Source: Bacteroidales bacterium
Lineage (GTDB): Bacteria > Bacteroidota > Bacteroidia > Bacteroidales > UBA932
Direction: 5' to 3'
Length of the DNA: 64,000 nucleotides
NCBI GenBank assembly: GCA_017437125.1
Contig: JAFSBV010000012.1
Span: forward strand, 1 to 64,000
This document shows positions 1 through 64,000 of the stretch, piece after piece; positions within the stretch are counted from its first letter, which is position 1; the number at the start of each line of letters is the position of its first letter. The notes under the pieces are model-generated. The model did no database searches and was not told the DNA's origin. It saw nothing but the letters and a program-made list of their open reading frames with translations. The position numbers and the translations under genes are program-made.

Positions 1-190
1 AGACTCCAACGACCTATAACCTTACCTCGTTATCGGGTAATGATTTGAAAACCGTTCGCCCTCATTACCTTTCATTTCCTTGCACTTTCGCATCGGCGAG
101 GCTTTCATCAAAAGTCCTCATAAGTCATTGAGCACCAGTGCCGCCATCATTATTTTCCCTCATTCGTTAGATTTTTCCAGAGATATTTGC

Positions 191-198
191 TATATTTG
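191..198 (+). promoter_or_regulatory. -7 promoter box for manC
   Basis: TATATTTG matches the Bacteroidota -7 consensus TAnnTTTG. It ends only 4 bases before the chosen ATG at 203, so the transcript would be leaderless or nearly so. Confidence 0.6.
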
Positions 199-202
199 TG
201 AT

Positions 203-1249
203 ATGGATACACACGTAGTGATAATGGCCGGCGGCATCGGAAGCCGTTTCTGGCCGATGAGCACACCGCAGCTGCCTAAGCAGTTCGTGGACATAATGGG
301 TACAGGCCGCACTCTGATACAGATGACTGCAGACAGATTTGCTCCCTTATGTCCGGAGGAGAGCCTCTGGGTGGTGACCGGACGCAGATATGTGCAGTTA
401 GTTAAGGATCAGCTGCCAGATATTCCTGAAGATCATATCATAGCCGAGCCTGAAGCAAGAAGCACGGCTCCATGCATCGCATATGCCTGCTGGAAGATAA
501 GGATGCACTATCCTGATGCCAATATCGTGTTCACTCCTTCAGATGCGCTTGTCATTGATGTTACGGAATTCCGTCGCGTGGTGTGTGCAGCTCTTGATTT
601 TACCGCCGGACAGAACCGTATCGTCACCATAGGAATAAAACCGAGCCGTCCTGAAACAGGTTACGGCTACATCGAGGAAGGTCCTTCTGTGGAGGGAACC
701 GAACTTCTTGAAGTGAATTCATTCCGTGAGAAACCGTGCCTTGAAGTGGCCAGAAGCTATCATGAAAGCGGAAGATATCTGTGGAATGCGGGAATTTTCG
801 TCTGGAATGTGAATACCATCACTCAGGCCTTGAGGCAATATGCTCCGTCCATTGCGGCTGTCATGGATGAAATGGCGCCTTCATTCTATACTGAAAAGGA
901 AGAAGAGGTTGTGGCCGGACTTTTCCCTCAATGCGAGAAGATATCCATCGACTATGCCGTAATGGAGAAGGCAGACTGCATATATACCCTGCCGGCGGAT
1001 TTCGGATGGAGTGATCTCGGCACATGGGGCTCGCTACGTTCGCTCATGCCGTGTGACGGGGATGGCAATGCAGTTGTCGGGAATGATGTGCGTCTGTATG
1101 ACAGCAGAGGCTGTATCGTTCATGCTCCTGAACTCTCCAAGGTAGTTGTCCAGGGACTTGAGGGATATATAGTGGCTCAGCATGGTGACAGACTCCTTGT
1201 CTGCCGTCTTGACAGCGAGCAGAACATTACGAATTACGCGAAGGACTGA
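203..1249 (+). CDS. manC: mannose-1-phosphate guanylyltransferase
   Basis: Cytoplasmic nucleotidyltransferase that makes GDP-mannose from mannose-1-phosphate and GTP, feeding GDP-fucose and mannosyl glycan synthesis. The N-terminus carries the signature AGGIGSRFWPMSTPQLPKQF, a variant of the usual GGxGxRxWPLS...PKQF, and the protein has FREKP and WNAGIFVWN blocks typical of the family. At 348 residues it matches the short, single-domain form without the fused phosphomannose isomerase domain. The frame is open upstream to 80, but that extension has no family similarity; ATG 203 directly follows a -7 box and begins MDTHVVIMAGG, so it is preferred. Followed after 1 base by a small charged protein. 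Confidence 0.93.
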   Translation: MDTHVVIMAGGIGSRFWPMSTPQLPKQFVDIMGTGRTLIQMTADRFAPLCPEESLWVVTGRRYVQLVKDQLPDIPEDHIIAEPEARSTAPCIAYACWKIRMHYPDANIVFTPSDALVIDVTEFRRVVCAALDFTAGQNRIVTIGIKPSRPETGYGYIEEGPSVEGTELLEVNSFREKPCLEVARSYHESGRYLWNAGIFVWNVNTITQALRQYAPSIAAVMDEMAPSFYTEKEEEVVAGLFPQCEKISIDYAVMEKADCIYTLPADFGWSDLGTWGSLRSLMPCDGDGNAVVGNDVRLYDSRGCIVHAPELSKVVVQGLEGYIVAQHGDRLLVCRLDSEQNITNYAKD

Positions 1250-1250
1250 T

Positions 1251-1451
1251 ATGGCAGACAATTATCTTGAAAAGAAATACGAAGACCTCCAGGCCAGAAA
1301 GGCAAAGGAGCAGCGTGCAAGGCAGATAGCCTGGAAGAAGCGTATGGACGCTTACAGGAAAAAGCTTGCCGAATCAGAGAAAGAGCCTGCGCCAGAGGCC
1401 GAGAGGCCATCTGCGGACGGGAGCGAGAAGCATCCATGTGAAGGAATATAG
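1251..1451 (+). CDS. small highly charged protein
   Basis: A 66-residue protein with many Lys, Arg and Glu residues, starting MADNYLEKKYEDLQARKAK and likely a single long helix; the last 25 residues are Glu/Pro-rich and probably disordered. No signal peptide or membrane segment. It starts one base after the manC stop, so it is co-transcribed and perhaps translationally coupled. I recognise the NYLEKK(Y/M)ED start as resembling short uncharacterised Bacteroidales proteins, but know no function. Its last 78 bases overlap the 3' end of the convergent peptidase gene on the other strand. Confidence 0.7.
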   Translation: MADNYLEKKYEDLQARKAKEQRARQIAWKKRMDAYRKKLAESEKEPAPEAERPSADGSEKHPCEGI

Positions 1452-1823
1452 TTTCCACACGAAGCTGTCTGATGTCCAGATGCGGCCTTTTCTGGTTATG
1501 CTGTACATTATGCCGATGATGTTTTCCATCGTGGCGGTTTCTGTAAATCCGATATTTCCGTCTCCCAGAAGGGTGACGGTTTTTTCCTTCCTTGCGATTA
1601 TGCGGTGGATCAGATAATTGTTCCTGCTGTCCTTTACGAGGGCTACGCAGCCCTTCCTGATATCTTCATCCTTCCATGGTCCCAATGTCATCTGGTCACG
1701 CATGCTGACAAGGAACGGATTCATGCTGTTGCCCTTTACCGTAAGGGTCACGGTCTTGCCTTCGGAAATCAGTTCCCTGATTTCTTCCATCATTATGGCC
1801 TTGTCTTTTACGATTGTCTTCAT
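1374..1823 (-). CDS. S26B-type signal peptidase-like (S24/S26) protein
   Basis: A 149-residue protein of the S24/S26 peptidase clan. The nucleophile motif is GNSMNP (the GxSMxP box). The usual Lys general base is absent: the corresponding segment reads YLIHRII, followed by LGDGN, as in the Ser/His SEC11/SipW (S26B) branch. Two hydrophobic stretches near the C-terminus (around WKLYSFTWMLLAP) suggest membrane association. Such small peptidase-like genes often lie next to HPr-kinase-like and PqqD genes in Bacteroidota peptide clusters; here the HPrK-like gene is divergent with 44 bases between starts. Start chosen at the second Met (1823) because the -7 box at 1830-1837 would otherwise lie inside the gene. 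The substrate is unknown; a precursor-peptide protease is inference. Confidence 0.75.
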   Translation of the reverse strand: MKTIVKDKAIMMEEIRELISEGKTVTLTVKGNSMNPFLVSMRDQMTLGPWKDEDIRKGCVALVKDSRNNYLIHRIIARKEKTVTLLGDGNIGFTETATMENIIGIMYSITRKGRIWTSDSFVWKLYSFTWMLLAPVRRWPLGLWRRLFL

Positions 1824-1829
1824 ACTCTG

Positions 1830-1837
1830 CAAAAATA
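1830..1837 (-). promoter_or_regulatory. -7 promoter box for the S26-like gene
   Basis: Reads TATTTTTG on the minus strand and ends 6 bases before ATG at 1823; again nearly leaderless. Confidence 0.55.
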
Positions 1838-1851
1838 CGGAGAAAAATCAC

Positions 1852-1859
1852 TATCTTTG
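1852..1859 (+). promoter_or_regulatory. -7 promoter box for the HPrK-like/ABC operon
   Basis: TATCTTTG on the plus strand, 8 bases before ATG 1868. It lies back to back with the minus-strand box at 1830-1837, so both transcripts start from a single intergenic gap of 44 bases. Confidence 0.6.
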
Positions 1860-1867
1860 AAAAATAT

Positions 1868-2752
1868 ATGAAAAATTCTTACAGATTTAAAGTGGCCGGC
1901 CATCTCTTTGAGGCCGTTTTTCCGGAAGGTACGCCTGCAGAGGATTATCTGCAGCCATATATGCCGTTTCTGAGTGATGATGAGGGGGAACTTCTTTATT
2001 CTCTCAGAGTAGAGTATTCGGATGATCTGAAGGCATTGCAGCCCGGTACTGTGAAGGAGTGTCTCAATGACGAGGCTCCATACTTCTGGATGTTTGACAA
2101 GGACGGGAAGTATAACTTCGGCTTTTCCTATTCCAAGTCAAAGCCAGACTGCCTGGTCTTTGCCACAGACGATTTCAGCAGCTGTGTGGTGTATGTACGA
2201 TCTTCCGATGCAGAAAGGTTCACGGAATTCTCGCTCAGCAATGCGATGATGCTCATGTTCACCTTCCGTACCAGTCCTTATGATACGCTCATGACCCATG
2301 CATCCGTAATAAAGCACGACGGGGGAGGATATATGTTCCTCGGCCGCAGCGGAACCGGAAAAAGCACGCACAGCCGTCTCTGGTTAAACAATATCGATGA
2401 TACGGAACTTCTGAATGATGATAATCCTGTCATCAGGATGGTTGACGGTACAGCATATATCTATGGCACTCCTTGGAGCGGAAAGACTCCGTGCTATAAG
2501 AATGATGTCGTTCCATTGAAGGCTGTGGTACGCCTTTCACAGGCTCCTTATAATAAGATATCCCGTCATTCTTCGCTTCAGGCTTATGCTTCCCTCATGC
2601 CGTCATGCTCATGCATGAGATGGGACAGGGCTTCTGTTTCCGCTCTTCATGAGACGGTGGAGGCTGTGATCTCGAATGTGAAATGCTGGCATCTTGAGTG
2701 CCTTCCTGATGCGGAAGCGGCAAGGGTATGCCACGAAGCGGTGACACGATAG
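1868..2752 (+). CDS. HPr kinase/PEPCK-like ATPase (peptide-modification type)
   Basis: A 294-residue protein. The N-terminal half has no recognised motif. The C-terminal half is an HprK/PEP-carboxykinase-fold nucleotide-binding domain: P-loop GRSGTGKST around residue 159, an acidic motif LLNDDNP around 180 where HPr kinases have their catalytic Asp region, and GTPWSGK around 200. It is not true HprK (no N-terminal DRTGG domain). In lasso-peptide and related clusters such HPrK-like proteins phosphorylate a Ser of the precursor peptide (for example the paeninodin kinase). Nine bases upstream of an ABC exporter gene and divergent from a peptidase, it fits a peptide-maturation role, but no precursor peptide is visible. 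ATG 1868 follows a -7 box. Confidence 0.75.
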   Translation: MKNSYRFKVAGHLFEAVFPEGTPAEDYLQPYMPFLSDDEGELLYSLRVEYSDDLKALQPGTVKECLNDEAPYFWMFDKDGKYNFGFSYSKSKPDCLVFATDDFSSCVVYVRSSDAERFTEFSLSNAMMLMFTFRTSPYDTLMTHASVIKHDGGGYMFLGRSGTGKSTHSRLWLNNIDDTELLNDDNPVIRMVDGTAYIYGTPWSGKTPCYKNDVVPLKAVVRLSQAPYNKISRHSSLQAYASLMPSCSCMRWDRASVSALHETVEAVISNVKCWHLECLPDAEAARVCHEAVTR

Positions 2753-2760
2753 TTTGTACG

Positions 2761-4395
2761 ATGAAATATTTCAGGTGGTTCATAAAGGCTGTACGACCGT
2801 ATTGGCTTCAGCTGTCGGCAACGGTTCTCTGTCATGTCCTTATAGCAGGATGTGCCATAGGATTCATATTTGTCAGCAAGAAGCTTGTTGATGTGGCAGT
2901 TGCTGTCCTTTCCGGTAGTGGGGAGGCTTCCGATCTGATGTTCTGGGGCTCTGCCATGATCATCATCGTACTGTCACGTATCCTTCTCAATGCAGTCAAA
3001 AGCTATCTTCAGACCATCACGGATGTAAAGCTGAAGAACAGTCTCCGCAGGAGGATATTCGACATTCTTCTGCACCTTCAGGCAGATGGTGTGAGAAAAC
3101 ATCATTCCGGAGATGTCCTGAACCGTATGCTTGAGGATGTCAGATCCGTGTCATCCGTCTTTGCCATATCCATTCCGAATCTCGTCGGAATCGTGCTTCA
3201 GTTCACTTCGGCATTCATATTTCTCCTTTATCTGGATCTCAGACTTGCGGTGCTTGTCATCGTGATAGTTCCTGTCGGACTTGTTGTGGGTAAATTCATA
3301 ACCAGACGTGTCCGCACACTGACTACTGATATAAGAAAGAGCGATTCAAAGGTTCAGGAGCATCTTCAGGAAAGCATCCAGCATCTGACTCTTCTCCAGT
3401 CTCTTGAATATACTGATACCAGCGCTTCCGAACTGGCCGTTCTTCAGGATAATCTTTATGGCAATGAGGTACGAAGGACAAGATTTAGCGTCATTTCCCG
3501 GATCTGCATATCCCTTGCCTTGCAGGCCGGCCATGTGATGGCCTTTCTCTGGGGTGTTGTCGGCATCAGCCACGGTACGGTGACATATGGTATGATGACA
3601 GCCTTTCTTCAGCTTGTAGGACAGATACAGCGTCCTCTCGTGGAGATGGGATCCCAGCTGCCTGCAATAATTCATGCTCTGGCTTCCATTGACCGTATTA
3701 TGGAGCTTGAGGCTCTGCCGAGGGAGGAATCGGATGAATCGATCCTTCTGGAGGGAACTGCGGGAGTGCGTATCGAAGGAATCTCGTTTGCTTATCCTGA
3801 GTCTGTACGCAAGGTACTTGATGACTTTTCTTGGGATTTCAGACCTGGCAGCAAGACTGCTGTTGTCGGCCCAACGGGCATCGGAAAGACTACATTGATC
3901 AGGATAATGATGTCCCTTCTCAAGCCGCAGGAGGGCAAGGTGATGCTTTATACTTTGTCCGAGTCCCGGGAAGCGTCTCCTGCTGTAAGATGCAATATGG
4001 TATATGTTCCTCAGGGAAACAGCCTTTTCAGCGGAACCATACGTGAGAATCTTCTTATGGGCAATCCAGACGCTTCGGAGGAGGAAATGAATACTGTCCT
4101 GAAAACAGCAGCGGCTGATTTCGTGTTCTCTCTTCCTGACGGACTTGATACCCAATGTTTCGAGGCCGGAGCTGGATTGTCTGAAGGCCAGGCCCAGCGT
4201 ATAGCGATAGCTCGTGCCCTTCTGCGTCCGGGAACCATTCTCCTTCTTGATGAATTCAGTTCGGCCCTTGATGCCGAAACGGAAAACCTCATGCTTGAGC
4301 GTCTGACATCAAGTCTATCGGACCATACGATGATATTCATCACTCATCGTGAGAAGATCATCGACTATTGCGATTCCGTTCTCCGTCTTTCCTAA
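2761..4395 (+). CDS. ABC transporter, fused membrane and ATPase domains
   Basis: A 544-residue half-transporter of the MsbA/peptide-exporter type in the inner membrane. An N-terminal exporter-type membrane domain (about residues 1-320, including RPYWLQLSATVL and MTAFLQLVGQIQRPL) precedes a nucleotide-binding domain with Walker A GPTGIGKTT around 370, signature LSEGQAQR around 473, Walker B ILLLDEF around 495 (Phe instead of the common Pro/Ala after DE) and switch His in FITHRE around 526. No N-terminal C39 peptidase domain. It starts 8 bases after the HPrK-like gene, so the two are an operon, and the bidirectional terminator at 4413 ends it. Likely exports a peptide or lipid; the substrate is inferred only from context. 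Confidence 0.88.
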   Translation: MKYFRWFIKAVRPYWLQLSATVLCHVLIAGCAIGFIFVSKKLVDVAVAVLSGSGEASDLMFWGSAMIIIVLSRILLNAVKSYLQTITDVKLKNSLRRRIFDILLHLQADGVRKHHSGDVLNRMLEDVRSVSSVFAISIPNLVGIVLQFTSAFIFLLYLDLRLAVLVIVIVPVGLVVGKFITRRVRTLTTDIRKSDSKVQEHLQESIQHLTLLQSLEYTDTSASELAVLQDNLYGNEVRRTRFSVISRICISLALQAGHVMAFLWGVVGISHGTVTYGMMTAFLQLVGQIQRPLVEMGSQLPAIIHALASIDRIMELEALPREESDESILLEGTAGVRIEGISFAYPESVRKVLDDFSWDFRPGSKTAVVGPTGIGKTTLIRIMMSLLKPQEGKVMLYTLSESREASPAVRCNMVYVPQGNSLFSGTIRENLLMGNPDASEEEMNTVLKTAAADFVFSLPDGLDTQCFEAGAGLSEGQAQRIAIARALLRPGTILLLDEFSSALDAETENLMLERLTSSLSDHTMIFITHREKIIDYCDSVLRLS

Positions 4396-4412
4396 AACAA
4401 AACATGACATAA

Positions 4413-4443
4413 AAAAGGCAGTCACCTGAATGACTGCCTTTTA
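4413..4443. terminator. bidirectional rho-independent terminator
   Basis: Perfect 8-bp stem GGCAGTCA/TGACTGCC with a 6-base loop, flanked by an A-run on the left and a T-run on the right. It separates the convergent ABC transporter and pckA genes and can serve both. Confidence 0.85.
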
Positions 4444-4463
4444 TTGTATCTGATCGTTATCGA

Positions 4464-6071
4464 TTAGAGCTTTGGACCAGCTGCTACGAGAGCCTTACCG
4501 AGGTCGTTTCCAGTGAACTTGTTGAAGTTCTTGATGAAGCGGCCAGCGAGATCCTTAGCCTTCTCCTCCCACTGAGCTGCCTCAGCGTAAGTGTCGCGTG
4601 GGTCGAGGATTGCAGGATCAACTCCTGGGAGTTCTGTAGGAACTACGAAATCGAAGTAAGGGATAGTCTTGGTAGGAGCCTTGTCGATAGAACCGTCGAG
4701 GATAGCGTCGATGATTCCTCTTGTATCCTTGATAGAGATACGCTTGCCTGTACCGTTCCATCCTGTGTTCACGAGGTATGCCTTAGCACCAACCTTCTCC
4801 ATTCTCTTAACGAGCTCCTCACCGTACTTTGTAGGGTGGAGTGAAAGGAATGCTGCACCGAAGCAAGCTGAGAATGTAGGAGTAGGCTCAGTGATACCGC
4901 GCTCTGTACCTGCGAGCTTAGCAGTAAATCCTGAAAGGAAGTAGTACTGAGTCTGCTCAGGAGTAAGGATAGATACTGGAGGGAGAACTCCGAATGCGTC
5001 AGCTGAAAGGAAGATAACCTGCTGAGCGTGAGGACCCTTTGAAGGAACAGCGATGTTGTTGATGTGGTTGATAGGGTAAGAAACACGTGTGTTCTCAGTC
5101 ACGCTCTTGTCAGCGAAGTCGATCTTACCGTTTGCATCAACTGTAACGTTCTCAAGGAGAGCATCTCTCTTGATGGCGTTGTAGATATCTGGCTCAGACT
5201 CTGGGTCGAGGTTGATTACCTTTGCGTAGCAGCCGCCTTCGTAGTTGAATACGCCCTCGTCATCCCAACCGTGCTCGTCGTCACCGATGAGGAGACGCTT
5301 AGGGTCAGTTGAAAGGGTAGTCTTACCTGTACCTGAAAGACCGAAGAAGATAGCTGTGCTTGTACCTTCCATGTTTGTATTTGCAGAGCAGTGCATTGAA
5401 GCGATGCCCTTGAGAGGGTTGTAGTAGTTCATGAGTGAGAAGATACCCTTCTTCATCTCACCACCATACCATGTGTTGAGGATAACCTGCTCGTTAGTCT
5501 TGATGTTGAATACAGTAGCAGTCTCAGAGTTGAGGCCGAGCTCCTTGTAGTTGTCAACCTTTGCCTTTGCAGCGTTGAATGAAACGAAATCAGGCTCACC
5601 ATAGTTTGCAAGCTCCTCCTCTGTAGGACGGATGAACATGTTCTTTACGAAATGTGCCTGCCATGCAACCTCCATGATGAAACGTACCTTAAGACGTGTA
5701 GCCTCGTTAGTACCGCAGAATGTATCAACTACATATAGCTTCTTAGCTGTGTTGAGCTGCTTGATGGCCTTTGCGCGGAGGTCCGCCCAAGCTTCCTCAG
5801 AACATGGCTTGTTGTCATTCTTGTACTCCTCTGAAGTCCACCATACAGTGTCCTTGCTTGCCTCGTTCATCACGAAGAACTTGTCCTTAGGAGAACGTCC
5901 TGTGTAGATACCAGTCATCACGTTGATGGTATCAAGCTCTGTAAGCTGGCCTTTCTCGTATCCCTCGAGGCTTGGATCTGTCTCCTCAGCGAAGAGAACC
6001 TCGTAAGATGGGTTGTGAAGGATTTCCTTCACGTCGGTAATACCGTACTTGGTCAAATCAATTGTGCTCAT
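4464..6071 (-). CDS. pckA: phosphoenolpyruvate carboxykinase (ATP)
   Basis: Cytoplasmic enzyme interconverting oxaloacetate + ATP with PEP + CO2 + ADP; in Bacteroidales it usually runs in the CO2-fixing direction during fermentation to succinate. At 535 residues it is full length. Visible motifs include the kinase P-loop [14 protein letters not shown], the metal/nucleotide loop [18 protein letters not shown], and the substrate-binding [11 protein letters not shown] near the N-terminus. Codon use looks strongly biased (ACC/CTC/GTA repeated choices), as expected for an abundant protein. Monocistronic: it has its own -7 box about 50 bases upstream and a terminator downstream. Confidence 0.97.
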
Positions 6072-6119
6072 AATTTTTATAAAAATATTTAAGGTTTAAC
6101 TAATATTCGTATATCCGTG

Positions 6120-6127
6120 CAAAAATA
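6120..6127 (-). promoter_or_regulatory. -7 promoter box for pckA
   Basis: TATTTTTG on the minus strand, giving a 5' untranslated leader of roughly 40-45 A/T-rich bases before ATG 6071. Confidence 0.6.
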
Positions 6128-6171
6128 AGATTTTTTTACGATTCATCAAACTCTGCCGCGAATATTTTCAT

Positions 6172-6179
6172 TACATTTG
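6172..6179 (+). promoter_or_regulatory. -7 promoter box for recQ
   Basis: TACATTTG on the plus strand, about 58 bases before ATG 6238. Confidence 0.5.
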
Positions 6180-6237
6180 CCGCACAATATATGCCTGCAC
6201 TCCCGATAGTGCTCCAATGGCATAAAAAACGGTCGGA

Positions 6238-8145
6238 ATGAGCAATGATGGAAGAATGAAACCTGTCGAAGTCCTGAATGAATATTGGGGCTATGACTCT
6301 TTTCGCCCGAAGCAGGAAGACATTGTCAATGCTGCTTTGGACGGAAGGGATGTGCTTGCTATTCTTCCGACAGGAGGAGGAAAGTCCGTGTGTTTCCAGG
6401 TGCCGGCGCTGATGCGTGAGGGAATAGCCTTGGTCATCACTCCTCTCATAGCCCTGATGAAGGATCAGGTGCAGAACCTGAACAGCCGTGGCATCAAGGC
6501 CTTGTGCGTGAATGCAGGCATGGGACGTCGTGAGGTGGAGCTCGCATTGAATAATGCGGCATATGGAGATTTCAAGTTTCTGTACCTGTCTCCGGAGCGT
6601 CTCGGTACTTCGCTTTTCCAGAATTATGTCAAGGAGATGAACGTCAGTTTCATCGTTGTCGATGAAGCACATTGCATATCACAATGGGGATATGACTTCA
6701 GGCCGGATTATCTTCAGATAGGAAAGCTGCGTGATATCGTCAACGCTCCTGTGATAGCCTTGACAGCTACCGCAACACCTCAGGTCGCGGAAGATATCAT
6801 GGAAAGGCTCGGATTCGGGGATAAGCTGCTGATAAAGAGCGGATTCGAAAGGCCTAACCTTTCTTATATTGTCCGTCGCTGCGACGACAAGATGGGACAG
6901 CTTCTGAACATATGCTGCAGTGTCGAAGGGACGGGAATCGTATATGTCAGAAGCAGGAAGAAAACGGAAGAGCTTGCCGCATTCCTGAACTCGAATGGTA
7001 TGGCTGCGTCCTTCTATCATGCCGGCCTCGGCCCTGATTCACGATCTGAAAGGCAGGAACAGTGGAAGAAGGGCAAGATCAGGGTGATGGTATGCACGAA
7101 TGCTTTCGGAATGGGTATAGACAAGCCGGATGTGCGTTTTGTCGTGCATTTCGATGTGCCGGACAGTCCGGAGGCATATTTTCAGGAAGCAGGCAGGGGA
7201 GGACGAGATGGAAAGAGGAGCTTTGCCGTACTTCTCTGGAATGAAACGGACATAAGAAGGCTGCATCAGATCGCTACCGTATCTTTCCCTTCGCTGGAAT
7301 ATATGGAAGATGTCTATCATAAGGTACATACATTCTATGAGATACCGTATGATGACGGTGCCGGAAGGCAGCTGAAGTTTGATCTTGAGGAATTCTGCCG
7401 TCATTTCAAGCTTCAGAGGCAGGCTGTTTATTATTCTCTTGTCTATATTGAAAGAACAGGGCACTGGACCCTTTCCGAGGATGTTGACATCTCCACCAAG
7501 GTGCAGATGAGGGTGGACCGTAATGAACTGTATGATATAGAATTGCCTGATCCTTTGATGGCAAGGCTGATAGAGGTGCTTATGAGAAGATATACCGGAC
7601 TTTTCTCATATCCTGTGCCTGTTGATGAGGAATATGTCGCATCTGCAATCGGAGTCAGTGTGCCGGTTTTCCGCCAGCTTCTGTACAGGCTCTCGCTTGA
7701 ACATGTGATAAGATATGTTCCGAATGATCATGCTACCGTCCTCTTCCTTCATCACGAACGCCTCAGACCTAAGAACCTCAATCTGGATCCGGAGAGGTAT
7801 GCATTTCTTAAGAAGTCATATGAGGATCGGGTGGAAAAGATGATTGGCTATATCAGCGAGGACGACATATGCCGGAGTTCATATCTGCTTGAATACTTCG
7901 GACAGACTGAAAGTACCGATTGCGGAACATGTGACGTCTGCCGCTCGGCCAAAAGAAAGCCTGCCGCATCTGAAGACACGGCAGACCTGTTGAAATCTTT
8001 TATAAATGAGGATAGATCAGGAACTTACACTTTGGATGATGTCGCAATGCATTTTGCATCGCCGGAACAAGAGGCGTCTCATGACTTCAAGGCCATATTA
8101 CGCCGCCTTATCGATGAAGGGGCGGTTCCTCCTCCGGTAGCTTAG
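6238..8145 (+). CDS. recQ: ATP-dependent DNA helicase RecQ
   Basis: A 635-residue superfamily 2 3'-5' DNA helicase for recombination and replication-fork repair. Motif I is LPTGGGKSVCFQ (around residue 40), motif II DEAHCISQWGYDFRP, motif VI QEAGRGGRDG. The RQC zinc-binding site follows (ending in CGTCDVC near residue 560), but the winged-helix-like segment precedes it in an arrangement typical of one Bacteroidota RecQ subtype. The C-terminus is a short helical tail without an HRDC domain. An alternative start is Met7 at 6256. It is convergent with the TPR gene with zero spacing: the two stop codons abut at 8145/8146 and there is no terminator between them. Confidence 0.93.
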   Translation: MSNDGRMKPVEVLNEYWGYDSFRPKQEDIVNAALDGRDVLAILPTGGGKSVCFQVPALMREGIALVITPLIALMKDQVQNLNSRGIKALCVNAGMGRREVELALNNAAYGDFKFLYLSPERLGTSLFQNYVKEMNVSFIVVDEAHCISQWGYDFRPDYLQIGKLRDIVNAPVIALTATATPQVAEDIMERLGFGDKLLIKSGFERPNLSYIVRRCDDKMGQLLNICCSVEGTGIVYVRSRKKTEELAAFLNSNGMAASFYHAGLGPDSRSERQEQWKKGKIRVMVCTNAFGMGIDKPDVRFVVHFDVPDSPEAYFQEAGRGGRDGKRSFAVLLWNETDIRRLHQIATVSFPSLEYMEDVYHKVHTFYEIPYDDGAGRQLKFDLEEFCRHFKLQRQAVYYSLVYIERTGHWTLSEDVDISTKVQMRVDRNELYDIELPDPLMARLIEVLMRRYTGLFSYPVPVDEEYVASAIGVSVPVFRQLLYRLSLEHVIRYVPNDHATVLFLHHERLRPKNLNLDPERYAFLKKSYEDRVEKMIGYISEDDICRSSYLLEYFGQTESTDCGTCDVCRSAKRKPAASEDTADLLKSFINEDRSGTYTLDDVAMHFASPEQEASHDFKAILRRLIDEGAVPPPVA

Positions 8146-9432
8146 CTACTCGGTTTCCTCCATGAACTTTTCCTGTTTGAGATAGGCTATGCCTTCTTCC
8201 ACGAACTTGTAGCCCGAAGACCCGGGCTTGCCCACCTTCAGATATCGTTCATAATATTCAAGCGCCTTGTCGAATTTCTTGAGCCTTTCATAGCAGTAAC
8301 CTATTGATGACAAGGCTGATATGTTCTTGGGATTGTATCTATAGCTGAGTTCGTAATATTTTATCGCTTCTTCATATTCCTCCACTCTATGTCTTGCCAT
8401 GGCCATGCTTCCGTAAATGTTGTGCATCATGGAAGGGGATGGCTTGAGCATATCCAGTGCTTTTGCATAAAGTCTCTCGGACTCAGGATTCAGACTGTAG
8501 TCTTCCATCCTTGTCCTGACTGGCATATGACTTTTCGCGTGGGCAAGCTGATATACAAGCGTGACATCCGATGAATCGATCTGGTATGCGGTTTCCAGTT
8601 CCTTGACTGCCCTTGGCCAGTTGTCCATCATGTAATGGTTCAGGCCGAGATAATAATACACGGAATATGAGTCGTCACCCAGTTCCCTCTGATGTTCGAA
8701 TGTTTCGATGGAGAGGGGATAGCATTCCTTGAGATGGAGGGCGAGACCATAGATGGGGAGTATAGTCATATCGTCCGGAGCATCTTCCAGATGGTTGCGT
8801 GTCATTTCTATTACCGGATCATATTGTTTCGCGGCAAGGAGTATGTCGGCCTTCTTGCTTATGGTGGATGTATGTCCCGGCCTGCGCGCAAGCACATGGT
8901 CATAATATACGAGAGCGGAATCGGCCTTGCCGAGGTTCTTGTATCCGTCTCCGATCATGGAAAGTATTTCGGTTATGCTGTCCTTCTGTATTATGTCCAT
9001 GCAGACGGATATGCTCTCGCCGTACTGCTTCTCACGATAAAGGATCCTTGCCTGGCAGATCTTGAAATAGATGTTGTCCGGCTGCATTCCTGACAGCAGG
9101 GAGTATAGCCTGAATGCATCCTCCGTATTTCCTGTCTGGGTGTGGCATTCCGCAAGCTCTGCCATGAGCTCGATATTATACTGGTCGATATGCAGTACTT
9201 CCGCCAATGCCGAGGCAGCCTCTTCGGCACGGTACAGCTTGCGCAGGCACCGTGCCTTCTGAAGAGCCAGACCTATACTGTCGGCATTCTCTACCGCCAT
9301 CAGACTGTCGATTACATGTACTGCCGTTCTGTAATCATAAACGTTCAAAGCTTTCTGGAGCCTGTCCTGAGCATGGCAGTTCATGACACCGGCCAGTATG
9401 ATCACGGCAGTTATGGAATAAAGCAGTCTCAT
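8146..9432 (-). CDS. secreted TPR-repeat protein
   Basis: A 428-residue protein with an N-terminal signal peptide (MRLLYSITAVIILAGVMNCHAQ) and TPR helices through the rest (for example GMQPDNIYFKICQARILYREKQYGESI and YRYNPKNISALSSIGYCYERLKKFDKALEYYERYL). Start set at 9432, where the signal peptide begins; the open frame extends upstream into the preceding gene without similarity. Third gene of the BlaI/M56 operon, 11 bases after the M56-TonB gene. TPR proteins beside M56-BlaI pairs are common in Bacteroidota. It probably acts in the periplasm as a protein-interaction partner of the upstream membrane protease; the exact role is unknown. Confidence 0.85.
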   Translation of the reverse strand: MRLLYSITAVIILAGVMNCHAQDRLQKALNVYDYRTAVHVIDSLMAVENADSIGLALQKARCLRKLYRAEEAASALAEVLHIDQYNIELMAELAECHTQTGNTEDAFRLYSLLSGMQPDNIYFKICQARILYREKQYGESISVCMDIIQKDSITEILSMIGDGYKNLGKADSALVYYDHVLARRPGHTSTISKKADILLAAKQYDPVIEMTRNHLEDAPDDMTILPIYGLALHLKECYPLSIETFEHQRELGDDSYSVYYYLGLNHYMMDNWPRAVKELETAYQIDSSDVTLVYQLAHAKSHMPVRTRMEDYSLNPESERLYAKALDMLKPSPSMMHNIYGSMAMARHRVEEYEEAIKYYELSYRYNPKNISALSSIGYCYERLKKFDKALEYYERYLKVGKPGSSGYKFVEEGIAYLKQEKFMEETE

Positions 9433-9443
9433 GATTCCGTGAT

Positions 9444-10922
9444 TTATTTGAGTTTGAAGATTACAGGGAAAGTGTATGTTACAGGAACAACATTTCCTTT
9501 CGACTGTCCCGGAGTCCATCTCGGTGATTGTCTGACGACTCTCAGAGCCTCATTGTCTAAAAGAGGGTCAACACCTCTGAGCACCTTTACATCAGTGACC
9601 ATACCTGTCTCGCTTACGGTGAAACTGAGGGTCACTCGTCCTTGAATGTTCTTGTCATGAGCTTCTTTAGGATAAACAAGGTTCTCATTCACCCATCTTG
9701 AGAAATTGTTTGCATCTCCTCCCTGAAACGTAGGCTTCACTTCGACGAGCTGGAAAGGCAAGCTCTCACGTGGCGAGATCTGTATTCCGCTGATCTCCTT
9801 GTTCACATTCATGTTCCGGATGCCTTCCTTGAGAAGTTCTACCGTTCTGGCGTCAGTGTCTGCGGTGTAAGTGATGTTGATCGAAATCTCTCCCGAATGG
9901 CGTGCTGCGTTGATGATGTTCTCCACCTGTGATATCCCGAAATCCCTGAGGGTCGCGTCGAGATGTCCGTCAGACGAAGTGATGTGAGCGTTGCAGTTGG
10001 CGAATATAAGTTCGAAAGGAATAGGCTGCTCTTCTTCTTCCGTGCCGGCGTTGCTGTTGGAGCAGCAGCACATCGCTCCGATGAGTGCCGGTACGCAGAG
10101 TATGTAAGCCAGTCTCATCCATCTGTTGGTTTTGTTCTTGTGCATCATTGTAATACGGTTTTTAAGTTTCGAGTGATTGAAGCCGTTGGCCAATTGGAAG
10201 CGTTTCGCTCCCACAGCTTTCTTCACCAGAAGTAGTTGATATTGTGTTGCATCGATGCCTTTGTTGATTGTGAGCTCGTCAGCTTCATATTCATGAAGCA
10301 TCTTGAGTTCGGTTCGTGCTATCCATATTATAGGATTGAACCAGTGCAGCGTCGTAACCGCTGTAAATGCCATGAGATCAATGGAATGACTGCATCTTAC
10401 ATGCATGGTCTCATGTGTCAGGATTGCCGGATTCTCCTCCAGATCCTTTCTGCTGATGATTATCGAACGTCCCCAGCTGAATGATGGAATTGCCTGGTCA
10501 ATGACCTTGATTTTCATTCCTTCGGACATGATGCCAGGAGCGGATTTCATCAGTCTGCGCATACGGATATATGACACCATCGTCGTCGTGAATGATATAA
10601 GTGCTCCTGCAATGAAAATGATGTCAATTGCGTGCAGGGCTCTTCCGGGTGCTTCTCCTGCTGTGACGACAGCACTTTCGAGAACGGTTTCCCCTGAGGT
10701 CAATGCGTTCTCGATTGCCATGATAGGAGCATTCACTGAAATCCCGGCCGGTAGTTCTATATTCATGAACGGCAGGACCATGCATATGATTGTGCCGGCG
10801 ATGAATGCAATGCGGTTGAACCTGAAGAATGTAGTCCTTCTCATCACGAGCATGAAGAAGGAATAGAACACCGTCAGGAACAATGTGCTTTTTATGATAT
10901 ATAAGATGAGTCCGGTCATCAT
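9444..10922 (-). CDS. BlaR1-type M56 membrane metallopeptidase with TonB C-terminal domain
   Basis: A 492-residue inner-membrane protein. The first 50 and residues 100-115 form transmembrane helices; the zinc motif HETMH lies at residues 170-174 with a downstream EADE acidic motif, followed by another TM around 255-285 and a periplasmic part. The last 85 residues form a TonB C-terminal domain (GGDANNFSRWVNENLVYP... to the end). In BlaR1/MecR1 such a protease senses a signal and inactivates BlaI. Here the sensor penicillin-binding domain is absent and a TonB-like domain takes its place, so the ligand is unlikely to be a beta-lactam. Overlaps blaI by the 4 bases ATGA, so the two are co-translated. 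Confidence 0.88.
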   Translation of the reverse strand: MMTGLILYIIKSTLFLTVFYSFFMLVMRRTTFFRFNRIAFIAGTIICMVLPFMNIELPAGISVNAPIMAIENALTSGETVLESAVVTAGEAPGRALHAIDIIFIAGALISFTTTMVSYIRMRRLMKSAPGIMSEGMKIKVIDQAIPSFSWGRSIIISRKDLEENPAILTHETMHVRCSHSIDLMAFTAVTTLHWFNPIIWIARTELKMLHEYEADELTINKGIDATQYQLLLVKKAVGAKRFQLANGFNHSKLKNRITMMHKNKTNRWMRLAYILCVPALIGAMCCCSNSNAGTEEEEQPIPFELIFANCNAHITSSDGHLDATLRDFGISQVENIINAARHSGEISINITYTADTDARTVELLKEGIRNMNVNKEISGIQISPRESLPFQLVEVKPTFQGGDANNFSRWVNENLVYPKEAHDKNIQGRVTLSFTVSETGMVTDVKVLRGVDPLLDNEALRVVRQSPRWTPGQSKGNVVPVTYTFPVIFKLK

Positions 10923-11284
10923 TTGCGACGTTTTTCGATTTCAGCGATAAGTGCCTTTAGCTCGTCGAGATCCATCTTTTCTTCCTCGACGAACTGTGAT
11001 ACGACACTTGCATATGAATTGTTGTAATACTGCTGCACGACTGTGCTTATTGTTGCTCCGCTGTATTCCTTTTCCGAGATGACCGGAGTATATATGAATG
11101 TGTTTGCGATAGGCTTGCGGGTCACAAATCCCTTGTCTTCGAGAAACTTCACCTGCGTTGCTACAGTGTTGTAGCTTGGCTTGGGCTCGGGTATATAATT
11201 GAGAATATCTCTGATGAACATCTCCCCGTGCTCCCAGAATATGGTCATTATTTCTTCTTCTTTTGCTGTAAGTCTCTGTTTCAT
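10919..11284 (-). CDS. BlaI/MecI/CopY-family transcriptional repressor
   Basis: A 121-residue winged-helix repressor starting MKQRLTAKEEEIMTIFWEHG, with the recognition region PKPSYNTVATQVKFLEDKGFV and a C-terminal dimerisation helix. Such proteins bind palindromes as dimers and are cleaved or released when the neighbouring M56 protease is activated. Two palindromes with CTAA-N5-TTAG cores lie immediately upstream, overlapping the expected -33 region of its own promoter, so autorepression of the whole three-gene operon is the likely mode. The target beyond this operon is not visible. Confidence 0.92.
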   Translation of the reverse strand: MKQRLTAKEEEIMTIFWEHGEMFIRDILNYIPEPKPSYNTVATQVKFLEDKGFVTRKPIANTFIYTPVISEKEYSGATISTVVQQYYNNSYASVVSQFVEEEKMDLDELKALIAEIEKRRK

Positions 11285-11321
11285 AGCGCTTTGATTGAAT
11301 CAGTCATTTTATTTACCGATA

Positions 11322-11329
11322 CAAAGATA
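11322..11329 (-). promoter_or_regulatory. -7 promoter box of the blaI-M56-TPR operon
   Basis: TATCTTTG on the minus strand, about 38 bases before ATG 11284. The operators at 11344-11386 cover the region where the -33 element is expected. Confidence 0.6.
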
Positions 11330-11343
11330 GTAATAATAAATTA

Positions 11344-11366
11344 AACTCCTAATATTGTTAGGAGTT
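11344..11366. promoter_or_regulatory. BlaI-type operator 1
   Basis: Perfect inverted repeat AACTCCTAA-N5-TTAGGAGTT (9-bp arms, centre 11355). Size and symmetry fit a BlaI/MecI-family dimer site; binding by the adjacent repressor is inferred. Confidence 0.75.
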
Positions 11367-11386
11367 TTTCTAAAATTATTAGGAGT
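11366..11386. promoter_or_regulatory. BlaI-type operator 2
   Basis: Second, less perfect site with core CTAA-N5-TTAG (11370-11382) and a conserved right arm TTAGGAGT. Its centre is 21 bp from operator 1, i.e. two helical turns, so two dimers would sit on the same DNA face. Confidence 0.65.
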
Positions 11387-11403
11387 ATTCTGCTTGTGAA
11401 AGA

Positions 11404-12255
11404 TTATTCCAGAATCAGGCCGTCATAAGCTGGAAGGATACCTTCCGGAAGTTCTGCCGCCAGTTCGTTATAGCATGGCAGCTGGTGGGAAAGATGAGTA
11501 AGCCATGAATGCTTCGCTCCGACGCGCTGAGCCACTTCCACAGCCTCCTCAAGTGAGTAATGCGATATGTGCCTGCCATATTTGACACAGTTTATTATGA
11601 AATGGTCCAGTCCCTTCAGTTTTTCGAATTCCTCCTCCGGAATATGATTCATGTCCGTGCAGTAGGCGATGTTTCCGAACCTGTAGCCGAGAACCGGCAG
11701 TTTGTAATGCATTCCTCTGATAGGGATGATTTCTGTACTGTGGACCGGATCGTCCTGTCCTTCCATTGAATATACATAGCCCTTTCCCGGTTCCCATGAC
11801 AATACTTCGTATGGGCCTCCGCATTTCAAGACGAAAGGCTTTTCATCAATGATATGCACATGCCATTCCGGTGCTCCCGGATATTTCTTTTCTGCAAAGG
11901 CATATGAGTATTCCAGCCTCAGGGAATCCTCCACGTACTTTTCGCAATATATCTCGGATGCCCTCTTTTCTATATAATTGAATGCCCTTATGTCATCCAG
12001 ACCTCCAGTATGATCCTTGTGATTGTGGGTCAGGAGTATGGCATCCAGATGGGACACTCCTTCACGAAGCATCTGCTGTCTGAAGTCCGGACCTGCATCT
12101 ATAAGTATCTTCAGGCCGTCGTATTCGATCAGGGCGCTTGCCCTGAGTCTCTTGTCTCTGGGATCTCTGCTTCTGCAGACTTCACATCCGCAGCCTATCA
12201 TCGGCACACCCTGCGATGTTCCTGTCCCGAGAAATGTCAGTCTTGCCTTTTTCAT
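11404..12255 (-). CDS. MBL-fold metal-dependent hydrolase (PhnP-like)
   Basis: A 283-residue metallo-beta-lactamase-fold protein. The N-terminus GTGTSQGVPMIGCGCEVCRS is the zinc-ribbon-like start of the PhnP/lipoyltransferase-associated hydrolase branch. Metal ligands are in LLTHNHKDHTGGLDD (HxHxDH), with further ligands at CTDMN and the C-terminal WLTHLSHQ. Relatives are phosphodiesterases, including PhnP (cyclic ribose phosphate) and tRNase Z; substrate not predictable. Start codon overlaps the mtaB stop (ATGA), making it the last gene of the tamB-to-MBL operon. Confidence 0.88.
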   Translation of the reverse strand: MKKARLTFLGTGTSQGVPMIGCGCEVCRSRDPRDKRLRASALIEYDGLKILIDAGPDFRQQMLREGVSHLDAILLTHNHKDHTGGLDDIRAFNYIEKRASEIYCEKYVEDSLRLEYSYAFAEKKYPGAPEWHVHIIDEKPFVLKCGGPYEVLSWEPGKGYVYSMEGQDDPVHSTEIIPIRGMHYKLPVLGYRFGNIAYCTDMNHIPEEEFEKLKGLDHFIINCVKYGRHISHYSLEEAVEVAQRVGAKHSWLTHLSHQLPCYNELAAELPEGILPAYDGLILE

Positions 12256-13502
12256 ATGATGACATCTGTAATCTTACCTATGAGCTCAGGATCGTATGGT
12301 CTCGATACCCTTATATAATTACCGGTATATCCTTCCATCTGTCCCTTCTTGTCCGTACTCTCGAAAAGGACCTTCTCGGCTACGCCCTTGTTGGCCTCTA
12401 TGAATCCCTTATGCAGGCTGACGCAGAGATCTTCCAGCATCTGGACCCTCTTGGTCTTTATGCAGTCCTGAACCTGATCCTTTCTTTCTGCTGCCGGAGT
12501 GCCGGCGCGGCGTGAGTATGGGAAAATGTGAATGAAGGCAGGACGTATGACGTCACGGAGGAAATTGTATGTCTCCATGAAAAGTTCATCGGTTTCGCCG
12601 GGGAATCCTACGATCACGTCAATGCCGAAGAATACTTTCGGTCCTCCTGGAACTTCAGTCTTTTCCCTGATATACCGTATCTTGTCCGCAAAAGCCGCAG
12701 TGTCATATCTTCTGCCCATTTCCTTGAGAATGGTGTCGCAGCCTGACTGAAGCGGGATATGGTAGTGGGGGAGGAACTTCGTTCCGGATGTGATCCAGTC
12801 GATCATTTCCTCGGTAAGCAGATTCGGCTCTATCGAGGAAATCCTGTATCTCTCGATGCCTTCCACATCATTCAGCTCCCTGATAAGTTCGAAGAATGTC
12901 TCGCCTGTGGTCTTTCCGAAATCTCCGGTGTTCACTCCTGTGATGACTATTTCCTTTATTCCTTCTGCAGCTATGGCCTCGGCCTGAGGTATGATCCCGG
13001 CAATCGGAATGTTGCGGCTTTCACCTCGGGCATATGGAACCGTACAGTAATGGCATTTGTAATCGCAACCGTCCTGAACCTTCAGGAATGATCTTGTCCT
13101 CTCACCGCTGGAATAGGCAGGGAAGAATGTTGACGTACCGAGTCCGCAGCATTCCTCTCCACGAACTGACGAGAGGATTGTGGGCACGATACGGCTTTTT
13201 TCAGTCGCTCCAAAAACGCAGGTCACGCCATCGATCGCTTCGATTTCGGCCTTCTTGAGCTGGGCATAGCAGCCTGTGACGAATATGAGGGCTTCAGGAT
13301 TCTGACGGTGAAGCTTTCTGATGATGTTGCGGCTTTTCTTGTCCGAATGCTCGGTGACCGTACATGTGTTTACCAAGAATATGTCTGCTCCCTTGCTCCA
13401 TGGAACGGCCTCGAATCCCTCCTTCAGAAGCTCCCTCTCATAAGTGGAAGTCTCGGCATAGTTCAGCTTGCACCCCAATGTGATAAATGCAATTCTTCTC
13501 AT
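12252..13502 (-). CDS. mtaB: tRNA N6-threonylcarbamoyladenosine methylthiotransferase
   Basis: A 416-residue radical-SAM enzyme converting t6A37 to ms2t6A37 in tRNAs reading ANN codons. The N-terminal UPF0004 domain has Cys11, Cys47 and Cys78 for one 4Fe-4S cluster; the radical-SAM motif CDYKCHYC supplies Cys146, Cys150 and Cys153. A short C-terminal TRAM-like part ends the protein. The start ITLGCKLNYAETS and the motif PYARG (not the MiaB-type PFTRG) favour MtaB over MiaB. It lies 4 bases downstream of folB. The t6A maker tsaD is transcribed divergently from the head of this operon. Confidence 0.93.
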   Translation of the reverse strand: MRRIAFITLGCKLNYAETSTYERELLKEGFEAVPWSKGADIFLVNTCTVTEHSDKKSRNIIRKLHRQNPEALIFVTGCYAQLKKAEIEAIDGVTCVFGATEKSRIVPTILSSVRGEECCGLGTSTFFPAYSSGERTRSFLKVQDGCDYKCHYCTVPYARGESRNIPIAGIIPQAEAIAAEGIKEIVITGVNTGDFGKTTGETFFELIRELNDVEGIERYRISSIEPNLLTEEMIDWITSGTKFLPHYHIPLQSGCDTILKEMGRRYDTAAFADKIRYIREKTEVPGGPKVFFGIDVIVGFPGETDELFMETYNFLRDVIRPAFIHIFPYSRRAGTPAAERKDQVQDCIKTKRVQMLEDLCVSLHKGFIEANKGVAEKVLFESTDKKGQMEGYTGNYIRVSRPYDPELIGKITDVII

Positions 13503-13506
13503 ATTC

Positions 13507-13872
13507 CTATCTGTTAGAATACAGGGTTACTCTTGACCACTGGGCTACTCCATCGACCGGAGGCCTCTTCTTTGATACCCTTACCGAAAACGAGAGAAGC
13601 TGAGGAAATCTTTCTTCGATTTCCTTTACTATCCTGCCAGCAACGTTTTCCAGAAGTTCTGAAGGGATTGACATTTCTTCGGCGATGATGTCATAGATAT
13701 CACCATAATTCAATGTGTCGTTCAGGTTGTCGCTCACCGCGGCTGCGGACAGATCCAGCTCTCCGCGGAAATCCACTGTAAAGAAATTGCCTTTGACCTT
13801 TTCCTGTTCGAGGCATCCGTGGTATGCCTTGAACTCCATTCCTTCAAGCTCTATAGTTCCAATATTGTTCAT
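13507..13872 (-). CDS. folB: dihydroneopterin aldolase
   Basis: A 121-residue enzyme of folate biosynthesis that cleaves 7,8-dihydroneopterin to 6-hydroxymethyl-dihydropterin and glycolaldehyde. Recognisable by IELEGMEFKAYHGCLEQEK near the N-terminus, the central DTLNYGDIYDII (substrate Tyr) and the C-terminal RVSKKRPPVDG (catalytic Lys region). Length matches the family. Four bases separate it from the methyltransferase upstream and from mtaB downstream. Confidence 0.95.
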   Translation of the reverse strand: MNNIGTIELEGMEFKAYHGCLEQEKVKGNFFTVDFRGELDLSAAAVSDNLNDTLNYGDIYDIIAEEMSIPSELLENVAGRIVKEIEERFPQLLSFSVRVSKKRPPVDGVAQWSRVTLYSNR

Positions 13873-13876
13873 ATCC

Positions 13877-14590
13877 TTATGCTAAGATGAGAAATACACA
13901 TGGCCTCTTTCCGATGGAAAGTCCTTCCTTCTTCCACTCGCTGACCTTCTTTGTCCTGATATATGCATCCGGCATCGTTATGTTGGCGGCTACGCATACT
14001 CTTGTCGATGCTCCGCATACGGCAAGAATATCAGCAAAGAGAGAATCATTCCTATATGGAGTTTCAATAAGTATCTGAGTCTGTCTCAACTGTCCCGATA
14101 TCTTTTCCAGAGTCCTCAGACGGCTTCTTCTTTCCTCTGTCTTTGCCGGGATGTATCCGCAGAATGCAAAGGACTGGCCGTTGAGGCCAGATGCCATGAG
14201 GGCGAGCATAAGTGATGACGGACCGGTATATGGAACCACCTCGATGCCGTTCCTGTGAGCAAGAGCGACAAGCTGCGCCCCCGGATCAGCTACGGCTGGA
14301 AGTCCGGCCTCCGATATCAGCGCCACATCATTTCCGTTGTCGAACAGTCTCAGATATCCTTCTATCTCAGCCTGGTCCGTATGTTCGTTGAGTTCATGAA
14401 ATTCAAGCTCTCCAATCTTTCCCTTCAGTCCGGCACGTGAAAGGTATCTCCTGGCCGTGCGTACTTCTTCTACGACAAAGGTCCGGAATCCCTTGAGAGA
14501 ATCCAGAACCGGGGCCGGTATGACTTCTGCCGGATCATTGTCACCGAGCGGTGAGGGTATCAGGTAAAGTTTTCCTTTTGTATCAGTCAT
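13877..14590 (-). CDS. SAM-dependent methyltransferase, RsmI-like (tetrapyrrole methylase fold)
   Basis: A 237-residue protein of the tetrapyrrole-methylase fold close to RsmI (16S rRNA C1402 2'-O-methylase): KLYLIPSPLGDNDPAEVIP at the start, SEAGLPAVADPGAQLV (the SAM-loop block) and PYTGPSSLMLALMASGLNGQ. The N-terminal block differs from true RsmI (which has PTPIGN...D.T.RA), matching instead a second paralogue common in Bacteroidota, so the rRNA target is uncertain. Met at 14590 is chosen because it lies after the tamB stop and starts like its relatives; an upstream ATG at 14611 would add 7 residues and overlap tamB by 17 bases. Confidence 0.85.
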   Translation of the reverse strand: MTDTKGKLYLIPSPLGDNDPAEVIPAPVLDSLKGFRTFVVEEVRTARRYLSRAGLKGKIGELEFHELNEHTDQAEIEGYLRLFDNGNDVALISEAGLPAVADPGAQLVALAHRNGIEVVPYTGPSSLMLALMASGLNGQSFAFCGYIPAKTEERRSRLRTLEKISGQLRQTQILIETPYRNDSLFADILAVCGASTRVCVAANITMPDAYIRTKKVSEWKKEGLSIGKRPCVFLILA

Positions 14591-14594
14591 TTTT

Positions 14595-17500
14595 TCAATC
14601 GTTGTTTTCATCGGTTATCTTCAGTTCTACCTTTTCTCCGTCGAGAATAGCCTGCTGTTCAGCGAGTTGTGCCTCCTGACGTTTCTTACGGCTTGAGAAT
14701 ATGTTCCTGAAGAACTGTCTCATGCTGTTGAACTCAGTCTGGTATGTAAGTCCGACACCATTTCTCTGCGAGTTGTCAAGATAGTTCGAATACAGGTCAG
14801 CAGAGTGGGAGAACAGGTTGAGTCGGAATGCACCGGATCTGTCGAGCTTTATCTCGATGTCCAGGTCTCCTACAACATCGTTCTGATTGGTGCCGCTTGT
14901 GTTGTATTCCTTGTTTCCGATATTTCCGTTTACCACGACCCTGTTGTTGAAGAGTTGTGTAGATACGGCCACATCGAATATGTCGGTTCCCTTGTCGCTC
15001 GGCTGGTATTTCAGACCAAGGTCGAGAGGGATATCCAGCTTGTGAAGTATGTTGCTGAGCTGATTGGCCATCGCTTCCGTCACATTCGAATACAGCATGG
15101 ATGAGTTGTTCGCGATTCCGGATTGCTCGTCAGGAAGGAAGCTGTTTGTGAGAAGAAGTGACAGGAACTGTTTCTGTACCTTGTCTTCCGTACTCAAGGC
15201 GCTTTCAACCCTTGACTTCACCATAGGATTCAGATCCGGAATCTCGATCGAGAACTCCAGACGAGGATTGCTGAGCCTGTCTGTAATCGTTATTCCGCAT
15301 TCCACGTTTCTTCTGTTGGCGACGGAATTATCATCGGACAGAAGTGCGGCCAGCGATGCCTTTGTGTTATAAACCGCATCGATGTTCAGCGTACTTGCCA
15401 TTATGTCTCCGCTGAAGCTGATGGAACTGCCGTCCAGAATATCGAATTCCCTGCTTACAAGACCAAGGGCAGAGAAATTGTATTTACCTCCGGTGAGAGT
15501 ATAGTCTCCATTGATGCTGAACAGATCGTCTCCGACTTCAAGCTCAATAAGACCGTTGCCTCTTCCGGAAAGAACATTTCCGCTGGCCTTGTCTATCTCG
15601 ACGAATGCTTCGATATTAGGTGATGCATCAATACGTAACTTTACAAGGAAGTCGCTCTGGCTCTTCTCCTTGTACGAAAGCCTTGCCCTCATGGCCTCGT
15701 AAGGGTCTATATATATGTCCTTCTTCGGCTCCATGAACTTGAGGAGGTTTGTCGAGCCTCCGGATGTCGCAGCACCGCTCATAGGGATGTGGAGCTGTCC
15801 GCTTTTTGCCGTGACAGCATCTGCGGCAAGGACAAGCGAATTGATAGGACCTGTGATGGAGACATTACCTGTACCGAAAATATTTCCATAGAAGCTTTCG
15901 CTCATGTCCTCTGTCAGATTTATGCCTTCAATGGAATTGACTTTGATATGAGTGTCGAAGGTTATGTCTTTGAATCTGTCCCAATTGATGCTTCCTGTCA
16001 CCATTCCGGTACCGTCATACCTGTCCCTCAGGCTGATTCCGTCAAAGTAAACGCCGCTGTCATCTATGTGGAGCGGTCCGTCCGCCATGTACGCTACATT
16101 GGTATATGCCACTCTGAGTTCCGCATCTTCAATCCTCGTGTCCCTGCTGCTTATCTCAAGCCTGTCCAATGGTCCTTCCGCAAGGATGTCGCCTGTGATG
16201 GTTCCGTTCATCTTGCTGAAAACGTCGGTAAGGAACGGTTCTGCATATGTGATGCTCAGGCTGTCGAGAGACAATATGGCATCGAACATCCTGGTCTTCG
16301 GCGTGAGCTTGGCAACGGCATTAAGATTGGCCTTGCCGCCCATGTTGTTTCTTGCAGATATGTCGAACCTCTCGAAGTCCTCGTTCCATGTGCTTCCGAG
16401 TGTAACGATACCCAAAGGCTCTCCTGCAATGAATGTAGAATCGCAGAGCATGTCGGCAAGCAGACCCTTGGAGCTCATAGGGGAAGTCAGACGGACATTG
16501 CCCGTAGCTGCGCCTCTTATTCCGAAGTCAGAACCCAGAAGCGGATTGAGAATCGATATGTCGAATCGGTCAAGACTCAGGGTGAGAGTGTCACTCTGTG
16601 TCATAGAGGTGCTTCCATGAGCATATATTCTCTGTTCTCCGCTCAGGAGTTCGAACGAATTTACAGTCATGTCCTTTCCCTTCAGCAGGATGGACGCAGG
16701 CTGGATCCTCCATTCCCTCGAATTGAGATACAGGGTAGAAGGCAGGATGTCGAATGCCACATCCATCCTGTCGCCCTCTCTCGAAATGTCGGCGTTCACG
16801 ACCAGTTCGCCTCTGTTTTCCAGCTCGCTCTGGTTGTCATATGAATAACTTGCTCCGACGTGATTGTCATCGGCAAGGAATTTCAGCATGTTGCTGTTCA
16901 GCGTAAGGCCTGCAAACTGAACCTCCTGAATAGACATTTCTCCGGAGAAGTTGCCTCCCATATTGTCGAAAGACGAGGATACATCTTTGATGTAGTTCGC
17001 TCCAAGGGCTATTCTCTTGGAATCGAGAGTGGCTTCAAGGTTGCCGGCATTATCAATGTTGAGGCTTAGCCTTGTACCTCTGTTGATGTACATTCCCGGC
17101 ATGATGAATGACAGGAGCCCCATTGAATCATGGGTGTTGAAATCAAGACTGTAGCTGTGTCCTCCCCAGGTGTATTCTGAATCTGCGAACAAAGCAGGTG
17201 TCTCCTTCCTGAGGGTGACATCCTGAAGATCGCTGATGAATCTGGTGATCGGAGCAGTTCCCGTATAGCTTCCGTCAGCGAACTGGGATCTCAATCTGAT
17301 CTTATATACATCGTCATTGCTGTGTGAAGTCAGGTTGATGTTTCCGATGTTGCTTGTACTGTCTCTGTTGACGAAAGTCAGGTCCGCGATGTCGATGTTT
17401 CCCAGGATGTTTCCGTTGCCTGTCTTGGTGAAGTTGGCATTTGTCTGGAAACGGAGCCTTGAACGTCCTCTCTTGTCGATGTTCATTGCATTGAGGTCGG

Positions 17501-19160
17501 CATCGGACACATTCGCATAGAACCTGTACTTTGCATTCTGAGTCTTGGCAGAAAGGGCGAAGCCTCCCTGAAGAATGAAGTTGAGGCTCGGATCGCTTGC
17601 GATAATCGTTCCGTTGAACATGTTTTCCGACAATGCTCCGCTCGCCTTTATGCCGCTGTAATCATATCTGTTGAGATTCAGCCTGTCAATGAAGAGTGAA
17701 TCGATCTTTGCACTGATCTTTTCTCCGAATTCCGCCTTCATGCCTGTCCTAAGCGTGACAGGGCCCACCAGATCTGACGATATTATCTTTCCTATGTCGA
17801 GGTCATCTGTCGTAGCTGTACCTCTTATTCCGACAGGGGTGTCATTGTCAATCAGGCCTTCGACCTTCATGTCTGCCTGAACCCTGCCGATGAGAGAGTA
17901 TATTCCGGCATTGACGTCAAGACTGTTCAACAGGCCGTCAACATCAGCATCCACCATGAAAGTATGTCCTTTTGCGTATTTCCCGAGATCTATGTCCTCA
18001 CCATCAGACCATTCGCTGAGGAACAATCCAAGACCCTCGCTTGTCAGATTGAACCTGTCGATCTTTGCTGTAAGCCTGGTCTGTTCTATGTCAGGAATTC
18101 CGGTCATCCTTCCGTTTATGGTTCCGGAAAAGCCTCCGGCAGCTGATGCCACCTTGAGATCATTCATGCTGAAGTCATCCACCGTACCTGATGCCTTGCC
18201 TGATATCCCGGCCTTCAGCCTGTTGTCGCCGAGCTGAGGTGCGAAATAAGACAATGTCCTGAAGTCTATGGTACTGCCTCCGGCTATTTCGGCATCGATC
18301 TTTACAAGGCTGATAAAGTCCTGGAAGGCCTTTATGTTATCATAGCTCATGATATACGAAGACAGATGCAGGCTGCTCCACGGATCATCAAGTCTCAGGT
18401 CTTCGACGATGGTCTTTCCTCTTCCGACCCTTGCGCTTCCTGAAATCTCTTTTACCCGGTAGCCGCTTTTCTCACGGAATGACAGATGTTCTGCCGTTCC
18501 GGACATTATTCCTGCCTTGAACTGCAGATCCTGAGCTTTGATGCTGATATTCCTGACATCGAGATCGTCCCAGTTTATGCCCCCATGATACGGAATCTTG
18601 TCGATGCCATGGTTCCTCATTGAAAATCCCATGTCCTTTATCTCGACTTTCCTGATGTGGAAGATCTCCTTTTCGCTTCTTTTCGGGGTCTCCGGCTTCT
18701 TGAGACGGAATATTCTGGACAGATTGTCTGTGGATGTGTCGCCGTCACCGGCATCCTCCTTGTCTTCAAGGACGAGATTCATCTGTGCGTTTGTGATTTC
18801 CGCTTCATCAAGGTGAAGTCCCTGCTGTCTGATGAGTCCGTTCAATGTGAAGCGTGCCGTGATATATTCAGCGCGGAAGAATGTGTCAACCTTGATTCCG
18901 TCAGGATCGGCGGCGTCAGGAACCGGATTTCTGTCGGTTATGACTACATTCTTGAGGATAAGCGTCCTGAACGGCCGGAAGTGGATCTTCTCGAATCTGA
19001 TGTCTGCATCCAGCTTGTCATCAAGCCTTTTTACTACGGTTCCGGCAATGAAAGTCTGAACCTGAGGCAGCTGGACAGCCAGCGCCACGGCACACAGGAC
19101 GGATACGACAGAAACAAGTGTAATCCAGAATATTTTCAGAGCCTTTCTTATGACAATCAA
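14595..19160 (-). CDS. tamB: TamB-like translocation/assembly module protein
   Basis: A very large (1521 residues) AsmA/TamB-family protein with an N-terminal membrane anchor (KIFWITLVSVVSVLCAVALAVQ) and a long beta-rich periplasmic repeat region with many GxVxxDxxxxG strands; the C-terminal 350 residues carry the TamB/DUF490 region, ending in charged residues. Relatives span the envelope between inner membrane and an Omp85 partner for outer-membrane protein or lipid transport. The only possible start is TTG at 19160: an in-frame stop lies 2 codons upstream and no early ATG exists. It heads the operon with the RsmI-like, folB, mtaB and MBL genes. Confidence 0.9.
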   Translation of the reverse strand: MIVIRKALKIFWITLVSVVSVLCAVALAVQLPQVQTFIAGTVVKRLDDKLDADIRFEKIHFRPFRTLILKNVVITDRNPVPDAADPDGIKVDTFFRAEYITARFTLNGLIRQQGLHLDEAEITNAQMNLVLEDKEDAGDGDTSTDNLSRIFRLKKPETPKRSEKEIFHIRKVEIKDMGFSMRNHGIDKIPYHGGINWDDLDVRNISIKAQDLQFKAGIMSGTAEHLSFREKSGYRVKEISGSARVGRGKTIVEDLRLDDPWSSLHLSSYIMSYDNIKAFQDFISLVKIDAEIAGGSTIDFRTLSYFAPQLGDNRLKAGISGKASGTVDDFSMNDLKVASAAGGFSGTINGRMTGIPDIEQTRLTAKIDRFNLTSEGLGLFLSEWSDGEDIDLGKYAKGHTFMVDADVDGLLNSLDVNAGIYSLIGRVQADMKVEGLIDNDTPVGIRGTATTDDLDIGKIISSDLVGPVTLRTGMKAEFGEKISAKIDSLFIDRLNLNRYDYSGIKASGALSENMFNGTIIASDPSLNFILQGGFALSAKTQNAKYRFYANVSDADLNAMNIDKRGRSRLRFQTNANFTKTGNGNILGNIDIADLTFVNRDSTSNIGNINLTSHSNDDVYKIRLRSQFADGSYTGTAPITRFISDLQDVTLRKETPALFADSEYTWGGHSYSLDFNTHDSMGLLSFIMPGMYINRGTRLSLNIDNAGNLEATLDSKRIALGANYIKDVSSSFDNMGGNFSGEMSIQEVQFAGLTLNSNMLKFLADDNHVGASYSYDNQSELENRGELVVNADISREGDRMDVAFDILPSTLYLNSREWRIQPASILLKGKDMTVNSFELLSGEQRIYAHGSTSMTQSDTLTLSLDRFDISILNPLLGSDFGIRGAATGNVRLTSPMSSKGLLADMLCDSTFIAGEPLGIVTLGSTWNEDFERFDISARNNMGGKANLNAVAKLTPKTRMFDAILSLDSLSITYAEPFLTDVFSKMNGTITGDILAEGPLDRLEISSRDTRIEDAELRVAYTNVAYMADGPLHIDDSGVYFDGISLRDRYDGTGMVTGSINWDRFKDITFDTHIKVNSIEGINLTEDMSESFYGNIFGTGNVSITGPINSLVLAADAVTAKSGQLHIPMSGAATSGGSTNLLKFMEPKKDIYIDPYEAMRARLSYKEKSQSDFLVKLRIDASPNIEAFVEIDKASGNVLSGRGNGLIELEVGDDLFSINGDYTLTGGKYNFSALGLVSREFDILDGSSISFSGDIMASTLNIDAVYNTKASLAALLSDDNSVANRRNVECGITITDRLSNPRLEFSIEIPDLNPMVKSRVESALSTEDKVQKQFLSLLLTNSFLPDEQSGIANNSSMLYSNVTEAMANQLSNILHKLDIPLDLGLKYQPSDKGTDIFDVAVSTQLFNNRVVVNGNIGNKEYNTSGTNQNDVVGDLDIEIKLDRSGAFRLNLFSHSADLYSNYLDNSQRNGVGLTYQTEFNSMRQFFRNIFSSRKKRQEAQLAEQQAILDGEKVELKITDENND

Positions 19161-19180
19161 AAATTAGTAGGTCCAACTTG

Positions 19181-19188
19181 CAAAATTA
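19181..19188 (-). promoter_or_regulatory. -7 promoter box for the tamB operon
   Basis: TAATTTTG on the minus strand, 21-28 bases before the TTG start. It lies back to back with tsaD promoters. Confidence 0.5.
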
Positions 19189-19210
19189 ATAAAATATCGG
19201 ATAAAATCCG

Positions 19211-19218
19211 TATTTTTG
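19211..19218 (+). promoter_or_regulatory. upstream -7 box candidate for tsaD
   Basis: TATTTTTG, about 42 bases before ATG 19260. One of two candidates. Confidence 0.45.
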
Positions 19219-19245
19219 CGGTCTGTAATGAAGCATGTAATGTGC

Positions 19246-19253
19246 TAAATTTG
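19246..19253 (+). promoter_or_regulatory. proximal -7 box candidate for tsaD
   Basis: TAAATTTG ends 6 bases before ATG 19260 and would give a nearly leaderless transcript. Confidence 0.45.
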
Positions 19254-19259
19254 TACCAT

Positions 19260-20282
19260 ATGGCAGATATTATTCTAGGAATCGAATCTTCCTGCGACGA
19301 TACATCGGCAGCAGTCATCAAAGACGGCTTCCTCCTTTCCAATGTCCTGGCGAGTCAGGATGTGCACAAGGCTTATGGCGGAGTCATACCCGAATTGGCC
19401 TCAAGGGCTCACCAGCTCAATATAGTACCTGTTGTGAGTGAGGCGATTACACGTGCAGGCATAAAGGCTGAAGACATTACGGCCATTGCTTTTACGAGGG
19501 GCCCGGGCCTTCTCGGCTCCCTGCTCGTGGGAACATCATTCGCCAAAGGACTCTCACTGGCGCTGAACAAGCCTTTGGTTGAAGTGAACCATCTTCAGGG
19601 ACATATCCTTGCCAATTTCATAAAGCAGCATGGCAGCGAAAACCGTCAGCCTGAATTCCCTTACCTGTGTCTTCTCGTCTCAGGAGGCAATTCCCAGATT
19701 GTGCGTGTTGACAGTCCTCTTGAGTATGAAATCCTCGGACAGACCATCGATGATGCGGTTGGCGAAGCCTTTGACAAATGTTCCAAGATGATGGGACTCG
19801 GATATCCTGGCGGCCCGATCGTTGACCGTCTTGCAAAGGAAGGCGATCCTCTGAAGTTCAAGTTCTCCAAGCCTCACATCCCTGGATTCGATTACAGTTT
19901 CAGCGGTATAAAGACATCTCTTCTCTATTTCGTGCGTGACCAGATGGCTCTTGACCCGGATTTCATGGAAAAGAACAAGGCCGACATCTGTGCAAGTTTC
20001 CAGAAGGCTCTTATCGATATCCTTATGGATAAGCTGATCAAGGCTGCAAAGCATACGGGAATAAGGCAGATCACCATCGGTGGTGGAGTTTCTGCAAACA
20101 GCGGTCTTCGTGCGAGGATCCAGGAAGAAGGCAGGAAGAGAGGATGGACCACATTCCTTCCTGAGTTCAAGTTCACTACGGACAATGCGGCAATGATCGC
20201 TATCGCCGGATGGTTCCATTATCAGAACGGAGAGCGTTCTTCTCTTGATGTCGCCCCGGTATCCCGCCTGGCGGAATTTTAG
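19260..20282 (+). CDS. tsaD: tRNA N6-adenosine threonylcarbamoyltransferase
   Basis: A 340-residue ASKHA-fold enzyme that transfers threonylcarbamoyl from TC-AMP to A37 of ANN-decoding tRNAs, with TsaB and TsaE. It starts MADIILGIESSCDDTSAA; metal ligands His111 and His115 are in NHLQGHILANF, the nucleotide block is SGGNSQIV, and VGEAFDK and the C-terminal TDNAAMIA complete the signature. The open frame runs upstream antisense to tamB, but that part is not TsaD. The product is the substrate of MtaB, encoded in the divergent operon. Confidence 0.97.
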   Translation: MADIILGIESSCDDTSAAVIKDGFLLSNVLASQDVHKAYGGVIPELASRAHQLNIVPVVSEAITRAGIKAEDITAIAFTRGPGLLGSLLVGTSFAKGLSLALNKPLVEVNHLQGHILANFIKQHGSENRQPEFPYLCLLVSGGNSQIVRVDSPLEYEILGQTIDDAVGEAFDKCSKMMGLGYPGGPIVDRLAKEGDPLKFKFSKPHIPGFDYSFSGIKTSLLYFVRDQMALDPDFMEKNKADICASFQKALIDILMDKLIKAAKHTGIRQITIGGGVSANSGLRARIQEEGRKRGWTTFLPEFKFTTDNAAMIAIAGWFHYQNGERSSLDVAPVSRLAEF

Positions 20283-20283
20283 C

Positions 20284-20336
20284 CCTCCTCTGTCATCCTG
20301 AGCCTCCTCTGTCATCCTGAGCGAAGCGAAGGATCT
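20284..20336 (+). repeat. CHSE-type intergenic repeat with a 19-bp tandem duplication
   Basis: The 19-mer CCTCCTCTGTCATCCTGAG occurs twice in perfect tandem (20284-20302, 20303-20321), the second copy continuing into CGAAGCGAAGGATCT. The full motif (20310-20336) is the dispersed TGTCATCCTGAGCGAAGCGAAGGATCT-type repeat known from many unrelated bacterial genomes, also recognisable by its translation CHSERSEES. A degenerate copy lies inside the flavoprotein gene at 28190-28216. It fills the gap between tsaD and the next gene. Confidence 0.75.
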
Positions 20337-20355
20337 AAAAGAAAAACAATTGAAA

Positions 20356-21888
20356 ATGAAAGAAATAGAAGTTACCTGCAAGCTCGGTAAGGAGCTCTCG
20401 ACAGAAGAAATAAAGACTGCCGCCATCAAGGCTCTCGGAGTCTCACCTAAGATGAAGGATCAGATCCGATATAGGATCATGCGTCGTTCCATCGATGCCC
20501 GCAACGATATCCTTTACAGGTACAGGGTAGAGGTTTACAAGCCGGGAGAGGATATCGAGGAATATGTCCTTGAGGAATATAAGGATGTTTCTCAGGCCGA
20601 GCCGGTCATAATCATCGGTGCCGGCCCTGCAGGTATGTTCGCAGCCCTGCGTCTTCTCATGAAAGGCCTGAAGCCTGTGATTCTGGAGAGGGGCAAGGAT
20701 GTCCATGCCCGCAAATATGATATGGCAAAGCTCTCTAAGGAAGGGGTCGTCAATCCGGATTCGAACTATTGCTTCGGAGAAGGCGGTGCCGGCACTTTCT
20801 CTGACGGAAAGCTATATACACGTTCTTCAAAGAGAGGAGACATCCGCGAAGTGCTTCACCAGCTTGTCCGTTTCGGCGCTGACGAAAGCATCCTCATAGA
20901 CGCTCACCCCCATATAGGCAGCGACAAGCTTCCGACTGTGGTGGAAAACATACGCAAATGTATCATCGAACATGGAGGAGAATATCATTTCGACTCCCGC
21001 GTCACAGACATAGTGAAGAAGGCTGACGGATCATTTGATGTCATGGTTTCGGATACGGCATTTTCTTCCCGCAAGGTCATCCTCGCCACAGGCCACTCAG
21101 CCAGAGACATATACGAAATGTTCGACAGAAAAGGCTGGGAAATCCAGGCGAAGGGATTTGCTCTGGGAGTACGAGTGGAGCATCCTCAGTCGCTGATCAA
21201 CAAGATCCAGTATCACGGAAAATATCAGCCATACATGCCTACAGCGGAGTATTCCTTCGTCACTCAGATCGAGGGAAGGGGAGTGTTCTCGTTCTGCATG
21301 TGTCCTGGCGGAATTCTTGTTCCGGCTGCGACTGCGGAAGGTGAACTGGTTCTGAACGGAATGTCCAATTCGGCACGAAACTCAAAATGGGCGAACTCGG
21401 GAGTAGTAGTTCAGATCGAACCTGAGGATTTCCCTGAATATGCACAACATGGCCCGCTTGCACTTCTTCAGTTCCAGAAGGATGTAGAAAGGAAGATGTT
21501 CGAATATACAGGATCATTGAAGGCTCCGGCTCAGAGGATGATGGATTTCTGTCGCAGGATCCCGTCAAACGGTCTTCCTCAGACATCGTACCACCCGGGT
21601 GCGGCAAATGCTCCGCTCCATGAACTCCTTCCTGAACACGTCTCGCTGAGACTGAAATATGCATTCCCGGAAATCGGCAACAAGAAGATGCACGGATATT
21701 ATACCAATGACGCCCTTCTTCTCGGAGTGGAATCACGTACATCATCACCGGTGCGCATTCCACGCGATCCGGAAACCTTGGAACATACTCAGATATCCGG
21801 ACTATACCCATGCGGAGAAGGAGCCGGTTATGCGGGAGGCATCGTTTCCTCCGCACTTGACGGTATCAACTGTGCAGCTAAAATATAA
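20356..21888 (+). CDS. NAD(P)/FAD-dependent oxidoreductase
   Basis: A 510-residue flavoprotein. About 80 N-terminal residues form a small RNA-binding-like alpha/beta domain (MKEIEVTCKLGKELSTEE...), then a Rossmann FAD motif IIIGAGPAGMFAALR around residue 85, a second FAD-region motif CFGEGGAGTFSDGKLYTR, an ATGHSARD block and the C-terminal GEGAGYAGGIVSSALDG that closes on FAD. The layout matches a widely conserved but uncharacterised bacterial family of FAD-dependent dehydrogenases. ATG 20356 is preferred to TTG 20350. It lies 5 bases before the M64 gene. Substrate unknown. Confidence 0.85.
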   Translation: MKEIEVTCKLGKELSTEEIKTAAIKALGVSPKMKDQIRYRIMRRSIDARNDILYRYRVEVYKPGEDIEEYVLEEYKDVSQAEPVIIIGAGPAGMFAALRLLMKGLKPVILERGKDVHARKYDMAKLSKEGVVNPDSNYCFGEGGAGTFSDGKLYTRSSKRGDIREVLHQLVRFGADESILIDAHPHIGSDKLPTVVENIRKCIIEHGGEYHFDSRVTDIVKKADGSFDVMVSDTAFSSRKVILATGHSARDIYEMFDRKGWEIQAKGFALGVRVEHPQSLINKIQYHGKYQPYMPTAEYSFVTQIEGRGVFSFCMCPGGILVPAATAEGELVLNGMSNSARNSKWANSGVVVQIEPEDFPEYAQHGPLALLQFQKDVERKMFEYTGSLKAPAQRMMDFCRRIPSNGLPQTSYHPGAANAPLHELLPEHVSLRLKYAFPEIGNKKMHGYYTNDALLLGVESRTSSPVRIPRDPETLEHTQISGLYPCGEGAGYAGGIVSSALDGINCAAKI

Positions 21889-21893
21889 GAATC

Positions 21894-23180
21894 ATGCGTT
21901 ACTTGTTTTGTTTTCTTCTGACTGTCATGAGTTCTGTCGCTCTTTATGCGCAGAATCAGACTCTTCGTGTAGATTATATTTTCTCCGGGACTGACAAGGC
22001 GACGGAAATATCTCTTGACAGGCTCTACAGCTTCGACGGCTGGGCAGGAAGGAGCGTGAACCTCGACAAGGTTCCTGTTAAAGGAAACGGACAGATCTGC
22101 ATGACGGATCTGACGACAGAAAAGGTGATATATATGCAGTCTTTCTCTACTCTTTTCCAGGAGTGGAAGACCACGGAAGAGGCGACCAGGCTGCGCAAGG
22201 CATTCGAGAACACCTTCCTTCTGCCGATGCCTTCGGCAAAGGCTGTCGTGAAAGTGGAACTTTATGACTTCTTCGGTAATGTTTCTGCTTCCCTCAGCCA
22301 TGTGGTCGATCCATCGGATATTCTTATAAGACATATCGTTCCGAAGCCGGCTCCTCACAGATATCTTCTCAAGAGCGGCACTCCGGAAGAAAAGATAGAC
22401 GTAGCCATTGTAGCTGAAGGATATACGGCTGAAGAGGCCGAAAACTTCTATCATGACGCTCAGGTGGCTATGGAAGCGATTCTCGCTCATGAGCCTTTCG
22501 GAGAACTCAAGGACAGATTTAATTTCGTCGCGATAGCGCTTGAGTCAGAGGACAGCGGAGTGAGCGTGCCTCGTGAGGGACTATGGAAGAATACGGCAGT
22601 AGGATCGAATTATGATACCTTCTATTCCGACAGATATCTTACCACTTCCTGTGTGTGGAAGATGCATGACGCTCTTTGCGGAATACCGTATGAGCATCTT
22701 GTGATTCTTGCGAATACGGACACCTACGGAGGTGGCGGAATATATAATTCATATACCTTGACAACAGCTCGTCATAAGGATTTCAAGCCGGTCGTAGTGC
22801 ATGAGTTCGGACACAGCTTCGCCGGACTTGCAGACGAGTACTATTATGATGACCAGTTCGTCGAGTATTATTATCCGGACTGCGAGCCATGGGAGCAGAA
22901 TATCACGACGCTGTATGACTTTGATTCGAAGTGGAATGACATGCTTCCAAAGATCATAAGCATTCCTACCGAAACTGATGGAAATGTCTGGGAGAAGATC
23001 CGCCAGGGTGCCTCGATGGAATCTCTTGTAGGTGTATATGAAGGAGCCGGCTACCAGTCCAAAGGCGTTTACAGGCCATATCCTGACTGCCGCATGAAAA
23101 CAAATGCGGCCGATGCCTTCTGTCCTGTCTGCCAGAGAGCGATCGCCCGCATGATAAGATTCCAAACTGAACAACAGTAA
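21894..23180 (+). CDS. secreted M64-family (IgA-type) zinc peptidase
   Basis: A 428-residue protein with signal peptide (MRYLFCFLLTVMSSVALYAQ). An N-terminal M64 beta-sandwich domain of about 140 residues is followed by the catalytic domain starting PEEKIDVAIVAEGYT. The zinc site is HEFGHSFAGLADEY (HExxHxxxxxxD; metal ligands His, His, Asp), and Cys pairs in DCRM...FCPVC occur near the C-terminus. Members of this family in Bacteroides are secreted or surface peptidases of unknown natural substrate; the IgA label comes from a Clostridium member and does not prove activity on IgA. Convergent with the hydrolase gene, with one base between the stops. Confidence 0.88.
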   Translation: MRYLFCFLLTVMSSVALYAQNQTLRVDYIFSGTDKATEISLDRLYSFDGWAGRSVNLDKVPVKGNGQICMTDLTTEKVIYMQSFSTLFQEWKTTEEATRLRKAFENTFLLPMPSAKAVVKVELYDFFGNVSASLSHVVDPSDILIRHIVPKPAPHRYLLKSGTPEEKIDVAIVAEGYTAEEAENFYHDAQVAMEAILAHEPFGELKDRFNFVAIALESEDSGVSVPREGLWKNTAVGSNYDTFYSDRYLTTSCVWKMHDALCGIPYEHLVILANTDTYGGGGIYNSYTLTTARHKDFKPVVVHEFGHSFAGLADEYYYDDQFVEYYYPDCEPWEQNITTLYDFDSKWNDMLPKIISIPTETDGNVWEKIRQGASMESLVGVYEGAGYQSKGVYRPYPDCRMKTNAADAFCPVCQRAIARMIRFQTEQQ

Positions 23181-23181
23181 T

Positions 23182-24543
23182 TTACAGATTCTTTATCCAG
23201 TCTGAGATATCATTCAGAACCTCTTCGGATATGGTCTCCTCGATCTGTCCGTATTCGTTCGTCATGCCTGTCCTGCAATGCTGGAACATATGGTTCAGAT
23301 CCGGATATGCCTTTACCATATGCTTTCCTGAAGCCGGAAGCAATCCGTTTATGACAGGCAGGTTCTGTCCTGCAATCACCTGGACATCCTTCTCTCCGTT
23401 TATAGCCATCACAGGACATGTGATCTTTTCGATCCATTCACCCGGGTCAAGCATGAAGAATCGCATCAGCCAAGGGTTGATCGACCTGATCACTTCTGCA
23501 AGATTGTCAGAAAGTTCCTTTGGTAGTCTGACTTCCGATATCGTGATCATCGTTTCAACAGTTTTTTCAGGATTCTCATCGGTTGTCCTGCCGTTGAGAT
23601 GTTCGACAACTCTGTTTGCATATATCTTCTGAAGCACTTTGCAATAATCGTCTGTAATAGCCTCCGGTATTCCTGATCCGTTCATTATCTTCCTGTTCTG
23701 TTCGACCAGGACTTCAATGCCGTTTACAGCCGTTCCTGCCATGCTTACAATGAAGTCTGTCTTTCCTTCACCGGCAAGCATGAAGGAGATTGTTCCGCCC
23801 TCCGAATGTCCGATCACGCCGGTTTTTCCGAATCTTCCCAATGATCTCAGATAATCGATTCCGGCAGCTGCGTCCTTCTTGAACGTGTCCGTAGTCGCTT
23901 CTGATGCATCTCCGGTGGACTTCCCGGCAGATCTGTCATCATATCTCAAGGAGGCGATGCCGTTTCTTGCAAGATGGTCGGCGATCACAAGGAAAGGCTT
24001 GTGCCCGAACAGTTCTTCATCTCTGTTCTGCAATCCGCTTCCGCTGACAAAGAGGGCTACAGGAGTGTCGCCGCCACAGTCTGACGGACAGATAAGTGTG
24101 CCGCTTAGCACGGCCCCGTCCTCAGGATTTGTAAAGGTCACTTCTTCAGATGTGTATGGAAACGGCCCTGAAGGGGTCTGTGGCCTATTTCTCTCAATGT
24201 CTCCTCTTTTCATGGATATTGGAAACTCCATTCCGGACTGCTTGAATTTTCCCACGATAAGTCCGAACATGAGATTTCCCTCCAATGAGGCACCGATTGA
24301 CGGAACTGCCACATGAACTTTGGATGCAGTCAGTTCCTTCAGTTCGGCTGGGATTCCATATGCTCCCTGGTCAGGACTGTCCATGGTACATCCTGCTGGG
24401 TCGATATGGACAACAAGTGCAAGTTCTGCTCCAGGTATCGAGAGGACTCCGTTCCATGTGCCGGTCAGCCCTTCCTGTGCTGATAATGAAATTGCAGACA
24501 TGGCAAGAACCATGACTGCAATTATGTTTCTGAATGATTTCAT
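23182..24543 (-). CDS. secreted alpha/beta hydrolase
   Basis: A 453-residue protein with signal peptide (MKSFRNIIAVMVLAMSAISLSAQ). The first 120 residues form an extra beta domain (LTGTWNGVLSIPGAELALVV...), as in Bacteroidota esterases with a DUF3887-like front. The alpha/beta-hydrolase core has an oxyanion SGSG motif, the nucleophile elbow GHSEGG, an Asp in NGEKDVQV and His in DLNHMFQ, so the catalytic triad looks complete. Probably a periplasmic esterase/acylase; substrate unknown. Downstream of a small lipoprotein gene (19 bases), forming a two-gene unit. Confidence 0.85.
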   Translation of the reverse strand: MKSFRNIIAVMVLAMSAISLSAQEGLTGTWNGVLSIPGAELALVVHIDPAGCTMDSPDQGAYGIPAELKELTASKVHVAVPSIGASLEGNLMFGLIVGKFKQSGMEFPISMKRGDIERNRPQTPSGPFPYTSEEVTFTNPEDGAVLSGTLICPSDCGGDTPVALFVSGSGLQNRDEELFGHKPFLVIADHLARNGIASLRYDDRSAGKSTGDASEATTDTFKKDAAAGIDYLRSLGRFGKTGVIGHSEGGTISFMLAGEGKTDFIVSMAGTAVNGIEVLVEQNRKIMNGSGIPEAITDDYCKVLQKIYANRVVEHLNGRTTDENPEKTVETMITISEVRLPKELSDNLAEVIRSINPWLMRFFMLDPGEWIEKITCPVMAINGEKDVQVIAGQNLPVINGLLPASGKHMVKAYPDLNHMFQHCRTGMTNEYGQIEETISEEVLNDISDWIKNL

Positions 24544-24562
24544 ATGAATCTTGTTGAGATGT

Positions 24563-24952
24563 TTATTCGCGAACCAGGGTCATGATGCTCTTCTTTGAAG
24601 GCAGAAGAGTGAGGTTCATTGCATTTTCCATATATCCTGTAACTTCCCATGTTCCGCTTATGACAGGGCAGTCGAAGGTTATCTTCTTTCCGGAAACGCT
24701 GTACGTCATGTCGTACCTGTCTTTTGAATTGGTGCCGTTCCTTTTCTGTATCATCTGTCCTGAATCGGAAGTGTTGAACTTCAGGGTGACCTGTGCTGTG
24801 GTCGTGACTACGCTTCCCTGAATGGTCTGGAGAGATCCCTCCCAAGAGGTCTGTACGAGGTTTTCAGCTTTGAAATCCAGTGAGTTCTGCTTGTCCGGGT
24901 CACAAGCTGCAAGCGTGATTGCTGCAAGTAAGATTGTCAGAATTCGTTTCAT
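24563..24952 (-). CDS. small lipocalin-like lipoprotein
   Basis: A 129-residue protein with lipoprotein signal peptide MKRILTILLAAITLAAC, mature N-terminus at Cys17. The mature part has beta-strand pattern with a TSWEGSL block and an ending GTWEVTGYMENAMNLTLL..., like small lipocalin-type Bacteroidota lipoproteins. It precedes and probably is co-transcribed with the alpha/beta hydrolase. The similarity of its TSWEGSL to the hydrolase's GTWNGVL suggests a related beta domain. No enzyme motif; function unknown. Confidence 0.75.
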   Translation of the reverse strand: MKRILTILLAAITLAACDPDKQNSLDFKAENLVQTSWEGSLQTIQGSVVTTTAQVTLKFNTSDSGQMIQKRNGTNSKDRYDMTYSVSGKKITFDCPVISGTWEVTGYMENAMNLTLLPSKKSIMTLVRE

Positions 24953-25059
24953 GTTTAGTATTGATGATTGATGTTATGGCATAAAGACGTAAAATAATCA
25001 GAAAAGTACCATCCAATCTCCATGCCGTAGCAGAAAGCTGCCATATATAAATGAAAAAA

Positions 25060-25156
25060 GGGAAAGCTTGATACATCGCACCGCTACGACCTCCTACCCT
25101 TGCTGCGGTCAAGCCCTGGGGGAATTCAGAGGGAGCTGGTCGTGTATGACTTTCCC
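25060..25156 (-). ncRNA. ffs: signal recognition particle RNA (small bacterial type)
   Basis: On the minus strand the segment shows the SRP RNA apical hairpin: CCCCCAGGGC...GCAGCAAGGGTAGG, with the conserved GCAGCAAGGG tetraloop/5e-loop region. The ends GGGAAAG and CTTTCCC pair to close the long helix, and a run of six T follows (25054-25059 on the minus strand), giving termination. A -7 box lies just upstream at 25162-25169. Length about 97 bases fits the Alu-less 4.5S-like RNA that binds Ffh. No protein-coding frame in the segment. Confidence 0.9.
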
Positions 25157-25161
25157 GAATG

Positions 25162-25169
25162 CAAAGGTA
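25162..25169 (-). promoter_or_regulatory. -7 promoter box of SRP RNA
   Basis: TACCTTTG on the minus strand, ending 6 bases before the first base of the predicted RNA. Confidence 0.7.
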
Positions 25170-25254
25170 CAACATTTTTTCGCTTCTGCAAAAAATAATG
25201 TACCGGATATCCTGTCTTGGCAATGTTCAGACCGATATCTTATGCCGGGATTTA

Positions 25255-25728
25255 TCAGATGCTATCGAAAATCAGAGGGAGAATGTCTTCCACCTTTTCG
25301 AATTTCCATATCTTTTCCGCCCCTATCAGAAGAATGCTCATGGTCTGTCCGCCCTTAGTCTGGTACTGGGCCATGACCTGGCGGCATGCTCCGCATGGAG
25401 TGGCCGGATTCTGGCATATCTTTCCGTCCTGACTGGCTACGATGGCTATTGATATTATGGCATTTTCGGGATAAGTAGCTGCTGCATAGAACATTGCAGT
25501 CCTTTCTGCACATAGTCCGGAAGGATATGCCGCATTTTCCTGATTTGAACCTTTTATGATGATACCGGAGTCAAGACGTACTGCGGCTCCCACATTGAAC
25601 TTCGAATATGGCGCGTAGGAACCTTCTGTCGCCTCTATGGCAGCTTCTGCGAGCTCTCTGTCCATCGGCTCCAGTTCATCGACCGATCCGTACTCAAGAT
25701 AGGCGATTTTTATTTCTTTGCTTGTCAT
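25255..25728 (-). CDS. cdd: cytidine deaminase
   Basis: A 157-residue zinc enzyme of pyrimidine salvage converting cytidine/deoxycytidine to uridine/deoxyuridine. Visible motifs: APYSKFNVGAAV, substrate-binding NQENAAYPSGL, the zinc/proton-shuttle CAE in LCAERTA and the second zinc motif PCGACRQV. Length matches homotetrameric CDA. Monocistronic, divergent from mnmA with back-to-back promoters. Confidence 0.96.
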   Translation of the reverse strand: MTSKEIKIAYLEYGSVDELEPMDRELAEAAIEATEGSYAPYSKFNVGAAVRLDSGIIIKGSNQENAAYPSGLCAERTAMFYAAATYPENAIISIAIVASQDGKICQNPATPCGACRQVMAQYQTKGGQTMSILLIGAEKIWKFEKVEDILPLIFDSI

Positions 25729-25744
25729 AACAGTTCAATTAAAT

Positions 25745-25752
25745 TATCTTTG
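25745..25752 (+). promoter_or_regulatory. -7 promoter box for mnmA
   Basis: TATCTTTG on the plus strand, 33 bases before ATG 25786. It lies 9 bases from the opposite-strand cdd box. Confidence 0.55.
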
Positions 25753-25761
25753 CAGACTTCA

Positions 25762-25769
25762 CAAATATA
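25762..25769 (-). promoter_or_regulatory. -7 promoter box for cdd
   Basis: TATATTTG on the minus strand, 33 bases before the cdd ATG at 25728. The two divergent transcripts therefore start within each other's upstream region and overlap slightly. Confidence 0.55.
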
Positions 25770-25785
25770 ATGCTTTTTATTGAAA

Positions 25786-27189
25786 ATGTCTCATTTTATG
25801 GCAGATAACGCACAAATAAAGGTCTGTGTAGGACTTTCCGGAGGTGTTGACTCGAGCGTTGCGGCATTGTTGCTCAAGCAGCAGGGATATGATGTCTTTG
25901 CTCTTTTCATGCAGAACTGGCACGACGCTTCGACTACTCTGCATGGCGACTGTGAATGGGAGGAGGACCGTTTCGTCGCAGAAATGGTGGCCAGGAAGAT
26001 CGGAATCCCGTTTTATTTTGTCGATCTGAGCAAGGAATATCGTCAGAGGGTGGTTGATTATATGTTCGATGAATATGAAAAGGGACGCACCCCCAATCCG
26101 GATGTGCTGTGCAACCGTGAGATCAAGTTTGATGCATTCCTGAAATGTGCATTGAAGCTTGGAGCGGATTATGTGGCTACGGGACATTACTGCCGAAAGG
26201 AAACGACAGAGGGTCCTGAAGGCCCTGTATATAGGATTCTCGCCGGAACGGACCCGAACAAGGATCAGAGCTATTTCCTCTGCCAGCTTACCCAGGAACA
26301 GCTCTCGAAAGCGATGTTTCCTATTGGAGACATAATCAAGCCTGAGGTTCGCCGTATTGCCCATGAAGCTGATCTTCCATCTGCTGACAAGAAGGATTCA
26401 CAAGGCATATGCTTCGTCGGAAAGGTGGATCTTCCGACTTTCCTACAGCAGAAACTGAAGCCGTGCGAAGGCGATGTTGTTGAGGTATATGATGCTTATT
26501 ATGCTGATAATGAGCAGTATTTGTTCCTTAAGGAGACTCTTGATTCGCTGCTGAAAGCAGAGGGTGAGGCGAAGATGATTACTGACTATATTTCGGAAGA
26601 CAAGGCTCAGCCTGTTCATGAAGAAGGCTGTCCGTTTGATATGGATAAGGTCGCGGCCTTGACGGATGATGAGCTCGCGAGACTTTCAGAGCCTGTAAGA
26701 TATGATATCAGGTTCGAAACTGAGACATACCGTAGCGGAAGGAAGCATATCAAGAAGACGAGATATAAGGAGAATCCTTTCGGAAAGATAGTCGGAAAAC
26801 ACGATGGAGCGCAGTTCTATACCATAGGACAGCGTAAGGGGCTGAATATCGGAGGCCATAAAGATTCCATATTCGTGATAGATACAGATATCCCTAAGAA
26901 TATCATTTACGTCGGAGAAGGTCATACGCATAAAGGCCTGTCACGCAGCTGCCTGTGCCTTGTCCCGGAAGATATACATTGGATACGTCGTGATCTTGCC
27001 ATGAAGGCAGGGGAAATCCGTCGCTACCGTGTCCGCATCCGCTATCGTCAGCCATTGCAGGACGCAACGCTCATAATGCGCGAAAACTGTCTCTTCATCC
27101 TCTTCGACACCCCACAGCGCGGCATCACCCCGGGCCAGTTCGCAGTCTGGTACGACGGTGACGAGATGCTGGGGTCGGGAGTGATCTGA
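25786..27189 (+). CDS. mnmA: tRNA 2-thiouridylase with large insertion
   Basis: ATP-pyrophosphatase that thiolates U34 of Lys, Glu and Gln tRNAs. PP-loop [10 protein letters not shown] near the N-terminus, catalytic Cys in [11 protein letters not shown] and second Cys in SQGICFVG, and [19 protein letters not shown] in the central domain. At 467 residues it is about 100 longer than usual: between [18 protein letters not shown] and GKIVGKHDG there is an extra acidic stretch of about 100 residues (roughly 225-325) that I do not recognise. The start is uncertain: ATG 25786, ATG 25798 (MADNAQIKV) or TTG 25780. Confidence 0.9.
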
Positions 27190-27301
27190 TTTCCTGTTGT
27201 ATCCGGATGAGTGTCAGACTGCCTTTTATGCTGATATAGACGAAAATTGGTCTCACTGCGGCATCCCAAAACAACCTCAGTAAGATTATATGCAGAAAAA
27301 A

Positions 27302-28654
27302 TTACTGTAACGATCTTGCTGCCGAGATTCCGGCAAGATAGCCTGTCGAGAAGGCTGTCTGGAGGTTGTAGCCGCCGGTATCGGCATCGAGATCCAGTAT
27401 TTCTCCGGCGAAGTGGAGCCCTGGAATGAGCTTTGATTCCAGGGTCTTTGGGGTCATTTCGTCGAGGTTGACACCGCCGGCTGTCACGACGCATCTTTCA
27501 TATCCGACAAATCCTTCGACATCCATCTTCCAGTTCTTGAGGATTCTTGCAAGAGTCTTATGATCTGCGGACGGGTTCAAGGCCGTGAATGCCGGAATAA
27601 GCGACATAGGCATCACCTTGGTAAGAAGTACCCTGAATCTGTCCTTGTAGAGCTTGTTTGCGGTCTTCCTGTCTTTGCACACTTCGTTCCATAGCGTACT
27701 GATGCGCACTGTGAGATCATCAATGTCAACTGCAGGCTTGAGGTCGATCGATACGGATACCTTGGAGCCGTTTATGACGGCATTGACGCATTTCCTGCTT
27801 ATCTTGAATCCGATAGGCCCTTCGAGTCCTCCGTCGGTGAAATCGAGATCTCCGAATTCGTCCTGGGCGAGGTTCCCGTCGATGATGAGGTTGAGACCGA
27901 CATTCTTCAACTGATTTCCGCAAAGCGACTGTCCTATCTCAGTAAGAGGAGTGCTTCTGTCTATATGACCTTTGATCATCTTGTCGCTTGCCTTTGTCCT
28001 GTCATCCTTATATCCTTTGGGAACGATGGCTGTGAGCGACGGGAACAGCGGCTTGATGGTATGGCCCATAGATTCTGCCCATCCGTAGCCGTCTCCTGTG
28101 GATCCGGTCTTGGGGTAGGAGAGTCCTCCAGTGCAGATTATGAGCTTGCGGGAAGTGTATGCCGATCCGTCGGAGCATTTGATCGTAAAAGATCCTTCAC
28201 CTTGTTCCGAATGACAAGAAATATCCCTTACATCTTTATTGCAATTTATCTGAGCTCCAGCTGTTTCAGCGGCGCGAACCAAGGCGTCGATGACGTCGGA
28301 GGCAAGATGTGAAGAAGGGAATGCCCTGTCTCCTCGCTCCACGACTGATTCCATTCCCTGCTCAAGGAGGAAATCGATCATTTTTTCTGAATTCAGATTA
28401 TAGAACGACGGCTTCAGAAAATTCGGCTTAGGATGGATATGGCCGCTGAATTCGTTCCAGGGCTTTACATTGGTGAAATTGCAACGTCCCTTGCCGGTGA
28501 TCATGATCTTGCGGCCAGGTCTGGCCATCTTCTCAAGAACGATGACCTTTCCATTGGTTCCCCTGTCTGTAAATGTACCGGCAGCACCTGCTGCAGCCAT
28601 GAGGCCGGCAGCACCGCCACCGATTATGATAATGTCAGCCGAATAGTTTCCCAT
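27302..28654 (-). CDS. HI0933-family flavoprotein
   Basis: A 450-residue NAD(P)/FAD-dependent oxidoreductase of the HI0933/YhiN family. It starts MGNYSADIIIIGGGAAGLMAA (FAD Rossmann motif), has GRKIMITGKGRCNFTN, typical of the family, and ends VTAGGVNLDEMTPKTLESK...GLHFAGEILDLDADTGGYNLQ...AFSTG. Physiological reaction unknown. The reading frame stays open upstream to 28810 but only because it runs antisense through the tRNA gene; Met at 28654 is the real start. Residues about 147-155 (CHSEQGEGS) are encoded by a degenerate dispersed repeat inserted in frame. The 112 bases between this gene and convergent mnmA hold no clear terminator. Confidence 0.9.
   Translation of the reverse strand: MGNYSADIIIIGGGAAGLMAAAGAAGTFTDRGTNGKVIVLEKMARPGRKIMITGKGRCNFTNVKPWNEFSGHIHPKPNFLKPSFYNLNSEKMIDFLLEQGMESVVERGDRAFPSSHLASDVIDALVRAAETAGAQINCNKDVRDISCHSEQGEGSFTIKCSDGSAYTSRKLIICTGGLSYPKTGSTGDGYGWAESMGHTIKPLFPSLTAIVPKGYKDDRTKASDKMIKGHIDRSTPLTEIGQSLCGNQLKNVGLNLIIDGNLAQDEFGDLDFTDGGLEGPIGFKISRKCVNAVINGSKVSVSIDLKPAVDIDDLTVRISTLWNEVCKDRKTANKLYKDRFRVLLTKVMPMSLIPAFTALNPSADHKTLARILKNWKMDVEGFVGYERCVVTAGGVNLDEMTPKTLESKLIPGLHFAGEILDLDADTGGYNLQTAFSTGYLAGISAARSLQ
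28190..28216 (-). repeat. CHSE-type repeat inside a coding sequence
   Basis: On the minus strand this 27-base segment matches the intergenic copy at 20310-20336 in 21 of 27 positions (TGTCAT at one end, GAAGGATCT at the other). It is read in frame as CHSEQGEGS within the flavoprotein, in a surface region where family members vary. Confidence 0.7.
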
Positions 28655-28678
28655 ATCAATCTTTGTAAAAAACAGATG

Positions 28679-28686
28679 CAAATTTA
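28679..28686 (-). promoter_or_regulatory. -7 promoter box for the HI0933-type gene
   Basis: TAAATTTG on the minus strand, 25 bases before the ATG at 28654; supports that start. Confidence 0.55.
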
Positions 28687-28698
28687 AGTGAATTTCTC

Positions 28699-28706
28699 TA
28701 TATTTG
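28699..28706 (+). promoter_or_regulatory. -7 promoter box of tRNA-Thr
   Basis: TATATTTG on the plus strand, 28 bases upstream of the mature tRNA 5' end. Confidence 0.65.
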
Positions 28707-28734
28707 CAGTCCCTTTGCAAAAAGGAGTTACGTT

Positions 28735-28807
28735 GCCACTTTAGCTTAGTCGGTAGAGCATCGCATTCGTAACGCGAAGGTCGTGGGTTCGAATCCCATA
28801 GGTGGCT
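28735..28807 (+). tRNA. tRNA-Thr(CGU)
   Basis: 73-base cloverleaf: acceptor GCCACTT/AGGTGGC, D-arm with AGTCGGTAGAGC, anticodon loop TTCGTAA (anticodon CGT in DNA), T-arm GTGGG TTCGAAT CCCAT. The anticodon stem TCGCA/CGCGA has an A-C mismatch at the loop-closing pair 31-39. The 3' CCA is not encoded. The gene is single, with its own promoter and a terminator. Confidence 0.93.
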
Positions 28808-28812
28808 CAAAA

Positions 28813-28857
28813 AATCAGGCAGTCCGGATTAGATTACGGGCTGCCTGATTCTCTTTT
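28813..28857. terminator. bidirectional terminator between tRNA-Thr and the thioredoxin gene
   Basis: 10-bp arms AATCAGGCAG (28813-28822) and CTGCCTGATT (28841-28850) with further inner CCG/CGG pairing; T-rich CTCTTTTA on the right, and T-run on the minus strand on the left. Serves tRNA (plus) and thioredoxin gene (minus). Confidence 0.8.
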
Positions 28858-29323
28858 ATTTCTCCAGAAGAAGTGTCTTGATCTCTTCCGTAAACTTCTC
28901 CTTGTTTCGTGATCCGACTGTCATGACTGGTTCTGCATCTCCTGTCGGAATATAAAGTATAGCAGGGATCGAGCTTACGTTGAAGGCCTGGGCCAGACCT
29001 CTTTCCTTGTCGATATCGACCTTATATATCACGATGTCGCCTTTGTATTCCTTTGCAAGCTCTTCGAGGATAGGGGCGATTCTCTGGCATGGGCCGCACC
29101 ATGATGCAGTGAAGTCAACTATGGCTGGCTTGTCTCCAAGATATTTCAATTCTTCAACTGTAAGATCATATACCTTCTTGTTGAAAGTCTCGGAATTGAG
29201 CTCCACAACATTCTTGTCTGTTTTTTCTTTCTTCTCTGCGGTCTTTGCTCCGGCATTTCCGCAAGCAGCGAACATGAACAGCGCTGCAATTGCCGTCAAG
29301 GCAGTCTTATAGATTGTCTTCAT
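28856..29323 (-). CDS. thioredoxin-like lipoprotein
   Basis: A 155-residue envelope thiol oxidoreductase. Lipoprotein signal peptide ends at AALFMFAAC (Cys21), a Lys-rich linker of about 20 residues follows, then a thioredoxin domain with active site ASWCGPCQRIAPIL, the VDIDKERGLAQAFNVSSIPAI segment with cis-Pro, and a C-terminal helix. Probably anchored on the periplasmic side and involved in disulfide reduction or cytochrome/peroxide tolerance; the next gene upstream is catalase, consistent with oxidative-stress defence. Own -7 box at 29345. Confidence 0.9.
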   Translation of the reverse strand: MKTIYKTALTAIAALFMFAACGNAGAKTAEKKEKTDKNVVELNSETFNKKVYDLTVEELKYLGDKPAIVDFTASWCGPCQRIAPILEELAKEYKGDIVIYKVDIDKERGLAQAFNVSSIPAILYIPTGDAEPVMTVGSRNKEKFTEEIKTLLLEK

Positions 29324-29344
29324 ATCTTTGTGTTTTTATTCATG

Positions 29345-29352
29345 CAAATCTA
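29345..29352 (-). promoter_or_regulatory. -7 promoter box of thioredoxin lipoprotein gene
   Basis: TAGATTTG on the minus strand, 22 bases upstream of ATG 29323 and within the 43-base gap after katA. Confidence 0.5.
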
Positions 29353-29366
29353 ATAATAAAATCTTA

Positions 29367-30851
29367 TTATTCAGCGGGGTCTGACGATGATAATGCATCT
29401 TCAAGATCCAGGCCCAATGCCTCAGCTACTCCTTTGCCATATCCCGGATCAGCCTTGTAGCAGTTCCTGATGTGTCTCTGCTTGATGAAGAGAAGCGCAT
29501 CTCCCATTGCGCGGGCCGTGTTCTCGCACGTGATCTTTCTGTCCTCTGCGCTCATGAGCCTCCACAGCTTGCCTGGCTGGGTGTAATAATCATTGTCATA
29601 TTCCCTCTCATTGTAATTATATGCAGGTCCTCCGTCCATAGGCGGTTCCTTCATTGCAGGCGAATCCTTCCATTCCCCGAAACTGTTCGGCTCATATGGG
29701 GTCGTACCTCCATAATTGCCGTCAGTACGCATCTGTCCGTCACGATGATATGAATGGAAAGGGCAGCGTGGCCTGTTCACGGGAATAAGGTTGTGATTCA
29801 CTCCGAGACGATACCGCTGTGCATCGCCATATGAGAAAAGACGGCCCTGCAGCATCTTGTCCGGTGAGAATCCTATTCCGTCGATGACGTTCATCGGATT
29901 GAATGCGGCCTGCTCTACTTCAGCAAAGAAGTTCTCCGGATTCCTGTTCAATTCGAGAATGCCGACATCCATCAGAGGAAAGTCCTTGTGATACCAGACC
30001 TTCGTCAGATCGAAAGGATTGATATGATATTTCTTCGCCTCATCCTCCGTCATCAGCTGGATCTGCATCTTCCATCTTGGAAAATCGCCTCTTTCTATAG
30101 CTTCATAAAGATCCCTCTGATGCGATTCCCTGTCTTTCGCAATGACAGCTTCAGCCTCGGCGTCAGTCATGTTCCTGATGCCCTGCATGGTCTGAAGATG
30201 GAACTTTACCCATGTCCGCTTGTTGTCGGAATTAATGAAACTGTACGTGTGGCTGCCGAATCCGTGCATGTGCCTGTAAGATAGAGGTATGCCGCGAGGG
30301 CTCATGGTGATGGTGATCTGGTGCAGGGCTTCAGGCAAAAGGGTCCAGAAATCCCAGTTGTTTGTCGCACTTCTCATGCCTGTACGAGGATCGCGCTTGA
30401 TCGCATGGTTTAGGTCAGGGAATTTCATCGGATCTCTGAGGAAGAATACCGGCGTGTTGTTGCCAACAAGATCCCAGTTGCCGGTGTCCGTGTAGAATTT
30501 CATGGCAAAGCCTCTGATGTCACGTTCTGCATCTGCAGCTCCTCTTTCTCCTGCCACGGTGGAGAAACGGACGAAGCATTCAGTCTTTTTACCGACTTCA
30601 GAAAAGATTGACGCTCGTGTCCATGCTGTGATGTCGTTTGTGACGGTGAATGTGCCGTAGGCTCCGGCGCCTTTTGCGTGCATACGCCTTTCCGGGATTA
30701 CCTCGCGGTCGAAATGTGCCAGCTTCTCCATATACCATGGATCCTGCATCGTTACCGGGCCTGGACGCCCTGCTGTCTGGATGTTCTGATTGTCGGCTAC
30801 AGGCCTTCCGTTTGTGGAGGTCAGTGTGTGGGGATTCTTTTTCATGTTCAT
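29367..30851 (-). CDS. katA: heme catalase
   Basis: A 494-residue small-subunit monofunctional catalase that dismutates hydrogen peroxide. The active-site His is in [21 protein letters not shown], distal Asn in the [15 protein letters not shown] block, and the proximal heme Tyr in [14 protein letters not shown]. Length fits clade 3 catalases like Bacteroides KatB. No signal peptide. Two alternative starts (30851 or Met3 at 30845). No good -7 box seen in the 40 bases upstream after the inverted repeat; regulation (for example by OxyR) cannot be read. Confidence 0.96.
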
Positions 30852-30892
30852 AGTGTTGTTCGTTTACAAGTAAGCCCGCAACCAAAACAAAT

Positions 30893-30938
30893 GCCAAGAC
30901 GCCTTGCCGGCTGCTGATTTCCGACAAGGCGTCTTGGC
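30893..30938 (-). terminator. inverted repeat, probable terminator
   Basis: Perfect 14-bp arms GCCAAGACGCCTTG (30893-30906) and CAAGGCGTCTTGGC (30925-30938) with an 18-base loop. On the minus strand it follows the stop at 30952 and is followed by ATTTGTTTTGG, so it may terminate the dnaN operon; the T-run is broken and the loop large. Confidence 0.55.
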
Positions 30939-30951
30939 TGTATGTGTAATA

Positions 30952-31539
30952 TCAGAATATGATATTCAGATCGTACAGGCTGTTTTCGCAGTATCTGGCC
31001 TGGAATCTGACGTCTCCTTCTTCTTTTGTTGCCAGTATTCCTGCAGGAGCAAGTTCAATGGCAATATAGTCGCCGATTCTGACAGATGTCATTTCTGATG
31101 CCCTGCAGATCGTGTCCTCGATCATTTCTTTCAGCATTCCCTCTGCCGGAGCATTCAATCCCGAAGCGGGGTATGCGAATGAGGTTGCTCCGTTCCTGCT
31201 GACTTCAAATATATTGTCGGGGCTCTCCAGCACTACCGGATTGTAAAGCGGAGCCGGAAGCAGCGAACTGTGGTCTGCACATGAAGTGAATGCTATTTCA
31301 TCAGAGCCTTCCTTCCTGCAATACAGCAGCGCACCGTAGTTGAATGCATCATAATAGCGTGATGCGAACTTCTTCCCGATACATTTTCCGGCCTTGCTTA
31401 TTCGGACAAACAGTATCGGAGCCCAATCGATGACATCGATACTTCCGGGAACATAGAAATCCTTGTTTTCTCTTTCCCATGTCGTGTCGGGACGGCAGTA
31501 GCACATGCTGCTGTCATATGGCCTTACAATGATGTTCAT
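30952..31539 (-). CDS. conserved protein of unknown function
   Basis: A 195-residue cytoplasmic protein (no signal peptide). It resembles in pattern the fumarylacetoacetate-hydrolase-like fold (segments SKAGKCIGKKFASRYYDAFNYG and VRIGDYIAIELAPAGI), but I see no catalytic signature, so that is a guess. Its start codon shares one base with the stop of the exonuclease gene (TGATG), so it is translationally coupled to it as the third gene of the dnaN operon. The terminator-like repeat at 30893 follows. Confidence 0.7.
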   Translation of the reverse strand: MNIIVRPYDSSMCYCRPDTTWERENKDFYVPGSIDVIDWAPILFVRISKAGKCIGKKFASRYYDAFNYGALLYCRKEGSDEIAFTSCADHSSLLPAPLYNPVVLESPDNIFEVSRNGATSFAYPASGLNAPAEGMLKEMIEDTICRASEMTSVRIGDYIAIELAPAGILATKEEGDVRFQARYCENSLYDLNIIF

Positions 31540-32462
31540 CAGTCTTCCTCTTGTGAAAAAAGGCTTCCAAGCTCTTCAAAAGGTGTATAGCCTTTTGTAC
31601 GTGGAACAAATGTGGTGGTCTTCTTCTTTTCTGCTGCCGCAGCTTTCTTCTCAGCCTCGAACTGGGCCTTGAGCATGGCGAACTGCCGCTTCGTGTCAAG
31701 AGTGAAGTCTCCGTTGTCTATCCATGCGAAATATGAGGGTTCGCTGAAATATACTTCACGCGCTGTCTTTCCCTTATGCTTGCCGAAACTTACGGTAGGC
31801 TCGTCCTTGTCATTCAGAATGAGTCTGCCTGCATAATCCACTGTCCTTTGTTTGGTGGAGAATCTTGCCAGTTTCTCGACATTGTTCTCTATGCGCGGAT
31901 CTCCGGCATATCTGTCGAGCTGTCCTTTCAGGACTTCGTATGTCGCGAGAGTATCTGCTTCCGCCGCATGTGCATTCTCGAGTTCGAGACCGCAATAGAA
32001 AAGGTAGGCAGCCTTGAGCGTACGGGGCTCCATAGCGTGGAAAATGTTCTGGACATCCACCATCTTCATTGCATGAAGGTCGATTTCCGGCTTTTTGTCG
32101 GTATATCTTCGCACGCGCTCGATCTCTTCCGCAAGCATCGGAAGATCGAATTTTGCAGAATTGAATCCTGCGAGATCGCTGCCGTCAAGCCATTCCACCA
32201 CTTCGTCTGCGACCTGATAGAATGTAGGCTCATTCATAAGGTCTTCTGCTGAAATCCCGTGTACTGCCTGTGCGGAAGGATTGATTGCCCTCTGGCACTG
32301 ATGTTCATAATCCCAAGGACGTACGCGCCAGGTCTTTACCCTCTGCTCTCCTCCCGGAAGAATCTTGACAAAGCAGAGCTCAATGATCGAGTCTGATGCG
32401 ATATTGAGCCCTGTGCTTTCTATGTCGAAAAATAATAATGGTCTTTCGAGGTTCAGTTCCAT
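31539..32462 (-). CDS. DnaQ-like 3'-5' exonuclease with DUF3820 domain
   Basis: A 307-residue DEDDh exonuclease. Exo I: FFDIESTGLN near residue 12; Exo II: LAGFNSAKFDLPML; Exo III: HAAEADTLATYEVL (catalytic His and Asp). After about residue 210 a DUF3820-type module (SFGKHKGKTAREVY...SYFAWI) and an Ala/Lys-rich coiled tail follow. It starts 2 bases after dnaN. The pairing with the beta clamp suggests a proofreading or DNA-repair role at the replication fork; this is inference. Confidence 0.88.
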   Translation of the reverse strand: MELNLERPLLFFDIESTGLNIASDSIIELCFVKILPGGEQRVKTWRVRPWDYEHQCQRAINPSAQAVHGISAEDLMNEPTFYQVADEVVEWLDGSDLAGFNSAKFDLPMLAEEIERVRRYTDKKPEIDLHAMKMVDVQNIFHAMEPRTLKAAYLFYCGLELENAHAAEADTLATYEVLKGQLDRYAGDPRIENNVEKLARFSTKQRTVDYAGRLILNDKDEPTVSFGKHKGKTAREVYFSEPSYFAWIDNGDFTLDTKRQFAMLKAQFEAEKKAAAAEKKKTTTFVPRTKGYTPFEELGSLFSQEED

Positions 32463-32464
32463 GT

Positions 32465-33586
32465 CTAACTTATCATAATAGGCATGATGATACCGCAGAT
32501 CTTTTCGCTCTCTTCCTCCTCTTCAGCAGGAACGACGAGGGCTGCACGCTTGCTGTCAAGGAACTTCATCACGAGTTCTCCGCAGTTCATGTTGGAAAGG
32601 ATCTCGATGATGAACGGAGACTTGAAGCCGATGGTAAGGTCTTCGCCGTCATACTGACATGCGATGGTCTCGTGAGCTGCGATCGAGAATCCGAGATCCT
32701 GTGCCGAAACCATGAGGCTTCCGCTCTTGAGGTCGAACTTGATGTGGTTTGAGGCCTTGTTCGAGCAGACAGAAACGCGTCTTACAGTGTTCAGGAGCTG
32801 CACCCTGTTGATTCTCAGGATGTTCGAGTTGTTCTGAGGGATGACGTCACGATATTTAGGATATTTTCCTACTACCAGACGGCAGATCACCATGGTGTTA
32901 CCGAATGTGAATACGGCGTTCTTCGAATCGAAAGAAATCTGTACTGTCTCCGCATCCTTGCCGATGATAGCCTTCAGGATGGCTGCCGGCTTCTTGTGAA
33001 GGATGAATGACGCCTTTTCAGATGCCTGGACATCAGCTGTGGTATAGCATATGAGCTTGTGTGAGTCTGATGCTACAAGCGTTGTCGATGCTGTGTCGAT
33101 ATCGAAGAGGATACCGTTCATCGCAGGACGGATCTCATCGTCAGCGGTAGCGTAAATCGTGCTTGCGATACCGTCCACGAGGCTCTGGGCAGGGAAACTG
33201 AGTGTAACTGCAGTCTCGTCTGTACCTGTGATTTCAGGGTAATCTTCAGCAGGGAAATAAGGGAGTGTGGATTCTCCGCTTGCCCAGCTGCATACGAATG
33301 AGCTGTCGCTTGAGGTGCTGATTGTGAGAGGCTGGTCAGGAAGCTCCTTGAGAAGGTCCATCATGTGCTTTGCAGGCACAGCGATCCTTCCTTCCTCTGC
33401 TGTGTTCTCAACCTCGATTTTAGTCTTAAGAGTGAGCTCCGAATCTGAAGCTGTGATTTCCAGTGTGTTTCCCTTGAGGTCAAAAAGGAAATTCTCAAGG
33501 ATAGGAAGCGGCGACTTTGCAGGGATCGCCTTTGCTACTGCCAATACGCCTCTGAGCAGTTCTGAACTTGAAATTATCAGTTTCAT
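32465..33586 (-). CDS. dnaN: DNA polymerase III beta sliding clamp
   Basis: A 373-residue clamp of three similar domains, starting MKLIISSSELLRGVLAVAKAIPAKSPLPILENFLF; the C-terminus GIIMPIMIS corresponds to the family's MPM(R/I) end. The protein forms the ring dimer that tethers polymerase III. Not next to dnaA here and no DnaA-box cluster was noticed, so this is not an obvious origin. First gene of the operon with the exonuclease and the unknown protein. Confidence 0.96.
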   Translation of the reverse strand: MKLIISSSELLRGVLAVAKAIPAKSPLPILENFLFDLKGNTLEITASDSELTLKTKIEVENTAEEGRIAVPAKHMMDLLKELPDQPLTISTSSDSSFVCSWASGESTLPYFPAEDYPEITGTDETAVTLSFPAQSLVDGIASTIYATADDEIRPAMNGILFDIDTASTTLVASDSHKLICYTTADVQASEKASFILHKKPAAILKAIIGKDAETVQISFDSKNAVFTFGNTMVICRLVVGKYPKYRDVIPQNNSNILRINRVQLLNTVRRVSVCSNKASNHIKFDLKSGSLMVSAQDLGFSIAAHETIACQYDGEDLTIGFKSPFIIEILSNMNCGELVMKFLDSKRAALVVPAEEEEESEKICGIIMPIMIS

Positions 33587-33653
33587 GATATCTTGTATTA
33601 ATTATTATTTCATCATAATTGCCGTTTGCATATACTACGGCATAATAAGTGAA

Positions 33654-33661
33654 CAAATATA
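33654..33661 (-). promoter_or_regulatory. -7 promoter box of dnaN operon
   Basis: TATATTTG on the minus strand, giving a 5' leader of about 63 bases. Confidence 0.6.
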
Positions 33662-33787
33662 GAAAATTTTTTCATAGACATTGGCATATTTTTTGATTTT
33701 TTCGCAGTTGTATTTTGAATTCTGACAGGATTGTCAGCAAAAACCGTACAGAACAAATAATAATTATCACAAATACAGTTATACAGT

Positions 33788-35218
33788 ATGAAAAGAGGTG
33801 TTTTGATTGCTATGCTTTCCGCAATTGTCGGAGGGCTGACAGCTTATGCTGTTGTAGATTTCATGATTGATGAGCCTGTGCAGACGGTTCAGGCTGCGGA
33901 TGGAGCTCAGTTCAGAACGGTAAGTCTGGCACATGAAAACTGGCCTGATTTCACATATGCTGCCGAATCGGCAGTCGATGCTGTTGTATATGTCAAAGTG
34001 ACATCTTCGCCTAAGGTACAGCAGCAGGCTCCCGAATCCATTTTCGATTTCTTCTTCGGATATCCAGGTGCGGCTCCTCAGCAGCGTGAAAGAGTCAACA
34101 GCGGTTCCGGCGTGATCATCCGTGAGGACGGATATATCGTCACTAACAACCATGTGATCGATGGCGCGACCAAGATAGAAGTGACATTGAACAGCAACCA
34201 GACATATCCGGCGACCCTTGTCGGTGCTGACCCGGCTACGGATGTGGCTCTTCTCAAGATAGAGGCTTCAGGCCTGCCGATCATACCGTTCGGTGATTCA
34301 GACAAGCTTCGTCTTGGCGAATGGGTTATTGCTATCGGTTCTCCATATGACCTTCGTTCTACTATTACTGCAGGAATCGTAAGTGCCAAGGGACGTTCTA
34401 TGCCAAGCAACGGGGAGTTCAAGATCGAATCCTTCATCCAGACTGATGCTGCAGTGAATCCGGGCAACAGCGGCGGAGCCCTTGTTGACAGGGCTGGTAA
34501 TCTGGTGGGTATCAATACCGCCATCATCTCCCAGACAGGCTCATATACTGGATATTCGTTTGCAGTTCCGTCAAACATCGTGAAGAAGATCGCTTACGAT
34601 CTGATGGACTTCGGAAGCGTTAAGAGAGCGGTACTTGGCATATCGATGATGCCGATTGATGATAAAATTGCTGACGAATTGAAACTTTCTTCAAGAAACG
34701 GCGTATATATTAGCGAGGTTTCGAAAAGCAGTGCTGCTGACAAGGCCGGAATGAAGGCTGGAGACATTCTCCTTGCGATCGACTCTACGAAGATCACCAA
34801 TACTGCATCAGTGCAGGAAGCAGTCAGCAGATTCTCTCCTGGAGACAAGGCTGTTCTGACCGTTCTCAGGGATGGAAAGGAACTCAGTCTTGACGTGACT
34901 TTCAAGGGCACTTCGCAGGAAAACGGCACTCTGTCCGATGATGGATCGATAGCTTTCTACGGTTCTTCCATCAAGGCGGCCGACGAGGAAGTGCTTGAAA
35001 GATTCGGCCTCAAGCATGGTGTACAGATCGTGGAACTCGGTCCCGGCAAGCTTATGGAAGCCGGCGCAGTCGAAGGATTTGTCATCCAGTATGTCAATGA
35101 CCATCCGGTAAAGACACCGCAGGAGGTAATCGACATTGTAAAGAAGTCGAAGAGAGCTGTATTTATCGAGGGTGTGACCCCTTCAGGAAGAACAGGTTAT
35201 TTCGGCTTCGGAGTATAG
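33788..35218 (+). CDS. DegP/HtrA-type periplasmic serine protease
   Basis: A 476-residue Do-like protease/chaperone. N-terminal signal anchor (MKRGVLIAMLSAIVGGLTAYAVV) places it in the periplasm. Catalytic triad: His in VTNNHVID, Asp in PATDVALLKIE, Ser in PGNSGGALVD. The trypsin domain (about 80-280) is followed by PDZ1 (GDILLAIDSTKI block) and a shorter PDZ2 at the end. It degrades or refolds misfolded envelope proteins. The next gene is rpoD, 26 bases downstream. Upstream lies a short CTGACA-GGAT-TGTCAG inverted repeat (33722-33737) of unknown role. Confidence 0.93.
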   Translation: MKRGVLIAMLSAIVGGLTAYAVVDFMIDEPVQTVQAADGAQFRTVSLAHENWPDFTYAAESAVDAVVYVKVTSSPKVQQQAPESIFDFFFGYPGAAPQQRERVNSGSGVIIREDGYIVTNNHVIDGATKIEVTLNSNQTYPATLVGADPATDVALLKIEASGLPIIPFGDSDKLRLGEWVIAIGSPYDLRSTITAGIVSAKGRSMPSNGEFKIESFIQTDAAVNPGNSGGALVDRAGNLVGINTAIISQTGSYTGYSFAVPSNIVKKIAYDLMDFGSVKRAVLGISMMPIDDKIADELKLSSRNGVYISEVSKSSAADKAGMKAGDILLAIDSTKITNTASVQEAVSRFSPGDKAVLTVLRDGKELSLDVTFKGTSQENGTLSDDGSIAFYGSSIKAADEEVLERFGLKHGVQIVELGPGKLMEAGAVEGFVIQYVNDHPVKTPQEVIDIVKKSKRAVFIEGVTPSGRTGYFGFGV

Positions 35219-35244
35219 GAGTGAAATAAACTTAATTATATTGA

Positions 35245-36105
35245 ATGAGACAGCTTAAGATTACAAAATCCATTACCAACCGTGAGAGTGCCTCACTTGA
35301 CAAGTATCTTCAGGAGATCGGCAGGGAGGAACTCATCACAGTTGAGGAAGAAGTGGAGCTTGCCCAGAGGATCCGCAAGGGAGACCAGCAGGCTCTTGAG
35401 AAACTGACAAGGGCGAACCTCCGATTCGTGGTGTCTGTCGCAAAACAGTATCAGAATCAGGGACTCAGCCTTCCTGACCTTATCAACGAGGGTAACCTCG
35501 GACTGATCAAGGCAGCGGAGAAGTTCGATGAGACACGAGGCTTCAAGTTCATCTCCTATGCCGTATGGTGGATCAGACAGTCTATTCTTCAGGCTCTTGC
35601 AGAGCAGTCAAGAATCGTACGTCTGCCTCTCAATCAGGTGGGATCTCTCAACAAGATCAACAAGGCTCTTCAGAAGTTCGAGCAGGAGAATGAGAGAATG
35701 CCTTCAAGCGAGGAACTTTCCGAGATGATTGACGTTCCAAAGGACAAGATCGCTGACACACTCAGGGTTTCCGGCCGTCATGTATCTGTGGATGCTCCTT
35801 TTGTCGAGGGAGAGGATAACAGCCTTCTGGATGTGCTCGTCAACAACGATTCTCCGAGCGCTGACCGCGGACTTGTGAACGAGTCTCTCAACAAGGAGAT
35901 CGAGAGAGCGCTTTCGACACTCGCTACAAGAGAGAGGGAAATCATCAAGTCGTTCTTCGGAATCGGCTGCCAGGAAATGACCCTGGAAGAGATCGGTGAG
36001 CGTTTCGGCCTTACCAGAGAGCGCGTACGTCAGATCAAGGAGAAGGCTATACGCAAGCTTAAGAACAATTCAAGAAGCAAACTTTTGAAAAGCTATTTAG
36101 GATAA
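35245..36105 (+). CDS. rpoD: primary sigma factor, short Bacteroidota type
   Basis: A 286-residue sigma-70 with regions 1.2 ([16 protein letters not shown]), 2 ([32 protein letters not shown]), 3 and 4 ([28 protein letters not shown]). Region 1.1 and the non-conserved insertion are missing, which is the rule in Bacteroidota. This sigma recognises the TAnnTTTG -7/-33 TTTG promoters seen throughout the window. It lies between degP-like gene and argS on the same strand with 26 and 4 bases of spacing. Confidence 0.95.
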
Positions 36106-36109
36106 CAAG

Positions 36110-37900
36110 ATGACTCCAGAAACATTCATTATAACTAAAGCGTCTGAAGCGATTCAGGCGCTTTACAACGTTCAGATACCTGAAGCACAGCTCCAGGTCC
36201 AGGTTACAAGAAAGGAATTCGAGGGTGACTATACTTTGGTTGTCTTTCCTCTCTTGAAAGTATCTAAGACAACTCCTGAGAATACAGGAAATGCAATAGG
36301 TGAGTGGCTCAAGGCCAATGTCGCAGAAATCTCGGGATATAACACCGTGAAGGGTTTCCTCAACATCTCATTCTCTGAGGTATATTGGAACAATGTCTTT
36401 GCGGAAATAGCTGCAGCTGAGGATTTCGGCCAGCTTGCTCCAACAGGAAGAACCATCATGGTGGAATATTCTTCACCTAATACAAACAAGCCTCTTCATT
36501 TAGGACATATCCGCAACAACCTTCTCGGATGGTCCGTGGCAAAGCTTCTCGAAGTCTGCGGCCACAACGTCATGAAGGTGAATCTTGTGAATGACCGTGG
36601 TATCCATATCTGTAAATCCATGTACGCATGGAAGGTTCTTGGAAACGGTGAGACACCTCAGTCGAGCGGAAAGAAGGGTGACCATCTTGTAGGCGACTAT
36701 TATGTCGCTTTCAACAATCTCTACAAGAAGGAGGTTGATGTGCTGGTTGCTGGCGGTATGTCCAAGGAAGAAGCTGAAAAGAATGCTCCTTCACTCAAGG
36801 CTGCCCAGGAAATGCTCTTCAAATGGGAGAACGGAGATGCAGAGGTCGTGGAACTCTGGAAGACAATGAACGGATGGGTTTACGAAGGATTCGACAAGAC
36901 CTATGCGGACCTTGGAATCAGCTTCGACAGGACATATTACGAGTCTCAGACCTATCTTTTCGGAAAGGCTCTTGTCCAGAAGGGACTCGAGGCCGGTATC
37001 TTCGAGAAGCAGGAGGACGGATCCGTATGGTGTGACCTTACGGCAGACGGTCTCGACAGGAAGCTTCTCCTCCGCGGTGACGGAACTTCCGTATATATGA
37101 CTCAGGACCTCGGAACAGCTGAGCAGCGTTTCGCCGAATACAGCCTTGACGAGCATATATATGTCGTGGGAAATGAGCAGAACTATCATTTCCAGGTACT
37201 CAAGCTCATCCTCGGAAAGCTCGGCTTCGATTGGGCGGAAAGCATCTATCACCTCTCGTATGGAATGGTAGAGCTTCCTGAAGGCAAGATGAAGTCACGT
37301 GAAGGAACTGTGGTCGATGCCGACGACCTTATCGCAGGAATGTACAATACTGCAAAGGAGACTTCCCTCGAGCTTGGAAAGATCGATAATCTTTCTGAGG
37401 AGGAGCAGGATTCTCTCTTCAAGATGATCAGCCTCGGTGCGCTCAAGTATTTCATCCTCAAGGTTGACCCTAAGAAGACAATGCTCTTCGATCCTAAGGA
37501 GTCTATCGACTTCAACGGAAACACCGGTCCTTTCATCCAATACACCCATGCGCGTATCAAGTCTATCCTGCGCAAGGCTGACGAGAAGGGAATCCCTCAC
37601 ACTGTGGATGCCGTAAAGGCCGATTCGGAACTTGCTCCTAAGGAAATCCGAATCATCAAGATCCTCAACACATTCCCTGCGAAGGTGGCAGAGGCTGGTG
37701 CAGCCCATTCTCCGGCTCTGATTGCAAATTACGCATATGAGCTCGCAAAGGAATTCAACCAGTATTATCACGATACTCCTATCCTTCGTGAAGAGAATCA
37801 GGCACTTCTCCAGTACCGTCTCGTACTCGTAGAGACCATCGCTACAGTCCTCAGAAAGGCGATGTCGATACTCGGAATCAATCTTCCAGAGAGGATGTAA
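36110..37900 (+). CDS. argS: arginyl-tRNA synthetase
   Basis: A 596-residue class I aminoacyl-tRNA synthetase. HIGH motif in SSPNTNKPLHLGHIRNNLLG around residue 122; the KMSKS-equivalent is EGKMKSREGTVV; the C-terminal all-helical anticodon-binding domain ends at the stop. The N-terminal Arg-S additional domain (tRNA D-loop recognition) is present. Four bases after rpoD. Terminator immediately downstream. Confidence 0.97.
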   Translation: MTPETFIITKASEAIQALYNVQIPEAQLQVQVTRKEFEGDYTLVVFPLLKVSKTTPENTGNAIGEWLKANVAEISGYNTVKGFLNISFSEVYWNNVFAEIAAAEDFGQLAPTGRTIMVEYSSPNTNKPLHLGHIRNNLLGWSVAKLLEVCGHNVMKVNLVNDRGIHICKSMYAWKVLGNGETPQSSGKKGDHLVGDYYVAFNNLYKKEVDVLVAGGMSKEEAEKNAPSLKAAQEMLFKWENGDAEVVELWKTMNGWVYEGFDKTYADLGISFDRTYYESQTYLFGKALVQKGLEAGIFEKQEDGSVWCDLTADGLDRKLLLRGDGTSVYMTQDLGTAEQRFAEYSLDEHIYVVGNEQNYHFQVLKLILGKLGFDWAESIYHLSYGMVELPEGKMKSREGTVVDADDLIAGMYNTAKETSLELGKIDNLSEEEQDSLFKMISLGALKYFILKVDPKKTMLFDPKESIDFNGNTGPFIQYTHARIKSILRKADEKGIPHTVDAVKADSELAPKEIRIIKILNTFPAKVAEAGAAHSPALIANYAYELAKEFNQYYHDTPILREENQALLQYRLVLVETIATVLRKAMSILGINLPERM

Positions 37901-37917
37901 GTGTCAGTTTAACAAGA

Positions 37918-37959
37918 AAATCAGACCGACCCGATATTTTGGGCCGGTCTGATTTCTTT
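37918..37959 (+). terminator. argS rho-independent terminator
   Basis: Stem AAATCAGACCG (37918-37928) with CGGTCTGATTT (37945-37955), inner CCC/GGG pairs, followed by CTTTT. Confidence 0.85.
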
Positions 37960-37976
37960 TATATGCATCTTTCCAG

Positions 37977-38089
37977 ACACCTTGGCCGTTTGGAGGCATA
38001 AAAAAGACCAAGGTGTGTGTGAAAACGTATTAAATATAGCCTTTTAAATACACCTTAGACGCTTTTTAAGTGTTTTCTGTCCAAGGTGT
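37977..38089. repeat. twin 40-bp palindromic element, locus A
   Basis: Two 40-bp units with inverted ends: unit 1 37977-38016 (starts ACACCTTGG, ends CCAAGGTGT) and unit 2 38050-38089 (starts ACACCTTAG, ends CCAAGGTGT), separated by a 33-bp spacer. Only the 7-12 outer bases of each unit are conserved. The same 40-33-40 layout recurs at 48136-48248. The element fills the gap between argS and the convergent DUF2812 gene. I do not recognise the family. Confidence 0.75.
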
Positions 38090-38132
38090 TGTCAAATAAG
38101 TTCTTTTAAATAAGTGCTCCGTTCGTGAAATA

Positions 38133-38702
38133 TTAGAATAGTTGACTGATCAATTCATTTGTTTTCTTGCGAAGTTTTCTCAAGACAGGAAGCAGGAGAA
38201 ATATTTGTGCCAGCAGTATTCCGTATGTAAGGCCTTCACCGAAGTGCACAAGCCAATCAGAGAAAAAGCATTCGGGAAGATGTCGCCCGATAGGAATCAA
38301 CACAAGAAAGGCCAATGCAGCGATGATGGTGAGTCCGATGAAGCTTTCTTGATGAAAATTGAAGGCCTTGTTGGTCAGACGAAGTTTTGCAACAACATTC
38401 TCTTCTGCCTCGAAAGGTCCTGAGGATGTTTCTCTCTTCCAATATATCTTGTTTTTCCACTGATGCACGAACTGATCGCCACAAGAACAGCGAAATACAA
38501 CGTAATCGCCGACAATTTCCTTTGATTTCTTCTCATCAAAGTCAATCTGGTATATGTATTCTCCAGGTTCGCATTGCTTGAACCGATAAAACACTCCGTT
38601 AGTATGCCAGAATGCCCAACCTTTCTTGCACATTGCATTCAGCCACTGCTCCTCCTTGTCGAAATCGAGGAACCAGTTGACCATAATTTTGCTTGTTCCC
38701 AT
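38133..38702 (-). CDS. DUF2812-type membrane protein
   Basis: A 189-residue protein. The N-terminal 115 residues start MGTSKIMVNWFLDFDKEEQW and contain GWAFWHTNGVFYRFKQCEPGEYIYQIDFDE, the pattern of DUF2812; two transmembrane helices follow (around 120-138 and 150-172). DUF2812 proteins are typically paired with PadR regulators, as here (5 bases downstream of padR). The function of the family is not known; it may be a membrane-bound response or sensing partner of the PadR protein. Confidence 0.82.
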   Translation of the reverse strand: MGTSKIMVNWFLDFDKEEQWLNAMCKKGWAFWHTNGVFYRFKQCEPGEYIYQIDFDEKKSKEIVGDYVVFRCSCGDQFVHQWKNKIYWKRETSSGPFEAEENVVAKLRLTNKAFNFHQESFIGLTIIAALAFLVLIPIGRHLPECFFSDWLVHFGEGLTYGILLAQIFLLLPVLRKLRKKTNELISQLF

Positions 38703-38707
38703 ATTCT

Positions 38708-39028
38708 TTATTTTTTGATATTGTTTCTGCCATTTTCTACAAGTTCCTCAAGACGTTCGAGTTCTGCGATGAGAACAGCCTGGCCTTTATCCGTAATTTG
38801 ATACAGTTTTCTTCTGCCATCAGTCTCTGATGATTCTCCACGTGGTGAAATCCATTCTTTAGCAAGCAGATTTGAGATTGCTCCATACAAGGTGCCGGCT
38901 GAAAGTATGAGCCTGCCATTGCTCATCGCAGATGTTTTCTGCATTATACCGTACCCGTGTATAGGTTCCTGCATCGCAAGAAGGATGTAGTAAATAGATT
39001 CTGTTAAAGCAGTGTTTGTGTCTTTCAT
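38708..39028 (-). CDS. PadR-family transcriptional repressor
   Basis: A 106-residue winged-helix protein with the PadR pattern ALTESIYYILLAMQEPIHGYGIMQK...AGTLYGAISNLLAKEWI...GRRKLYQITDKG. Start set at 39028 (MKDTNTALTES); the frame is open to 39076, but that extension would include the promoter. A perfect odd palindrome at 39045-39059 overlaps the expected transcription start, so autorepression together with the DUF2812 gene is likely. The inducer is unknown. Confidence 0.92.
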   Translation of the reverse strand: MKDTNTALTESIYYILLAMQEPIHGYGIMQKTSAMSNGRLILSAGTLYGAISNLLAKEWISPRGESSETDGRRKLYQITDKGQAVLIAELERLEELVENGRNNIKK

Positions 39029-39044
39029 ATATTGATTACCGTTA

Positions 39045-39059
39045 TATCGGATTCCGATA
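39045..39059. promoter_or_regulatory. PadR operator
   Basis: TATCGGATTCCGATA, a perfect 7+1+7 palindrome adjoining the -7 box on the start-site side. Position supports repression by the adjacent PadR protein; binding is inferred. Confidence 0.65.
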
Positions 39060-39067
39060 CAAAGGTA
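39060..39067 (-). promoter_or_regulatory. -7 promoter box of padR-DUF2812
   Basis: TACCTTTG on the minus strand, 32 bases upstream of ATG 39028. Confidence 0.6.
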
Positions 39068-39176
39068 GGAAAACATTTTGTAATTGCAAGATGGGATGAT
39101 TAATATTTCCAGTCATAATCCGGCAGCTGCTGCTTTTTTTATAGACATGATATATGACTTATACGATAGTTTTCAC

Positions 39177-39184
39177 TATATTTG
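39177..39184 (+). promoter_or_regulatory. -7 promoter box of the tryptophanase-like gene
   Basis: TATATTTG on the plus strand, 36 bases before ATG 39221. No TnaC-like leader peptide is visible in the short leader. Confidence 0.55.
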
Positions 39185-39220
39185 TGATATCTGTTGAAAT
39201 AAAATATAAATCAGTTCATT

Positions 39221-40669
39221 ATGTCTAAGGTCAAGTTTTATAAGGAGGAGCAGATTCCTCTTGAGATGCACAAGGTGCGTGTGGTTCAGAAACTTACTCT
39301 TCTTCCTGTGGAAGAGCGACTTAAGAAGATCCAGGAGGCAGGCAACAATACCTTCCTTCTTCAGAATAAGGACGTATATATGGATATGCTCACCGATTCT
39401 GGTGTCAATGCCATGTCTGACCAGCAGGTGGCTTCCATGGGTATAGCAGACGATTCATATGCGGGTTCCGAGACGTTCAACAGGGTCAAGGCTGCGATTT
39501 TTGAGGTGTTCGGAACCGAGAATGTGCTTCCTGCCCATCAGGGACGTGCTGCCGAGAATATTCTTGCCGAGGCATATGTGAGACCTGGAATGGTGGCCTT
39601 GATGAATTTCCATTTCACGACTACCAAGGCTCATATCACCAGGCTTGGCGGAGAGGTTGTGGAGCTTATTCAGAAGAAGGGTCTCGTTCCTCAGTCCGAT
39701 GAGCCTTTCAAGGGAGATATGGATCTTGACGCATTGAAGGCTACAATCGAGAAATACGGACCTGAAAATGTGGCTTTCGTACGTGTGGAGGCAGGAACGA
39801 ACCTTATCGGAGGTCAGCCTGTATCTCTTGAGAACATGCTTGCCGTGGCTGACATATGTCATGACTACGGAGTGAAGAGCGTGCTTGATGCTTCACTTCT
39901 TCAGGATAACGTTTATTTCATGAAGACCCGCGAGGCTCAGTGCAAGTTCATGACCACCAAGCAGATATACCATCTTCTTGCAGACAAGATGGACATCATC
40001 TATTTCTCGGGAAGAAAGCTCGGATTCTCACGCGGAGGTATCATAACATCCCATAATCCGAAATATACGAATGAGATGATGGAATATATCCCTCTTTATG
40101 AAGGATTCCTTACATACGGAGGAATGGAAGTGCGTGCAATGGAGGCGATGGCAGTCGGACTTGTAGAATCTCTGGATATGGAATATATAAGCCAGGGACC
40201 TGAGTTCATCAATTATCTCGTTAATGAACTGGACAAGTACGGAGTACCTATGATCAAGCCTGCAGGCGGTCTCGGAGCACATATCAACTGTTCGGAATTC
40301 GTACCTCATATACCTCATGACCAGTATCCTGCAGCAGCGGTTGCGACAGCAATCTATATTGCTTCCGGAGTCAGAGGAATGGAAAGAGGAACGCTCAGCG
40401 AGCAGCGTGAGGCTGACGGTACGGAGCGTTTTGCTGAACTGGAACTTATGCGACTTGCGATGCCACGACGTGTATTCACGCTCTCACAGGTGAAATATTG
40501 TGCGGACCGTATAAAGTGGCTTTATGACAACAGGGAGCTGATCGGAGGTCTGAAGTGGGTTGAGGAACCTAAGGTGCTGCGATTCTTCTTCGGAAGGCTC
40601 GGTGAGATCGGCTACTGGCAGGAAGAACTTGCAAAGAAGTTCAGAGAGGACTTCGGCGAATCGTTATAA
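39221..40669 (+). CDS. tnaA: tryptophanase-family beta-eliminating lyase
   Basis: A 482-residue fold-type I PLP enzyme. Recognisable blocks: LPAHQGRAAENILAEAYV (as PTHQGRGAE in tryptophanase and tyrosine phenol-lyase), NFHFTTTKAHI, VRVEAGTNLIGGQP, the PLP-Asp in VLDASL, PLP-lysine in FSGRKLGFSRGG, and EGFLTYGGMEVRAMEAMAVGL near the C-terminus. Most likely it splits tryptophan to indole, pyruvate and ammonia; tyrosine phenol-lyase cannot be excluded from sequence reading alone. Monocistronic with own promoter and a strong terminator. No tryptophan permease gene nearby. Confidence 0.88.
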   Translation: MSKVKFYKEEQIPLEMHKVRVVQKLTLLPVEERLKKIQEAGNNTFLLQNKDVYMDMLTDSGVNAMSDQQVASMGIADDSYAGSETFNRVKAAIFEVFGTENVLPAHQGRAAENILAEAYVRPGMVALMNFHFTTTKAHITRLGGEVVELIQKKGLVPQSDEPFKGDMDLDALKATIEKYGPENVAFVRVEAGTNLIGGQPVSLENMLAVADICHDYGVKSVLDASLLQDNVYFMKTREAQCKFMTTKQIYHLLADKMDIIYFSGRKLGFSRGGIITSHNPKYTNEMMEYIPLYEGFLTYGGMEVRAMEAMAVGLVESLDMEYISQGPEFINYLVNELDKYGVPMIKPAGGLGAHINCSEFVPHIPHDQYPAAAVATAIYIASGVRGMERGTLSEQREADGTERFAELELMRLAMPRRVFTLSQVKYCADRIKWLYDNRELIGGLKWVEEPKVLRFFFGRLGEIGYWQEELAKKFREDFGESL

Positions 40670-40672
40670 TCG

Positions 40673-40702
40673 AAAAACCAAGGCTTCAAAGCCTTGGTTT
40701 TT
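40673..40702. terminator. bidirectional terminator
   Basis: AAAAACCAAGGCTT and its complement around a 2-3 base loop, with A-run before and T-run after; ends both the lyase gene and the convergent lipoprotein gene (stop at 40706). Confidence 0.85.
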
Positions 40703-40705
40703 CAT

Positions 40706-41353
40706 TTAATTATGCTGGTATGTCAGGCTCATGTGGCCGTCCTGCCATGAGGTCGTCGCCCAATCATACAATGATGTGTCGGCTTCGAAATATATCCTGC
40801 TGCCTTCAAAACGGATGGAAACGTTCTTGAGAGCACCTCCGCTGCCGCTCATCTGACGGTCATTGACACCATGCAGGATCACAGCTCCGGAATGATCTAC
40901 CTGATAATGGAACTGGTATGGCATGATCTCGATGTTGCAGCGGTCTGCTTTCTGGATCTGTACTGTTGACTTGTCCTTGCCGACTTCCGGATAAGGTACA
41001 TAAAGATTGATCTGGGTGTGCTCTTCAGGTATCTTCGGGGTAAGGACTTCCGAACGGTAAAGAATGCTTGTATAATCCGCTTCGTCAGGATTCTTGCTTG
41101 AGAGGATGCCGGTCCAGCCGTACAGCTGCAACTGGAAAAGAATGTCGTCTGTTACGAGACCTTCTCCTGACAGATCTATCGGGGAACTCCAGTCTGCCGA
41201 TACGAGAGAATAGTCTCCTGTGATTGTCTCGATAGTCGAGTAGGATGCCGCTGTCCAGAAGTCATTGTGCTCCTTTTCGCAGCTCCACAGGCAGATCAGA
41301 ACCGAGATTGCCAGCACTGATCTCATCAGATTGTTTTGCCATTTTTTTACCAT
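40706..41353 (-). CDS. lipoprotein of unknown function
   Basis: A 215-residue protein starting MVKKWQNNLMRSVLAISVLICLWSC, a lipoprotein signal with Cys25. The mature part is beta-rich (SIRFEGSRIYFEADTS...) and looks like a small outer-membrane-tethered beta-sandwich; no catalytic motif. Start at 41353 rather than 41410 because the upstream residues precede the signal peptide. Last gene of the same-strand block that starts at 46506, after a 66-base gap, so it could also have its own promoter. Confidence 0.7.
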   Translation of the reverse strand: MVKKWQNNLMRSVLAISVLICLWSCEKEHNDFWTAASYSTIETITGDYSLVSADWSSPIDLSGEGLVTDDILFQLQLYGWTGILSSKNPDEADYTSILYRSEVLTPKIPEEHTQINLYVPYPEVGKDKSTVQIQKADRCNIEIMPYQFHYQVDHSGAVILHGVNDRQMSGSGGALKNVSIRFEGSRIYFEADTSLYDWATTSWQDGHMSLTYQHN

Positions 41354-41419
41354 GATATGTGTCGATTTGCAAGTTTGCTGCAAAATAAGAATTATTGACG
41401 TGAAATCCAATCATTTATG

Positions 41420-42100
41420 TCAGATCCTCTTTCCTTTGATGCTTAATCCGATGTTCATGCCCCATTTGGCCAGAGGCCTTTCAGGATTGTCTCGATTGTA
41501 GCTGTCTTTGAAATATGCCGGGAAGAAAATTCTGTCCTGCTTGTATTTGGTGAAATGTTCTTTCTTATCCCATGAGTCTGAATCTGCCCATCTGTCTTTG
41601 ATTTCCTGTCCGATTTCAGTCAGGCTGAAGCTGATGTAGTACTTCCCTGGGTCGAGAACTATGCTTTCTTCCGGCGCGATGCTGAATGTGGTTTTGCCTG
41701 CGGCTTTCGGTATGTCCTGATATATCGGCAGTGTTACTATGTTTACCGGATTGTCTTCGTCGTGCAGCCTGTAAATCCTGATGCTTGCCCTGCACCCTTC
41801 CATCCTGTTTTCTTCAACTGTGAAGCTGATTGTCCTGACAAGGAAAGGATGTCTTGTATTGACTATGCTTCCGATTTCCTCTCCGACGTTCTCCGGGGTC
41901 ATGAATATGTATCCTCCGGGAAGCCTCATGCCCTTTCCGTCCAACGTCTTTTCCTTAGAATCCGATTCTGTCAATATGGCTGCGTCCAGCTCTTCGAAGC
42001 TGTCTTTGCCATCAAGCAGATAGCCTCCTATGATATGAGGCTCCTGAGCCTTTGCAACAAGGGATAAGAGGCTCAGAAATAATAGTATGGTCCGTTTCAT
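41420..42100 (-). CDS. secreted protein of unknown function
   Basis: A 226-residue protein with signal peptide MKRTILLFLSLLSLVAKAQ, almost identical to that of the S41 peptidase two genes upstream. The mature part has a jelly-roll-like stretch (VRTISFTVEENRMEGCRASIRIYRL...DPGKYYISFSLTEI) similar in pattern to the beta domain found in Bacteroidota carboxypeptidase-regulatory-domain proteins. No enzyme motif. 11 bases separate it from the gene at 42112. Confidence 0.7.
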   Translation of the reverse strand: MKRTILLFLSLLSLVAKAQEPHIIGGYLLDGKDSFEELDAAILTESDSKEKTLDGKGMRLPGGYIFMTPENVGEEIGSIVNTRHPFLVRTISFTVEENRMEGCRASIRIYRLHDEDNPVNIVTLPIYQDIPKAAGKTTFSIAPEESIVLDPGKYYISFSLTEIGQEIKDRWADSDSWDKKEHFTKYKQDRIFFPAYFKDSYNRDNPERPLAKWGMNIGLSIKGKRI

Positions 42101-42111
42101 ATATTGTGGTT

Positions 42112-42765
42112 TTAATAATAGTCCTGAGGATCGTATTGCATTTTTGGAAGATCGTCCCTATGATTGTCAGGGGGCCTTCCCGGAAGGATTATATCATATA
42201 CGCCTCCCATTTGAGGAACAGTGATCTGATCCCATCTTGACGGCCTCTGACTTACACCTCTTCCGAAAAACATCCTCAGAGTAGTCATAAGCCAGGTTCT
42301 CATCTTCAGCGGCTTAACGTATTTCATGAGTTCCTCCATGTCTGCCTTTGAATTGGCTATAGCTGTTCTTCTGCTGGCCTGGTTTCTCTCCTGAGGACTT
42401 ATATAATCCTCAGGCTCATATAAGATGTCGGGTAGCATCCTCTCGCCGATATATTCAGACTCTTCAAGCTGTTTCAAGGAATTCTTGACCATCTCTTCGT
42501 ACTGATGGTCCAGTTCGTCGCGGATCTGCTCCAATGCCTTTATCTTCAGTTCTGTGCTTTCAGGAAGGGAATCCCTGATGAAGCCGATGATTCCTTTTCT
42601 CTCATCCTCGCTTATCACCATATCGCGTACAGCCCTTTCTCCAAGCTTGTCAATGTCAGTGATCAGAATCTGTTCGCGGCTTTGTTCCTGGGAATATAGA
42701 TTGACAGGCGACATGATGAGCATCATGCAGCCTGCCAACCATAGTATATTGATGTTGGGGGACAT
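42112..42765 (-). CDS. secreted helical protein of unknown function
   Basis: A 217-residue protein with signal peptide (MSPNINILWLAGCMMLIMSPVNLYSQ) and a largely helical, charged mature part (RDELDHQYEEMVKNSLKQLEE) ending in a Pro/Asp-rich tail. Not recognised. It sits 17 bases after the S41 peptidase gene and 11 before the 41420 gene, so the three are co-transcribed; a substrate, inhibitor or partner of the peptidase is a guess. Confidence 0.65.
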   Translation of the reverse strand: MSPNINILWLAGCMMLIMSPVNLYSQEQSREQILITDIDKLGERAVRDMVISEDERKGIIGFIRDSLPESTELKIKALEQIRDELDHQYEEMVKNSLKQLEESEYIGERMLPDILYEPEDYISPQERNQASRRTAIANSKADMEELMKYVKPLKMRTWLMTTLRMFFGRGVSQRPSRWDQITVPQMGGVYDIILPGRPPDNHRDDLPKMQYDPQDYY

Positions 42766-42782
42766 CAGATAGGTTCGTGTAT

Positions 42783-44600
42783 TTATTTGTTAAGTATTGA
42801 GTTCGTGGTCTGGCCGATCATATTCAAAGCCCATGCCATAACCGCATCTTTTTCATTTATATGATCTTCTGCTGATATTTCTACCCATATGTCAGGCTGG
42901 ACTCCGATTCCGTGATGCTGGCTGCCGTCAATATATGATGCGTGAAGGCCTGTCGTCATTACGTTGAAAGCCGGAAACATGAACTGTGTTACATCACCGT
43001 TCGTACCGCATGTCGGAGTGCCTATGATTTTGCCCAGATCATATCCCTTTACAAGCATCAATACAGTCTCAGCCCAGCTCATCGCTCTGTAGTCTGTCAG
43101 AAAATAGCATGGAATATCGATATAAGGAGCTTTCGGTATGATTGCGCTTTCGTCTTCCGAGTATCCGGCATTCTTCTGATCAGGAAGAGCAGTCTTTAAG
43201 ACCTTGAAAAATGCATATGACAATTCCTTGTCTGTCAAATGCGGAAGAATGCGTTCAAAATGATAAGTCGGGTATCCTCGGATGTCGAATATGATTGCCT
43301 CTGGTGCGGTGTCGGCATACATCTTCATGAAAGAATCGTAGAATCCGTCATCAAAAGCCTCACGTTCGCAAAGGTTTACAATCATGCATCTGTCTTTAAC
43401 TTCAAAAACCGGTTTTGCCGTCCTCGTACTCATCGGTCTGTAATAAGAGGGCTTGGATGACACGGTCTTTTCAACTCCTTCCGGAGTGATGTATCCGACT
43501 GTCATCACTGAATCTCTGTCGAAGGCAGATATGGCCTCATATAACGACATAAGCCGTTCAGCTGCCTTGTTGGTCTGACTGATTACCTTGGATTTTTCCT
43601 TGATCAGCTCTTCAATGTCAATGCCTGAGATTGTTTTAAGTCTGCTGCCTTTCTCAATGCCCATTTCGCTTCCGTCGATGATTATACAGTCCTCAATGCA
43701 GGTCAGGGCAATGGGAAGATAGCATTTGGTCAGATATCTTTCCGGTAATCCGGGGAATGACAATGCACCGTCAATATCAAGATGCGCATCCTTGACAGGG
43801 GAATATACTTCTCTGAGCATATCCCAATATGCAAATACGGTATTTCTGTCTTTCTTGTCAAATTCTTCAGAGACCGCTTTCCCGATCATGACCGGCAACT
43901 GGCTTTCCCAGTCAAGTCCGTCTTCACGATGGTAAGGATAGAAGTGCTGTATCATGTTCCAGCGTATCATAAGATCGGTTACCCTGTAGGTTCGGTCGTT
44001 GAATATGCTTATGACTTCAGTCATATACTCTCCTTCCTCATCATAAAGGGCATCCCATAATTCTTCTGCTTCCTTCAACGCCTTTTCTGTATCATCCTTT
44101 GAGAAGCTGCCGGTCTTTGCAGCAGACTGCATGTTCAGATACAGATTGTCAGACAGTCTGTAGCTATACCATCTTCCGGCCTCCGGAGCATATTCCGGCA
44201 TGTCTGCAGAACATTTTATGATTTCTTTGTAATATGGCGAATAGTCCTGGACGCTGATTGATCCGCCTCCGGTATGAAGCCGATATTGATATGAGGATAA
44301 ATCGTCGGGACTGACTCGGGAATTCCTGTTTCCAGGCTTGGATGTGATGAATGCATCCGGGGCAAAGACTGCCGTCATCTCTTTGATTACATCCTCTGCG
44401 GTGTTTTCTCCGATCTTGTCCGCATAGTAGTAACCAATCTTGAACCAGTCGATGTCATCCCACTTCTCGGTATGATGATTCGGTGAATAATATCTCATGA
44501 TACCGTACGCCTTGGCGAATGATATATAGTCTGCTGTCGCATCCTGAGCCTCGGCAGACAGGGAGATGAGGCTCAGGAAAAATAATATTGTCCGTTTCAT
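42783..44600 (-). CDS. secreted S41-family (tricorn/CTP-type) peptidase
   Basis: A 605-residue protein with signal peptide MKRTILFFLSLISLSAEAQ. The C-terminal S41 core contains IIFDIRGYPTYHF (conserved DxRG), the catalytic block CYFLTDYRAMSWAETVLMLVK (nucleophile Ser before WAE) and a C-terminal GTPTCGTNGDVTQFMFP. The N-terminal part carries the S41 N-domain (FAKAYGIMRYYSPNH...) known in Bacteroidota peptidases. Periplasmic or surface protease, substrate unknown. It lies 18 bases after the XRE gene, which ties it to the DUF2975 operon. Signal-peptide DNA is duplicated in 41420-42100. Confidence 0.87.
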   Translation of the reverse strand: MKRTILFFLSLISLSAEAQDATADYISFAKAYGIMRYYSPNHHTEKWDDIDWFKIGYYYADKIGENTAEDVIKEMTAVFAPDAFITSKPGNRNSRVSPDDLSSYQYRLHTGGGSISVQDYSPYYKEIIKCSADMPEYAPEAGRWYSYRLSDNLYLNMQSAAKTGSFSKDDTEKALKEAEELWDALYDEEGEYMTEVISIFNDRTYRVTDLMIRWNMIQHFYPYHREDGLDWESQLPVMIGKAVSEEFDKKDRNTVFAYWDMLREVYSPVKDAHLDIDGALSFPGLPERYLTKCYLPIALTCIEDCIIIDGSEMGIEKGSRLKTISGIDIEELIKEKSKVISQTNKAAERLMSLYEAISAFDRDSVMTVGYITPEGVEKTVSSKPSYYRPMSTRTAKPVFEVKDRCMIVNLCEREAFDDGFYDSFMKMYADTAPEAIIFDIRGYPTYHFERILPHLTDKELSYAFFKVLKTALPDQKNAGYSEDESAIIPKAPYIDIPCYFLTDYRAMSWAETVLMLVKGYDLGKIIGTPTCGTNGDVTQFMFPAFNVMTTGLHASYIDGSQHHGIGVQPDIWVEISAEDHINEKDAVMAWALNMIGQTTNSILNK

Positions 44601-44618
44601 ATGATATATTGATTGTGT

Positions 44619-44846
44619 CTATTGTTCGTCGTTTTCTTCTTCTCCAGGCTGATATTCCAGAATATCTCCCGGCTGGCAATCCAAAGCCTTGCAGAGGGCG
44701 GAAAGGGTAGAGAAGCGGACGGCCTTAGCCTTGCCTGTCTTGAGGATGGACAGGTTGGCCTGAGTGATTCCGACCTTCTCCGCCAGCTCTCCTGAGGACA
44801 TCTTCCTCTTTGCCAGCATTACGTCAACGTTTACTATTATTGGCAT
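44619..44846 (-). CDS. XRE-family HTH regulator (YozG-like)
   Basis: A 75-residue Cro/CI-type regulator: MPIIVNVDVMLAKRKMSSGELAEKVGITQANLSILKTGKAKAVRFSTLSALCKALDCQPGDILEYQPGEE is essentially one helix-turn-helix domain (described here by its ends MPIIVNVD and GDILEYQPGE). YozG-like proteins are coupled to DUF2975 (YoaS) membrane proteins, as in this operon. The two palindromes at 46522 and 46555 are the likely binding sites. 12 bases after the DUF2975 gene at 44859. Confidence 0.92.
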   Translation of the reverse strand: MPIIVNVDVMLAKRKMSSGELAEKVGITQANLSILKTGKAKAVRFSTLSALCKALDCQPGDILEYQPGEEENDEQ

Positions 44847-44858
44847 ATTTCCTCCTTC

Positions 44859-45539
44859 TTAGATAGTCATTTCGTTTTCTTCCTTATATGCTCGTGCCAT
44901 CTTGAAAAGCTCGGCTACTATGATCATGCCGATTCCGAAGCAGAGGAAGTAACAGTTCGGGCCGTCTATCACGATGTCATAATGTTCCAAAGAAATATGG
45001 TTCTTTGTCCAGAAATATCCGAATATTTCAAGGATCCATTGTGATGCATAGGCTATTATGAGACATATACCCATTCTGGTGAATCTGCACTCAAGTCCTT
45101 CAGAGAATAATTCCTTTTTGTTTACTGAGATAATGCAGAATATCAGCATGAACCAAAAATATCCCATACAGATCAGATAAGCTATCGCTGTGAGTGGACC
45201 TAGGATATTATAGATTCTTTGCTCTTTATCGGTCTTCGGCTCAGTCCTGATGATTACCTCTTCCAGAACCATCTGATCATATTTCCCTGTCTTATGGTTG
45301 TAGATGCTGTCCGTCTGAACGTGGTAGTCCTTTGCAACGATGTCAGCATAGTACCACTCTTGAATATTCTTGTTAGAAATCATACGGCCGTTACTGTCAG
45401 TGTCGAATTCTCTGGCAGATTCGCGTCCCTGATTGAAGGAAACAGAAAAGGCCTTTCTGGCAGTACTGTAATCTATAACCCATCCGAAGACAATTGCGAT
45501 TCCTAGGATGACACATAATATGTTGAATTTTGTTTTCAT
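44859..45539 (-). CDS. DUF2975 membrane protein, copy 3
   Basis: A 226-residue protein with an N-terminal TM helix (FNILCVILGIAIVFGWV), a periplasmic loop of about 95 residues (longest of the three copies, with RKAFSVSFNQGRESAREFD), then three TM helices (about 115-135, 150-172, 185-207). It ends YKEENEMTI, the family's C-terminal E-x-L/M-T-I signature. DUF2975 proteins are paired with XRE regulators; their biochemical role is not known. 12 bases after copy 2. Confidence 0.85.
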   Translation of the reverse strand: MKTKFNILCVILGIAIVFGWVIDYSTARKAFSVSFNQGRESAREFDTDSNGRMISNKNIQEWYYADIVAKDYHVQTDSIYNHKTGKYDQMVLEEVIIRTEPKTDKEQRIYNILGPLTAIAYLICMGYFWFMLIFCIISVNKKELFSEGLECRFTRMGICLIIAYASQWILEIFGYFWTKNHISLEHYDIVIDGPNCYFLCFGIGMIIVAELFKMARAYKEENEMTI

Positions 45540-45551
45540 GATAACTTGGTT

Positions 45552-46028
45552 TTAGATTGTTAAGTCGTTTTCCTTCTTGATATCTATCGCCATTGTATAA
45601 AGATAACCGAATATCGTAAACACAAGGGCAGGTACTGCCATGTCTGGAAGCGGGAAGGTCTTCTCCATAGCTCCATTGACAGCAAAGTCAAAGTTTTCTC
45701 TGAAATTCACCATGAACATATACACGAATCCTGACAAGAAAATCAGTTTGGCATTACCGGTTGTGAACAGCGCCTGTTTCTTTAATCCGGATAATACCTT
45801 GTAGATCAGTGTCGATATGACTGTGGCAAATGCCACTGAAGTAAGAACATATCCTGCGATAATATAAATCTGCCATGTCATGCGCTCGGGGTTCCACTTC
45901 ATATATCCTCCATTGATTACGGTAGCATTGAGTCCATCTATAATCGATCCAAGGCCAATCCAGAAGCAGCATACTATGATCACCACGATTCCGGTGGCTT
46001 TCATCCATTTAATTTTAGTTGTTTTCAT
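45552..46028 (-). CDS. DUF2975 membrane protein, copy 2
   Basis: A 158-residue four-TM protein (MKTTKIKWMKATGIVVIIVCCFWIGLG as TM1), ending KKENDLTI, the DUF2975 terminal signature. Start set at 46028; the frame extends upstream into copy 1 without similarity. Second gene of the operon, 10 bases after the first. Confidence 0.83.
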   Translation of the reverse strand: MKTTKIKWMKATGIVVIIVCCFWIGLGSIIDGLNATVINGGYMKWNPERMTWQIYIIAGYVLTSVAFATVISTLIYKVLSGLKKQALFTTGNAKLIFLSGFVYMFMVNFRENFDFAVNGAMEKTFPLPDMAVPALVFTIFGYLYTMAIDIKKENDLTI

Positions 46029-46038
46029 TGTCTTGAAA

Positions 46039-46506
46039 TTAGATTGTGAGACTGTTTTCTTCGCTGACCTGCACGGCATTTCTGTAAATGATTGCCACGA
46101 TGCAAATGATTATCGGGACGAAGAGTTCATCAAAGCCAAAGCTTATATGTCTGGTTCCTGCCATCAGGTGCATGTTTTCCATACAGAACAATGTGATGAA
46201 TGTAGTGACGGCCAGGCCGAACAATATCCCGACATTCTTCCGTGGGAACAATACTCCGTTATTCTGTGCTTTGATGGAGTTGAATAGAAAAGCCAGGAGA
46301 AGAGCGAAACTGCTGATTGCTCCGACGAGCCTCAGGATTATTAACGAAATCTGCATGCCCTTGAATCCTTCAATCCATACGGCTTTCTGCGGTGTGCCGG
46401 AGAAGAATCCGAATGATTGGACGGTGATGAGTGCCAGTGCCATTAGGCCGATAACAATGACTGCTCCTGTCAGCCATTTCAGGGATTTTGTTGAGTTCTG
46501 TTTCAT
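46039..46506 (-). CDS. DUF2975 membrane protein, copy 1
   Basis: A 155-residue four-TM protein ending SEENSLTI, the DUF2975 terminal signature. First gene of the operon; its start lies 16 bases from operator 1 and the -7 box at 46539. Three divergent copies of this family in a row suggest a hetero-oligomer or different partners for each. Confidence 0.85.
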   Translation of the reverse strand: MKQNSTKSLKWLTGAVIVIGLMALALITVQSFGFFSGTPQKAVWIEGFKGMQISLIILRLVGAISSFALLLAFLFNSIKAQNNGVLFPRKNVGILFGLAVTTFITLFCMENMHLMAGTRHISFGFDELFVPIIICIVAIIYRNAVQVSEENSLTI

Positions 46507-46521
46507 AAATCAGTAAGTTTT

Positions 46522-46536
46522 TATCGTTTTTCGATA
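46522..46536. promoter_or_regulatory. XRE operator 1 of DUF2975 operon
   Basis: Palindrome TATCG-TTTTT-CGATA covering the expected transcription start of the operon. Confidence 0.75.
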
Positions 46537-46538
46537 TG

Positions 46539-46546
46539 CAAATATA
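46539..46546 (-). promoter_or_regulatory. -7 promoter box of the DUF2975 operon
   Basis: TATATTTG on the minus strand between the two operators. Confidence 0.65.
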
Positions 46547-46554
46547 GGTACTTT

Positions 46555-46569
46555 TATCGAAAAACGATA
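46555..46569. promoter_or_regulatory. XRE operator 2 of DUF2975 operon
   Basis: Palindrome TATCG-AAAAA-CGATA, the same arms as operator 1 with complementary spacer; centres are 33 bp apart and this one overlaps the -33 region. Likely bound by the XRE protein of the operon. Confidence 0.75.
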
Positions 46570-46595
46570 ATTTTATAAAGAAATTTGATAAAAAT

Positions 46596-46649
46596 TTATT
46601 GTAATAGCTTATTGAACCTGTCGCGGATAGAAGTGGCGAGGGCGTTATG
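46596..46649 (-). pseudogene. remnant of a DUF2723 gene 3' end
   Basis: On the minus strand the segment reads ALATSIRDRFNKLLQ and stop, against ALASSIRDRFNKML and stop at the end of the intact DUF2723 gene. 23 bases are identical (46609-46631 and 48265-48287). An in-frame stop at 46650-46652 and lack of further similarity mark the break. It lies in the gap between the DUF2975 promoter and the GH43 gene. Confidence 0.75.
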
Positions 46650-46703
46650 TCATTGTTTGTTTCGTGAAAAGTAGTTATATTCACAGACCTAATGATATCA
46701 AAC

Positions 46704-48161
46704 ATGAAAAAGCTCCTTCTGAACCTCTTTTTTATTGCTGTCGTCACACCTATGGCTGCCCAGACATTGATATTGCCGGGAGATTATGCCGATCCTACCA
46801 TCCTTAAGGACGGTGATGATTATTACATGACTCATTCTCCGTTTTATTATCAGCCTGGCTTTCTGATATGGCATTCCCGTAATCTGTTCAACTGGGAACC
46901 GATATGCAGGGCAGGAGAGGAATGGAGTGGCTCTGCATGGGCCCCGGATCTTCAGAAAGTGGGAGACACATATTACATATATTTCCCGGCCGACGATACG
47001 AATTGGGTAATGACGGCCAAGGATATCAGAGGCCCATGGACAAAGCCTGCTGATACAGGAATAAGCGGAATCGATCCGGGCCTTGCGGTGACACCGGATG
47101 GGAAACGATATCTTTTTACCAGTGCCGGATATGTTACCCCATTGACAGATGACGGCATGAAACGAAATGGCGAGACAAAGAAGATTTATGACGGCTGGGT
47201 ATATCCTCATGAGTGGGAAACCGAATGCATGTGTCTGGAATCTCCTAAGATCACATATCGTGACGGCTACTATTACATGACTTCTGCAGAAGGAGGCACG
47301 GCAGGTCCTGCAACAAGCCATATGGCCGTCTGTGCAAGGGCGAAGGATATATACGGGCCTTGGGAAAATTCTCCATATAATCCTATAGTACATACCTATT
47401 CCGATGTAGAGCAATGGTGGTCTAAGGGCCATGGCTCGTTGGTAGAAGGTCCTGACGGGCAGTGGTGGATAGTATATCATGCATATGAGAATGGCGCTTA
47501 TTTTTTAGGAAGGCAGACTGTCATGGAACCTGTGGAATGGACGGAAGGCGGCTGGTATCGTCCGGTCAAAGACCTGGAGATAAAGACCATACATGAGCGG
47601 AACGCATCTTTGTCTGACAGTTTTGAAAGCGATAATGTCAGCTGGCAGTGGACCGGCTGGAAAGAGGATGTCACAAAATCGGTCTTCATGAGGAAAGGCC
47701 GGCTGGTTATGCCGGCACGTGGAACAGTTCCTCATGACGGACGTCTGATGCTGATTACGGCGACAGACAGTGAATACTCTGTTGAAACTGAGGTTACAAT
47801 CAAAGACAAAGATCTCAAAGCAGGACTTGTCCTGTTTTATAATGAGCATGCTTATGCCGGACTTCTCTGTGACAGCAAGACCCTTACAGTTTATAAGAAT
47901 CCGGAAATGACGGAAGAAATCACAAATGATATAGGCAGAAATATCTTCATCCGTCTGGATTTCAGAAAAGGTCTGCTAGACATCAGTGTTAGCGCTGATG
48001 GGAGCGGATGGAATCTTCTGTGCAGGGATATAGATGTCTCGGAATTCCACCACAACAGATATGGAGGATTCCTTGCCTTGCGTCCTGCTTTATGCTCAGT
48101 CGGAGACGGAGAAGCGGAATTCCATCATTTCACATACACCTCGGCCGCTTTTTGTCGATAA
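46704..48161 (+). CDS. secreted GH43-family glycoside hydrolase
   Basis: A 485-residue protein with signal peptide MKKLLLNLFFIAVVTPMAAQ. The five-bladed propeller carries the GH43 acids: base Asp in PGDYADPTILKDGDDYYM, modulating Asp in SGIDPGLAV, and acid Glu in CMCLESPKITYRDGYYYM; SGSAWAPDLQ is also typical. After residue 300 a beta-sandwich domain follows (SDSFESDNVSWQWTGW...). Probably acts on arabinan, xylan or galactan side chains in the periplasm or at the surface. Not part of a SusCD locus. ATG 46704 chosen for the signal peptide; ATG 46692 adds four residues. The last nine codons and the stop lie within the 113-bp repeat at 48136. Confidence 0.9.
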   Translation: MKKLLLNLFFIAVVTPMAAQTLILPGDYADPTILKDGDDYYMTHSPFYYQPGFLIWHSRNLFNWEPICRAGEEWSGSAWAPDLQKVGDTYYIYFPADDTNWVMTAKDIRGPWTKPADTGISGIDPGLAVTPDGKRYLFTSAGYVTPLTDDGMKRNGETKKIYDGWVYPHEWETECMCLESPKITYRDGYYYMTSAEGGTAGPATSHMAVCARAKDIYGPWENSPYNPIVHTYSDVEQWWSKGHGSLVEGPDGQWWIVYHAYENGAYFLGRQTVMEPVEWTEGGWYRPVKDLEIKTIHERNASLSDSFESDNVSWQWTGWKEDVTKSVFMRKGRLVMPARGTVPHDGRLMLITATDSEYSVETEVTIKDKDLKAGLVLFYNEHAYAGLLCDSKTLTVYKNPEMTEEITNDIGRNIFIRLDFRKGLLDISVSADGSGWNLLCRDIDVSEFHHNRYGGFLALRPALCSVGDGEAEFHHFTYTSAAFCR

Positions 48162-48248
48162 TATATCCAAGGTGTTACTCAAATCATTGTTTTGATGATA
48201 TTTCTACTACACCTTGGACGTTTTTAGTTGTCCAAGCGGCTAAGGTGT
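48136..48248. repeat. twin 40-bp palindromic element, locus B
   Basis: Unit 1 48136-48175 (ACACCTCGG...CCAAGGTGT), 33-bp spacer, unit 2 48209-48248 (ACACCTTGG...CTAAGGTGT). Same 40-33-40 geometry as locus A at 37977. Unit 1 supplies the last codons and stop of the GH43 gene; unit 2 ends 6 bases before the stop of the DUF2723 gene. Confidence 0.75.
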
Positions 48249-48254
48249 CTTAGT

Positions 48255-51200
48255 CTATAACATTTTATTGAACCTGTCGCGGATAGAGCTTGCCAGGGCT
48301 GAATCTCCGTATTCATCTTCCAGGGCGGAAAGGTATGCCAGTATGTTGTAGCATGACTCGAAGTGACGTTTTCCGTCTTCATAATGGTTGAGGAAGAAAG
48401 CTGTCGATTCGAGAAGGTCATCTGCCAGTCTTGCAGCTAGCTCTAAAGCCTTTTCAGGAGCCCCGGCCATATGATAGGCCTCGATCATCCTGATAATGTC
48501 GTACTCGTTATTGAAGCCGTAAAGAACCAGATCAAGAGGGAAACTGCTCTCCGGAATCATTTCCTGACACATGTCGAGCATCTCTACAGCCTTCTCGTTT
48601 TCACCGGCTTCAATCAGTTCCTGAGCAACGAATGAGAATATCTTTCTTTGGGACAAGACTGCAGCAAATGTGTACAGATTCTGATAATCCACATACCATC
48701 CTTCCTTCTTCAGAGTGTCCCATGTATATAATGAAGTCATCTTGCTGTAGAGCTCCTGCACATCAGTGAAGCCGTTTTCCTGGAGGTTGGTCTTGTTCTT
48801 TATAGGAATGAACCTGTAGGTGAATCCGTCATACATCAGATAGTCCTTTATGCCTATCTTTATGTCGCCTCCGGCGCTGAGGAAGTTCAGCGGCCTGTCC
48901 CATTCATAATTTGAAAGCAGGTCGAGGAAGAACAGCTCCGGTTTCGTGATGCCTTGCTTTCCTTCAGGAATCTCGAGGACGATCTCTGACGGAATCATGT
49001 CTGCAAAACGTTCATCAAGGATGCCGTACCTGATGACATTCTCCTTGTTGACGGGAATCGAGAAACGACGTGAAGCGATGTAATCGGCATATTGACCGTT
49101 GGTCAGCGGGATCTTTGCATCCGGATGGCGGAATACCTTCATCACATCCGACAACGGCAGGACCGTATCGCGGGTGTCATATATAAGTACATATTCATTC
49201 TCTCCCTGCAGGTACTGTCTCTTTCCGATGGACAGATCCAGCGGCGCAGACTCGTATGCGGCCTGCTTCATCTGGTCTATATGCCAGTCGGCACCGAGAA
49301 GAGATGTGTTGACGACGCGTACGTCGGTGCGGAATCCTTCGACCTCCTGGGCGTACCATATAGGGAAGGTGTCATTGTCTCCGTGTGTCACCAGGATCCC
49401 GTTCTCACCGACACCACGGAGATAGTTCATTCCCAGCTCCCTGGCGGTAGAGCGGTCGCTGCGGTCGTGGTCGTCCCAGTTTTCAGAGGCCATGAGGGCG
49501 GGAACTCCGAGGCACGACACAACGATGACAAGGCATGGGGCAACCTTCTTCGAATGGACGAACCTGCTGATCAATGCACTGACTCCCAGACCGATCCATG
49601 CGCTGAAGAAATAGAACGAGCCTGCATATGCATAGTCCCTTTCGCGGACCTGAAGAGGGGACTGGTTGAGGTAGAGCACTATTGCTATCCCGGTCATGAA
49701 GAACATGAGGAAGTTCAGCCAGCATCCTCTCCTGTCACGTGAATACTGGAAGAACAGGCCGATCAGCCCGAGAAGAAGCGGCAGCATGTAATAATGGTTT
49801 CTGCCTTTGTTCTCTTTCAGATAAGCCGGTGCATCAGACTGGTCCCCGAGCCTTATCCGGTCGATGAGTCCTATCCCGCATTCCCAGTTTCCCTTGAATA
49901 TGTCTCCGGGAATCGGACTGTGGATGTCATTCTGCCTTCCTGCAAAGTTCCACAGGAAATACCGCCAGTACATCCAGTTCAGCTGGTAGTCGAAGAAGAA
50001 CACCAGGTTCTGCAGGAATGTAGGCTTCAGGTGTATGGAGCCCGGTACCTTCCTTCCGTCTTCTCCGATGTACTGCTTGTATATGTCTATGTATGAATCG
50101 TCCCGATAGTCCCACATGCGGGGGAAGAACATCTTTGATTCGGGAGAATACTCGATGTCTATGCTCTTGCCTTTGACATATCTGTCCCCGATCCGGGCCC
50201 AATACTCCTTTTCTGAAACGTCGTAATCGGCCCCGAAATACTCGCCGTATATGATCGGCCCTTTCGGGTACTGCTCTCTGTTCAGATAGCTGATGAGGGT
50301 GAAAGGATTGTCGGGCTTGTTCTCGTTCATAGGGGTGTTGGCATTTGAACGGATGACGACGGTCGCATAAAGAGAAAAGCCGGTTATTATGGTTGTGAGG
50401 CATAGAAGCACGGTATTGACAAGCACTTTACCTCGCTTCAAGGTCTGGAACAATCCATAGAACAAGCCGGCGAAAAGGAGCGCCATGAACGTGACAGCAC
50501 CGCTGTTGAACGGCAGACCGAAGACGTTTACAAAAAGAAGGTCGGCATATGCGGCGGCTTTCGGAAGGAGGGGAATGATGCCGAAAAGCACGGCTGCCAG
50601 AATCAGGCAGGACAATATGAATATGCCGCACAGTTCCATAAAGCTGTATTTCCTGTCTTCACGGATTCTGTAGAAATACATGAATACGATTGCGGGGATG
50701 CTGAGCAGATTGAGCAGATGCACTCCGATTGAAAGACCCATGAGGAAGCATATCAGCACGATCCATCTGCCGGAATGAGGCTCTTCGGCTTCATCGTACC
50801 AGCGGGTTATCGCCCAAAATACCACGGCAGTGAATAACGAAGACATTGCATATACTTCTGCTTCCACAGCCGAGAACCAGAATGTGTCGCTGAAACAATA
50901 TGACAATGCTCCGACAACGCCGGCTCCGAATATCGAAATAGCATTTGTGGTACTGATATTTTCGCCTCTGCTGGTGATCCTTCGTGCAAAGAATATTATC
51001 GTGAGATATAGGAAGAATATTGTCAGTGCCGAACATATTGCACTCAGTGCATTGATGGCAGCTGCGGCGTTTTCCTTATCTGTAAAGATGGTGAAGAATC
51101 GTGCGAAAAGCTGATAGACCGGATTTCCGGGAGGATGGCCGACTTCGAGCTTGTATGAGGATGCGATGAACTCTCCGCAGTCCCAGAATGAGACAGTCGG

Positions 51201-51290
51201 TTCGATGGTAAGAAGGTAAGTTGTGGAAGCGATTGCCAATACGGCAAGGGCGATGATCCGGTTGATTTTTTTAAAGATCTTCTCTGTCAT
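48255..51290 (-). CDS. DUF2723 (TMEM260-like) multi-spanning membrane protein
   Basis: A 1011-residue inner-membrane protein. The N-terminus TVSFWDCGEFIASSYKLEVGHPPGNPVYQLFARF is the DUF2723 hallmark with the conserved DCGEF and HPPG residues; about a dozen TM helices fill residues 10-570, then a soluble periplasmic C-terminal half follows, ending in helical repeats. Relatives (TMEM260) are protein O-mannosyltransferases of the GT-C fold, and Bacteroidota carry several DUF2723 genes possibly for O-glycosylation of envelope proteins. Start at 51290 (MTEKIFKKINRI). Confidence 0.9.
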   Translation of the reverse strand: MTEKIFKKINRIIALAVLAIASTTYLLTIEPTVSFWDCGEFIASSYKLEVGHPPGNPVYQLFARFFTIFTDKENAAAAINALSAICSALTIFFLYLTIIFFARRITSRGENISTTNAISIFGAGVVGALSYCFSDTFWFSAVEAEVYAMSSLFTAVVFWAITRWYDEAEEPHSGRWIVLICFLMGLSIGVHLLNLLSIPAIVFMYFYRIREDRKYSFMELCGIFILSCLILAAVLFGIIPLLPKAAAYADLLFVNVFGLPFNSGAVTFMALLFAGLFYGLFQTLKRGKVLVNTVLLCLTTIITGFSLYATVVIRSNANTPMNENKPDNPFTLISYLNREQYPKGPIIYGEYFGADYDVSEKEYWARIGDRYVKGKSIDIEYSPESKMFFPRMWDYRDDSYIDIYKQYIGEDGRKVPGSIHLKPTFLQNLVFFFDYQLNWMYWRYFLWNFAGRQNDIHSPIPGDIFKGNWECGIGLIDRIRLGDQSDAPAYLKENKGRNHYYMLPLLLGLIGLFFQYSRDRRGCWLNFLMFFMTGIAIVLYLNQSPLQVRERDYAYAGSFYFFSAWIGLGVSALISRFVHSKKVAPCLVIVVSCLGVPALMASENWDDHDRSDRSTARELGMNYLRGVGENGILVTHGDNDTFPIWYAQEVEGFRTDVRVVNTSLLGADWHIDQMKQAAYESAPLDLSIGKRQYLQGENEYVLIYDTRDTVLPLSDVMKVFRHPDAKIPLTNGQYADYIASRRFSIPVNKENVIRYGILDERFADMIPSEIVLEIPEGKQGITKPELFFLDLLSNYEWDRPLNFLSAGGDIKIGIKDYLMYDGFTYRFIPIKNKTNLQENGFTDVQELYSKMTSLYTWDTLKKEGWYVDYQNLYTFAAVLSQRKIFSFVAQELIEAGENEKAVEMLDMCQEMIPESSFPLDLVLYGFNNEYDIIRMIEAYHMAGAPEKALELAARLADDLLESTAFFLNHYEDGKRHFESCYNILAYLSALEDEYGDSALASSIRDRFNKML

Positions 51291-51313
51291 TTTTGTATCA
51301 TTTTGATACAAAA
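51291..51313. promoter_or_regulatory. palindrome in the DUF2723 leader
   Basis: Inverted repeat TTTTGTATCA-TTT-TGATACAAAA (10-bp perfect arms) covering the region between the -7 box and the ATG at 51290. It could be an operator or an mRNA hairpin at the very 5' end. Confidence 0.6.
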
Positions 51314-51316
51314 TTA
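51309..51316 (-). promoter_or_regulatory. -7 promoter box of DUF2723 gene
   Basis: TAATTTTG on the minus strand, 19 bases before ATG 51290; its last bases lie within the palindrome. Confidence 0.5.
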
Positions 51317-51424
51317 CCGGGGAAAAGTTTTACATGTGTTGTGTGAGATAAAAAACACCCTTGTGTAATATGCTGTGTGTTAGCGCGTTGTGGAAATGTG
51401 ACGAATTCGCGTCGGCTGAAAGTC

Positions 51425-52372
51425 TTACATCGCCTGTTTCTGCGTCCGAGAAAGCAGCTCGCGAAGCCATATCCCGATGTTTGTGTCGTGTTCTCCCAGT
51501 CCGAGCTTCTTTCTGATTTCGCTGCTTATGATGTAATGCCTCTTCTTCTGGATGAAGTCGCCGACATCCTTGCCTTTGAGACCGAGTGTGTACAGGCAGC
51601 AATAGCCGATCTCCCAGTCTGTCAGCCCATGCTTCTCTAGTACGTAGATGAATGCCGGATGACGTTCCTTGAAGATTACTTTCGTAGATATAAGGAATGA
51701 TTCCCTGTCGGAAATGAGGTTCTCTATCTCTTGTTCGGAAATACGGTATGTCTTGTCATCAGCTGCTATGTGTGAAGCCAGGACCTTGTCAAGAACTTCA
51801 AGTCTATGGCGTATAAGCTTCATTGCCTCATCGTCCGGCTTCTGTTTCAGCCTGCAGGCATATCTGCGGATGATTCCGAGGCATATGACTATTGCAGCCA
51901 GTGAGACGATGATTATCAGCCAGATGGATTTTCTTTTCTCGACCAGTTCCATCTTGTCCTTATAGCGCTCCTGGATCATACGTGCGTTCTGTTTCCGGAG
52001 CGTGTCGGTAGGGGATATCTGCTGTGCATGAGCCAGAATCCTTTCTCTCCATAATGCTGCGTTTTCTGAATTTTCCGCATCGTTAGCCTTGCTGTAGTAG
52101 TCGATGGCGATGCTGATGATGCTGTCGTTGGTCATCGCGATGCCGCATTTTTCCAATGCGATGGAATATAGCAGGGCGTGTCTGGCTCGTAGTTCCTGAG
52201 TGTTGAGGTGTCTTCTGTCAAGAGAATCCAAAGCCACGAAGGCGCTGTCCGGATGTGTTTCCATCTGTATTTCAGCCTCGTCAAGCAACCTTTCCGCTCC
52301 GCTGTCATGGACGCATGAGGCCATGGAGATTGAAAAAATGATGAAGAAAAATATGTTTGATAGTCTTGACAT
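51425..52372 (-). CDS. membrane-spanning HTH regulator, short TPR-poor form
   Basis: A 315-residue protein: signal peptide with lipobox-like SMASC, about 110 periplasmic residues (RLLDEAEIQMETHPDSAFVALDSLDRR...), one TM helix (WLIIIVSLAAIVICLGII, about 148-166), then a cytoplasmic part ending in a LuxR-like HTH (HGLTDWEIGYCCLYTLGLKGKDVGDFI...EIRKKLGL). It is clearly paralogous to the 563-residue protein at 55605, whose periplasmic part is over 200 residues longer. It probably turns a periplasmic signal into transcriptional control. Separated from the upstream gene by a hairpin. Confidence 0.82.
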   Translation of the reverse strand: MSRLSNIFFFIIFSISMASCVHDSGAERLLDEAEIQMETHPDSAFVALDSLDRRHLNTQELRARHALLYSIALEKCGIAMTNDSIISIAIDYYSKANDAENSENAALWRERILAHAQQISPTDTLRKQNARMIQERYKDKMELVEKRKSIWLIIIVSLAAIVICLGIIRRYACRLKQKPDDEAMKLIRHRLEVLDKVLASHIAADDKTYRISEQEIENLISDRESFLISTKVIFKERHPAFIYVLEKHGLTDWEIGYCCLYTLGLKGKDVGDFIQKKRHYIISSEIRKKLGLGEHDTNIGIWLRELLSRTQKQAM

Positions 52373-52390
52373 GTTTCAGGTTATAAAGAC

Positions 52391-52416
52391 AGCACGGCTT
52401 TTGCAAAAACCGTGCT
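52391..52416 (-). terminator. hairpin/terminator between the sigma-factor pair and TPR-HTH gene
   Basis: Inverted repeat AGCACGG...CCGTGCT with nearly all inner bases also pairing (26 nt). On the minus strand it is followed by GTCTTTATA, a weak T-run, so termination may be partial. Confidence 0.6.
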
Positions 52417-52424
52417 GAATTCAG

Positions 52425-53015
52425 CTATTCCTCTATTTCTTTGAGTATGTCGTTGAGAATGCGGATGTTCTTGATTTCCTTTCTGATCGCGATTCCGCAG
52501 AAAATGAGTACGAATATCAGGATGCTCCAGAAACTGTCTTCTCTTGTTGCTCCTTGCTGGTTTCCCATGAAATAGAACAGGAAGGTCACGAGCATTGAGT
52601 ATCCTGTGATTCTGGTTATGACAGAAGTGATGATGTGGAATCTTTTCACAGACTTGACTTTTCTGGAAAATCCGCTTATGTCTCCTTTGAAATCAAGATC
52701 TTTCTTCTGCTTGAACAAGTTGAGGATATACAAGGTCACACTCAGGATGCAGAAGCCACCGAAGACTGATACTAACCAGAGAGGGTAGTCATTTGTCATG
52801 CAGAAATCAATGTTGAAATATGTTGCATAGAGCAATATCAAGATGCTGACCCAACTGTTCTTGCCGGATCGGTATTTGTCTATCTTACTCTCTATTGATG
52901 CTGTTATGAGCTTTTCATTGACGATCTTCTGTTTCTCGACCTTTTCAGTGAGAACCTTGAACTGTTCACGCATCTGCTCCAGTTCCTGTGAAATCTCAAA
53001 ATTATCTCTTTCCAT
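52425..53015 (-). CDS. four-TM protein downstream of ECF sigma factor
   Basis: A 196-residue protein: N-terminal coiled coil (ISQELEQMREQFKVLTEKVEKQK), then TM pairs at about 55-95 and 130-180, ending in a charged helix. Such proteins commonly follow ECF sigma genes in Bacteroidota; the coiled coil facing the cytoplasm could hold the sigma factor, an anti-sigma role that is inferred, not shown by any known anti-sigma motif. 21 bases after the sigma gene. Confidence 0.75.
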   Translation of the reverse strand: MERDNFEISQELEQMREQFKVLTEKVEKQKIVNEKLITASIESKIDKYRSGKNSWVSILILLYATYFNIDFCMTNDYPLWLVSVFGGFCILSVTLYILNLFKQKKDLDFKGDISGFSRKVKSVKRFHIITSVITRITGYSMLVTFLFYFMGNQQGATREDSFWSILIFVLIFCGIAIRKEIKNIRILNDILKEIEE

Positions 53016-53036
53016 TTCTTTCGCTGTTTGACGGTT

Positions 53037-53510
53037 CTACATTGACTTCAGTTTTTCCCTGATGCGGACAAGCTTGACAGAGACATTGTTTGCCGTTATT
53101 CCAAGGATGGATCCGATCTCGTCATAGCTCAGATTCTCAAGCCACATCAGTATGATGCTCCGGTCGATATAACCGAGTCTGTTGATGCGGTCGTAGAGCT
53201 GACGGATCTGCATCGAGTCATCATCCATGTCTTCGAACAGGTTGATGCTGACGTCGAGCGGAACCTTCTCGAAACTTCTTTTTTCTTTCTTGGAATAGTT
53301 GATGCAGGTGTTGAGGCTTACTCTCCATACCCATGTGCCGAGGAACTTGTCACCTTTGAAGGATTTCAGCCCTTTCCAAAGGTTGATAAGTATCTCCTGG
53401 AACAGATCGTTCACCTCGTCCGCATCCTTGGAAAACATGTAGCAGACCGTATAGATCCGTCTTTTGTTCTCCAGAACGATTTGCGCAAATTCTCTTTCTT
53501 TGTTGTCCAT
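53037..53510 (-). CDS. ECF-type RNA polymerase sigma factor
   Basis: A 157-residue sigma factor with region 2 (RRIYTVCYMFSKDADEVNDLFQEILINLWKGLKSFKGDKFLGTWVWRVSLNTCIN) and region 4 (GYIDRSIILMWLENLSYDEIGSILGITANNVSVKLVRIREKLK), lacking regions 1 and 3. Size and the downstream TM gene match the class. Regulatory targets cannot be read; the neighbouring genes on the same strand are candidates. Confidence 0.93.
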   Translation of the reverse strand: MDNKEREFAQIVLENKRRIYTVCYMFSKDADEVNDLFQEILINLWKGLKSFKGDKFLGTWVWRVSLNTCINYSKKEKRSFEKVPLDVSINLFEDMDDDSMQIRQLYDRINRLGYIDRSIILMWLENLSYDEIGSILGITANNVSVKLVRIREKLKSM

Positions 53511-53563
53511 GATAAGGTTTTCTGAAATGTTTCTGAACGTTAAACAACGAAACCGTCAAAAAA

Positions 53564-54007
53564 CTACAGAAATAATGCAGATAATTTCTTGTTTATATCA
53601 TCATGTGACAATCCCGAGACATCCATACGGAGCCAATATGTTGTTTCTACTATGTATTCAGGTTTGTACTGTATCGGATAAGTTACGATTTCCCAACCCA
53701 TCAGACCAAGCCAGTTGATACCTGCAATTTGAGATACGAACTCTCTTGGTTTGCCATTCTCGTCATTGATGATACCGAAAAAGCCATTCAGGTCGCTGTC
53801 ATACTGGCGGCAGTCGATTTTCATTTTAAACATACGTTCCGTATATTTCTGAGTGTATGAATGGACCTGTTTTTCTTTCTCCACTTTAAAACTGTCGAAT
53901 GCTACTGTGCAGTAGATATAAGACTTGCTTGAAGGTGAATTCTCTTGAGCAAAAGCACTTGCTGCAGCGATTATCAAAGCAGTCAAAGTGATGATTATAC
54001 GTTTCAT
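53564..54007 (-). CDS. secreted protein of unknown function
   Basis: A 147-residue protein with signal peptide MKRIIITLTALIIAAASAFAQ. The mature part has a Lys/Tyr-rich start, one Cys and a WLGLMGWEIVTYPIQYK segment resembling the DUF4177-like small fold (GWElv...). ATGA overlap with the TlpA-like gene shows translational coupling to it. Function unknown. Confidence 0.75.
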   Translation of the reverse strand: MKRIIITLTALIIAAASAFAQENSPSSKSYIYCTVAFDSFKVEKEKQVHSYTQKYTERMFKMKIDCRQYDSDLNGFFGIINDENGKPREFVSQIAGINWLGLMGWEIVTYPIQYKPEYIVETTYWLRMDVSGLSHDDINKKLSALFL

Positions 54008-55545
54008 ATCAGACTGTTTAAGATAAGTTCTGTTTCCTCACTCGACGGTCTCGGAGCATTGTCATTGACAATCTTTCCGTTCTTGTCGATTATCATGTAG
54101 CGAGGGATAAGCTGGATACTGTATTCATACATGAATTTTGCAGCCTTCGGGTTAAGGATACGATAGACCTTGCAATCTGTAAGCTTCAGTTTGTCAAGAG
54201 ACTCACACATCTTACTGTGGTCTTCGTCAGTTGACAGATAGATGAATTCGATATTATTGCCTTCCATCCTTTCTCGAAGCTCTGCTGCCGGTTCCATTTC
54301 GGCACAGCATGGACGGCACCATGAAGCCCAGAAATCAACATACACGACCTTGTCTTTCATGCTGTTCAGAACATTGCTGAGACTTGTCTTCTTCCCATCC
54401 GGACTCATCAGAAGCACTTCGTTTTCGACCATCATTTCTTCCGCGAACGCGTCATGGTACCTCTCTTTCAACGTATATGCAAATGTGGAATCCACGTTTG
54501 CAACGGTCGTATCCACATACTTCTTGCTCTTGTGCTTCGGAAAGTCCTGAACCATGCCGTCAAGGGTTCGTATCAGGAATGTTTCAAAGAATGGAGTTCC
54601 CTTTATGAGTGTGTCGTTCTGAAGCTTCGCATATGTGTATTCCCAGTCGCATGTGCTACCTTGTGAAACCTGCACATATTTAGGGAAGTAGCTTGAATAT
54701 GCAACGGAGTTCATGAATCCTCTGTAGAAGCCATACACATCAGAATCGAATCTGTCCTTGTCATAGTCAGCTCTGAAAATGGAATCTGCAACCGCCTCTC
54801 CAAGAGATCCTTTATATCCGAATTCCTTACGCTTCTTGAGCGACCATATGATCCTTTCCTTGAAATATCTGTATGCCGGCTCGGAGAACATACCTGCGGT
54901 ATTTAACGAATCGATCCAGACCTTTTCTTTCTCAAGAGTTTCCACGATGGCGTCATTATGCCGCATTCCATACTCATTCCATGCCTTGAATCCTCGCCTG
55001 AAGTCGAAGTCATAGATGTCCCATAACAAAGTAAGGTGGTTTTCCACCTCTTCGATTGTCAGTCCTTCGTATGAACCGAATCTCTCCAGATATGCCTTAC
55101 GGTATTCAGTGTCAAGTGGTTTTGCCTCCCGGTTCAATATGCTGATCTGAGGTTGTGCGCGGGAATATATCTTTGACGTATCCCTCCTTATCAGCACGGT
55201 ATCGCCTTTATGTGCAATAAAGTCGCTTGATGCATGAGGATTGAAATTGTATTTTACAAACATCCAATCCGCATTCAAAGTAACCGTAGTCGTATCGTCG
55301 CTTTCCCGTATGTCAGTGATATCTTCAGAAGGGTCGATTGACAGATATCTGAACGGAATCTGGCCCGTCATCATCGAATACGCTCCCTCCTCCTTGCCAT
55401 ATTCGTGGTAAAATCGCTCTGAATAAGCAAGTCCGTCAACTATGATGACGACTTCATTCTTCGTTTCTGACACCTCCGGTCTTGGGGCGCAGCTGGCAAT
55501 GATGAAAGCGATAGCTGCGGATCTTATGAGTTCTGATATGTTCAT
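54004..55545 (-). CDS. TlpA/ResA-like thioredoxin lipoprotein
   Basis: A 513-residue envelope protein. Lipobox AFIIASC (Cys19); a long N-terminal alpha/beta domain of about 350 residues typical of Bacteroidota DUF4369-like thioredoxin proteins; then a TlpA-like domain with active site DFWASWCRPCCAEMEP (CxxC = CRPC with an extra Cys next to it) and cis-Pro in SIQLIPRYMIID. Probably a periplasm-facing thiol oxidoreductase with a specific client. Overlaps the next gene by ATGA. Confidence 0.88.
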   Translation of the reverse strand: MNISELIRSAAIAFIIASCAPRPEVSETKNEVVIIVDGLAYSERFYHEYGKEEGAYSMMTGQIPFRYLSIDPSEDITDIRESDDTTTVTLNADWMFVKYNFNPHASSDFIAHKGDTVLIRRDTSKIYSRAQPQISILNREAKPLDTEYRKAYLERFGSYEGLTIEEVENHLTLLWDIYDFDFRRGFKAWNEYGMRHNDAIVETLEKEKVWIDSLNTAGMFSEPAYRYFKERIIWSLKKRKEFGYKGSLGEAVADSIFRADYDKDRFDSDVYGFYRGFMNSVAYSSYFPKYVQVSQGSTCDWEYTYAKLQNDTLIKGTPFFETFLIRTLDGMVQDFPKHKSKKYVDTTVANVDSTFAYTLKERYHDAFAEEMMVENEVLLMSPDGKKTSLSNVLNSMKDKVVYVDFWASWCRPCCAEMEPAAELRERMEGNNIEFIYLSTDEDHSKMCESLDKLKLTDCKVYRILNPKAAKFMYEYSIQLIPRYMIIDKNGKIVNDNAPRPSSEETELILNSLI

Positions 55546-55604
55546 TTTCGTGAATATTTGAAAGTGGATTCAATGAAATGGTTCAACGATAGCCATTGAA
55601 GGCA

Positions 55605-57296
55605 TCAGGCCTGAAGATTATCCATCAGTTTCCTGAGATAGAGGCTGAGATTGGTGTCATTCTCAGTCAGACCGAGCTTCTGCCTTATGACGCTTCCGTA
55701 TGTATAGTGCCTCTTCAAGTTGATGTATTCTCCGATATCCTTTCCTTTCAGACCTATCAGATATAGGCAGCAATAGTTGATTTCCCAATCTGAGAGTCCC
55801 TTGTCATAAAGGTATCTGAAGAAAGCCGGATGAGATGATTCGAGAGTCATTCTTGTCTGTGTGATGAATGTATCCCTGTCAGAAACCAGAGCCTCGAGTT
55901 CTTCGTTTGCCTTTCTGTTGTCGGCTGAAGTGTCGGTTATATATGAAACTATGACCTTGTTGAGAAGCCCAAGTCTTTTTTCGATGATGTTCTTTGTATC
56001 TTCATTCACCGTGTTGTCCTCGATCATCCTTGTCAATTCGTCGCGCTCGGTTACAACCTCCGAATACATCGACTCGTATCTCTGCTTCTCGATTTCGAGC
56101 TGTTTCTTCTCTTCAGTTCTCTGCTGAAGACGCTTCCTGATCTGCAGAATGATGATTATGGAAGCCAGCAAGGCAACGAGGCTGATCAGTATTATCGAGT
56201 TTTTCTGACTCTTTGCTTTAAGCTGATTCACTTCGTTGCGGTGGCGTTCTTCTATGTACTTTACGTCAGTGATTCTTTTACCCGTCTCTGTTGAACCATC
56301 GATATCTATCGCCTTTTTATATGCCTCGGCAGCACCCTTATAATCCTTGAGGGAACTCTTGATCTCTGCCAGGACGAAGTAATAGTTCTGATCATTGGAA
56401 ATGTCGTTATACAAAGCTTCCTTCTCAATGCACTCCAATGCCTTGCCATATCTCCCGGCATTATTGTACATATATGCAATGATCCTCCAGCTTATCACAT
56501 TACTTTCATCTTTCACGTCATTGAGATAGTCGTCAAGCATATCTGCACAGGCCTGATGTCCGTATTTCCTGGATATTACCTTGGCTTTGATCAGATAGTA
56601 GTCGTGGATATCTCTGGCATTGCCATATTCCATATTCTTTTCAGCGATATCCAGATATTCCGAAGCTGCTTCTATGTCGTTGTTCATTATGTGGCAGTCC
56701 GCTATATCTGCAATTGTATTAAAGAACTGCCTCATGCTGTTTGCTTCACGGAACTTTTCGGCGGAAAGGAGAACCTCTGATATTGCTGAAGGATAATCAT
56801 AGTATCTTTTATGGATATATCCTTTATAGGAGTGCAGCAGCGCCTGATGCTTTGCTTGAGCATATTCATAATCATCTTCAGCCTTGGTGAATTCCTCCAT
56901 AGCATTCTCATAATCACTATGTTTTATGAGATAGATTCCCTTGTATAGATGAGACAGGAATCTTTCGCATGAAGGCTTTTTTATCGTATAATGATCATAT
57001 GCCGTCTCCAGAATCTCGTATTCCGGAATCTCTCCAGTGGTCTTCAACATCAGAAACCATTTCAGCAAAGCATGTCTGGCTTTCAGCTCCCTGCTGTCCA
57101 ATCCTGCCTTTTCAACGCATTCCAATGCAACCAAGGCACTGTCCGGCCTATCGTCCATATAACTCTCGATTTCATCCAGAAGCCTGCCGGTCTCGCTTGT
57201 ATGGCTGTCGTCACAGGAGAACAAGATAAATGTTGATAGAATCAAGACTATGATTGCCTTGACCCTATCAACATCAAAGGGATTCAGTATATGCAT
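55605..57296 (-). CDS. membrane-spanning TPR regulator with C-terminal HTH
   Basis: A 563-residue protein: signal peptide ending LFSC (possible lipobox), periplasmic TPR-like helices (about 30-360, e.g. AEYLDIAEKNMEYG region and KALECIEKEALYND), one TM helix (NSIILISLVALLASIIIILQI, about 370-390), a cytoplasmic coiled coil (QQRTEEKKQLEIEKQRYES) and a LuxR-like HTH (LSDWEINYCCLYLIGLKGKDIG...VIRQKLGL). It belongs to the Bacteroidota family of one-component, membrane-spanning TPR regulators and is paralogous to 51425-52372. Start at 57296, which begins the signal peptide. Confidence 0.86.
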   Translation of the reverse strand: MHILNPFDVDRVKAIIVLILSTFILFSCDDSHTSETGRLLDEIESYMDDRPDSALVALECVEKAGLDSRELKARHALLKWFLMLKTTGEIPEYEILETAYDHYTIKKPSCERFLSHLYKGIYLIKHSDYENAMEEFTKAEDDYEYAQAKHQALLHSYKGYIHKRYYDYPSAISEVLLSAEKFREANSMRQFFNTIADIADCHIMNNDIEAASEYLDIAEKNMEYGNARDIHDYYLIKAKVISRKYGHQACADMLDDYLNDVKDESNVISWRIIAYMYNNAGRYGKALECIEKEALYNDISNDQNYYFVLAEIKSSLKDYKGAAEAYKKAIDIDGSTETGKRITDVKYIEERHRNEVNQLKAKSQKNSIILISLVALLASIIIILQIRKRLQQRTEEKKQLEIEKQRYESMYSEVVTERDELTRMIEDNTVNEDTKNIIEKRLGLLNKVIVSYITDTSADNRKANEELEALVSDRDTFITQTRMTLESSHPAFFRYLYDKGLSDWEINYCCLYLIGLKGKDIGEYINLKRHYTYGSVIRQKLGLTENDTNLSLYLRKLMDNLQA

Positions 57297-57382
57297 ATTT
57301 CGTGTCGATCTGTAAGTTTCTCGTGCAATATACAAAACTTTTATTCAATCATCACGAATATTCATCAAAACTGATGATTATC

Positions 57383-57919
57383 TTACCTGATTTTTGCCTT
57401 GAGTCTTGAAACTCTGTTATAGATAACGCTCTTGTCCTTTTTCAGAAGGACAGACATCATTGTAGGTGTAAATCCAGCCTGGATGTAGCAGAACAATCTG
57501 ATTTCCTTCTCCTTGAGCTCGGGGTGAGCGTCACGGAGCTTTGCTGCAACATTGTCCTGAGTAGCGTTCAGCCAGTCCTCCAGTTCCTTCTGTGCTTTCG
57601 GATCGCTCCTCAATTCGTCGATGATTTCCCGGACTTCCTGAACGATCTTCTTCTGGAACTTGTCGGTGTCTTCATACACATAGTACTGTTCGCACAGTCG
57701 TTCAAGAATCTTGAAATTACTGTTTTCCGTGAATGAGGCCATGTTCTGTGTTGCTTCTGGCAGTGCATCGTTCTTACGACTGCAGAAGTCATGGAAATCA
57801 GATATGAATTCAGTGATTTCCTGAATTGAGATTTCCTTGAATAATCCGGTACGGATGTTGTCGAACAGCTTGATGTTGAAGATACGGAATCTGAAAATGT
57901 TTAAATCTTTAATATCCAT
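57383..57919 (-). CDS. cytoplasmic HTH protein of the TPR-regulator type
   Basis: A 178-residue soluble protein without signal peptide or TM. The last 45 residues (KEKEIRLFCYIQAGFTPTMMSVLLKKDKSVIYNRVSRLKAKIR; described by its ends) have the HTH pattern seen at the C-terminus of the membrane-spanning TPR regulators. The first 130 residues are helical with no recognised domain. It may be a stand-alone or truncated relative of the next gene, 86 bases downstream. Confidence 0.75.
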   Translation of the reverse strand: MDIKDLNIFRFRIFNIKLFDNIRTGLFKEISIQEITEFISDFHDFCSRKNDALPEATQNMASFTENSNFKILERLCEQYYVYEDTDKFQKKIVQEVREIIDELRSDPKAQKELEDWLNATQDNVAAKLRDAHPELKEKEIRLFCYIQAGFTPTMMSVLLKKDKSVIYNRVSRLKAKIR

Positions 57920-58025
57920 AATCGTTGGGTTTTTATTGGATAAAGTTACAGAAGCTGTCCTGAACAGTTGTTGTCTTTCCTCTGAAACATTCTATCTCCA
58001 AGTTGATGCAAGTTGTTGATTCATA

Positions 58026-58089
58026 ATGATATGACAGGGAGTCCCCGAGCGGTATCCTATCATTCGTGTCTTTGCCCCTATCATATCAT
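58026..58089 (-). other. long hairpin downstream of the ExbB-like gene
   Basis: Arms 58026-58039 and 58076-58089 pair in 13 of 14 positions; in minus-strand RNA the exception is a G-U pair, suggesting it acts as RNA of that strand. It begins 16 bases after the stop of the gene at 58105. No T-run follows, so it may be a 3' stabilising hairpin rather than a terminator. The rest of the 185-base gap between 57920 and 58104 holds nothing else recognised. Confidence 0.5.
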
Positions 58090-58104
58090 GCCCTTTCCGG
58101 CGCA

Positions 58105-58452
58105 TCAGATTCTTGGCTTCTGGAATGTGCTGATAAGCACAGATATCAGATATATGAAGAGGCCATAGACGATAGGGAGAAGTGAGCATAATATTCCTCC
58201 CCAGATAATGGATGCCGATAAGTCAGGAGCTACCATCAAGGTGCTGCTCATCTGTACAAGGGTTACCATCACCCATAAGATGGATGCCAGAAGGGCTGAG
58301 AAGCCGATGCCTCTTACCCAGTTCGGGGCTTTCCATGAAGCAATGAGTACTCCTATAAGAAAGATTGTAAGTACGGTCATCGGGCCTGAGCCGCCCATGA
58401 AGAAATAGTCCACAAGATTGTAGTTCGTGTCAAGGATTTCAGTAGTTTCCAT
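58105..58452 (-). CDS. ExbB/TolQ/MotA-like small membrane protein 1
   Basis: A 115-residue protein with three TM helices (about 25-45, 50-70, 88-108). Paralogue of 62707-63036: both have AxWKAPxWVxxIG after TM1 and end FQKPR(I/L). The last two helices follow the ExbB/TolQ pattern. No ExbD or TolR partner gene nearby. Own -7 box at 58505. Confidence 0.75.
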   Translation of the reverse strand: METTEILDTNYNLVDYFFMGGSGPMTVLTIFLIGVLIASWKAPNWVRGIGFSALLASILWVMVTLVQMSSTLMVAPDLSASIIWGGILCSLLPIVYGLFIYLISVLISTFQKPRI

Positions 58453-58504
58453 TTGATTCGGTTTTTAATTGTGTTAAACTTGGCTGTTGTGGAATTCCAT
58501 GGTG

Positions 58505-58512
58505 CAAAGGTA
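58505..58512 (-). promoter_or_regulatory. -7 promoter box of the first ExbB-like gene
   Basis: TACCTTTG on the minus strand, 52 bases before the ATG. Confidence 0.55.
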
Positions 58513-58550
58513 TTCAGTGAAGACGAATAATGCGAATTCAAATCCATTTA

Positions 58551-58581
58551 ACTCGTGGTTAAAAGCCACTGATTCGTGTTT
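58551..58581 (+). promoter_or_regulatory. LytTR-type direct repeat
   Basis: ACTCGTGGTT (58551-58560) and ATTCGTGTTT (58572-58581) match at 8 of 10 bases, 21 bp apart start to start. LytTR proteins bind two roughly 9-bp direct repeats spaced 21-22 bp apart, upstream of the -33 region, exactly the position here. Binding is inferred. Confidence 0.5.
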
Positions 58582-58609
58582 CTGCTGTTCCATATGCGGT
58601 TTTTTTTAG

Positions 58610-58617
58610 TAAATTTG
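58610..58617 (+). promoter_or_regulatory. -7 promoter box of the LytTR gene
   Basis: TAAATTTG on the plus strand, 21 bases before ATG 58639. Confidence 0.55.
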
Positions 58618-58638
58618 ACGGTGTTCAACCGATATGAT

Positions 58639-59349
58639 ATGAAAAAGATACTGCTTACTCTCGCTTACTGGTCTGCTTCTGTTCTGATGATAGCCCTGAT
58701 GCTTACAAGCCTGGACTATTGCTTTTCAGATGCCTTGTTCGTAAGCATGTCTTTCGTGCCGGGATGTCTTGTGCTAAGATGGCTCCTGCCTCATGTATCT
58801 TTTGCGAATAAGAGGAAAGGTATCCTTAACCTGATCGCCGTGGTTCTTGCAGTCATCCTGACAGATATGATCCTTGTGATATGGTGTCATGTCCTGATGA
58901 ATGGTCTGATGGCTTCATATTATTCCGGTTTCCCGACTCTTTTAGTGAATCCCGCTTTCCTTTCTCTGGTGATGATAGTGCTGACAGGAGGGGATTATGT
59001 CCTGTCACGTTATCTGAAGTCTCGTTTCCGGAATGAATCCCATCCGGTGACATTCACTTCTGACTATAGGAAGGTGACCTTGGATCTGTCGGAAATATTA
59101 TTTGTTGAATCCCGTGATACCGAGGTGTGGGTATGTGCGACAGATGGACGGAAATATCGTAACAAGACCGGTATCACCCAGTGGGAAAACCTCCTCGGGG
59201 AGGATTTCATCAGAGTGCACCGGTCATTTGTGGTCAGAAAGTCTTTCATCTCGTCTGTTGCTAATGATGCAGTCAAACTGACAGATGGCAACGAGATACC
59301 GGTGTCGCGAAAATATCGTGAAACTCTATCTTCCTTGAAGATATGCTGA
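58639..59349 (+). CDS. membrane-anchored LytTR transcription regulator
   Basis: A 236-residue protein with four TM helices in the first 120 residues (starting MKKILLTLAYWSASVLMIAL) and a C-terminal LytTR DNA-binding domain (about 135-235, with ILFVESRDTEVWV, GRKYRNKTGITQWENLL, FIRVHRSFVVRKSFI). No histidine-kinase or receiver domain, so it is a one-component membrane sensor. Start at 58639 with -7 box upstream. Likely regulates its own promoter and possibly the downstream island through repeats like those at 58551. Confidence 0.9.
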   Translation: MKKILLTLAYWSASVLMIALMLTSLDYCFSDALFVSMSFVPGCLVLRWLLPHVSFANKRKGILNLIAVVLAVILTDMILVIWCHVLMNGLMASYYSGFPTLLVNPAFLSLVMIVLTGGDYVLSRYLKSRFRNESHPVTFTSDYRKVTLDLSEILFVESRDTEVWVCATDGRKYRNKTGITQWENLLGEDFIRVHRSFVVRKSFISSVANDAVKLTDGNEIPVSRKYRETLSSLKIC

Positions 59350-59428
59350 ACTCGATCTTTACGATGCTCCAACGGCTTCCTCACAGGAGAAAAGAATATT
59401 CCGATATCATAATTTCACAACTTTTTAT

Positions 59429-59436
59429 TACATTTG
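59429..59436 (+). promoter_or_regulatory. -7 promoter box of the small-membrane-protein operon
   Basis: TACATTTG on the plus strand; the next ATG is 113 bases further (59550), leaving a long leader with several hairpins (GGACA/TGTCC, AAGGTT/AACCTT). Confidence 0.55.
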
Positions 59437-59549
59437 CTTTCGGGTAGGACAATGCTGTCCATTACATACGTACACAAGGTTTCTCAGAACCTTCGGACTG
59501 TAGTGAATGATGCTCACGAGCGTCTATATATAAACGAACACATAAAACT

Positions 59550-59750
59550 ATGAAAACAAGAACTAAAATCATCTGGATCTGCCTCGGATATCTGCTTTGG
59601 GGCTCTTATGCAATTTATAGAATTGTTCAGTTCATCAACGCACGGGTAGGTCTCCTTGATCTGATCGTTGGACTTCTGATGTGCGTCAGCCTCATATATC
59701 TGCTTGCATATAACCACCATAGGCTGCTGAAAGAGAAGAAGGAGGACTGA
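59550..59750 (+). CDS. small two-TM protein, copy 1
   Basis: A 66-residue protein, MKTRTKIIWICLGYLLWGSYAIYRIV at the N-terminus, with two TM helices and a charged C-terminal tail (HHRLLKEKKED). Paired with the following 132-residue membrane protein (2-base gap); a second similar pair is at 60921-61508. No similarity to known families that I recognise. Confidence 0.8.
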   Translation: MKTRTKIIWICLGYLLWGSYAIYRIVQFINARVGLLDLIVGLLMCVSLIYLLAYNHHRLLKEKKED

Positions 59751-59752
59751 CT

Positions 59753-60151
59753 ATGAAAGCATTGAAATATTGCCGCACAGCTTCATTTGTGCCGATGATG
59801 GCGTTTTTGATTGTGTTTTTTGTTTATAGAACCTTGGATAAAGGATTTGACGGAATCCTGGCAACGACATTTGGCTTAATTTTCATCTTCGGTCCTTTAA
59901 GCTTTTATACACGTATTAAAAACGAAAACAATCCGGCATATCTTGCCAAGACCGAGAAGGGAATGATAATAGCCAACTTCGTCTCTATCGTACTCATGAC
60001 AGCTTTGTCGATAGTTGGATTTTGCTGGGGAGTGGGAGGATATTTCAACTGGCTTTATCTGGCTATTATAGCTGGTGTAATTTATTCAACAACTAACAAT
60101 GTCATTCTATACAAAGCAAAGAAGGCCTATGACGCTGAAAACTCTAAATAA
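59753..60151 (+). CDS. four-TM membrane protein, copy 1
   Basis: A 132-residue protein with four TM helices. The central FIFGPLSFYTRIKNENNPAYLAKTEKGM and C-terminal YKAKKAYDAE are shared with the 129-residue copy at 61119 (IGPASLIGNIKREEHPQTLTEYKKGY, YKAKMAYDSE), showing a gene duplication. Function unknown. Confidence 0.8.
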   Translation: MKALKYCRTASFVPMMAFLIVFFVYRTLDKGFDGILATTFGLIFIFGPLSFYTRIKNENNPAYLAKTEKGMIIANFVSIVLMTALSIVGFCWGVGGYFNWLYLAIIAGVIYSTTNNVILYKAKKAYDAENSK

Positions 60152-60158
60152 GTAGAGC

Positions 60159-60878
60159 ATGGCAGATCTGTTAATTATAAATCCGTTGTTGAATATAGCA
60201 GTAATTCTTCCCCTGCTGCTGTTGTTCATGAAGGAGAGGACACGGGAAAACAACTTCCGTATCTTCAGTGTTATCCTATGTTACTTCATATGCAATCTTG
60301 CTTTGACAGTACAGTTTCATGTTGATTTCCTGAACATAATAGGCGGCAAATGGAACTGGGATGGCAAGATATACGGAATCATATGGGGTATAGCAGCATA
60401 TTTTATATTCCGATATCAGTTCAGCGAGAACAACTTCTTTACTTTTAGACAGAACAAAGAGGGTTTGAAGTCTGCAATCTGGGCTGCAGTCCTGGTAATC
60501 GGCATACCGACTCTCTTGGGAGCATTGAATACAAAGGAATTCAATCTTGAAACCTTGCTGTTTCAGATAACCATGCCAGGCCTCGATGAAGAGATAATGT
60601 TCAGAGGAGTGCTTCTCGGACTTATGTGCAGTTGTCTTCGTAACGATGGACCGACATGGAAAAATCCGGCCAATCTGATAACATCCATCCTGTTTGGTCT
60701 TGTGCATGCTCTGAACGTCGATGGAGGGTCTGTATCATTCAGTGTCTCATCTTTCATATGGACAGGAATGATCGGTTACGGCTTGGGATATATGACTCTT
60801 AAAACCAGAAGTATCCTGCTTGCAATAGTGGCTCATAACTTATGCAACTTTTTGCAAAATGTCGTTGCGATGTTTTAA
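60159..60878 (+). CDS. CPBP-family intramembrane protease
   Basis: A 239-residue polytopic membrane protein of the CPBP/Abi family. Motif 1 EEIMFRG (EExxxR) about residue 146, motif 2 FGLVHALN, and motif 3 HNLCN complete the site. Prokaryotic members have been linked to bacteriocin immunity and to CAAX-like processing; the substrate here is unknown. 7 bases after copy 1 of the small-protein pair, so likely in the same operon. Confidence 0.88.
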   Translation: MADLLIINPLLNIAVILPLLLLFMKERTRENNFRIFSVILCYFICNLALTVQFHVDFLNIIGGKWNWDGKIYGIIWGIAAYFIFRYQFSENNFFTFRQNKEGLKSAIWAAVLVIGIPTLLGALNTKEFNLETLLFQITMPGLDEEIMFRGVLLGLMCSCLRNDGPTWKNPANLITSILFGLVHALNVDGGSVSFSVSSFIWTGMIGYGLGYMTLKTRSILLAIVAHNLCNFLQNVVAMF

Positions 60879-60920
60879 ATAGAATAATCAGTCTGGGAAT
60901 GGATTATAAAACATTACATT

Positions 60921-61115
60921 ATGAAAGCTAAAACACAGAAAACTCTGCTTTGGGTAATCTTTGCAATCTCTGCACTCCTTCTTGTGCTTGTAATGCTCTT
61001 TCCTGGCGAAAAAGGGAACAACATTTCGGTATTGCGAATGGCAATGATGATTGCTTTCGGACTCTGGGGAGTCATATATGCGAGTTATAAGTTGAAAAAA
61101 CAAAAGGAGGAGTAA
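60921..61115 (+). CDS. small two-TM protein, copy 2
   Basis: A 64-residue protein with two TM helices and a Lys/Glu-rich tail (YKLKKQKEE), matching in size and layout the 66-residue protein at 59550; followed by the second four-TM copy after 3 bases. Confidence 0.78.
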   Translation: MKAKTQKTLLWVIFAISALLLVLVMLFPGEKGNNISVLRMAMMIAFGLWGVIYASYKLKKQKEE

Positions 61116-61118
61116 TTT

Positions 61119-61508
61119 ATGAAGATGCTGAAACTTTTCCGTCTGCTATCCATGATTGCAGGACTCGCCTGCTTTATGATTTATTGTCTGCCTGAGACTG
61201 ATGGCGGGGCCGGTTATGATTGGACAATGATTGCTGTCCTTGTCCTCTTCATGGTCATTGGCCCGGCAAGTTTGATCGGCAATATCAAGAGAGAGGAACA
61301 TCCTCAGACATTGACCGAATATAAGAAAGGCTATGTCATCATGTGCGTCATCCTGTTTGTCATTGTGCTTGGCTTATGTGCAACAGGTCTCATAGTCGGA
61401 TTGGGTAAACTATGGATGAACCTTGCATTCACATTTGCCACCCTTTACAACTTATTCAACGCAATCATTCTCTATAAAGCGAAGATGGCTTATGACTCCG
61501 AAAGCTAA
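61119..61508 (+). CDS. four-TM membrane protein, copy 2
   Basis: A 129-residue paralogue of 59753-60151. It shares the order of helices and the end YKAKMAYDSE with the first copy. Its last 17 bases overlap the start of the next gene. Confidence 0.8.
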   Translation: MKMLKLFRLLSMIAGLACFMIYCLPETDGGAGYDWTMIAVLVLFMVIGPASLIGNIKREEHPQTLTEYKKGYVIMCVILFVIVLGLCATGLIVGLGKLWMNLAFTFATLYNLFNAIILYKAKMAYDSES

Positions 61509-62127
61509 AAACGTACTTAAGAAGATTCTTGCATACGCTCTGATGAGCATTGTGCTGATGCTGATATATTTTCTGATTGCTTTTATCCTCGACCTGATAT
61601 TCAATCTGTTTGGTGGCGAAGATGGCATCAGTATCATAGCTGCGGTTGCAACCTGCATAGTTCTCACGGTGATATTTGTCGTTGGAGATATTGTCAGCAG
61701 CCGGAATAAGGGTGTTGACAGAAGCGATGGCATCATCAGGATCTGCCGTAGAATACTGACCACAACTACCTACATGTTCTGCGGAATGCTGCTGATCGAA
61801 TGGCTGATTCAGAAATTCTCGGACAAGGAATTCTCTCTTGGGTTGCTGCACTGGCTCTCATTTGCTCTTGCTGTGGCACTTTTTGATGAGCTTGTAAAAA
61901 CGCATAAGGAGAAGAAGATGCAGGAGGATGAGAATGCGCTTGTCGTAGCCGCAGAATGCGAAGATATGCAGACTGCAGAAGACATCTGCAACAGACTTGA
62001 ATGCAAGGGTATCAAGGCAATGATCGTTGAGAAGGGCAGTCCTGTATATATCAAAGGTAACGGTTCTCCTGTTCAGATTCAGGTATGCCGGAAGGATCAG
62101 CAGAAGTCGGCAGACATAGTCATATAA
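61492..62127 (+). CDS. membrane protein with C-terminal DUF2007-like domain
   Basis: A 211-residue protein with four TM helices in the first 150 residues, then a soluble domain (ENALVVAAECEDMQTAEDICNRLECKGIKAMIVEKG..., ends QVCRKDQQKSADIVI) matching the DUF2007 putative signal-transducing pattern (HeeAe.i...L...GI.A.l). Start at 61492, overlapping the upstream gene by 17 bases (translational coupling); the frame is open further up without similarity. Confidence 0.82.
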   Translation: MTPKAKNVLKKILAYALMSIVLMLIYFLIAFILDLIFNLFGGEDGISIIAAVATCIVLTVIFVVGDIVSSRNKGVDRSDGIIRICRRILTTTTYMFCGMLLIEWLIQKFSDKEFSLGLLHWLSFALAVALFDELVKTHKEKKMQEDENALVVAAECEDMQTAEDICNRLECKGIKAMIVEKGSPVYIKGNGSPVQIQVCRKDQQKSADIVI

Positions 62128-62135
62128 TTAAAGAA

Positions 62136-62301
62136 ATGAAAAGAATCGTAATACTTCTGCTGACCATACTGTCTGCCATCGGATGCAGCAGTCCCAATGA
62201 CAGTAAGCTGCGAGATTGCCCGCACCGGCAAAGTGTTCTGTGATGATCCCGAATTTCCGGATGTCGAGACAGAATCACCTGAAGAAGATGCTCTATCATG
62301 A
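62136..62301 (+). pseudogene. frameshifted small lipoprotein
   Basis: MKRIVILLLTILSAIGCSSPNDS, a lipoprotein signal with Cys17, starts at 62136 but the frame ends at 62243 after 35 residues. In the +1 frame from 62197 the sequence continues as ...EIARTGKVFCDDPEFPDVETE... to a stop at 62301. A one-base change would join them into a lipoprotein of about 60 residues. It starts 8 bases after the DUF2007-type gene. Confidence 0.6.
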
Positions 62302-62706
62302 CATGAACTCCTACACTCTCCCTTTTCTATAACGTCCATCACTAATTCGCTTGAAAACCTGCCGGACGGCCACGAAAAAGGCGAATAACCCTTATAAACA
62401 GAGGCCGTCCATCATAAAATCAGTTGTTTTTCTGCCGGAAACTTGACCCCGCACACAATGAGTGACCTATTTCTGATGGGTCGCAAATTGCCATACTGAC
62501 TCACATGACGATACTCCTATGTAATCCTTATGAGTTTTTATCTTTGAGCAGTGAATAAACAGCTTGGTAAAAAAGTGCCACAGAATTGACCGGGCTGTAC
62601 AGAAAACCAATCAGATTGCCTTGATCTTGAGACAGCTTGGTCAAGATTAGACTATTAATTGACCGAGGTGTTCAAGCGAAGAATTGCGTTCCGGAAATCA
62701 TTGATT
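62302..62706. other. non-coding gap, possible decayed DNA
   Basis: No gene recognised. Contents: an inverted repeat GGACGGCC/GGCCGTCC (62364-62371, 62403-62410) with a 31-base loop, and two copies of ACAGCTTGGT about 70 bases apart near 62559 and 62632. A 31-codon open stretch around 62567-62659 has no recognisable similarity. It may be a decayed mobile or gene remnant, which cannot be decided from sequence reading. Confidence 0.4.
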
Positions 62707-63036
62707 CTATAGCCTCGGTTTCTGAAAAATGACGATTATCTGTGATACGACATAAACGATGGCGCCGTAAATCGCAGGGATAAAGGTCACCTTCAATCCT
62801 CGGTACATTATTCCCATTGCCGTCTCCGGATTTGAAGACAGGTAATCCAGTGCCTGCCTCAATCCGGTAAAAGCCCAGATCAGTCCGACAGCGAACGCAA
62901 TCTTGCCGATGTTCTCGACCCATGCAGGAGCCTTCCATGCGGCAAAGAATATGAGGGTCAGCAGAATTGTTATAATTGACATTCCGAGATAACCACCTTC
63001 TACAAAAAGGTAAATGATTGAATTCAATGGAGTCAT
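62707..63036 (-). CDS. ExbB/TolQ/MotA-like small membrane protein 2
   Basis: A 109-residue three-TM protein. It shares AxWKAPxWVxxIG and the end VIFQKPRL with 58105-58452; the region ALDYLSSNPETAMGIMYRGLKVTFIPAIYGAIVYVVSQI (shown by its ends) resembles the two conserved pore helices of ExbB/TolQ. No ExbD partner nearby. Just 23 bases downstream of the outer-membrane barrel gene. Confidence 0.77.
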   Translation of the reverse strand: MTPLNSIIYLFVEGGYLGMSIITILLTLIFFAAWKAPAWVENIGKIAFAVGLIWAFTGLRQALDYLSSNPETAMGIMYRGLKVTFIPAIYGAIVYVVSQIIVIFQKPRL

Positions 63037-63059
63037 AACCGTAAATTTTGTTAAAGTTA

Positions 63060-64000
63060 CTAAAATTCAAATACTCCCGTATCGGAGTCACTGTTATTTA
63101 TACTCTTGTTGGAGTATTTGCCCTTGCCCTTGACAAAGTTCCATGACAATGAGATTCCGAATTCATGATTCTTCGTACGCAGATTTGTCGATGTCTTGTG
63201 ATGAACCGGAGAGGCTGCTGTCGTTTCTGAAACGAACTTGTCCTCTACAAATGGGAACAGACACTGAAGACCGATAGTAAGTCTGTTCTTCCTCCAAGAA
63301 AGATTGATGTATGAAATCTTCTCATATCCCTCAAGATAAATTCCGCTTAATGACTGGCCGACAAGGGTATGCCTGTATGACAATGTGAAACCCTTCCAGT
63401 ATGCAGCTATGTTTCCATATACAGGGAAGAACCAGTGATGAACCGCATCAGACTCGTCGTCCGCCTTGAATGTCTGATAGTCAGCCGTTCCGTCAAGCGA
63501 TATCTCAAGGAATTTCCACGGAACATATGATAATGTGACGTTTGTTCCAAGTGCCGAACCATATTGTCCGTTCATTGTCTGGAGCATCCAATGGTCTCCG
63601 CCATCAACGAAGGCATTGTACAACTGGCCTTTGGTGTAGTTGAAATGCAGGTCGGCAGTCATGGCGAGCTTCCCCGGAATGTTGAATGCATACATGAACT
63701 GTGAGCCGTATCGTGTGCTGTTCCTTACATTCACATTGCCGGTCTTATAGAATCCTTCCATTATCATGATCCTGTTGTCGGACATCTGCTGTATTCCCGG
63801 CATCATAGTCTCTGAATCAAGTTTCAGCCTCATATAGTGCTTCTGCCTGAATCCGTAACCGAGGAGAAGGGTAGGGGTGAAGGCTATGTCTGAAAAGCCG
63901 TTGTCTCCCGATTTGATGTTGCCGGTCGCTCCGAGGCTGAACCTGTATGAGAATGAATTTATCCTTGATGAATATTCTCCATATATCCTGTGGGTGGATG
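63060..64000 (-). CDS. outer-membrane beta-barrel receptor, C-terminal part
   Basis: Partial gene: the minus-strand frame is open to the window edge (residues HRIYGEYSSRIN and on), so only about 313 residues of the C-terminal end are seen. Alternating beta strands with aromatic turns (FMYAFNIPGKLAMTADLHFNYTKGQLYN, LSYRHTLVGQ) and an end in ...FEF, a C-terminal aromatic typical of outer-membrane barrels, fit the TonB-dependent-receptor-like family of Bacteroidota. N-terminal plug and signal peptide lie beyond the window. Confidence 0.83.
   Translation of the reverse strand, partial: STHRIYGEYSSRINSFSYRFSLGATGNIKSGDNGFSDIAFTPTLLLGYGFRQKHYMRLKLDSETMMPGIQQMSDNRIMIMEGFYKTGNVNVRNSTRYGSQFMYAFNIPGKLAMTADLHFNYTKGQLYNAFVDGGDHWMLQTMNGQYGSALGTNVTLSYVPWKFLEISLDGTADYQTFKADDESDAVHHWFFPVYGNIAAYWKGFTLSYRHTLVGQSLSGIYLEGYEKISYINLSWRKNRLTIGLQCLFPFVEDKFVSETTAASPVHHKTSTNLRTKNHEFGISLSWNFVKGKGKYSNKSINNSDSDTGVFEF

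Follow-up and report, generated by a model that had tools for sequence, protein, structure and literature searches.

Short palindromic repeats linked to a transposase are known from Pseudomonas fluorescens SBW25, whose REPINs include GI doublets with 71 bp between 16-mers and GII doublets with 110 bp; 560 doublets, as well as singlets, are counted there in the cited portion of PMC3116915. Some published REP types, like the elements described here, lack the GTAG foot, and the Bacteroidetes subclass 2.6 of TnpA_REP/TnpA_Y1 proteins is given a median length of 179 aa and the motifs NH[LIV]H and YIH[QN]NP (cited sections of PMC6006769). Here we describe 113-bp elements from a Bacteroidales genome which, judging from sequence comparison, are very probably REPIN-like, being mobile but non-autonomous pairs of REP-like palindromes of ~40 bp that a divergent RAYT recognises.

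The window (the whole 64,000-nucleotide stretch analysed) contains three twin elements with a common 9-22-9-33-9-22-9 geometry, comprising 40-bp units, a 33-bp spacer and a 73-bp period; none is assigned a strand. Element 1 (37977–38089; units 37977–38016 and 38050–38089, spacer 38017–38049; 70.0 bits) lies between argS (+) and a DUF2812 gene (−). Element 2 (48136–48248; units 48136–48175 and 48209–48248, spacer 48176–48208; 62.4 bits) separates a GH43 gene (+) from a TMEM260-like gene (−); the final seven codons of the GH43 reading frame, together with its stop, come from the element. A preliminary description had reported these two loci, and their coordinates, arms, unit length, spacer and period all hold; its count was too low, overlooking element 3 (62559–62671; units 62559–62598 and 62632–62671, spacer 62599–62631; 65.9 bits). 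Its half-site, ACACCTTGG, is corrected here to the consensus ASASCTYGG, of which positions 2 and 4 may differ between the arms of one unit, so that the arms are not always paired. The exact arm pattern matched only once in the window, at element 1, and was absent from 100 dinucleotide shuffles. A de novo scan for four-half-site elements (unit 40; periods 71, 72, 73, 82 and 83) returned only elements 1, 2 and 3 at scores of at least 34, and the top score in single-base shuffles was 30 (30 kb, five trials, period 73 only).

Further copies at a constant spacing, on which the preliminary description had staked its reading, were found. The window's own genome (G000) holds 10 full-length copies, all with a period of 73 bp, and one copy with an internal deletion. 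Four congeners carry 18, 9, 2 and 1 full copies, bringing the five genomes to 40, with a period of 73 bp in 39 and 72 bp in one; the search profile was built from 73-bp copies but was gap-tolerant. Element midpoints fell within an ORF call in 0/10 copies in G000, 3/14 in G080 and 0/6 in G024. The elements are thus multi-copy, short, palindromic and mostly extragenic, and their units come in pairs a set distance apart, as in REPINs. Pairs of copies are identical at 75–95 of 113 positions, with flanks that match at only 2–18 bases when up to 40 are compared. Element 3 and a copy at G000:C70:310-422 form the most similar pair (105/113 identical), which was rejected as proof of transposition because a gene stretch shared by both sites indicates duplication rather than a hop: beside the C70 copy is a gene whose 3′ end matches positions 62198–62300 (+) at 87% identity, which shows that the two copies share a duplicated neighbourhood. 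The longer interval in the window contains a degenerate twin element belonging to a sister family (62331–62443, no strand assigned; no clear borders on inspection by eye) with CGTCC half-sites and a period of 73 bp, scoring 31 with a unit of 40 and 40 with a unit of 36; this is the type that flanks a RAYT-like gene at G000:C7:3708-4628. The GH43/TMEM260-like locus offered no clean empty site, since the best matches end at the TMEM260-like gene.

In three relatives, twin elements lie on either side of a gene of ~304 codons, and a half-site of the window's own type adjoins a RAYT in G024, G080 and at locus L139. The same repeat flanks a predicted RAYT gene, as REPINs do, in these relatives and not in the own assembly. 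With unit and period left free, a scan of 119 flanks of 60 related RAYT genes (locus L269 omitted as short, partial locus L160 unused) detected a twin element in 90 and none in the other 29. A score of 42 was reached in 44/49 flanks of close RAYTs, 33/50 of more distant ones and 13/20 from three other genera, and in 0/119 flanks shuffled by single bases or by dinucleotides. Elements were present on both sides of the gene in 33/60 loci. Nearly all periods (87/90) were 71–74 or 82–83 bp, and the two sides of one RAYT may disagree (72 and 83 bp at L208; 104 and 83 bp at L117). Half-sites vary between RAYTs yet agree inside each element: besides the type in the element of the G024 RAYT itself, we found ACACCTGTG and CGTCC, and where one genome carries two RAYTs, the second is accompanied by elements with a separate half-site and a separate period of 71 bp, two beside the gene and three dispersed. 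Half-sites and spacing co-diverge with the transposase; on the tree, period labels were chosen by hand where two sides differ, and the test there addresses clustering only. Since twin elements of this kind flank related RAYT genes, we regard the elements as REPIN-like; this, together with copies scattered through those genomes, favours the REPIN-like or small, non-autonomous, four-ended element that the preliminary description had suggested.

The same geometry could suit sites bound in duplex DNA by a regulator or by a protein that organises the chromosome, with four phased half-sites per site. Half-sites lie 31/42/31 bp apart, or about 3, 4 and 3 helical turns, A/T runs occupy fixed places, and the periods fall in two clusters. 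We consider this very unlikely, given that element types accompany RAYT-like genes of their own, in many cases on either side (as counted above), that sister types coexist within one genome, and that similar copies sit in unlike flanks.

A role as terminators or 3′-end RNA stabilisers, with hairpins that work in both directions and are kept by selection where convergent genes meet, was suggested by position and folding. In the window's genome, 7 of 9 classifiable copies lie between convergent genes, against 45 of the 231 intergenic pairs that these loci contain, and six RNA folds gave z-scores of −2.2 to −8.0. When three genomes were pooled, however, only 12/22 copies were convergent, no copies were found in 56 of the 61 genomes of the genus searched, and REPs too are reported near the 3′ ends of convergent genes (cited part of PMC3733652). 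Terminators have no need of a fixed 73-bp period, many half-site pairs are mismatched, and half-sites co-vary with the flanking transposase, which together make this explanation very improbable.

An RNA-structured repeat, the other option in the preliminary description, has likewise lost ground. Half-site differences often break pairing. Units are nearly self-palindromic, and the centres of the two units are about as alike in direct (identity 0.34–0.47) as in inverted (0.33–0.46) orientation, the latter being the arrangement of classical REPINs. Pairing was better within units in 9 of 40 RAYT-flanking elements, better across units in 2 and tied in 29; for the 10 own copies the numbers were 2, 4 and 4. 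RNA or a single hairpin was therefore rejected as the conserved feature, there being no clear difference between the two modes of pairing; as DNA, element 1 folds into two hairpins and element 2 into one long hairpin. At gathering thresholds, the window's only Rfam matches were SRP RNA and a tRNA. A loose E-value gave seven matches around element 1, all below curated scores (best 0.0035), which we took as chance, and an RNA family was rejected. No conserved GTAG/GTGG foot was present: across the 10 own copies, GT[AG]G occurred on either strand in 7/40 foot windows, about the chance level by our own arithmetic.

The ~304-aa protein is predicted to be a divergent REP-associated tyrosine transposase (RAYT/TnpA_REP), from a hard-to-detect family in uncultured Bacteroidales. 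H50, H52 and Y107 are invariant in 28/28 members, aligned with H60/H62/Y120 of canonical proteins, and provide the HUH motif and tyrosine of RAYT/TnpA_REP. HxH often lacks a hydrophobic middle residue, and P rarely follows Y-x-x-x-N, in place of which some members have Y-x-x-x-Q. Only 2/28 members matched in a direct Pfam Y1_Tnp scan (best 0.044), and the scanned members fell below Pfam and NCBIfam cut-offs; 11/28 matched NCBIfam NF047646 (best E 2.3e-5), with listed scores of 16.1, 18.2 and 44.2 bits short of the cut-off of 80. A PDB search with the family itself gave nothing below 0.3, and the G024 RAYT had no match among plasmid and phage records. Homology to Y1_Tnp is supported through profiles and a homolog in the window's genome. 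That homolog (C43:188247) matches the family profile (E 2.7e-12) and exceeds the Pfam Y1_Tnp cut-off (29.1 bits vs. 23), while its NCBIfam REP_Tyr_transpos match (1.7e-11) is below cut-off. The family profile matches 13 Y1_Tnp proteins with a probability of 99.3, and these match the solved TnpA_REP 4er8 at 5e-7; because the peptide patterns MYFN[RH]KY and EEWE.. had served to pick the 13, some of this similarity was built in by the way they were chosen. With an HUH/Y1-type enzyme linked to the elements, no target-site duplication seen by eye, and the two internal half-sites conserved as much as the outer ones, MITEs derived from a conventional DDE-type (double-strand) transposon that has inverted ends are hardly credible, even for elements that are short, non-coding and bounded by inverted arms.

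Where the window's own RAYT might have been is suggested by the guaA locus. The four nearest RAYTs, among 23 loci, lie between guaA and a peptidase gene; four relatives have the whole unit there, the window's genome a lone element, and two others neither. No RAYT adjoins ASASCTYGG-type half-sites in the own assembly (91% complete). With a lone guaA element and no cognate RAYT in the assembly, the own copies look orphaned, and the locus offers a naturally occurring example of what seems to be RAYT loss.

For REPIN-like doublets mobilised by a RAYT, we propose that a TnpA_REP-type HUH/tyrosine single-strand transposase would read the ~9-bp half-sites and require two units at a set distance. It would most likely bind the folded palindromes of a single strand, probably with a dimer spanning both units of the doublet, and cutting and rejoining would spread copies to further sites, most of them extragenic. 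For the window's genome, the presumed direction of change is loss: the cognate RAYT seems to have gone from between guaA and the peptidase gene, so that a single element is left at that locus and the other copies are stranded around the genome. More tentatively, and rather less likely than not, the RAYT may act on a helically phased complex, with the palindromes on one DNA face about seven or eight turns apart. The periods of 71–74 and 82–83 bp are about one helical turn apart, and if the palindromes must share one face, spacing would evolve by one-turn jumps. Duplex or cruciform architecture would then be part of REPIN recognition besides the single-strand hairpin, and the two spacing classes allow a direct test of whether duplex phasing matters. 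The system offers many natural specificity variants, each putative transposase adjoining its own sites, and such pairs could show how a RAYT reads a REP.

Like SBW25 REPINs, these elements are doublets of palindromic REP units with set spacing, RAYT linkage and extragenic dispersal; unlike them, they number 1 to 18 full copies per genome, are nearly all doublets and have no conserved GTAG (cited portion of PMC3116915). The E. coli REPtron also has a RAYT gene flanked by REP doublets, but its REPs carry a GTAG foot and a bulged stem (cited parts of PMC8266576 and PMC6006769). TIRtrons/TIRYT resemble the present system in having tyrosine transposase genes flanked by non-GTAG repeats, some self-complementary and paired, but their common TIR motif GGGGWSAS is absent among the half-sites here (cited part of PMC3733652). 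Subclass 2.6 shares the Bacteroidetes host and genes flanked by GTAG-less atypical structures with copies elsewhere in the genome (cited sections of PMC6006769). The predicted RAYTs here differ from its published length of about 179 aa and its two published motifs, having ~304 aa, mostly THxH or NHxH, and YxxRN. For Bacteroidota, the cited portions of the literature mention only atypical structures, to which a putative REPIN/RAYT system is added here. Its lack of a conserved GTAG foot, its cryptic RAYT and its periods about one helical turn apart distinguish it from classical REPINs.

Elements 1 (37977-38089) and 2 (48136-48248), which the preliminary description reported as twin palindromic units, were confirmed in the window at exactly these coordinates, and a third copy, element 3, lies at 62559-62671. 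In the first two, 9-bp half-sites of alternating orientation occupy element positions 1-9, 32-40, 74-82 and 105-113. A search of the own genome, that is the window's assembly (2.8 Mb, 99 contigs), at up to three mismatches, followed by one with a sequence profile derived from nine of the copies, gave 10 full copies in all (three in the window, two on contig C43, and one each on C29, C47, C53, C70 and C74), together with an eleventh that carries an internal deletion (C43:181702-181781). The constant spacing held, with the second unit starting 73 bp after the first in 10/10 full copies, and so did the dissimilarity of the unit centres, as at most 67 of 113 bases are common, in the better orientation, in 32 of the 36 pairs of nine copies. 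Counting both strands of these nine, the half-site consensus is ASASCTYGG; AAA at positions 46-48 and its mirror are also constant, as is an A-rich stretch at 24-26.

In a sample of 61 genomes of the genus, a profile search with stricter filters, which may miss weak matches, found copies in five, the own genome included. Full-length copies number 18 in genome G080 (where the C85 and C24 copies are perhaps a single site assembled twice), nine in G024, two in G063 and one in G021. The period, or start-to-start distance of the two units, is 73 in 39 of the 40 full copies from these four relatives and the own genome, and 72 in one G080 copy, although the search profile was derived from period-73 copies and is biased to that spacing. 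In the G021 and G063 elements, all four half-sites are ACACCTGTG or a near variant, versus ACACCTTGG, with unchanged geometry. Such change in concert suggests that a single factor reads all four half-sites of an element.

In G024, G080 and G063, two elements bracket one gene, about 304 codons long. Its protein family gave no Pfam or NCBIfam match for the first three members, and carries the motifs H-x-H and, further on, Y-x-x-R-N; H50, H52 and Y107 are invariant among the 28 aligned relatives, of which 11 match the NCBIfam REP-associated tyrosine transposase (RAYT) weakly and 2 match Pfam Y1_Tnp. Thirteen canonical comparison proteins, picked from 16 inspected among distant matches, all contain Y1_Tnp (13/13) and match the solved TnpA_REP structure 4er8. 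Compared as profiles, the canonical 13 and the 28 relatives matched with histidines and tyrosine in register (probability 99.3, E 1.4e-20), an E value that is too favourable because the source matches of the canonical set were chosen by two peptide patterns. A second route is free of this selection bias: the family profile retrieved a more distant own-genome homolog, C43:188247, which lies above the Pfam Y1_Tnp cut-off. Together, the two routes identify the product of the linked gene as a divergent RAYT.

Among the 67 loci that the genome collection yielded, L138-L160 form a set of 23 close relatives; these stem from MAGs labelled Bacteroidales, many of them from the gut of buffalo, goat, sheep and roe deer. 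RAYT flanks were scanned for four-half-site elements with unit and period both free, and thus without the bias to period 73. Elements were found in 44/49 flanks of 25 close loci, 33/50 flanks of 25 more distant loci of the same genus, and 13/20 flanks of 10 loci from three other genera of the family, and on both sides at 19/25, 10/25 and 4/10 loci, respectively; at the same threshold, shuffled flanks gave 0/119 (single-base) and 0/119 (dinucleotide). The half-site varies by RAYT (ACACCTGTG, ACCGTCCGA, CGAGCTGAG, ACCGTCACG, ACCGTCAGT and others). Upstream of the L150 RAYT, a short array of ACCGTCACG-type units runs at 73-bp steps (L150 2464-2867).

Periods of the 90 RAYT-flank elements were 73 (48), 72 (16), 71 (9) and 74 (1), with a longer class at 82 (7) and 83 (6) and three others at 96, 99 and 104. 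On a 57-protein tree (54 labelled), the two classes require three changes versus a shuffled mean of 7.7 (0/500 as low); since the tree rows are related, this result describes clustering with few shifts and gives no rate. At locus L208 the two sides differ, with periods of 72 and 83. The classes are about 10 bp apart, near one helical turn, and any meaning read into this likeness is our inference.

Other RAYT families have their own elements in the own genome. The RAYT-like gene on C44 is bracketed by GCCACGAAGT elements of period 71, a period shared by dispersed GCCACGAAGT twins at C43:182057, C47:74550 and C83:22392; an unpaired GCCACGAAGT unit at C43:202142 has no partner at up to three mismatches. 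The C7 RAYT has CGTCCGA elements, with related elements on C22, on C72 and in the window, although single matches are weaker because the reversed control also gave two matches per strand. The window example (62331-62443) is a degenerate CGTCC-half-site twin of another RAYT's family, about 115 bp from element 3.

Several copy pairs are identical at 75-95 of the 113 element bases but alike at 5-18 bases of the 40-bp flanks (2/11 in one cut flank), and the match between the C29 and C47 copies spans 5 bases before the element through its end. Exceptions, duplicated with their flanks, are element 3 with the C70 copy, G080 C85/C24 and G024 C14. Tandem elements with flanks occur in L054 (G024:C14; 6104-6216 and 6518-6630, period 414 bp) and L097 (G080:C85; 40-152 and 201-313, period 161 bp), and are a growth mode other than dispersal. 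Copies lie between convergent genes in 7/9 classifiable cases in the own genome, 4/8 in G080 and 1/5 in G024, against 45/231 intergenic pairs at the same loci; a simple ORF caller was used on 10/10, 14/18 and 6/9 copies, respectively, with edge and overlapping cases set aside. The GH43 reading frame terminates within element 2. Directly before element 1 (37919-37965), inspection by eye shows a T-rich-ended, long inverted repeat that looks like the argS terminator and that a scan did not list. The window also holds a Bacteroidales small SRP RNA (25056-25163, minus strand) and a tRNA-Thr gene (28735-28808, plus strand). Three contigs of the own genome carry, near their ends, one and the same 40-bp inverted repeat, AAACCTTGG...CTAAGGTTT (G000:C48:98-137, C72:98-137, C98:215-254), which is probably unrelated.

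In the own assembly, RAYT-like genes were found on C7, C14, C44, C76 and C63 (broken), with a distant one at C43:188247. The first five of these contigs have no copy of the element type seen in the window; on C43, the copy closest to the RAYT homolog is the internally deleted one, about 6.5 kb off. The copies of the own genome look like an orphan population. The genes guaA and a peptidase bracket the query RAYT gene (L138) and L139, L140 and L141, the four nearest by protein identity, and were not seen as neighbours at the other 19 of the 23 close loci. Between these two genes the own genome has a single, lone element, which lies 4 bp past the stop of the peptidase gene and 7 bp away from guaA; the first G080 element begins 3 bp past the corresponding stop. 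The interval contains neither element nor RAYT in G026 and G007, and an unrelated gene in G063. The simplest reading of these sequences is that the own genome lost the RAYT and kept one element; missing assembly or the reverse order of events may instead account for them. By eye, the G026 gap (L255, G026:C19:2500-6500) has a terminator-like inverted repeat with about 60 bp of additional loop sequence, which may be a further small insertion.

Among the open-licence papers listed by the literature searches, none was seen to describe, by its title or the opening of its abstract, this divergent RAYT family, the 40/73 geometry or two spacing classes, which does not prove absence. REPs are reported close to 3' ends and between convergent genes (PMC3733652), and atypical flanking structures are known from one subclass in Bacteroidetes (PMC6006769). 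By analogy with TnpA_REP, as described in part of PMC8266576, the RAYT would bind the folded palindrome of one strand and cut alongside, and a protein dimer may span the two palindromes of an element. A dimer of this kind is in keeping with the nearly constant period and with half-sites that change together, all four at once; a doublet-recognising RAYT dimer has likewise been proposed in Pseudomonas (PMC3116915, in excerpt).
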